From Candidatus Cloacimonadota bacterium (GTDB lineage Bacteria > Cloacimonadota > Cloacimonadia > Cloacimonadales > TCS61), in contig JASUTE010000023.1 in the NCBI GenBank assembly GCA_030445745.1, positions 1 through 27,987 of the forward strand: DNA of 27,987 nt, in the 5' to 3' direction. The translations under genes and the position numbers were made by a program. Below are positions 1 to 27,987 of this stretch, one piece after another. Under the pieces are notes generated by a model that searched no databases, was not told the origin of the DNA, and worked only from the letters and a program-made list of their open reading frames with translations. Within the stretch, counting starts at the first letter, position 1, and every line of letters begins with the position of its first letter.

Positions 1-919
1 TAATTTTTTCAGTTTGGAACACAGTTTCCGCCACATAATTTATCATATCTTCGGTAAGTTCCATCATTCCTTCCAAATCGGAATAAGCCTCATACACTTC
101 CAAGGCAGTAAATTCGGGATTATGAGCTTTATCCATTCCTTCGTTACGGAAATTTTTGCCCAGTTCATAAACTTTTTCAAATCCGCCTACAATTAGTCTT
201 TTAAGATAGAGCTCGGTAGCTATACGTAAATACAAGGGAATATCCAATGTATTATGATGAGTTACGAACGGCCGGGCATTGGCTCCACCGTAAAGCGGCT
301 GTAAGATTGGTGTTTCTACTTCCAAATAATCTTTTTCATCTAGGAAATTACGCACAGCGCGAATTATTTGAGCACGCAGCACAAAGACCTGCTTGGTATC
401 AGGGTTCAGAAGCAAATCTAAATATCTTTTGCGATAGCGTAACTCGGTATCAGTGAATTCATCGTAACGTTGTTTTTTCCCATCTACTATCTTTTCTTTA
501 ACAATTGGCAGTGGTTTCAAATTTTTCCCAAGAAGTTTCACCTGGGAAGCACGAACCGAATATTCACCACGCTTAGTAACAAAACATTCACCTTCTATCT
601 GCACAAAATCACCCAGATCGAGTAGCTTAAAGATCTCATAATTATCTTCGCCTACTTTATCTTTACGCACAAATATCTGAATGCGACCAGAATCATCGGA
701 AACATTACCGAAACCTATCTTACCCTGCCGGCGCATAGCATCCAAGCGACCGACAATAGTAACTTTTTTTTCTGATTCCACAAATTTATCTTTATTTCCC
801 CACAACGCAGCTATCTTGTGGCTGCGAAAAGCTTTGTTCGGATATGGATTTACACCTTTATCCAATAACTTTTGCAATTTTTGTCTTCTTACCGCCAATA
901 ACTGGTTCATCTCTTGCAT
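1..919 (-). CDS. lysS: Lysyl-tRNA synthetase, class II (3' part missing at window edge)
   Basis: LysS charges tRNA-Lys with lysine in the cytoplasm. I translated 306 codons from an ATG at 919; the frame stays open to the left edge, so roughly 190 C-terminal residues are missing compared with the usual ~490-505. The N-terminal anticodon-binding OB fold (about residues 52-130, with [11 protein letters not shown]) is followed by the class II core: motif 1 near residues 184-205 (ending YLEVETPIL), then motif 2 around residues 250-275, [13 protein letters not shown] then HNPEFT with the ATP-contacting arginine of RNE. The start is set by AGGAG seven bases upstream; an in-frame ATG three codons later is less well placed. 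It follows two lipoprotein genes in the same direction across a 68-base spacer and may be the last gene of that run. Identification is secure. Confidence 0.97.
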
Positions 920-987
920 ATTAAATCTCCTGTAACTTGAATGTATTCACAAACTTGAGAACTCCCTCAGATGTCAAGTCAACTTTC

Positions 988-1890
988 CTAATCTGCAAAA
1001 TCCAGTTTTATGGCTACCGGCCTATGGTCGGTTATCTCACGAAAGTGTTGATTCCAGCCATCAGGTAAATATTTGTCCAAAGTTATGGTTCTCACCTCAG
1101 ATTCTGCAGAATTAAATTCATCAAAAAGCTCATTTGTAATTATTATGTGGTCGATATGGCCACGATAGCGCCAGTAAGGGTAAGACCATTTTGCAGTGCT
1201 ATCAGCAGCAATTTTGGTATCGGCAAAGAGAAAATCTTCATCAGCTTCGATAAAGTTCCAAAACACATTTTTAGTTTCTGATTCCGAAATTTCATCGTTC
1301 AAATCTCCAATCAAAACCACATTTTCGGTGTTATAATTTGTTTCAATGAACTCCTGCAGTAACAGATTAGCTTGGCGACGACGTTCTTCATTTTCCTGGC
1401 CTCCACTTGCTTTTAGATGGTTATTAATAACCACCAGAGGCTGGTCAGCAAATTCTAGCTCCATCACCAAAGGTCGCCGAGGAAAAGCATAATCATATTT
1501 TTCAGCTAGATAGATTTCGTAAATCTTTTCCACATTCAGCTGCTGTTTATAGATAAAAGCCAAATTTTGGTCCCATTCATCGCTCACTGCTCTGTATCCC
1601 TGCCAAATAGGTCTGTAGGAATTTAATTCTTGCACTAACTCCACAAAACCTGCCTGGCTTTCTATTTCCTGCAAACCAACTACATCTACATCTAGCTCAT
1701 TAATAGCAGAAGCCACGCGGGAAACTGTGAGGCTATCTTTAGGAAAATGCTGGATATTCCAGGTCATTATCTCTAAAGTTTCATCTTCACCAAAATCAAT
1801 ATCAAATTGGGAAAAATATCCCAACTTTCGCTGCTGGGTGCAGCTTGCAATTATAAAAAAAACTGCTAAAAATATCAAAAATTTCTTCAT
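988..1890 (-). CDS. Endonuclease/exonuclease/phosphatase-family lipoprotein (copy 1)
   Basis: A 300-residue member of the EEP (exonuclease III / DNase I-like) fold, predicted to be lipid-anchored. The N-terminus is a lipoprotein signal with lipobox IASC and Cys17 as the modified residue. The metal-dependent phosphodiesterase motifs are all present: TWNIQHF with Asn45, LQEIE with Glu75, INNHLKASG with His158, GDLND with Asp196 and Asn198, GHIDHI with Asp247, and the terminal ITDHRP with Asp288-His289. It should therefore hydrolyse phosphodiesters outside the inner membrane, on extracellular nucleic acid or another phosphoester; the substrate cannot be told. Its ATG overlaps the stop of the upstream paralogue by four bases (ATGA) with GGAGC five bases before it, so the two are probably co-translated. 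A non-nuclease role such as lipid phosphodiesterase is possible. Confidence 0.85.
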   Translation of the reverse strand: MKKFLIFLAVFFIIASCTQQRKLGYFSQFDIDFGEDETLEIMTWNIQHFPKDSLTVSRVASAINELDVDVVGLQEIESQAGFVELVQELNSYRPIWQGYRAVSDEWDQNLAFIYKQQLNVEKIYEIYLAEKYDYAFPRRPLVMELEFADQPLVVINNHLKASGGQENEERRRQANLLLQEFIETNYNTENVVLIGDLNDEISESETKNVFWNFIEADEDFLFADTKIAADSTAKWSYPYWRYRGHIDHIIITNELFDEFNSAESEVRTITLDKYLPDGWNQHFREITDHRPVAIKLDFAD

Positions 1891-2810
1891 TTTTCGCTCC
1901 CTATTACTAATTTAATTCCAACTGGTAGATGATCGGAAATATTATTGTCATATTCATACCACCCGGTTTCCAAATAATTATCTATCTGCAGGGTCTTAGT
2001 TTCAGAACCATGTGCTTCCAAAGATGGATATAGTTCGTTGGTTATCATGATGTGATCCAAATGACTAGGCCAAGCAGGATAAGACCAATTACTACTGCTA
2101 CCTTCGGCTATTGCCATATCGGCAAATTTGTAACGTTCAGGCTGCTGCAACACAGTTTGGAAAACATTGCTTTCCATATCATCGGTAAGCTCATCGTTCA
2201 TATCGCCCACCACAAAAACTCTGGTGTCCGGCAGATTATTATCGATATATACTTTTAATTTGTTTACAGCTTCCAGGCGTCTGTATTCTTCATCCCAAAC
2301 ATCGTTATAGTTTATAATGCCATCACCGGAAGCTTTCAAGTGATTGTTTATAACCACATATTCATTCCCCTGCCACAAAAACTCCAAAACCAATGGTGCG
2401 CGGGGAAAGGGTCGATCTTCATTTGTGTAGATCTCGTACACATCTGGCTGCAAAACTGTATCGGTTCTATATAAAAAAGCCAAGTTGATATCATAGGAAG
2501 CGGAAGCTGCACAGAAGCCAATATAGTTGGGTAATTCCGCATCTAAAATAGCAAAATCTGCTGTACTTTCGATCTCCTGCAAGGCTATTACATCTACATT
2601 TAGCTGAGGAATAATTTCTTCTAAATATCCTAAGGTATTACTACCAGCTTTAGGAAAATGTTCAATGTTCCAAGTAACCACTTCCAAGGTAGAATCGGTT
2701 CCAAAGAACAAATCATCTAAACTTATTTCGGGAGATGGAGCAGTAACCGAATTATCTCCACACGATATTATTAATGTAAGCACAAAAGCTAGTAAAATAT
2801 ATTTCTTCAT
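1887..2810 (-). CDS. Endonuclease/exonuclease/phosphatase-family lipoprotein (copy 2)
   Basis: A 307-residue paralogue of the next gene downstream, with the same plan: a lipoprotein signal ending IISC (Cys17), then EEP motifs VTWNIEHFP, IALQEIE, INNHLKASGDG, VVGDMNDE, SHLDHIMITNE and the C-terminal ISDHLPVGIK. All catalytic positions of the family are kept, so it should be active. The acid-rich stretch after the lipid anchor is a short linker. The ATG directly abuts the stop codon of the HAD phosphatase gene, and a GGAG lies nine bases upstream inside that gene. The last four bases overlap the start of copy 1. The proteins are similar across their whole length, which points to an old tandem duplication rather than a recent one. 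Surface phosphodiesterase or nuclease is the best call; the substrate is unknown. Confidence 0.85.
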   Translation of the reverse strand: MKKYILLAFVLTLIISCGDNSVTAPSPEISLDDLFFGTDSTLEVVTWNIEHFPKAGSNTLGYLEEIIPQLNVDVIALQEIESTADFAILDAELPNYIGFCAASASYDINLAFLYRTDTVLQPDVYEIYTNEDRPFPRAPLVLEFLWQGNEYVVINNHLKASGDGIINYNDVWDEEYRRLEAVNKLKVYIDNNLPDTRVFVVGDMNDELTDDMESNVFQTVLQQPERYKFADMAIAEGSSSNWSYPAWPSHLDHIMITNELYPSLEAHGSETKTLQIDNYLETGWYEYDNNISDHLPVGIKLVIGSEK

Positions 2811-3401
2811 CTATTTTTTCTCCAATTTTTCTATTAATTCTGCTGCCACCAGCAAATTATCAGCAATAAAATCTGGTTTATAAGACCACTCTTGGCGCTT
2901 AAATAGAAATTCTTCTCTACCGTTACCAGTTTGAACTAATATAGTAATCAATCCGGCCTTTTTACCAAATTCAATATCGGTATATTTATCGCCAATCATA
3001 TACGAGCCCTTTATTTGGAAATCGTGTTTCTGCACAGCTTGCTTGAACATTCCCAGGCCGGGTTTACGATCAGCATGTGAAATATTGTAGGGTTTCACAA
3101 ATCCCTGAATATGATAGGGAGAGATAAAGATATCATCGAAGGCAGCTTCACCCAACTGATTCTGCATTTTGGAATGTATGGTTGCCAAGTCGGCAAAACT
3201 ATAGTAACCCCGCGCTATTCCCGATTGATTGGTAACCAAAAATAGTAGTAAGTTACATTTTTTTAACTTGGTTAACGCCTTTTTAGCAAAACTATAGAGC
3301 TGAAATTCATGAGTATCTTTAACATAACCATATTCATCGGAGTTTATGGTTCCATCTCTATCTAAAAAAACAGCTTTTTTTCTCTTATCCAACTTCTCCA
3401 A
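2811..3401 (-). CDS. gmhB: HAD-family phosphatase, GmhB / histidinol-phosphatase type
   Basis: A 196-residue HAD phosphatase most like D-glycero-D-manno-heptose 1,7-bisphosphate 7-phosphatase, which helps make the ADP-heptose used in the lipopolysaccharide inner core. HAD motif I is FLDRDGTIN (nucleophile Asp14, acid/base Asp16), motif II is TNQSG, motif III is the lysine of DRKPGLGMF and motif IV is GDKYTDIEFG. E. coli GmhB holds a zinc with a Cys-x-His and Cys-x-Cys loop; here those positions read Ser94, Tyr96, His109 and Asp111, so the classical zinc site is absent. The open frame has no early ATG: the likely start is TTG at 3401, or a second TTG three codons in. It sits nine bases after the STAS gene. 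A histidinol-phosphate role is an alternative; the envelope context with lptD favours GmhB. Confidence 0.75.
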   Translation of the reverse strand: MEKLDKRKKAVFLDRDGTINSDEYGYVKDTHEFQLYSFAKKALTKLKKCNLLLFLVTNQSGIARGYYSFADLATIHSKMQNQLGEAAFDDIFISPYHIQGFVKPYNISHADRKPGLGMFKQAVQKHDFQIKGSYMIGDKYTDIEFGKKAGLITILVQTGNGREEFLFKRQEWSYKPDFIADNLLVAAELIEKLEKK

Positions 3402-3409
3402 ACCAGATA

Positions 3410-3757
3410 TTAACTTTCTTGAGCAGTTTTCATCGCAGTTTTAGCACTTTCCAAATCATCGTAAAAATCGATAATTTTGTAAGCTTGGGTTATTTCAAAA
3501 ACCATTCGCGGCTTAGGCTTAGGGTTAACAATACATAAAGCTCCCTCCAGCTCTGCCAGATATTTCACAAAATTAATTATTGTTCCCAAACCTGTACTAT
3601 CTAGAAAATCCAATTCTGAAAGATCTAATACGAAATAAACAGTATCTTTAAGGTAACTATTGAATTTTTTTTGTAGTTCCCTGATACTATAAGCATCCAA
3701 ATCGCCAATAATTTTTACGATTCCCACATTATCTTCCAAATGATATTCTACTTTCAT
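3410..3757 (-). CDS. STAS-domain anti-sigma factor antagonist
   Basis: A single STAS domain of 115 residues, the SpoIIAA/RsbV type. In partner switching such a protein is phosphorylated by an anti-sigma kinase and dephosphorylated by a PP2C phosphatase; the unphosphorylated form captures the kinase. The phosphorylation loop is intact: LDFLDSTGLG with Ser54 at the usual site. The start ATG is preceded by AGGAGAGG. It lies 11 bases downstream of a gene that carries both a PP2C phosphatase domain and a RsbW-like ATPase domain, so the two are almost certainly a cognate pair transcribed from the promoter at 5842-5870. What the pathway controls is not visible, since no sigma factor gene is in the window. 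Confidence 0.9.
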   Translation of the reverse strand: MKVEYHLEDNVGIVKIIGDLDAYSIRELQKKFNSYLKDTVYFVLDLSELDFLDSTGLGTIINFVKYLAELEGALCIVNPKPKPRMVFEITQAYKIIDFYDDLESAKTAMKTAQES

Positions 3758-3768
3758 ATCCTCTCCTA

Positions 3769-5814
3769 TTATTTAAAGTTTTTAGCTGTTAAATCCAGTT
3801 TTCTCGGTGTTATTATCACCGTCTCGTTGATATCGTCGTATCTATTTCTTTTCACCTCTTTAGCCATAGAATAAATTATAGGAATCCCACGCCCAGAAGT
3901 ATCGAAAAGACTGTCGTTATCAAAATATTCTGCACTTGATTTCTTGGGAGGTAATTTCCAGCGAATACCTTTATCCCAGAACGTCATCACAATATCTTCG
4001 CCAACTTCTATCTCTACTAAAATAAGCGTATCCGATTTATGGTAAAGGCCATGGATAATGATGTTATTGACGAATTCATCGACTATAAGCTCTATGCGTG
4101 CCCCTAGCTCCGGATTATTCACCTTGCTCATCACATATTTTTCACATTCAATTCGAATATTTCTGGTATTTTGCAACATCGATTTCACAGTAAATATTTT
4201 TTTATTTGCATCTTCATTTTCTTGACGTTTGCGCAAAGCTACCAAAGTGAAATCATCAGCGGTAATATTGTAATTATGATCTACCATTTGTTTTTTTATC
4301 TTATGCGGTAAAATACAGGTATTGATATGGTCAACATTAGTTTCTAAAAATTCAATAAATCCATCTATTCCCAGTTGCTTCCCCGCTGCATTCTCGCATT
4401 CGAAGATTCCATCGGTATATAAAAAATATATCATATCATCTTCTAAAGGTAGCTCATCTTGCTCTTTCTCACTATAATTTACTTCTTTAATCCATCCTAT
4501 TGGAACTGAACCTTTATTAGGAATTTTCTCGGCTTTTCCGGTTTTGCGTTTGTAGCGAATAAGGGGCGGATGTCCAGCATTGAAAAATCGAATAACATTT
4601 GCTTTTAAATCTACTTCACACATCAGTAAAGTCATATATTTTTTTAAGAAAACTTCTTTGCTTAAAATATTATTCAATCTATTGATAAGAAAATATGGTT
4701 TAACATTCTCTTTTTCATTTTCTATCAACATTTTAATAGTAGATTTCACTGCCATCATTATCAAAGCTCCCTGCACTCCATGTCCAGCAATATCGCCTAC
4801 ATAAACTATATATCTATCCTTTGAAATTTTTACTATGTCAAAAAGATCACCACCAACAGTTTCCGAAGGAGTATAATTGGAAGAAAAGATGATATTCTCT
4901 TCCACTTTTAGCCACTGCGGTAATAAATAGCTCTGGACAGAACCTGCCAATTCCAACTCCTGCATCAAAGAGTTGTACAGATGATTAATACGCTCTTCTT
5001 TATATTTACTTTCAGTTATATCTGTGAAAACCCCATCTATTCTATATTTCCCGTCACCGATCTTAGTGGCAACAGCTCTAGTTTGCAGCCATTTTATTTC
5101 ACCGGTTTGAGTCATAATTCTATACTCCAGAATATAATCTTTGCTCTCACCTCGTAAAATTTTCTCTATTTCACGCTGCCACAAATCTACATCCTCAGGA
5201 TGAATTATCTCTTTCCATTCATGACCTTCCTTGCTGAAGAAAGCTAAGGAACGAGTGGTTATCTCTTGGAAAGCTGGTGATACATGACGATATTTCCACT
5301 TTCCTGTTTCATCTATTTCACTGCTCCAAACTGCATCGGAAACTGTAGATAAAACCCGATTTAGTTCTTTATGGCTCTTTTGCAAGGCTTCTTCTGCTTT
5401 TTTTCGCTCTGTTTCTTCCTTTGCCAGCTTTTTTCTCATTAAAATAGATTCTGCAAACTCTTCCAGAAGTTTGAACATCTTCTTCTTTTTAACAGGTTTT
5501 AAAAGAAAATGGTTTACTCCCAGGGTTATTGCTTCCAAAAAATAATCTGATTCGGAATAAGCAGAAGTTATAATTACCTTAACATCTTCATCAATAGCTT
5601 TTATCTCGCGTAGCATTTCCAAGCCATTCATATTTGGCATACGAATATCTGTAATCACCAAATCGGGCTTGGTCTGCTTATATTTTTCCAAACCTTCCCT
5701 GCCATCGTAAGCCAGATAAAATTCTCTTACCTTGCGTGATAGCATTTTGGCAATAAAATCGCGAATTATCTGTTCATCTTCCACATACAAAACAGAGATA
5801 TCCAGTTTTTCCAT
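3769..5814 (-). CDS. REC-PAS-PP2C(SpoIIE)-HATPase fused partner-switch regulator
   Basis: A 681-residue cytoplasmic regulator with four modules. Residues 5-120 are a response-regulator receiver with acidic pair Glu12/Asp13, phosphoacceptor Asp56 (ITDIRMP), Thr83 and Lys106. A charged helical linker (125-150) leads to a PAS domain (about 150-270, ending in a PAC-like WLQTRAVATKIGDGKYRIDG stretch). Residues 285-530 are a SpoIIE/RsbU PP2C phosphatase with GGDLFD, VGDIAGHG (Asp341), YTDGIFE (Asp468) and TADDFT. Residues 540-670 are a RsbW-like GHKL ATPase with N-box ELIVDEFVNN, DKG and SGRGIP. One protein thus receives a phosphorelay, senses through PAS and carries both the phosphatase and the candidate kinase for the STAS protein encoded next. 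The ATG has AAGGTG five bases upstream. Alternative: the ATPase domain may act only as a binding module. Confidence 0.92.
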   Translation of the reverse strand: MEKLDISVLYVEDEQIIRDFIAKMLSRKVREFYLAYDGREGLEKYKQTKPDLVITDIRMPNMNGLEMLREIKAIDEDVKVIITSAYSESDYFLEAITLGVNHFLLKPVKKKKMFKLLEEFAESILMRKKLAKEETERKKAEEALQKSHKELNRVLSTVSDAVWSSEIDETGKWKYRHVSPAFQEITTRSLAFFSKEGHEWKEIIHPEDVDLWQREIEKILRGESKDYILEYRIMTQTGEIKWLQTRAVATKIGDGKYRIDGVFTDITESKYKEERINHLYNSLMQELELAGSVQSYLLPQWLKVEENIIFSSNYTPSETVGGDLFDIVKISKDRYIVYVGDIAGHGVQGALIMMAVKSTIKMLIENEKENVKPYFLINRLNNILSKEVFLKKYMTLLMCEVDLKANVIRFFNAGHPPLIRYKRKTGKAEKIPNKGSVPIGWIKEVNYSEKEQDELPLEDDMIYFLYTDGIFECENAAGKQLGIDGFIEFLETNVDHINTCILPHKIKKQMVDHNYNITADDFTLVALRKRQENEDANKKIFTVKSMLQNTRNIRIECEKYVMSKVNNPELGARIELIVDEFVNNIIIHGLYHKSDTLILVEIEVGEDIVMTFWDKGIRWKLPPKKSSAEYFDNDSLFDTSGRGIPIIYSMAKEVKRNRYDDINETVIITPRKLDLTAKNFK

Positions 5815-5841
5815 ATTTTCACCTTACTTCATAACTTTGTC

Positions 5842-5870
5842 AGCATAGCTATTTCAACTTTGTTTGTCAA
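5842..5870 (-). promoter_or_regulatory. Sigma-70-type promoter for the partner-switch genes
   Basis: On the minus strand an exact TTGACA (5865-5870) is followed after 17 bases by TATGCT (5842-5847). It sits in the 63-base spacer between the lptD stop and the regulator start, leaving a leader of about 20 bases that contains the AAGGTG ribosome site. This would let the signalling genes and those downstream be transcribed apart from lptD. The match and spacing are good, but the housekeeping sigma consensus of this organism is assumed. Confidence 0.65.
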
Positions 5871-5877
5871 AATAAAA

Positions 5878-8274
5878 TTATTTATGGTCAGAATTTTGGA
5901 AGAGTAGGGAATCGGGCAACTTAATATTGAAAAATTTGAATTGGTAATTCCAATAATCTTCCTGCTTTGTAAACCGAAAATATAGTTTCCAACAGTGCAT
6001 ATCGCGGTTCAGGGTTATGCTGTACGAGCGTAGCTGATTTGCTTCCAAATCGATGTAATTATCGTAGGAAATTGTCCAGTTTTGAGTTAATTTAGCATTC
6101 AAGGAAGTGCGTACACTATTGTAGAAATCGCCTTCTGCAAACATATCTTTGTCTGTTCTAAAATCATGAGAAAAATTTACACTCCAATTTTTTGAACTCA
6201 ATTTTAAATTCTCAATATCTTCTATCGTTTCCAGCTCTGTTTCTGCATCTGTTTGCAAACTATCAGATTCTAAAGCAAAAAATTTATTAGCTGCAAACTG
6301 ATTCTCTGCCATAGGAAAATAATCGGCATAGCTGGCATCGCCAGAAATACTCAGTTTGGAATTAGCGCGAAAATTCCAATCTGCAATAGGCAAATCCCAA
6401 TCGCGCCAGCTGTTAACTTCAAAATCGTAGGGAATTTGTTTTATATTGGCATAAGGACGAACCGAAAGCTGGAAAAAATTATATTTCAGTTGACCTACAT
6501 TCAGTTTCAAAGAATGGTTTATATCGCTAAACCGGCGTCCTTCTTTTTCAAAATCGTAGTTTATGGAAGAATTTATTGTAAAGAAATCATTCAGTTTTTT
6601 CTCTTTTCCCTCTGCCAATAACTTAAGTTGCCATTTATTACCTAAGTTAAAGGAGACGCGACGACTACGGTCGGCAGAGCTTAAATTTATACCTCCAAAG
6701 CTGTAAAATTTGTCATTTTCAGTAAAATCGGGATGATAGTTAAAACTTAAACTGGGCGTTACAATGTGCCGAACAGCCCTTAGACTAAAATTATTAAAAT
6801 TTTTTATTCCATATAAGGAAAAAGAAACCGAACTGCTGCTACGATAATCTGCTCCACGAACCAACTGATTACCATTTTTGTCTCTATCAAACCAAGCCTC
6901 ATTGTAGTAAAAAGTTTGTGCTAATTTCAACCAGCCCTGCAAATTATGACTAAACCTCAAACTGGTAGCATGCTTAATTCCCGCATTATGCTGATTTATA
7001 TATTCCCCTTGCGCATTTTGGCTATTTTGGTAAATCACATCTGCCAAATCGGCATTCGGATCGGTGATAAAACCGTTATGGACAGCTCGCAAATTATAGG
7101 AATAGGAAAACCCTTTCCACCAGCTGCTGCCGTGATTATTTTCGGAAAATAGTTCATAGATCGGTTTGGAAGGAAGAGCATAAGAGACGCTGGGTAAAGT
7201 TATAGATTTGGTATCATTGCTCAAATCTTCAGTATAATTTGCATTCATATTAAAATAGCTACCCCACAGAGGAGTTCTATAAGCTATTTTGGAGGTAATT
7301 TGCTCATTCAGGCGCTCATCAATATCTTCACTACCTTCCCAAATGTTTTTACTACTTATAAACTGTAAGTCTGCATCTAAAGTAGATTGCTGACTCAGCT
7401 GTTGGTGATGATTTAGCTGAAAAAGCCAATCATTTCTGCTGGCTTGAGGTCCCATATTTGTTTTGCGAAATCGGGCTAGCATATTCCCATTCAATAAATA
7501 ACGTTTTACATAGCGGCTAGCAAGAGAAATTTCCCACCCAGTTTTTTCATAATAATCTAAACCCAGAGTTGCATCAGCATAGTTTTTATAGGCATAATAA
7601 AAAGCTAAATTTTCCACATATTTGCCATCATTGGAATTATACCCGGGTGAAGGGATCAGAATACCTGTTTCGCGTCCTCTTTTTATTGAAAAAGCTGCAA
7701 ATGGCAGAGCAAAAATAGGAAATCTGTTTACGTAAAATATCACCGGTTTACCAACTACCATGTTATCCTGGTACAATCTGAGTTTATGTGCTAAAATATA
7801 AAAATGCGGGGTTTGGGCGTCACAAGTGGTGAAATAGCCATTATCTACATCGAAAACACGTTTTCCCACTTTGCGCATTTCGTTGCCATAATAAAACCCC
7901 TTATCAAATCTACTTGCACCCTGTATCACCATGCCCCATTCGGTTTCCATATCATAGAATATCTCTTTCCCGATCGCTATCTGGTCTTTATCTTTCAGGT
8001 AAGAATCACCTTTGGTTGACGCCTGCTTGTTCTTTAAATCAACTAAAATAGTATCAGCCTGAATATTGGAATTCTGATAATCTACCGAAGCATTACTCAT
8101 CAGCTTAATTTTTTCCAATTCTGCTAAATAGGAAACACTGTCGGCAGAATAAAACAGGGAATCACGTTTTACCTCCTGCTTGGTGGTATCGGCAACTGCT
8201 GTAGCGAGCTGTTGGGCAAACAGACAACCTGTTAAGCATAAAGAGAGAATAATAGCTAATTTAATTTTGTACAT
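5878..8274 (-). CDS. lptD: LptD/OstA-type outer-membrane LPS assembly protein
   Basis: A 798-residue LptD homologue, the beta-barrel that inserts lipopolysaccharide into the outer leaflet of the outer membrane. After an N-terminal signal (about 1-20, ending CLFA-QQ) comes an OstA/LptA-like beta-jellyroll repeat segment (about 45-150, with NSNIQADTILVDLKNKQA and ASTKGDSYLKDKD), then the LptD motif region with FYVNRFPIFALPF followed by RGRETGILIPSPGY, and about 550 residues of alternating barrel strands ending in YWNYQFKFFNIK. The length is near the usual 780-850. LTGC in the signal resembles a lipobox, but LptD proteins are normally cleaved by signal peptidase I, so I do not call it a lipoprotein. 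Its ATG shares one base with the stop of the upstream peptidase gene and has no good ribosome site of its own, which suggests coupled translation. Confidence 0.88.
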   Translation of the reverse strand: MYKIKLAIILSLCLTGCLFAQQLATAVADTTKQEVKRDSLFYSADSVSYLAELEKIKLMSNASVDYQNSNIQADTILVDLKNKQASTKGDSYLKDKDQIAIGKEIFYDMETEWGMVIQGASRFDKGFYYGNEMRKVGKRVFDVDNGYFTTCDAQTPHFYILAHKLRLYQDNMVVGKPVIFYVNRFPIFALPFAAFSIKRGRETGILIPSPGYNSNDGKYVENLAFYYAYKNYADATLGLDYYEKTGWEISLASRYVKRYLLNGNMLARFRKTNMGPQASRNDWLFQLNHHQQLSQQSTLDADLQFISSKNIWEGSEDIDERLNEQITSKIAYRTPLWGSYFNMNANYTEDLSNDTKSITLPSVSYALPSKPIYELFSENNHGSSWWKGFSYSYNLRAVHNGFITDPNADLADVIYQNSQNAQGEYINQHNAGIKHATSLRFSHNLQGWLKLAQTFYYNEAWFDRDKNGNQLVRGADYRSSSSVSFSLYGIKNFNNFSLRAVRHIVTPSLSFNYHPDFTENDKFYSFGGINLSSADRSRRVSFNLGNKWQLKLLAEGKEKKLNDFFTINSSINYDFEKEGRRFSDINHSLKLNVGQLKYNFFQLSVRPYANIKQIPYDFEVNSWRDWDLPIADWNFRANSKLSISGDASYADYFPMAENQFAANKFFALESDSLQTDAETELETIEDIENLKLSSKNWSVNFSHDFRTDKDMFAEGDFYNSVRTSLNAKLTQNWTISYDNYIDLEANQLRSYSITLNRDMHCWKLYFRFTKQEDYWNYQFKFFNIKLPDSLLFQNSDHK

Positions 8275-10640
8275 TACAGAAATCTATCGAACCATTCAAC
8301 CATTTCTGCTAATACATGTAAATTGGAACTGCGAGCACGATAACTATGGCCTTCTAAAGGCAATAGCACCAGGCGTACAGTTCCTCCATTTCCCTTTAAT
8401 GCCTGATACATTCTTCTAGATTGTAGCGGATAAGTACCAGAATTGGGATCCTCTTCACCATGTACTAAAAGTAGAGGTTCCTTAATTTGGTCGGCAAACA
8501 TAAAGGGAGAAACTTTGATATAAAAATCTCGTGCTTCCCACAGAGTTCTTCTTTCACTTTGAAAGCCAAAGGGAGTAAGTGTACGATTATAAGCACCGCT
8601 GCGAGCAATTCCCGCCTTACACAAATCGCTGTGAGCTAATACATTTGCCACCATGAAAGCCCCATAGCTGTGACCATAGATCCCCACCCTATTTCGATCA
8701 ATAATGTTTCTCTGATCTAAATAATCGATCGCAGCTTTCACGCTGGAAAGGGTTTGTTCGATAAAATTATTGTTAACCGTATCCGGATCGCCAACAATAG
8801 GAATAGAAGCATTAGCTAAAACGGCGTAGCCTTCCAAAACTAAATATTTTATAGAACTACCCCAGAAATTAGGGAAAAGATATGGTGAAGAGCTAACCTG
8901 ATTAGCTGTAGCTGTGTTGGTGAATTCTTCTGGGTAGGCGTGAATAATAAGCGGCAATCTCTTTCCACCATTATAATTGGCTGGTAAATACAACGTTCCA
9001 AACAAATTAATACCATCTTCTCGTTTATATTGCACCAGCTCTTTCTTTAAATTGGTGATTTCGGGATAGGGATTAGCATAATTGGTGAGCTCGATGCTTT
9101 CTTTTGTTGTTATATTTAATACAGAATAATTCCGTGGTTCCATAACAGATTCACTGCGGATAAGCAATTTTTGCATAGTTTCATCCAGTACTCCGTAGAT
9201 TACCTCATATTTTTCGCCAGCACAGCGATATAGCACCTCTTTCTTACCATTTTCTAAGTTAATTTTGGCAAAGAAGGGAAAATTACCCTCCGGAGTAGCG
9301 CCAGTGTTGTTTATAGTAAAAACAAATCCATCTTTTTTCACAAATACACGTTTCCCACCAGTAGTGGTTTTAGTAACCATCCTGCCCGGATCGTTATATT
9401 CATCATTAACGCTTAAATCGTGGAAAAGTTTTCTGTTATTTGTCTTCAAATCTATCAACCAGCCGTACATCCATAATTTATCACGATCATACTCATAAGC
9501 AATCAACTCATCTTCCGCTTCCGACCAAGTGATATGGGAAAAGCGCTGCTTAGTTTTAAAAAGCAACTGGGGAGAGGAAGTAAACGGCGCTTCGATGCGC
9601 ATTATCTTATCCAGATAAGGCACTTCTATCTTTGGATCTCCTTCATCTAAAGCTACTTTATACACTAATGAAGCTGGCTTTAGCGGCTGCCACTCGAAAT
9701 AGCGGGGCCCAGTATATGTACCGCCGATAGGCACTTCATCTTGTAAAGGACGGTCGTAAACCAGATGTACAAACTTTCCTTCTTTATTCCATATAACTGT
9801 TTTCTTAGGAAACCTATAATAGGGCAGTTCATAAGAATAGGGCTGATGCAACATTTCTACCAAAATGTATTCATTATCTGGTGCAATAGCATAATCATAG
9901 ATTATAGCTGGCTTTCCTATTTTACTTGCAGACATATCTTGCAAGTTCCAGCGAACTAGTTGCGAAGTGAAAAAATAGTCGAATAATTTTTCATCATGTT
10001 TATTTTTTAGTAAATTTTGGTAAGTACGGCTTTTACTGAATTTACCACTGCTTTCTTCTATTATCGGTGAATCTGGCAGTTTCTTTTGCGGCATTTGCCC
10101 TCTGTTAGTGGGTATGGTTTTTAACAAAAGTTCGCTGCTATTGGCACACCACTGCACACAACTGTGCGAAAAAGCATTGTTCAAAATAATATTGGGAATA
10201 TGTGTAACTCTGCCAGTAGCACATTCCACTATTTTCAATTTCAATCCAGAATCTGTCTGCAATACAACTGCTAGTTTAGTTTCATCTGGTGATATTATAG
10301 TTTCTCTTATTCGAATATCTTCAACAAATTGTGGTTTTATAGCCTGCCCAGTTTCCAAATTATGAATAGTTAGGCTAGTATCGGGGTAAGCATCCATTTC
10401 TGCATTCAGTTTTATAGAAATCTCTTGTCCAGCTAATTTCACTTTACCATCGGCCAGTTGTTTTAAGGTTTGAAAAGGTCTATATTGCTTTTCTAGAGCT
10501 ATTTTGGAAAAAGATTCATAATTCCAAAATGGATTTCTGGGTGTGTCGAAAATTTTTACAATTTTTTCTGAGGGTAATTTATATTCTGCCACCATAACAC
10601 AACTTACTAATACTAAAACAGATATCCATAGTTTTTTCAA
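8274..10640 (-). CDS. Secreted S9-family serine peptidase (S9D, glutamyl endopeptidase type)
   Basis: A 788-residue prolyl-oligopeptidase-fold peptidase. An N-terminal beta-propeller-like region (about 30-520) precedes an alpha/beta-hydrolase domain with the triad Ser658 in GHSYGAFM, Asp731 in HGEEDPNSGT and His765 in LEGHSY. The neighbourhood RSGAYNRTLTPFGFQ is the signature of the S9D branch that includes the chloroplast glutamyl endopeptidase; cleavage after glutamate is therefore likely but not proved. The N-terminus is hydrophobic with LVSC, matching a lipobox at Cys14, so the enzyme is either a lipoprotein or periplasmic. The start is TTG at 10640: AAAGGAG sits four bases before it and no in-frame ATG is nearby. 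The stop overlaps the lptD start by one base, placing it in an envelope operon. Peptide turnover in an amino-acid fermenter is a reasonable role. Confidence 0.88.
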   Translation of the reverse strand: MKKLWISVLVLVSCVMVAEYKLPSEKIVKIFDTPRNPFWNYESFSKIALEKQYRPFQTLKQLADGKVKLAGQEISIKLNAEMDAYPDTSLTIHNLETGQAIKPQFVEDIRIRETIISPDETKLAVVLQTDSGLKLKIVECATGRVTHIPNIILNNAFSHSCVQWCANSSELLLKTIPTNRGQMPQKKLPDSPIIEESSGKFSKSRTYQNLLKNKHDEKLFDYFFTSQLVRWNLQDMSASKIGKPAIIYDYAIAPDNEYILVEMLHQPYSYELPYYRFPKKTVIWNKEGKFVHLVYDRPLQDEVPIGGTYTGPRYFEWQPLKPASLVYKVALDEGDPKIEVPYLDKIMRIEAPFTSSPQLLFKTKQRFSHITWSEAEDELIAYEYDRDKLWMYGWLIDLKTNNRKLFHDLSVNDEYNDPGRMVTKTTTGGKRVFVKKDGFVFTINNTGATPEGNFPFFAKINLENGKKEVLYRCAGEKYEVIYGVLDETMQKLLIRSESVMEPRNYSVLNITTKESIELTNYANPYPEITNLKKELVQYKREDGINLFGTLYLPANYNGGKRLPLIIHAYPEEFTNTATANQVSSSPYLFPNFWGSSIKYLVLEGYAVLANASIPIVGDPDTVNNNFIEQTLSSVKAAIDYLDQRNIIDRNRVGIYGHSYGAFMVANVLAHSDLCKAGIARSGAYNRTLTPFGFQSERRTLWEARDFYIKVSPFMFADQIKEPLLLVHGEEDPNSGTYPLQSRRMYQALKGNGGTVRLVLLPLEGHSYRARSSNLHVLAEMVEWFDRFL

Positions 10641-10672
10641 AACTACTCCTTTCGAAAAATATTTTTGTTGTT

Positions 10673-10693
10673 AAGCAAGAAATATGCTTGCTT
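10673..10693 (-). other. Short hairpin between rarA and the S9 peptidase gene
   Basis: A perfect 7-bp inverted repeat AAGCAAG/CTTGCTT with a seven-base loop lies just after the rarA stop. No U-run follows on the minus strand, so it is not a standard intrinsic terminator; it could be an RNA processing or stability element. Weak evidence. Confidence 0.3.
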
Positions 10694-10705
10694 TTGGCAA
10701 GAATT

Positions 10706-12031
10706 TTATTCATCCTTCTTTTTTTGCTGTTCTTTGCGTAATTTTTTCCACCAATTCAATCTTTTGCGGATCTCTCTTTCGAATCCATAGTGCGAGGGCT
10801 GGTAGAATTGCTCTTCCTGCATCTTTTCTGGGAAATAATTCTGATAATAATAGGCATTATCGTAGTTGTGTGAATATTTGTAATCTTTACCGTAATCGAG
10901 TTGCTTCATAAGTTTGGTAGGAGCATTTCTTATGTGTAAAGGAACTCCTAAGTGACTGGTTTTTTTTGCTCTGTTGGCTGCTTTTTTATATGCTGAATAG
11001 ATCGAATTGCTTTTGGGTGCTGTAGATAAATAAACCACGAGTTCTGCGATAGCAGTGTTAGCTTCAGGCATTCCCAAAAAATGCACAGCATCTTTCACAG
11101 CTATAGCTATTTTTAAAGCTTCTGGATCGGCCAGGCCAATATCCTCGGAAGCAAAGCGAACCAAACGACGTACAACATATAGCGGGTCTTCTCCTGCTTC
11201 CAACATTCTTGCTAACCAATAAAGAGCTGCTTGTGGGTCGCTGCCTCGCATCGATTTATGTAGTGCTGAAATTATGTTATAGTGTTCTTCGCGGTCTTTA
11301 TCGTAGAACATAGCTTTTTTAGCCAAAATCTCTGCCGCCTGCTTTACATCGATCTTTTGATTTTTAGAAGCACTTTTGGCTAAAATTTCCAGATAATTTA
11401 AAGCTTTGCGCCCATCGCCGCCGCTTTGTTCTGCCAGATATTTAACACAATTGGTAGTAAATGCTATCTTTTTATCCAATTTTTTTATTCCACGCTGCAG
11501 TATTTTTTCTATATCCTCGTTTTGTAAACTTTGCATCACAAAAACTTCGCAACGGGAAAGTAAAGCTGGTATTACCTCAAAAGATGGATTTTCCGTAGTT
11601 GCTCCTATCAAAATTATTGCTCCAGACTCTATATAATGCAAAAATGCATCTTGCTGCGATTTATTGAAGCGGTGTATTTCATCGATAAAGAGAATAGTAC
11701 TAACATTTTGACTTCGCAAAGTGTATTCAGCTTCTTTCATCACGTTTTTCACATCGTTTATACTGGTGAGTACTGCACTAAAAGAGATAAAACGGTTTTG
11801 GGTTCTATTTTTTATCAATCTGGCGATAGTGGTTTTACCAGTACCGGGTGGACCCCACAAAATAAAAGAACTGTAATTATCCTGCTCGATCATATTGCGT
11901 AGCAATGAACCAGGTGCTAATAATTTTTCTTGCCCCACTATTTCCGCAATTGAATCTGGCCTTATTTTTTCGGCCAAAGGAATATTGGTAGGCTTATTTT
12001 TAATTTCGAATAAAGATAACTGTTCCGACAT
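10706..12031 (-). CDS. rarA: Replication-associated recombination protein A (AAA+ ATPase)
   Basis: RarA (MgsA) is an AAA+ ATPase related to clamp loaders that acts at stalled replication forks. From the chosen start the protein has 441 residues, the normal family length. Walker A is GPPGTGKT (residues 60-67), Walker B is LFIDEIHRF (114-122) followed by NKSQQDAFL typical of the family, and sensor 1 is GATTENPSFE. The C-terminal tetramerisation region holds DPQAALYWLARMLEAGEDP and the conserved YKYSHNY segment. A longer frame reaches a TTG at 12061, but ATG 12031 has AGGAAAT just upstream and begins MSEQLSLFE as family members do. A terminator separates it from the DUF4097 gene upstream, so it should have its own promoter; I could not pick one out. 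Confidence 0.96.
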   Translation of the reverse strand: MSEQLSLFEIKNKPTNIPLAEKIRPDSIAEIVGQEKLLAPGSLLRNMIEQDNYSSFILWGPPGTGKTTIARLIKNRTQNRFISFSAVLTSINDVKNVMKEAEYTLRSQNVSTILFIDEIHRFNKSQQDAFLHYIESGAIILIGATTENPSFEVIPALLSRCEVFVMQSLQNEDIEKILQRGIKKLDKKIAFTTNCVKYLAEQSGGDGRKALNYLEILAKSASKNQKIDVKQAAEILAKKAMFYDKDREEHYNIISALHKSMRGSDPQAALYWLARMLEAGEDPLYVVRRLVRFASEDIGLADPEALKIAIAVKDAVHFLGMPEANTAIAELVVYLSTAPKSNSIYSAYKKAANRAKKTSHLGVPLHIRNAPTKLMKQLDYGKDYKYSHNYDNAYYYQNYFPEKMQEEQFYQPSHYGFEREIRKRLNWWKKLRKEQQKKKDE

Positions 12032-12082
12032 ATTATTTCCTATTTTTATTGGAAAGTGCAAAAATTAAGCCTTTTTTGTAAA

Positions 12083-12116
12083 GAAAAAAAGGAACACCGG
12101 GGGGAGGTGTTCCTTT
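12083..12116 (-). terminator. Intrinsic terminator after the DUF4097 gene
   Basis: Read on the minus strand, an 11-bp perfect stem AAAGGAACACC / GGTGTTCCTTT with a TCCCCCC loop is followed by a run of seven T overlapping the stem end. It begins 23 bases after the DUF4097 stop and before rarA, so it ends that transcript. Confidence 0.88.
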
Positions 12117-12138
12117 GAATCAGGGGATTATATCTGAT

Positions 12139-12993
12139 TTATTGCGAAAAATGATTAAGTGAATTTATTATAATTTCACCATTAGAGGAATTCAACTGCA
12201 GTTTCTTACCTCCTGCTCCCAGAGTTCCTTTTAGATTGTTTTTTCCGATATCGGTAGTATTCACACTAATTCCCTGCAATCGAACAGAACCGTTAGAAGT
12301 GTAGGCTACTATATCGGTATTCAGATTAGGTTTTAAATATACTTGGATAGAAGCATTACTGGTGGAAATAACTAAATCATCTGGTAGATTCATTATTTCT
12401 GCTTCTATTTTTCCGTTGGATGTAATTAATTTTTGCAAATTGTTAGCATTTTTTGCCGTTATATCACCATTGGAAGTAGAAGCACTTACACCACCTTTAA
12501 GGTTGTAAACAAAAATTGAACCATTGCTGGTGGTTAAATGCAAGTTGCCGGTACAATCTTCTACCCTAATAGAACCATTGGAAGTAGAGATTTCTGCATT
12601 TCCGCTACAGCCTTTTAATTCCACTTTGCCATTGGAACTGGCAATTTTTTGTACCTGTATTTTGCTGGGAATCTCTAATTCCAAATCTACACTGATATGC
12701 TGATTTAAGCTATTTTTATACTTTGTGTAAATATTTATTGCTTTCTGTGATTTATCAATTTCTATTTCTACATCCTCAAAATTGGCATTACGTTTTGTAG
12801 CGTGTTTGGTAATTTTAAGCAATATATCATCCCTGGAATTGGTTATTATATCCACCTTCCCATTTTGATTTTTTACATTTATATATTTTTGGGAAGTGAT
12901 TTCGATATTTTTCTCATTAAACTGTTTACCAAAGTCCAAAGCCATTACATTAAGGCAAAGAAGTAGAAGAATCGCTATAATTAATTTCTTCAT
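12139..12993 (-). CDS. DUF4097-type exported beta-repeat protein
   Basis: A 284-residue exported protein of unknown function, of the DUF4097 (putative auto-transporter adhesin-like) type. After a signal peptide (MKKLIIAILLLLCLNVMA, cleaved near LDF) it contains about eight repeats of roughly 18-22 residues, each centred on Ser-Asn-Gly/Ala: ASSNGKVEL, STSNGSIRV, TTSNGSIFV, STSNGDITA, ITSNGKIEA, STSNASIQV, YTSNGSVRL and NSSNGEIII. This pattern predicts a stacked beta-helix or beta-roll with the Asn-Gly turns in register. No catalytic motif is seen. The open frame begins 12 codons earlier, but ATG 12993 has a strong AAGGAG six bases before it and starts the signal peptide properly. It appears to be a single-gene transcript with a terminator just after it and operator-like repeats upstream. 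Confidence 0.85.
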   Translation of the reverse strand: MKKLIIAILLLLCLNVMALDFGKQFNEKNIEITSQKYINVKNQNGKVDIITNSRDDILLKITKHATKRNANFEDVEIEIDKSQKAINIYTKYKNSLNQHISVDLELEIPSKIQVQKIASSNGKVELKGCSGNAEISTSNGSIRVEDCTGNLHLTTSNGSIFVYNLKGGVSASTSNGDITAKNANNLQKLITSNGKIEAEIMNLPDDLVISTSNASIQVYLKPNLNTDIVAYTSNGSVRLQGISVNTTDIGKNNLKGTLGAGGKKLQLNSSNGEIIINSLNHFSQ

Positions 12994-13036
12994 AATAAAC
13001 TCCTTTCTACAGGAAACACTATTTTTCACTTATCAT

Positions 13037-13079
13037 TTTATATTCTCGCTTTATGAAAATCTTTCATAACTTTTCATAA
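13037..13079 (-). promoter_or_regulatory. Candidate promoter and operator repeats of the DUF4097 gene
   Basis: A -10-like TATAAA (13037-13042, minus strand) lies about 45 bases before the start. Where a -35 box would be, there are three copies of an 8-mer: TTATGAAA at 13051-13058 and its inverted form TTTCATAA at 13062-13069 and 13072-13079, the last two exactly ten bases apart. No good -35 is visible, which fits activator-dependent control. The binding protein is unknown. Confidence 0.35.
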
Positions 13080-13536
13080 AACCTGTTACACTACCACAGG
13101 AAAAGAATGCAATTAGTATGCCAATTAAAGATTTTTTGTAATTGTAAAAAAATATAGTGGTTACAAAGATTCTATTCTTTCGTCTTATTATCAAAATGAT
13201 AAAAATAGTAAATCAGAGTTATCAAATTTGCAAAAAAATAATAAACCAAGTTCAGGGTAGCTGGTTGAATTACACAACAATTTTTTTCCAAGAACCACCC
13301 ACAATTTCACCATCGTAATACATTAGTGAAGAAAAAGGTGAGCTAATTTGAAACTGAGAAGCACGAAAACAGCTAACCCTAAACAGTCCCAGGTGTTTAG
13401 CAAGTAATTTATTAATTTGCCTCTGGAAATTGCCTCAGCAACAAATATTCAGTCTACCATCGTCTATTGCATTATTTAGCTAGGCTCTGCTCGGCGATAG
13501 CATTAGCAAGCGAATACCAATTTCTCTTGTTCACAT
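13080..13536. other. Gene-free stretch between the DUF4097 gene and rsmI
   Basis: I see no supported gene here. The minus strand is open for 54 codons (13270-13434) without a ribosome site or a well-placed start codon, and its translation is not one I recognise. An A/T-only inverted repeat (13131-13153) could form a weak hairpin. The stretch may contain decayed sequence, the rsmI 3' end region and distal control sites. Confidence 0.4.
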
Positions 13537-14205
13537 TCACATCTTTTTCTTCAAAATAAATACAAACTCGCCTTTAGGAAGCTCTTGTGTCATCTTTTGT
13601 AGCTCTGTTAAAGTTCCCCAAAACAATTTTTCTTGTGGATAGGTAAGTTTATAAGCAATAATAGCCTGGCGTTTGCTTCCTAATACTTTGCACATATCCC
13701 GAAGTAACTGCCGCAAACGGTACGGAGCTTCTAAAAAAACAATATCGTAGTTGTTGGGAAGCTTTTTCAGTTCGATTTTTCTCTTTTCTTTATTGGCAGG
13801 CAAAAAACCATAGTAAAGAAATTGTTTTAGCGAAAGTCCACTTATCATAAGAGCTGCCATAATAGAGGAAACACCTGGAACGGAAACCACTTTAATGCCA
13901 CTTGCATGACAACAACATACAAGTCGGTTGCCAGGATCGGCAAAAAGTGGAGTTCCGGCATCGCTAATAAGAGCAGCCGATTCTTGTTGTAGTTGAATTC
14001 GTTTTAAAATATGCTCGGTTTGTTCTTCTTCGTTATGTTCGTTCAAAAGTTCCAGCGGTTTTTTAATATCGTAGCTTTTTAACAATCTGCTCCCAACTTT
14101 GCGCTCTTCACAAATCACAAAATCTACCTTATTTAAAACTTCCAGGGCTCTTTGAGTAATATCTTTTTGATTTCCAATAGGTGTGGCTACTACATAAAGT
14201 TTCAT
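13537..14205 (-). CDS. rsmI: 16S rRNA 2'-O-ribose C1402 methyltransferase, short form
   Basis: RsmI methylates the 2'-OH of C1402 in the decoding centre of 16S rRNA using S-adenosylmethionine. The SAM-binding tetrapyrrole-methylase fold is clear: YVVATPIGN at the N-terminus, NEHNEEEQ, the glycine-rich ISDAGTPLFADPG, VPGVSSIMAALMISGL and YGFLP. The protein has 222 residues against about 280 in E. coli and ends after the core (GEFVFILKKK), so the C-terminal helical domain is missing. The usual EDTR motif reads EERK here. It remains possible that this branch modifies another position. The ATG overlaps the stop of the yfhO-like gene by four bases, so the two genes are co-transcribed and probably translationally coupled. 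Confidence 0.88.
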   Translation of the reverse strand: MKLYVVATPIGNQKDITQRALEVLNKVDFVICEERKVGSRLLKSYDIKKPLELLNEHNEEEQTEHILKRIQLQQESAALISDAGTPLFADPGNRLVCCCHASGIKVVSVPGVSSIMAALMISGLSLKQFLYYGFLPANKEKRKIELKKLPNNYDIVFLEAPYRLRQLLRDMCKVLGSKRQAIIAYKLTYPQEKLFWGTLTELQKMTQELPKGEFVFILKKKM

Positions 14206-16583
14206 CTTTTTCTATATCTCCAATAAATTCCCACAATCAGCAAGATAATAACTGATAAAATTCCAATTAGACTTAACTTTAAGCTCAAATTATAAACTTC
14301 GGGTTCGAATTGAAGTTTCAAGGTATGCTCACCAGTTGGTACTACCACACCTCGTAATATATAATTGGTGGGATATATCGGAGTTTGCTCGCCATCTATG
14401 TAAGCCTTCCAGCCAGCTGGATAGTAAATTTCACTAATTGTAAGGAAGGAATTTTTATCTGTTTTTACTTTAAAAGTTAGTTCATGTAATCCAAATTGTT
14501 GTAATTTCACTTCAGTTTCTTCTGGAGTTTGCACATTTCCCACAATTTCTTCTACTATCGCTGTTTCTCCTGGATCAAATTCACTGCTGTTCAAGCGCTT
14601 TAAAACTTCATCTTCTTGTTTAATAACTTCTAAATTTTTTACAAACCAGGCACGGGGCAAATAAGTTTTGTTTTTGTATAAAGTCAGGCCATTTTGTCTG
14701 TCGTAGGCTGCCCATTCCAGTTTATCACTTGGTATTTGTCCATTGTACACAATGTATTTTGCATTCAACATATTCACCACGTTCCAATTAATTGGTAAAC
14801 GTCCATCTATTCTGGTATACAAACATTTTTCAATAACTTGTTGATAGCGTTTTAATTTGGCGCCATGATAACCACCTAAACTTTGATGATAATAAGCCCA
14901 GCGATTCTGGCCAAATTGCTGCCCAAAAGGATAAATACGGAAAATTTCATCGTCTTTTTCCAAATATCTATCTATCTTGTTTTTATTAAAACTCATAAGT
15001 TGCTGCTGGGGTTTCAAATCTTGCAAAAAACGTTTATCAACCTGCATCAGATCGGCTGTGGAAAGAACGAGAAGCAGAGTAAGAAAAACATATTTCGAAA
15101 TTTTAGTGGAATTAAACAGCCAAACTATTGCCAACAACAAAGCTGCTATTAGGAAAAAACGTAGACTGTCGCTACGTAAAAGCTGAAATCTCTGCAAGCT
15201 AAGCTCCTGCAGATGACGACTAGCATAATTGTAGCCCCTACTCTGACCATAGTACTGCACATATTGATTTACAATTTCACTCTGCTCGGCATCTTTCACA
15301 AAATCAAGCTTTTGCAAGCTACCTTGCAGCAGCAGAAAAATAACAAACAGTACAGCTATCGCTATGAAGCAGCTCCGTAACAATTTCTGCATATTTTGTC
15401 TGTTGCTTAAGATATATTTTATTCCATAACCAGCTAAAACTACTACGGCAAATTGTAGCAGTACCAAAGTCATAGCGGGTACTCGAAATTTATTGTAAAA
15501 TGGGAAATACTTTAACATGAAATCGGAAAGAATTTTGAAATATTTGCCAAATGCAAGCAGCAAAGAAACTATTGAAACAATTGTGAAAGTGCGCACCAGC
15601 CTGTTCTTCTTAAAATAGGCAAAAATAGCCAGTAGTGCCAGCAAGAAAATAAAACCACCCATATACATGGAAGTTTGGGTAAATTGCATCCAACCCCAAT
15701 AATCCGGTGAAACGCCACCAAAGAAGTTTGGTGCAAGAAAAGTGAGCATTTCCAACGGATGAAACGACCAGCTAGTGGCATAGGCTGTATCCAATCCCTC
15801 ACTACCACCTCTTATGGTGTATTGACTGTATTCGTAAATAGAAAGATAAGGTTGTGAAACAGCCATAAATGAAAGTATAAAGACTATTAGCAGCAAGCCG
15901 GTAAATTTAAGAAATTCAGTAATATTCTTATCTTTTACACTGTAAACCAAGTAGGAAATCCAATAAATTCCTATCATCAGGAATGTATAATAACTAATTT
16001 GGGCATGATTTTCCCTTAACTGACCAATAATTGCTATTCCTAGCAACGCTAAAGATAGAATATTTTTCTTATTTTTTAATAATAATAACGCCCACATTAT
16101 CCAAGGAATATAAATTATTGCTTTTACTTTGGTATTATGTCCAATTTCTATAAGCCCCTGAAAATGAGTGCTAAGAGCAAAAGCAAGGGCAGTAATAAGC
16201 GCTACTATTGGCTCGAAACCTAAATAGATCATTAAAATATAAACGCCCACTCCCGCCATAAATAGTAGCAGAACCCGCCAGTTGATTACTTTGTTAGTGA
16301 TATTTTTTATCTCATTGATAAAGGGATATTTTGCACCAAAGCTAATAAGATAGGAAGGCATACCAGAAAAAACATTCGGATTCCATAAAGCTTGATCTTT
16401 GTGTTCGCTATTGTATTCCAATATAGCTTGGGCTGAAGCGCGCCATTGCTGGCTATCGCTAGCCGGTGGTGCATAACCTTTAAAGGCCATATCAAAAAAA
16501 GCAATAGCTAAAACTAAAAACAATAATCCAATAAAAATATAGTGCGAGTACTTTCCCTGAAAAATTTTATTCCACATTTCCAT
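14202..16583 (-). CDS. YfhO-like polytopic membrane protein (GT-C type)
   Basis: A 793-residue integral membrane protein of the YfhO family, related to GT-C glycosyltransferases that use polyprenyl-linked sugars. One N-terminal helix is followed by an extracytoplasmic loop with the GT-C-type acidic region (APPASDSQQW, then WNPNVFSGMPSY), about ten more hydrophobic segments up to residue ~500, a large extracytoplasmic domain (about 510-770, with YHQSLGGYHGAKLKRYQ and the lectin-like YPAGWKAYIDG), and a final helix before the basic tail YWRYRKR. In Bacillus, YfhO has been linked to lipoteichoic acid glycosylation; the acceptor here is unknown. The frame opens at a GTG four codons earlier, but ATG 16583 has GTGAGG six bases upstream. 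rsmI follows with a four-base overlap. Confidence 0.85.
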   Translation of the reverse strand: MEMWNKIFQGKYSHYIFIGLLFLVLAIAFFDMAFKGYAPPASDSQQWRASAQAILEYNSEHKDQALWNPNVFSGMPSYLISFGAKYPFINEIKNITNKVINWRVLLLFMAGVGVYILMIYLGFEPIVALITALAFALSTHFQGLIEIGHNTKVKAIIYIPWIMWALLLLKNKKNILSLALLGIAIIGQLRENHAQISYYTFLMIGIYWISYLVYSVKDKNITEFLKFTGLLLIVFILSFMAVSQPYLSIYEYSQYTIRGGSEGLDTAYATSWSFHPLEMLTFLAPNFFGGVSPDYWGWMQFTQTSMYMGGFIFLLALLAIFAYFKKNRLVRTFTIVSIVSLLLAFGKYFKILSDFMLKYFPFYNKFRVPAMTLVLLQFAVVVLAGYGIKYILSNRQNMQKLLRSCFIAIAVLFVIFLLLQGSLQKLDFVKDAEQSEIVNQYVQYYGQSRGYNYASRHLQELSLQRFQLLRSDSLRFFLIAALLLAIVWLFNSTKISKYVFLTLLLVLSTADLMQVDKRFLQDLKPQQQLMSFNKNKIDRYLEKDDEIFRIYPFGQQFGQNRWAYYHQSLGGYHGAKLKRYQQVIEKCLYTRIDGRLPINWNVVNMLNAKYIVYNGQIPSDKLEWAAYDRQNGLTLYKNKTYLPRAWFVKNLEVIKQEDEVLKRLNSSEFDPGETAIVEEIVGNVQTPEETEVKLQQFGLHELTFKVKTDKNSFLTISEIYYPAGWKAYIDGEQTPIYPTNYILRGVVVPTGEHTLKLQFEPEVYNLSLKLSLIGILSVIILLIVGIYWRYRKR

Positions 16584-16608
16584 AAAAAACCTCACTTACA
16601 GTTTTTTA

Positions 16609-16638
16609 CTAATATTCAGAAATCTTCTAACTGGTCAA
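16609..16638 (-). promoter_or_regulatory. Candidate promoter for yfhO-like gene and rsmI
   Basis: On the minus strand TTGACC (16633-16638) is followed after 18 bases by TATTAG (16609-16614), giving a leader of about 20 bases that carries GTGAGG. An alternative AATATT at 16-base spacing is about as good. The imperfect arms AACTGGT and ACTAGTT flank the -35 region, so an operator here is possible. Moderate support only. Confidence 0.38.
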
Positions 16639-16742
16639 TAAAAAGTTTGATAACTAGTTTATCCTGCTTCCAATCTTATTAAAGTTGTAGATTCCCTTTT
16701 AGTCCATATTCTATCTACCATTCAATTTTGTAAAAACTTAAT

Positions 16743-16771
16743 TAGTTTCCTATCAAATAAGTTAGAAACTA
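16743..16771. promoter_or_regulatory. Inverted repeat upstream of uvrB in the divergent spacer
   Basis: The divergent spacer 16584-16852 holds the putative minus-strand promoter plus very AT-rich sequence in front of uvrB. A 7-bp inverted repeat TAGTTTC / GAAACTA with a 15-base spacer lies about 80 bases before uvrB. UvrB is SOS-controlled in many bacteria, but this does not match the E. coli or Bacillus LexA boxes. No confident uvrB promoter could be chosen. Confidence 0.2.
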
Positions 16772-16852
16772 CTAGAAAATTGCTTTTTTACTTGCTTTTT
16801 TATTCAATTTTGTTCATCTTATTTAATACTAAAATTAAAATAATAGGAAATT

Positions 16853-18847
16853 ATGGATAGTTTCGAATTAATTTCATCATATAAACCCCGTGGCGACCAA
16901 CCACAGGCAATAAAAGAGCTAAGTACAGGTATAAAAGAAGGTGAAAAACACCAAACTTTGCTTGGTGTAACCGGTTCTGGTAAAACATTCACAATGGCCA
17001 ATGTAATTCAAGAGGTAAACAAACCCACTTTGGTGATTTCCCACAATAAAACCTTAGCTGCCCAATTATACGGTGAATTCAAACAGCTTTTTCCCAATAA
17101 TGCTGTGGAATATTTTATTAGCTACTACGACTATTACCAACCAGAAGCTTATATCCCCGGTCAAGACCTCTACATCGAAAAAGATTCCGACATTAATGAT
17201 CAGATAGAAAAACTGCGCCTGCATGCTACCATGAGTTTAATGGAAAGAAAAGATGTTATTATTGTGGCGAGTGTTTCCTGTATTTACGGATTAGGAATTC
17301 CCGAACAATATCGTCAGGCACATTTAAGGTTAAAAACAGGCCAAATAATACAACGAGATGAACTGCTAAAACAGTTGGTCAAGATTCATTACGGCCGCAA
17401 TGATGTTAGTTTTGAACGTGGTACTTTTCGGGTGAAGGGTGATATTGTAGAGATTTACCCAGCTTATATGGAGCATTCAGTGCGGGTAGAATTTTTCGGT
17501 GATGAGATTGAGAAAATATCGCGCATAAACCCACTTGATAACCATGTTTTGGAAGTTGTAGAAACCTATCCTATCTACCCTGCCAATCACTTCATTACCA
17601 CCAGAACCACCTTGGAAAAAGCCATAACTTCCATTAAAGCTGAATTAAAAGAACGAGTAAAATATTTCGAGAAAAATAATAAGCTGGTGGAAGCACAACG
17701 CCTGGAACAACGTACCAATTTTGATTTGGAAATGCTGCGCGAATTGGGTTATTGCTCTGGTATCGAAAATTATTCACGCCATCTCACTGGTGCTAAAAAG
17801 GGAGATCCTCCTTATTGCTTGATAGATTATTTTCCCGAAGATTTTTTGACTATCATCGATGAATCACATGTAACACTTCCCCAAATCCGGGCTATGTATG
17901 GTGGCGACTACACCAGAAAAAAAAATCTGGTGGAATATGGTTTCCGTCTGCCATCTGCCTTCGACAATCGCCCCTTGAAGTTCCACGAATTTGAAGAAAA
18001 GATACATCAAGCTATATACGTTTCTGCAACTCCCTCCGATTATGAATTAGATAAATCGGGTGGCACCTTTGTGGAACAAGTAATTCGCCCCACTGGGCTA
18101 TTAGATCCCGAAATAGAAGTGAAACCTCTTGCCACCCAGGTAGATGATCTGCTAGAACAGGTTAGAATAAGAATAGAAAAAAAACAGAAGGTATTGGTAA
18201 CCACTCTTACCAAAAAAATGGCGGAAGATTTAAGCGAATACCTTTCAAAAGCTGGTATCCGAGCCAAATATATGCATAGTGAAATCGACACAATTGAACG
18301 CTCTCAAATTATTAGAGAACTACGCTTGGGAAAATTTGATGTTTTGGTAGGAATAAATCTTCTACGTGAAGGTTTAGATATCCCAGAGGTAGCCTTAGTA
18401 GCCATTTTGGATGCTGATAAGGTTGGATTTTTGCGCTCGGCACGCTCGCTTATACAAACTGCAGGCCGAGCCGCACGGAATGTGGAAGGTAAAGTAATAT
18501 TCTATGCTGATAAAATTACCGATGCTATGCAGCAAGCAATCGATGAAACTGCCCGCAGAAGAGAAAAACAGATACAGTATAATTTAAAAAATCAAATTAC
18601 TCCCGCTTCTATTAAAAAAAGTATTGACGACATAATGGCTTCTACAAGTGTTGCCGAAGGTTATAAAAAGAGGGGTAAAGCCCTTAAGAAAGAAGATAAA
18701 GTTAATTTCAAGGATTACTTAGAGTTAGACTCGAAAGAGAAGGTGCTGGATTTGCTTAAAAAAGAGATGTTAGAAGCAGCTGAAAGTTTAGATTTTGAAA
18801 AAGCTGCCGAATTACGCGACAGAATCTTTGAATTGGAAGGCTTATAA
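16853..18847 (+). CDS. uvrB: Excinuclease ABC subunit B
   Basis: UvrB is the damage-verifying helicase-like subunit of nucleotide excision repair; it receives DNA from UvrA and positions UvrC for incision. The protein has 664 residues, the usual length. Seen in order: RGDQPQAI, Walker A GVTGSGKT (38-45), the beta-hairpin [10 protein letters not shown] (91-100) that threads DNA, the UvrA-interaction region through ENYSRHL, helicase motif II as [35 protein letters not shown], motif [15 protein letters not shown] and motif [11 protein letters not shown]. The C-terminal UVR helical hairpin (about 625-660, [17 protein letters not shown]) binds UvrC. The start has AATAGGAAATT upstream. A terminator-like hairpin follows at 18927-18960, so uvrB is probably transcribed alone. 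Confidence 0.98.
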
Positions 18848-18926
18848 GCGGGGTTAAAAAAAATCCAAAATGGACCCAGAAGAAGTAGAATGTTCTCAGC
18901 ATTTAAAAAACTTCACAATTCTTAAC

Positions 18927-18960
18927 ATGGTTGCTATGTATATAGTCAACCATTTTATTT
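18927..18960 (+). terminator. Terminator-like hairpin between uvrB and the kor cluster
   Basis: ATGGTTGCTAT pairs with ATAG-CAACCAT (one bulged T) around a GTAT loop, followed by TTTATTT. It lies 80 bases after the uvrB stop and 43 before korD. A possible promoter, TTCACA (18912) then TATGTA (18935) at 17 bases, has its -10 inside the left arm; if that is real, this DNA does two jobs. Terminator for uvrB is the simpler reading. Confidence 0.6.
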
Positions 18961-19003
18961 TACCACTACGCGAACAATTAATGAAATATATGGGAGGATT
19001 ACC

Positions 19004-19306
19004 ATGTCTACAAACGAGGTAGAAAAGCGCCGGGAGGGCACTATCTTCAAAAAAAGTGATGATAATGCCAAGATGGAAGTGGAAATTAACGAAATTAAAA
19101 CTGAGGGTGATTATAAAAAATCTCCCGTTTACATCTACCACGATTGGTGTGTAAAATGTGGTATTTGTGTTAAATTTTGCCCAACCGGAGTATTGGGAAG
19201 GAAGCCCGATGGCTCACCCTATGTAAAACACCCAGAAAAATGTATTCACTGTGAAACCTGTGATCGTTTGTGTCCTAATTTCGCCATCACAGGTGCAAAA
19301 CGGTAA
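19004..19306 (+). CDS. korD: 2-oxoacid:ferredoxin oxidoreductase, delta (ferredoxin-like) subunit
   Basis: A 100-residue protein with two [4Fe-4S] clusters. Eight cysteines form two ferredoxin motifs: Cys49, 52, 55, 59 (WCVKCGICVKFCP) and Cys80, 83, 86, 90 (KCIHCETCDRLCP). The subunit passes electrons from the thiamine-diphosphate catalytic subunits to soluble ferredoxin. About 40 N-terminal residues before the first cluster form a charged extension. The ATG follows a strong GGGAGGA ribosome site. It begins a tight D-A-B-C gene order, 14 bases before korA, which is the common layout of these complexes in anaerobes. Confidence 0.93.
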   Translation: MSTNEVEKRREGTIFKKSDDNAKMEVEINEIKTEGDYKKSPVYIYHDWCVKCGICVKFCPTGVLGRKPDGSPYVKHPEKCIHCETCDRLCPNFAITGAKR

Positions 19307-19320
19307 GGAGTTAGTAAATT

Positions 19321-20481
19321 ATGAGTAAGAAAAAGACTTCAAAAATGGTATTGATGCAAGGAAACGAAGCGATAGCACGTGGTGCTTTAGCGGCCGGTTT
19401 AAATTTTTTTGCTGGTTATCCCATCACCCCTTCTACCGAGATCGCTGAAATATTATCTGTTGAACTTCCCAAAAATAATGGCTCTTTTATTCAAATGGAA
19501 GATGAAATAGCTAGCATTTCTGCGATAATAGGTGCTTCTTTGGCTGGTGCTAAAACAATGACAGCTACCAGCGGTCCCGGTTTTTCTTTGATGCAAGAAG
19601 GCATTGGTTTTGCTAAAATGACTGAAACTCCTTGCGTGGTGGTGAATGTGATGCGTGGCGGGCCTAGCACTGGTTTGCCAACCAAACCTTCCCAAGCCGA
19701 TATTATGCAATCTCGCTGGGGCAGTCATGGTGATAATCCCGCAATTGTACTCTATCCGAATTCTGTTCTGGAAAGTTACGAATTGGCTATTAGAGCTATT
19801 AATTTAGCTGAAAAATACAGAACTTGCGTAGTTTTGCTATCAGATGAAGTTCTGGGTCACATGCGTGAAGCTATTACCTTGCCGGATCTGAGTAAGGTAA
19901 AAATTGTGCAACGAATTAAGCCAAATGTTCCACCAGAATGGTATAAACATTATCCCGATAAACAAAAATATCGCACGCCGGTGGCCAGTTATGGCGAAGG
20001 CTACCGCTTCCATGTTACCGGTTTGGCTCACGATAGCTACGGTTATCCTACTAATAAATCAAGTGAAGTTGGGGTTATGATGGAAAGATTGAAAAAGAAG
20101 ATCACCCACCATGTAGACGATCTTATTCAGCTGGAAAGTTTTATGATGGAAGATGCCAAAATCGCTCTCTTCTCGGCAGGAATTATCTCCAGAGCTGCCA
20201 AAGAAGCTGTGGTTCTTGCCCGTAGACACGGCATTAAAGTTGGTCTGTTACGTCCACTTACAATTTGGCCTTTTCCAGAAGAAGCTATTAGGAAATATTT
20301 CGCTAACATAAAAACCATTATTGTTCCGGAATTGAACCAGGGACAGCTTATATTGCAACTGAAACGTTCTTTGCAAGATATCAGCGATCATCGTCACCGT
20401 AATATTATTCCTATGCAAAAAAATAACGGACTTCTTATCAATCCGGAAGAGATCTTCAAAAAGATCAAGGAGGTTAGATAA
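19321..20481 (+). CDS. korA: 2-oxoglutarate:ferredoxin oxidoreductase, alpha subunit
   Basis: The 386-residue alpha subunit carries the pyrimidine-binding part of the thiamine diphosphate site and domain II of the 2-oxoacid:ferredoxin oxidoreductases. Family motifs are GNEAIARGALAAGLNFFAGYPITPSTEIAE near the N-terminus (the conserved YPITPS loop), then the QMEDEIASISAIIGAS segment that activates the cofactor, TSGPGFSLMQEGIGFA and GLPTKPSQAD. Together with KorB it oxidatively decarboxylates 2-oxoglutarate to succinyl-CoA with reduction of ferredoxin, or runs in reverse. Sequence alone does not fully exclude a branched-chain 2-oxoacid (Vor) substrate; the methylmalonyl-CoA genes that follow favour 2-oxoglutarate. 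An AAGGAG lies ten bases before the ATG. Confidence 0.92.
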   Translation: MSKKKTSKMVLMQGNEAIARGALAAGLNFFAGYPITPSTEIAEILSVELPKNNGSFIQMEDEIASISAIIGASLAGAKTMTATSGPGFSLMQEGIGFAKMTETPCVVVNVMRGGPSTGLPTKPSQADIMQSRWGSHGDNPAIVLYPNSVLESYELAIRAINLAEKYRTCVVLLSDEVLGHMREAITLPDLSKVKIVQRIKPNVPPEWYKHYPDKQKYRTPVASYGEGYRFHVTGLAHDSYGYPTNKSSEVGVMMERLKKKITHHVDDLIQLESFMMEDAKIALFSAGIISRAAKEAVVLARRHGIKVGLLRPLTIWPFPEEAIRKYFANIKTIIVPELNQGQLILQLKRSLQDISDHRHRNIIPMQKNNGLLINPEEIFKKIKEVR

Positions 20482-20482
20482 A

Positions 20483-21337
20483 ATGAAAAAGATACCTCAA
20501 AAAGAGATCCATAAATATCTTAGACATAATAAGAAATTTCCTCACGTTTGGTGCCCAGGTTGCAGCAACGGCATCATTTTAGCCACAATAGTTAGAGCTG
20601 TTTCCGAATTAGGCTACGAAAAAGATAATATGGCTATGGTTTCCGGTATTGGCTGTTCCAGTAGAATGCCTGTTTACGTAGATTTCAACACTTTGCACAG
20701 TGTACACGGTAGAGCTATTGCCTATGCTACAGGGATCAAGATGCAACGCCCAGACATGAAAGTTGTTGTTGTTACCGGAGATGGCGATGGTACCGCTATT
20801 GGAGGCAATCATTTTATTCATGCTGCTCGCCGTAACATAGATTTAACAGTGATAGTTATAAATAACTCAATCTATGGTATGACCGGTGGCCAGTATTCGC
20901 CAACTACACCTTTTGGCGATCTCTCTACCACCACACCTTACGGTAATATAGACCCAGTTTTCGATATCTGTGAATTAGCAATGGGCGCTGGTGCAACTTT
21001 TGTAGCTAGAACAACTGCCTACCACGCTTTGGAAGCTCAGGATTTCATTAAACAAGCTTTTGAACACAAGGGATTTTCTGTAGTAGAGGTCGTAAGCGCT
21101 TGTCCGGTAATCTATGGTCGATTAAATAAAAAGGGAGATGCTCCTGCTATGATGGAAGATATGAAAAAAAGAGCTTTCCCTATACAAGCTTTCGATAAAT
21201 TAAGCCCGGAAGACAAGAAAGATAAATATAAACGTGGTATATTCCGAAAAGAAGAAAAACCAGAATATACTGCCCAGTATGCAAAATTAAAACAATCTTT
21301 AATCAAACAGGAAGGAGTTGCAGATGACTCCGAATAA
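20483..21337 (+). CDS. korB: 2-oxoglutarate:ferredoxin oxidoreductase, beta subunit (ThDP-binding)
   Basis: The 284-residue beta subunit binds the diphosphate end of thiamine diphosphate with magnesium. Visible motifs are FPHVWCPGCSNG, SGIGCSSRMP, HSVHGRAIAYATG, the ThDP motif GDGDGTAIGGNHFIHAARRN through VINNSIYGMTGGQYSPTTP, and the final SACPVIYGRLN. WCPGCSNG supplies cysteines that may take part in an additional cluster in this family. It begins one base after the korA stop with AAGGAGG upstream, and its last 14 bases overlap korC. The order D-A-B-C and the tight joins show one transcript and fixed subunit ratios. Confidence 0.94.
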   Translation: MKKIPQKEIHKYLRHNKKFPHVWCPGCSNGIILATIVRAVSELGYEKDNMAMVSGIGCSSRMPVYVDFNTLHSVHGRAIAYATGIKMQRPDMKVVVVTGDGDGTAIGGNHFIHAARRNIDLTVIVINNSIYGMTGGQYSPTTPFGDLSTTTPYGNIDPVFDICELAMGAGATFVARTTAYHALEAQDFIKQAFEHKGFSVVEVVSACPVIYGRLNKKGDAPAMMEDMKKRAFPIQAFDKLSPEDKKDKYKRGIFRKEEKPEYTAQYAKLKQSLIKQEGVADDSE

Positions 21338-21899
21338 TAAAACCTTCAAAAATGAATTAAGATTAAGCGGAAGTGGAGGTCAGGGACTTATTACAGCTGG
21401 AATTATACTGGCTAAAGCAGCGGTAATCGATCGACTAAACGTTACTCAAACCCAAAGTTATGGCCCAGAATCTCGGGGAGGAGCTAGTCGTGCTGATGTA
21501 ATAATTAGCAACACCGATTTCTATTATCCTGAAGCTACTAACTTCGATATTCTGTTGACACTTACTCAAGAAGCTTGCGATAAATATGTGGTAAACTTGA
21601 AATCTAATGGAATTCTTATAGCAGATAACACCCAGGTAAAAAGCATCCCATTAGTAGAAGCAAAAGTGTATGAATACCCCTTCACAGATATTGCCATAAA
21701 AAAACTGGGTACTGCACTTCCCACCAATATAATGTCCTTAGGATTTTTAGTTAAAATAACCAACATTGTCAGTGAAAAATCATTGAAAGAAGCTGTGAAA
21801 AACTCGGTGAAATCGCAATATGTAGATTTGAATATGAAGGCTTTACGCCTGGGATTCAAATTAGCTGAGGACAATATGAAAAATAAGGAGAAAAAATAA
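21324..21899 (+). CDS. korC: 2-oxoglutarate:ferredoxin oxidoreductase, gamma subunit
   Basis: The 191-residue gamma subunit forms the CoA-binding side of the complex. The N-terminal glycine-rich motif LRLSGSGGQGLITAGIILAKAA and SYGPESRGGASRADVIIS are diagnostic of the family. The frame opens two codons earlier at a TTG, but ATG 21324 has GGAG seven bases before it and lies inside the korB 3' end, a 14-base overlap. Its stop TAA shares one base with the ATG of the epimerase gene, so the epimerase belongs to the same operon. Nothing unusual is seen in length or motifs. Confidence 0.93.
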   Translation: MTPNNKTFKNELRLSGSGGQGLITAGIILAKAAVIDRLNVTQTQSYGPESRGGASRADVIISNTDFYYPEATNFDILLTLTQEACDKYVVNLKSNGILIADNTQVKSIPLVEAKVYEYPFTDIAIKKLGTALPTNIMSLGFLVKITNIVSEKSLKEAVKNSVKSQYVDLNMKALRLGFKLAEDNMKNKEKK

Positions 21900-22303
21900 T
21901 GCTGCAAAAAATAGATCATATTGGCATTGCTGTACAAGATTTGCAAGAAGCGATTCAACTCTACGAAAAGATGGGTTTCAAATTAGTTGGCACCGAGGAA
22001 GTGGCAGATCAGATGGTAAAAGTAGCCTTTTTCCCAATCGGCGAAGCAAGACTAGAACTATTGGAGCCAACCAGCGAAGCTAGTCCCATTGCTAAGTTTA
22101 TTGCCAAAAAAGGTGCTGGTATTCATCATATCGCTTTCCGAACCGACGATACAGCAGCTGAATTAAACAAAATGCAGGAAACCGGTATCAGGCTCATTGA
22201 TAAAAAACCACGCAGTGGAGCTCATAACACCAAAATCGGCTTTCTACACCCCAAATCTACTTTGGGTGTGCTAATGGAGATATGTGAGCTAAGTGAAAAA
22301 TAA
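21899..22303 (+). CDS. mce: Methylmalonyl-CoA epimerase (VOC family)
   Basis: A 134-residue glyoxalase/VOC-fold enzyme that interconverts (R)- and (S)-methylmalonyl-CoA by metal-assisted proton abstraction. The metal-ligand positions are His7 in DHIGIAV, the glutamates of RLELLEP, His76/His77 in GIHHIAF and Glu127 in LMEICE; LIDKKPRSGAHNTKIGFLHPK is the family signature near the C-terminus. Its ATG overlaps the korC stop (TAATG) with AAGGAG upstream. Position matters: it stands between the succinyl-CoA-forming kor genes and the methylmalonyl-CoA decarboxylase genes, supplying the isomer that the decarboxylase uses. The B12-dependent mutase that would connect succinyl-CoA to this step must be encoded elsewhere. 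Confidence 0.94.
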   Translation: MLQKIDHIGIAVQDLQEAIQLYEKMGFKLVGTEEVADQMVKVAFFPIGEARLELLEPTSEASPIAKFIAKKGAGIHHIAFRTDDTAAELNKMQETGIRLIDKKPRSGAHNTKIGFLHPKSTLGVLMEICELSEK

Positions 22304-22320
22304 ATTTGGCGACTACAATA

Positions 22321-22358
22321 AAAGAGAGGATGGGGATTAAATTGCTCATCCTTTCTTT
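22321..22358 (+). other. 12-bp hairpin between mce and mmdA
   Basis: AAAGAGAGGATG pairs with CATCCTTTCTTT (eleven Watson-Crick pairs and one G-U) around a 14-base loop. The right arm is pyrimidine-rich but there is no clean U-run after it. It could be a leaky terminator or an RNA stability/processing element that sets different levels for the kor-mce and mmd halves. A stand-alone terminator is less likely because no convincing promoter follows. Confidence 0.5.
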
Positions 22359-22379
22359 ATATAATTTGGAGGAATGAAG

Positions 22380-23930
22380 ATGTCTATAGAAGAAAACATT
22401 GCTCAATTGCAGACAAAGCGGGAAGAAGCCAAACTGGGCGGCGGTGAAAAAAGAATAGAAGCTCAGCATAAAAAAGGCAAATTAACTGCCAGGGAAAGAA
22501 TTAGGGCCCTGGTTGACCCCGATAGTTTTGAAGAATTTGATATGTTTAAAATACATGATTGTCATAATTTTGGTATGGAAAATAAAAAATTTCTGGGAGA
22601 TGGAGTAATTACCGGCTGTGGAACTGTAGATGGTCGCGTAATTTATATATTTGCCCAAGATTTCACAGTGATGGGCGGCTCTCTTTCCAAAACCCATGCC
22701 GAAAAAATTTGTAAAATAATGGAAATGGCAATGAAGAGTGGAGCACCCCTTATTGGTCTCAACGATTCTGGTGGAGCCAGAGTGCAGGAAGGCGTAGATG
22801 CGCTGGCTGGTTACGCTGATATTTTCCTAAAAAATGTGATGGCTTCTGGTGTAATTCCGCAAATTTCTGCTATTATGGGACCTTGTGCCGGCGGAGCAGT
22901 TTATTCACCGGCGATCACCGATTTTATTATTATGAATAAGAAAACTAGCTATATGTTTGTTACTGGGCCTAAGGTAGTGAAAACAGTTTTGAATGAGGAG
23001 ATAAGTACCGAAAATTTAGGTGGAGCTAAGATTCATGCTTCCAAAAGTGGAGTAGCTCAGTTCATTACCGAAGATGAAGAAGAAACCATACTGCTTATTC
23101 GTAAACTTATTAGTTTCATACCTTCCAACAACATGGAAGACCCTCCCTATTCAGCGCCGTCGGATACAATTGAAAGACGCTCTGATAATTTGAATTCGAT
23201 TATTCCCGATAATCCTAATAAACCTTACGACATTTTGGATATTATTCACGAGATAACAGATGACAGTGAATTTTTGGAAGTGTCTAGGAATTTTGCCCAG
23301 AACATCGTGGTAGGGTTTGCCAGAATGAATGGACATCCTATTGGCATAGTAGCTAATCAACCGAAAGTTCTAGCAGGAGTTCTGGATATCAACGCTTCCA
23401 CCAAAGCGGCGCGATTTGTACGTTTCTGCGATGCTTTTAATATTCCCTTGGTAGTTTTGGAAGATGTTCCCGGCTTTTTGCCAGGTTCCAACCAAGAACA
23501 CAATGGTATAATTCGTCATGGAGCTAAACTTCTTTATGCTTTTGCCGAAGCTACTGTTCCCAAAGTCACTGTGGTATTACGTAAAGCTTATGGCGGTGCA
23601 TATTGCGTTATGAACAGTCGCCATATGCGCGCTGATGTCGTATATGCCTGGCCTTCAGCAGAAATTGCTGTGATGGGCCCTAAAGGTGCGGTGGAGATAG
23701 TTTTCCGCAAAGATATGAAAAATGCAGACAATCCTCAGCAACTTATTGCTGAAAAGGAAAACGAGTATAAAGAAAAATTTGCTAACCCTTACCGTGCAGC
23801 GGAAAAAGGGTATATCGACGATATTATCGAGCCAGCGCAAACGCGTTTCCGCCTCATTCGTTCTTTGGAAATGCTAGCAACCAAGCGCGATTCCAATCCT
23901 CCTCGTAAACATGGAAATATTCCTTTATAG
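22380..23930 (+). CDS. mmdA: Methylmalonyl-CoA decarboxylase alpha subunit (carboxyltransferase)
   Basis: The 516-residue carboxyltransferase moves the carboxyl group of (S)-methylmalonyl-CoA to the biotin of the gamma subunit, the first half-reaction of the sodium pump. The biotin-dependent carboxyltransferase fold is marked by [10 protein letters not shown], the oxyanion-hole stretches [11 protein letters not shown] and [12 protein letters not shown] in the N-half, and [40 protein letters not shown] and [18 protein letters not shown] in the C-half. Family length is about 510-517. The frame opens at ATG 22374, but GGAGG would then be only one base away; ATG 22380 gives a seven-base spacing. 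A propionyl-CoA carboxylase beta subunit is very similar; the following D, C and B subunits decide for the sodium-pumping decarboxylase. Confidence 0.95.
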
Positions 23931-23939
23931 GATTTTGAT

Positions 23940-24548
23940 ATGAAAAAAATGCTTTTACTCGTTATCTTAACACTTTCAACTGGACTGCTGCTGGCAAAAA
24001 CAGAAAATATTATTTTCCAGCCCGACATGAGCATCCAAACTTTTTCGCAGGAAAACGGTATTCCTTCCAAAAAAATCAAAGAATACTTAAATATTCCCTT
24101 AGAAACTGACATTTTAACCACATTCGCTGAGCTTGATATAACTAAACAACAAGCAGAACAAGCTATGCAAAAATTTAAAAAGAAAAAAAGTTCTTACATG
24201 TTGGGTATTACGTTAGTAGGAATGCTGATCGTTTTTTTGAGCCTTATTTTAATTGGGTTAATTATCAACCAGCTTAGCCACTTGCAAAGTGATGGGAAGC
24301 GAAATAAAAAAAAGCGAAAAAAGGGTGAGAGAAAACCAAGTTTTAGTGTTTCTACCCAGCAAGGCGAACCCAGCAGTGATGCTATTGTAGCAGCTATAAC
24401 AGCTATCTATCTGCATGAATTGGAAGTAGAAGAACAAAACAACCTACTGCTTACCTGGCGCCGAACCAATGTGAGTATGTGGAAAGCTTTAGATAAAATT
24501 AATGTCCCCAATCGAAATTACTTTATAGCCCGAAGGAGTGAAAGATGA
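23940..24548 (+). CDS. mmdD: Sodium-pump decarboxylase small subunit (OadG/MmdD family) with extra N-terminal domain
   Basis: The small membrane subunit that holds the carboxyltransferase to the membrane beta subunit. Its family part is one transmembrane helix (about 86-112, ITLVGMLIVFLSLILIGLII), a lysine-rich cytoplasmic linker (120-132) and the C-terminal segment SDAIVAAITAIYLHELEVEE, then TWRRTNVSMW. It is 202 residues long; typical members have about 80-120. The surplus is an N-terminal signal-like helix (1-19, ending LLLA) and a helical module (about 31-80) with IPSKKIKEYLNIP followed by FAELDITKQQAEQAM. By the positive-inside rule that module is periplasmic. It sits 9 bases after mmdA and overlaps mmdC by four bases. 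Assignment rests on the C-terminus and on position; the added domain's job is unknown. Confidence 0.82.
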   Translation: MKKMLLLVILTLSTGLLLAKTENIIFQPDMSIQTFSQENGIPSKKIKEYLNIPLETDILTTFAELDITKQQAEQAMQKFKKKKSSYMLGITLVGMLIVFLSLILIGLIINQLSHLQSDGKRNKKKRKKGERKPSFSVSTQQGEPSSDAIVAAITAIYLHELEVEEQNNLLLTWRRTNVSMWKALDKINVPNRNYFIARRSER

Positions 24549-24982
24549 AAACCTATAAATTTAAAATAAATCATGAAATTTATAAAACAAAAATATTGGA
24601 ATATAAAGGTTCCAGTGCTGTGGTAGAGGTAAACGGCAACGAATATTTTATAGAAATTGAGCGAGAAGCTGCTCAAAGCACTCCCCGTCTGGTTCGCTCC
24701 CCAAAAAGTAAACCAGAATACCAGGTATCCAGCTCCCCTGCTCGAACAGCTGGTAACACTAATGAAGCAGAAGGAGTTACTGCACCTATCGCTGGTTTAA
24801 TTCATGCTATAAAGGTAAAAGAAGGTGATGTGGTAAATGAGGGGGATGTCCTGTTAATTTTAGAAGCTATGAAGATGGAATCGGAAATAACAGCCGATAG
24901 CAGTGGAACCGTGAAAAAGGTATTGGTTAAAGAAGGTGAAAATGTTCAAGAAGGACAACTTTTAATAGAGATAGGTGAATAG
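24545..24982 (+). CDS. mmdC: Biotin carboxyl carrier subunit of methylmalonyl-CoA decarboxylase
   Basis: A 145-residue biotin carrier. The C-terminal biotinyl domain (about 76-144) has the canonical EAMKM motif with biotinylated Lys110, preceded by VTAPIAGLI and KEGDVV and followed by VKEGENVQEGQLL. The N-terminal ~45 residues form a beta-rich module (TYKFKINHEIYKTKI...) joined by a Ser/Pro/Ala-rich flexible linker (45-75) that lets biotin swing between the carboxyltransferase and the membrane decarboxylase. Its ATG overlaps the mmdD stop (ATGA) with AAGGAG upstream, and mmdB starts two bases after its stop. A biotin ligase must be encoded elsewhere. Confidence 0.94.
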   Translation: MKTYKFKINHEIYKTKILEYKGSSAVVEVNGNEYFIEIEREAAQSTPRLVRSPKSKPEYQVSSSPARTAGNTNEAEGVTAPIAGLIHAIKVKEGDVVNEGDVLLILEAMKMESEITADSSGTVKKVLVKEGENVQEGQLLIEIGE

Positions 24983-24983
24983 C

Positions 24984-26099
24984 ATGGCAGAAATTGTTAA
25001 TTTCTTTTCCACAACTGGAATAGCACAGATGCAGTGGTCGTATTTCATCATGATAATTTTTGGCTTAATATTCATCTACCTAGGAATTGCCAAACAATTT
25101 GAACCGCTACTACTTATTCCCATTGGTTTTGGTGTAATTATAGGAAATATACCCGGCACGCTGGGGGTATACGATGAAAGCTCAGTCATGAATATAATTT
25201 ATTTCGGTGTAAAAAGCGGATTATATCCACCGCTGATTTTCTTGGGTATTGGCGCTATGACCGATTTTTCTACTTTAATTGCCAATCCCAAACTTATTTT
25301 ATTGGGAGCAGCGGCTCAATTTGGTATTTTCGCCACTTTTATTGGGTCTATTTTATTGGGATTTTCGGTAACAGAGGCGGGAGCAATTGGTATAATTGGT
25401 GGAGCAGACGGACCCACTTCAATTTTCCTGTCTTCTCAGCTTGCTCCGCATTTGGTTGGCCCCATCGCTATTGCTGCTTATTCCTATATGGCCTTAGTAC
25501 CAGTAATACAACCACCAATAATTAAATTGCTTACCACTCCCAAAGAACGTATAATCCGCATGAAAACACCTCGGTTGGTTTCTAAACGTGAAAAGATAAT
25601 CTTTCCTATTATTGGCGCAATCGTAACAATAATGATCGCTCCTGGTGCTTCTATGCTATTGGGTATGCTTTTCTTTGGTAATTTATTAAAGGAATGTGGC
25701 GTAACCGACAGGCTTATGAAAGCAGCACGAACCTCAATTGTAGATATTGTAACCATTCTTTTGGGATTTGCAGTTGGTGCCAGCACCCAAGCAGATGTAT
25801 TTCTGCGTTTCCAATCGGTAAAAATATTCGTGCTAGGAGCTCTTTCCTTCTGTATAGCCACCGCAGCGGGACTTATATTTGCCAAACTGATGAATCTGTT
25901 CCTGAAAGAGAAAATCAACCCCATGATCGGAGCTTCTGGAGTTTCAGCTGTCCCAGATAGCGCCCGGGTAGTGCATAATACAGCTCAAAAATACGATAAG
26001 AAAAACTACCTGCTTATGCATGCTATGGCACCTAATGTAGCGGGTGTTATTGGTTCGGCAGTAGCAGCTGGTGTGCTTTTGGGTATCTTGGGTAATTAA
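24984..26099 (+). CDS. mmdB: Sodium-translocating decarboxylase beta subunit
   Basis: A polytopic membrane protein of 371 residues (OadB/MmdB/GcdB family) that decarboxylates carboxybiotin and exports sodium ions. Diagnostic motifs are GVKSGLYPPLIFLGIGAMTDF, the sodium-site helix motif GIIGGADGPTSIFL (Asp142 within it), SYMALVPVIQPPI, GASGVSAVPDSARV and the terminal MHAMAPNVAGVIGSAVAAGV. About nine to eleven hydrophobic segments are visible. The frame can be extended to a GTG three codons earlier, but ATG 24984 has AGGTGA five bases upstream. The stop shares one base with the ATG of the transporter gene. Subunit order A-D-C-B matches sodium-dependent methylmalonyl-CoA decarboxylase operons such as that of Propionigenium. 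Confidence 0.95.
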   Translation: MAEIVNFFSTTGIAQMQWSYFIMIIFGLIFIYLGIAKQFEPLLLIPIGFGVIIGNIPGTLGVYDESSVMNIIYFGVKSGLYPPLIFLGIGAMTDFSTLIANPKLILLGAAAQFGIFATFIGSILLGFSVTEAGAIGIIGGADGPTSIFLSSQLAPHLVGPIAIAAYSYMALVPVIQPPIIKLLTTPKERIIRMKTPRLVSKREKIIFPIIGAIVTIMIAPGASMLLGMLFFGNLLKECGVTDRLMKAARTSIVDIVTILLGFAVGASTQADVFLRFQSVKIFVLGALSFCIATAAGLIFAKLMNLFLKEKINPMIGASGVSAVPDSARVVHNTAQKYDKKNYLLMHAMAPNVAGVIGSAVAAGVLLGILGN

Positions 26100-26998
26100 T
26101 GACACAATTTTATGAAAAATTAATACCGGTCATAGTCATCTTCTTTCTGGGTTTCTGCCTTAAAAAGCTGGGAATTTTCCGGAAAGAAGATGGCGACCGT
26201 TTTCTTAAACTATCTTTTTATGTAACTTTACCTGCCATTACTTTTCTAGCCATCAGCAATGTGCAATTAAAGTTGGAATTCATCTATCTGCCTTTCATAG
26301 CAATGGCCAATGTATTTATAGTTTACTTCATTGCACTGCTGGCTGCCAAGAGATTCCATTTCACCAAAGCAGCCCGCGGTACTTACCTAATTGCTGCCAT
26401 GATAATGAATACCGGTTTCACCTTGCCTTTTTTAATTGCTGCTTTCAACCAGCAAGGGCTTGCCCTTTACACCATCTTCGATTTTGGCAATGTACTGCTC
26501 ATCTTCACCTTCATCTACTACGTAGCTATTCGGCATGGTAAAAATAGCTCCGCTAAGATCGACCCGAAAAAATTCCTGCATTTGCCACCTTTGTGGGCAC
26601 TGGTTTTAGGATTTATTTTCAATATTGCTAACTTGCCCATTCCCTCTATTGCCAACAACTTTTTAGATATTTTAGGAAGCCCCACCATTCCACTCATTAT
26701 GATCTCGCTAGGCATCTATTTTTCGCCCAAACTTATCAACCTGGATAAGATAAGCTCGGTGCTATTTATTCGCATTGGAATTGGTTTTCTGCTAGGCTTA
26801 GCTTTTGTAAATATTCTAAATCTTCAGGGTATAATACGAACTGTGGTAATAGTGTGTTCGGCAGCGCCGGTAGGCTACAACACGCTGGTTTTTGCCAGTT
26901 TGGAAGAGCTGGATAAAGAGTTCGCCGCCAGTTTAGTCTCTTTTTCAATTCTATTGGGAATTCTCTATATCCCGGTACTTATCTTTTTCTTTAGTTAA
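26099..26998 (+). CDS. AEC (auxin efflux carrier)-family transporter
   Basis: A 299-residue membrane protein of the AEC family, with about ten hydrophobic helices in two five-helix halves. It opens KLIPVIVIFFLGFCLKK with GIFRKEDGD and FYVTLPAITFLAIS; the crossover of the second half contains SPTIPLIMISLGIYFSP and the last helices include CSAAPVGYNTLVFASL, all usual for the family. Bacterial relatives carry malate, malonate and other carboxylates. Its ATG overlaps the mmdB stop by one base, so it is produced together with the sodium pump. The plausible cargo is a carboxylate of this pathway (succinate, propionate or malate), perhaps driven by the sodium gradient; this is inference from position. 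Confidence 0.85.
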   Translation: MTQFYEKLIPVIVIFFLGFCLKKLGIFRKEDGDRFLKLSFYVTLPAITFLAISNVQLKLEFIYLPFIAMANVFIVYFIALLAAKRFHFTKAARGTYLIAAMIMNTGFTLPFLIAAFNQQGLALYTIFDFGNVLLIFTFIYYVAIRHGKNSSAKIDPKKFLHLPPLWALVLGFIFNIANLPIPSIANNFLDILGSPTIPLIMISLGIYFSPKLINLDKISSVLFIRIGIGFLLGLAFVNILNLQGIIRTVVIVCSAAPVGYNTLVFASLEELDKEFAASLVSFSILLGILYIPVLIFFFS

Positions 26999-27010
26999 GA
27001 TAACCAGCCC

Positions 27011-27038
27011 AAACCGTTGAAACGGTTTCTTGTTTTTC
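27011..27038 (+). terminator. Palindrome acting as probable terminator of the mmd/AEC transcript
   Basis: AAACCGTTGAAACGGTTT (27011-27028) is a perfect inverted repeat and is followed by CTTGTTTTTC. It begins 12 bases after the transporter stop. Its U-rich tail suggests a terminator for the plus-strand operon, while an exact second copy at 27266-27283 shows that it is also a repeat element. Confidence 0.5.
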
Positions 27039-27052
27039 ATCTTTCACTAACC

Positions 27053-27112
27053 ACCACCGACTAACCCGGTGGAATAGTCCTACGGAATTCCACAGGTTAA
27101 AAAGTCAGTGGT
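27053..27112. repeat. Palindrome b: nested long hairpin with CCGGTGGAAT arm
   Basis: Outer arms ACCACCGACT / AGTCAGTGGT pair at nine of ten positions; inner arms CCGGTGGAAT (27066-27075) / ATTCCACAGG (27087-27096) pair at nine of ten. The apex contains TCC-TAC-GGA. A small bulge of A residues lies on the right side. Confidence 0.75.
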
Positions 27113-27176
27113 TAATAATATCTTGTGCCAGACACCAACTAACCCGGTAGATTATCGAACAGCTTGGTTCCCCAAA

Positions 27177-27233
27177 ACCACCAGTTTTTTACCCTGTGAA
27201 ATTTCTTAATATTTCACTGGGTCAACTGGTGGT
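27177..27233. repeat. Palindrome c: nested hairpin with CCTGTGAAAT arm
   Basis: Outer arms ACCACCAGTT / AACTGGTGGT are a perfect 10-bp match; inner arms CCTGTGAAAT (27193-27202) / ATTTCACTGG (27211-27220) pair at nine of ten around an 8-base loop. The inner arms are the A/T version of the ones in palindrome b. Confidence 0.78.
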
Positions 27234-27265
27234 GACACAAAAGCACCTACCGTCCACAGCTACCC

Positions 27266-27283
27266 AAACCGTTGAAACGGTTT
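27266..27283. repeat. Second exact copy of the AAACCGTTGAAACGGTTT palindrome
   Basis: Identical to 27011-27028, and both copies are preceded by CCC. Here the tail is TATATTTTCCC rather than CTTGTTTTTC and no gene ends nearby, so this copy does not look like a dedicated terminator. Confidence 0.85.
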
Positions 27284-27295
27284 TATATTTTCCCT

Positions 27296-27337
27296 TTCCT
27301 GCTTAGCCCACCCGCTAAAGCAGGTGGTTAACAGGAA
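27296..27337. repeat. Palindrome d
   Basis: TTCCTG / CAGGAA outer arms enclose TTAGCCCACCCGCT / AGCAGGTGGTTAA, an imperfect stem with an A/G mismatch, a bulge and one C/T change. The full element can fold into a single 17-19 bp hairpin with a very small apex. Confidence 0.65.
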
Positions 27338-27338
27338 T

Positions 27339-27357
27339 GTGGTTTTCCAAAAACCAC
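27339..27357. repeat. Palindrome e
   Basis: GTGGTTTT / AAAACCAC, a perfect 8-bp inverted repeat with a CCA loop. It shares the phrase leading to ACCACCAG with the sequence before palindrome c. Confidence 0.65.
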
Positions 27358-27388
27358 CAGATAAACCCACTTATACACTAAGCATCAA

Positions 27389-27427
27389 ATCCTGTGAAAT
27401 GGGAAGAATGAACCCATTTCACAGGAT
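27389..27427. repeat. Palindrome f: perfect 15-bp stem with CCTGTGAAAT arm
   Basis: ATCCTGTGAAATGGG (27389-27403) and CCCATTTCACAGGAT (27413-27427) are perfect reverse complements separated by nine bases. It contains the shared arm pair CCTGTGAAAT / ATTTCACAGG without mismatch. Confidence 0.85.
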
Positions 27428-27454
27428 AAATAGTCAAATAGCCAAATAGTCAAC

Positions 27455-27502
27455 CCAGTGGAATGATGCCTCGCATCAAAATCAAAGATTTTATTCCACC
27501 GG
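27455..27502. repeat. Palindrome g: three-way-junction element after the FISUMP gene
   Basis: Arms CCAGTGGAAT (27455-27464) / ATTCCACCGG (27493-27502) enclose two complete small hairpins with no unpaired base between them: GATGC-CTC-GCATC (27465-27477) and AAAATC-AAA-GATTTT (27478-27492). The right arm ends one base from the FISUMP stop codon, so in the minus-strand transcript it would fold just after that stop. Confidence 0.8.
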
Positions 27503-27503
27503 A

Positions 27504-27987
27504 TCAATTTGAATCCCTTACGCAACGTACTGAAAACCCGGCCTGCTCATCAAATTCGTAGCGGTAAACCTGTGTATAATTGTAAACGAGCATGCGTCTC
27601 CAGGCGTAGCCTGTACTGTTCTCTGTAGCCGACCAGAAGAGGCCAATGTCGCCAATATCGCCGAAACTACCTTCATTGTTACTACGCCACCCGCCAGGAA
27701 GGAAATTAAAGCCACTGCTGCCAAATTCTGGGTCATTTTCCAAACCTCCATCACTCCATAGGGCAGCATTGCCTGCTAATTGGCTGCCCTGGTTTGTTCC
27801 GCGCCAGCCGCTATCATCTGCTTCACTCTGGCTCATACCAAGGTACATCTCTAACTGTTTTATCTCGTCATCTGTAGGTACATGCCAACCTTCCGGGGCT
27901 AATCCTCTCTCATCACCTACCGCATACCAATTGTAAAGGTAGCCATAGGTATCTACATTGCTTTCATTGTTGGCATAAACACAATAA
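27504..27987 (-). CDS. FISUMP-domain protein (5' part missing at window edge)
   Basis: The C-terminal 160 residues of a protein with the Fibrobacter succinogenes major paralogous (FISUMP, Fib_succ_major) domain. The frame is open to the right edge, so the start, signal peptide and any earlier domains are not seen. Diagnostic phrases in order are YLYNWYAV, LAPEGWHVPTDDE, LEMYLGMSQSEADDSGWRGTN, GSQLAGNAALW, FGSSGFNFLPGGWR, GLFWSATE and the closing FSVRCVRDSN. The domain is common, often in many copies per genome, in Fibrobacter, Bacteroidetes and Cloacimonadota and is usually on secreted or surface proteins; its molecular function is unknown. It runs opposite to the metabolic operon, and a three-way-junction palindrome begins one base after its stop. 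Confidence 0.9.
   Translation of the reverse strand, partial: YCVYANNESNVDTYGYLYNWYAVGDERGLAPEGWHVPTDDEIKQLEMYLGMSQSEADDSGWRGTNQGSQLAGNAALWSDGGLENDPEFGSSGFNFLPGGWRSNNEGSFGDIGDIGLFWSATENSTGYAWRRMLVYNYTQVYRYEFDEQAGFSVRCVRDSN

Follow-up and report, generated by a model that had tools for sequence, protein, structure and literature searches.

What is the dense array of palindromes that fills the spacer between two convergent open reading frames (ORFs) near the end of a Candidatus Cloacimonadota contig, and what keeps the arms of these palindromes paired? The window, i.e., the whole stretch of 27,987 nucleotides that was analysed, corresponds to contig C30 in a genome of 2.04 Mb and 38 contigs. 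The ORF upstream of the array (26099-26998, plus strand) is presumably an AEC-type transporter, with 57-58% identity to the transporters in Candidatus Tenebribacter burtonii and in a second Candidatus Cloacimonadota genome. The downstream ORF (27504-27986, minus strand), which runs off the contig end, we take to be FISUMP-like. A preliminary description of the spacer had reported four inverted repeats with shared arms, CCNGTGRAAT/ATTYCACNGG, as stems under selection for pairing. All four are present, and their positions, arms and loop sizes were borne out when checked against the sequence. The strict pattern had no match in 300 dinucleotide-preserving shuffles of the window and the loose pattern a mean of 0.017 matches, compared to the four observed, and the 521-base palindrome region folds with a z of -8.3 relative to shuffles. 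Arm position 7 covaries as described: copies 1 and 4 pair G with C there, and copies 2 and 3 pair A with T.

Copies 1 and 2 are the inner portion of larger, polar hairpins. In copy 1 (27052..27114, plus strand), an outer stem (27054-27062/27103-27111) encloses AAC (27063-27065), CC (27066-27067), the mismatch G27068.A27094, the inner stem GTGGAAT/ATTCCAC (27069-27075/27087-27093), GG (27095-27096) and TTAAAA (27097-27102). Copy 2 (27175..27234) is also of the nested type and lies on the opposite, minus strand, with the outer stem ACCACCAGTT/AACTGGTGGT (27178-27186/27224-27232), the inner stem GTGAAAT/ATTTCAC (27211-27217/27196-27202) and an A.A mismatch as read on the minus strand. The other two copies stand alone. 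Copy 3 (27389..27427, plus strand) has perfect arms of 15 bp (ATCCTGTGAAATGGG/CCCATTTCACAGGAT), so that its actual loop is 9 nt, compared to the 15 nt that follow from 10-base arms. Two small hairpins, AAAATCTTTGATTTT and GATGCGAGGCATC as read on the minus strand, make up the 28-nt loop of copy 4 (27455..27502, minus strand), and this double-hairpin subfamily is also found in the genomes G009, G115 and G118. Three AAATAGYCAA direct repeats with 8-base spacing (27428-27453) separate copies 3 and 4.

The array contains further palindromes. AAACCGTTGAAACGGTTT, which occurs twice (27011..27028 and 27266..27283), is identical to a published REP-like repeat of Caldithrix abyssi (PMC5317091), and CCACCCGCTAAAGCAGGTGG and GTGGTTTTCCAAAAACCAC (the latter at 27339..27357) are present as well. 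The hairpin CCACCCGCT-AA-AGCAGGTGG (27308..27327) has a 2-nt tip and is related, as an "empty" form, to the outer stem of copy 1. The repeat unit that contains copy 2 (27108..27331) shares 84.5% identity with positions 30349-30574 of contig C27 of the same genome, where more such units lie in tandem.

Aligned in a common orientation, 118 distinct copies from 14 genomes yield the consensus of a polar element, RAC-CC-R-GTGRAAT-loop-ATTYCAC-R-GG-TTAAAA. In about 50 of these the element is enclosed by an outer stem, the 5' arm of which precedes RAC while the 3' arm follows TTAAAA. The spacers are for the most part constant, at 3 nt 5' and 6 nt 3', and 27 different 5' stem sequences were identified. 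On one strand, the element folds into a hairpin of two storeys, in which a purine.purine mismatch is conserved and the internal loop is 3x6. The mismatch alters the view of arm position 3 that had been proposed: the position is indeed unpaired in three of the four window copies (G.A, T.T and A.C, with T-A in copy 3), but it is not free, since 82 of 83 distinct two-storey copies carry the purine.purine mismatch there; the junction is likewise conserved. The spacing of the arms ranges from 2 to 30 nt, and complete hairpins can lie between them.

The selection on pairing proposed for the stem is strongly supported by the copies as a set. Among 83 distinct model hits, compensatory changes occur in 16 of the 18 pairs, with 204 doubly changed cells against 74.3 (sd 7.2) in shuffled and at most 67 in slid versions, numbers to be read knowing that the alignment was fitted to the structure, that nested copies were partly picked for a paired outer stem, and that copies within a genome are related, such that cell counts overstate independent events. 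A search freed from fixed letters identified inner-stem variants that keep pairing (GTGTAAT/ATTACAC, GTGAAGT/ACTTCAC and GTTAAGT/ACTTAAC). Novel inner-stem letters with pairing kept were also observed in G040 (L299, L305, L308 and other loci). Counts of G.T versus A.C did not single out a folded strand. Beside the same gene in G021 and G034 (L228:1537-1565 and L229:1264-1292), a module is seemingly in the same place with conserved arms and unrelated loops (CTTTCTTTA vs ACGAAGTAT), a comparison that is partly masked and repeat-rich and served as a hint only.

A scan of the same genome and of related genomes revealed that the palindrome family recurs across the phylum Cloacimonadota. The loose core GTGRAAT-N2-30-ATTYCAC is found at 17 places in the genome of the window, versus none for a reversed-pattern control. 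We did not accept all 17 as family members: some look like chance hits in genes, and GTGAAATGAGGGAAATTTCAC is another repeat. GTGAAATGAGGGAAATTTCAC is repeated in the same context at the ends of contigs C3, C5, C12, C15 and C38 of this genome (L034, L035, L038, L039 and L047), and is probably the edge of a longer unassembled repeat. A covariance model, which picked up decayed copies that the exact core had overlooked, gave six two-storey matches in this genome at E <= 0.01; the window accounts for two of them, and C27 and C16 contain one each, the latter decayed. Among the genomes of relatives, 35 of 59 contain the pattern. A stricter, oriented pattern was found in 20 of 124 genomes of the phylum, with no reversed-control matches; it was confined to families f1, f7 and f13 and had no match among about fifty f10 genomes. 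The number of model hits per genome reaches a maximum of 71 (G040). In 40 Calditrichota genomes we observed one chance-like match, the module being essentially absent there, and viral contigs had no pattern matches in two scans. The best matches in Rfam 15 were far under the gathering scores, and no known structured RNA family was identified. Thus, further copies exist and those that vary keep their pairing, the two points on which the preliminary description had staked its interpretation.

Outer hairpins exist both with a short tip and with the module. G006 carries a repeat of about 200 bp that is bounded by two hairpins, one filled and one empty in L135; in L137 the two states are swapped. 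The flanks agree, as CCCATGAAT and ATTCATGGG enclose AA in the empty form and AACCCAGTG...GGTTAAAA in the filled form. Within the genome of the window, TTACCACCGGCT-CA-AGCCGGTGGTTAATAATATC in C27 is empty, whereas copy 1 of the window has the module between CCACCGACT and AGTCAGTGGTTAATAATATC. Filled and empty CCATCGACT hairpins are adjacent, in tandem, in L179. At an orthologous locus, with a common tnpA and downstream gene, the right-hand hairpin is filled in L103 (G030) and empty in L111 (G034). Two other orthologous loci, L331 (G115) and L335 (G118), share 83% identity over 2.8 kb and differ in two respects. One is a stand-alone module of 35 nt, whose insertion site is not at a tip. The other is a palindrome of about 23 nt, TTCCTGACGAGCTCAGGAA, at the tip of a CCCCAATT/AATTGGGG hairpin whose counterpart in the second genome is empty (L331:2035-2065; G115:C92, G118:C255). 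As this palindrome differs from the module, tip insertion is not restricted to the module. At the level of sequence comparison, these data demonstrate modular gain and loss in addition to selection for pairing: the inner part behaves as a module that is gained or lost in outer hairpins, with gain and loss both possible for any single pair. The orthologous spacer in L214 and L179 also differs in module position; it is too rearranged to be considered a single event.

The proposal that RAYT or IS200-like genes might accompany the palindromes led to IS200-like TnpA genes and one RAYT-like gene beside modules. In L091, L103, L314 and L330, an IS200-type TnpA gene is located between corresponding hairpins, one filled and one empty, and in L331 a module lies downstream of an IS200-like TnpA gene; the TnpA proteins of L091, L103 and the others exceed the NF033573 cut-off. 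A module is present within 600 bp of 5 of 17 IS200-like TnpA genes, where 0.2 are expected, or 0.7 when the intergenic preference is allowed for. All five module-adjacent TnpA fall within one clade of 17 (out of 42 TnpA in total), compared to none of the 25 outside it (Fisher P 0.007). Within this clade the module label clusters no better than shuffled, and the TnpA in L048, from the genome of the window, is a member as well. Genomes with at least four modules have a mean of 8.7 Y1_Tnp genes versus 2.4 in genomes with none or one, and the numbers of Y1 genes and modules correlate over 58 genomes (rho 0.51, a statistic that ignores phylogeny).

Most Y1 genes are without a neighbouring module. 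An initial proximity test with the exact core, by which decayed copies were overlooked, gave one clear case in about 50 Y1 loci, and none of the three Y1 genes in the genome of the window has an adjacent module. The RAYT-like gene, in L172 (194 aa), scores under the NCBIfam cut-off; a module lies 70 bp downstream of it, and its upstream side has a decayed, inverted copy. The remaining approximately 50 Y1 loci are not flanked by two inverted copies in the manner of RAYTs. For G040, with its 71 model hits, no Y1 gene was detectable and no transposase candidate was recognised at the module loci. Many of the copies in this genome, the main counter-example, are close to contig ends, and a transposase could possibly reside on an unbinned element.

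Other Y1 loci showed arrangements of their own. At L172:1023-1803 (G023:C255), a 163-aa RAYT-like gene has textbook GTAG-tagged hairpin pairs on both sides (TGTAGTGACAG..CTGTCA and GGCAGA..TCTGCCACTACGA); G023 also carries a normal REP system here. In the genome of the window, the IS200-like TnpA at L048:1257-2050 (C35) is located between direct repeats of about 150 bp with several hairpins, and the end of its coding sequence is duplicated upstream of the gene. In L050 (C1:2303-5488), arrays of CAAGCATCCTGCTTG palindromes accompany a RAYT that exceeds the NCBIfam cut-off, and its neighbours on either side are presumably type III CRISPR-like parts (a CARF/Csm6-like ORF and a RAMP-like ORF).

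The expected intergenic enrichment is evident: long ORFs span 72% of the fetched DNA, and 113 of the 118 copies fall outside them. Overall, the copies are evenly oriented relative to their neighbouring genes, with 22 on the same strand, 24 on the opposite strand, 15 between divergent and 14 between convergent genes. Local biases do occur: most members of the GTGAAAT family in G006 precede a gene of the same orientation, and the copies in G020 point almost uniformly one way relative to the genes beside them. Covariation alone does not separate RNA from single-stranded DNA; the absence of an overall orientation bias favours a DNA element over an element at the transcript level.

We consider it reasonably probable that the palindromes of the window are a non-autonomous, REP-like array of the type of hairpins found on either side of IS200/IS605-type (Y1, HUH) transposase genes in Cloacimonadota, folding as single-stranded DNA, with a nested tip module that is gained and lost. 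The shared arms would be the visible part of this nested module, CC-R-GTGRAAT-loop-ATTYCAC-R-GG followed by TTAAAA, which may enter or leave the tips of various outer hairpins right after a short (usually RA) tip, and may sometimes stand alone. The R.R mismatch and the 3x6 internal loop could serve as recognition marks for a Y1 transposase on single-stranded hairpin DNA, the putative working form, and the enzyme would recognise the hairpins and then move them. We infer such recognition by Y1 TnpA because mismatch and internal loop fit a role known from the E. coli REP and from IS608/ISDra2: E. coli TnpA-REP reads the single-stranded REP hairpin via its head and mismatch bulge, repair of the bulge abolishes activity, and the TnpA proteins of IS608 and ISDra2 touch unpaired or mismatched bases (PMC8266576). 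Mobilisation would thus be by a Y1 TnpA, with a member of the WSTK-type TnpA clade, or else a RAYT, as the candidate mover; the association of TnpA with the module is one by proximity. The array in the window would be a transposase-less mosaic derivative. More tentatively, and with doubt prevailing, the module might be a self-contained, gene-less miniature mobile element of 30-60 nt that targets the tips of other hairpins while its own loop accepts more hairpins, i.e., selfish palindromes nested in one another, which IS200-type transposases would move in single-stranded form through much of the phylum.

The same hairpins could be moved by another enzyme, such as a RAYT or an IS3/IS110-type transposase, enzymes known to work on REPs or to insert into these, with the IS200-like TnpA as a mere neighbour. 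The RAYT-like gene of L172 with a module on one side and a decayed one on the other, the lack of a Y1 gene in G040, and the insertion of several IS families into REPs (PMC1525189) would agree with this, but filled and empty hairpin pairs flank four IS200-like TnpA genes that all belong to one clade, and we find it a fairly unlikely explanation. A different possibility is that the hairpins act as RNA, as transcribed UTR elements (mRNA stabilisers, terminators, attenuators or small structured RNAs), with selection for pairing acting on the transcript. This is equally compatible with the covariation and with the conserved unpaired bases, and the orientation bias within single families in G006 and G020 is in line with it. 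The overall evenness of orientation and the lack of an Rfam family argue against it, and the presence/absence at orthologous sites and the nesting in other palindromes point to mobile DNA, leaving a function as RNA unlikely.

Template-switch correction of quasi-palindromes occurs in bacteria and yields two-sided changes. The arms could therefore be made or repaired passively by template switching during replication, giving covariation without selection or a dedicated enzyme. Such a process would, however, erase the R.R mismatch and the asymmetric RAC/TTAAAA junction, and the same arm letters return in different families of the phylum, within outer stems that are unrelated, which makes passive palindromes very improbable. 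Inverted arms in an intergenic position would also be expected of a double-stranded operator, an inverted-repeat site for a dimeric regulator or nucleoid protein. This is scarcely credible here, given the variable arm spacing with entire hairpins between the arms, the variation that preserves pairing and not sequence, and the occupation of convergent intergenic spaces, as in the window. The reading as mobile, single-stranded hairpin DNA is the one we compare to known systems below.

The literature searched contains no description of the module, nor of such an element in Cloacimonadota. In its working it would resemble a REP or an IS200-end hairpin. Like the REPs with their RAYT/TnpA-REP (E. 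coli Y/Z palindromic units, BIMEs and REPINs; PMC2817692, PMC8266576, PMC3733652), these are short intergenic palindromes (30-60 nt) in mosaic arrays, with covarying stems and a conserved stem irregularity, and such hairpins flank Y1 transposase genes. The RAYT-mobilised REP, named in the preliminary description as the closest type, is thus close, but we do not class the module as such because the GT(A/G)G head, a defining feature, is lacking at the 5' foot. On the strand where a head would be expected, variable TAAC/TAGC/AAGC-type letters precede the outer stems, and GTAG was seen by eye in only one (L203) of the nested copies listed. In further contrast to REPs, the copy number is lower (at most 71 model hits per genome and only 6 in the genome of the window), presence and absence are nested within other palindromes, one conserved tip module is common to many outer stems across the phylum, and the partner genes are mostly IS200-like TnpA, with hairpins in direct-repeat units. 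GTAG-3 REPs have alternative simple or self-complementary tips (PMC3733652).

As at the ends of IS200/IS605 elements and in MITE-like derivatives of these, the same hairpins flank, on one strand, TnpA genes that exceed the NF033573 cut-off (L091, L103, L314 and L330, with the module downstream in L331), and transposase-less arrays of similar hairpins are found elsewhere; here, in contrast, there are several hairpins per flank in 150-200-bp repeats, and a conserved, insertable tip module. The 18-nt palindrome of Caldithrix abyssi, aAACCGTTgaAACGGTTt (PMC5317091), has identical counterparts twice in the window array, and related AACCGTT..AACGGTT hairpins surround the TnpA in L103 and L111, but it is a separate palindrome of the mosaic and Calditrichota genomes are without the module. 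Insertion sequences that target REPs (IS1397, IS621 and ISKpn1; PMC1525189) likewise aim at REP hairpins, although these are complete elements with a transposase gene, whereas the module is a hairpin without a gene.

REPs are widespread, and the origin and multiplication of their stems, tips and mosaics are an open question. The occurrence of one conserved tip module in many unrelated outer stems, with filled and empty forms flanking a single transposase gene and also at orthologous positions, amounts to a natural experiment. It makes directly testable what irregularities in a hairpin contribute to its recognition by Y1 transposases, and whether nesting gives rise to new types of REP. Nesting at hairpin tips looks like a little-known route for tiny mobile pieces of DNA. 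The GC clusters and double-hairpin elements of yeast mitochondria (PMC4478555) belong to organelle DNA, with other host machinery and no sequence relation, but they too are tiny palindromes found either alone or merged with another at the same homologous site.
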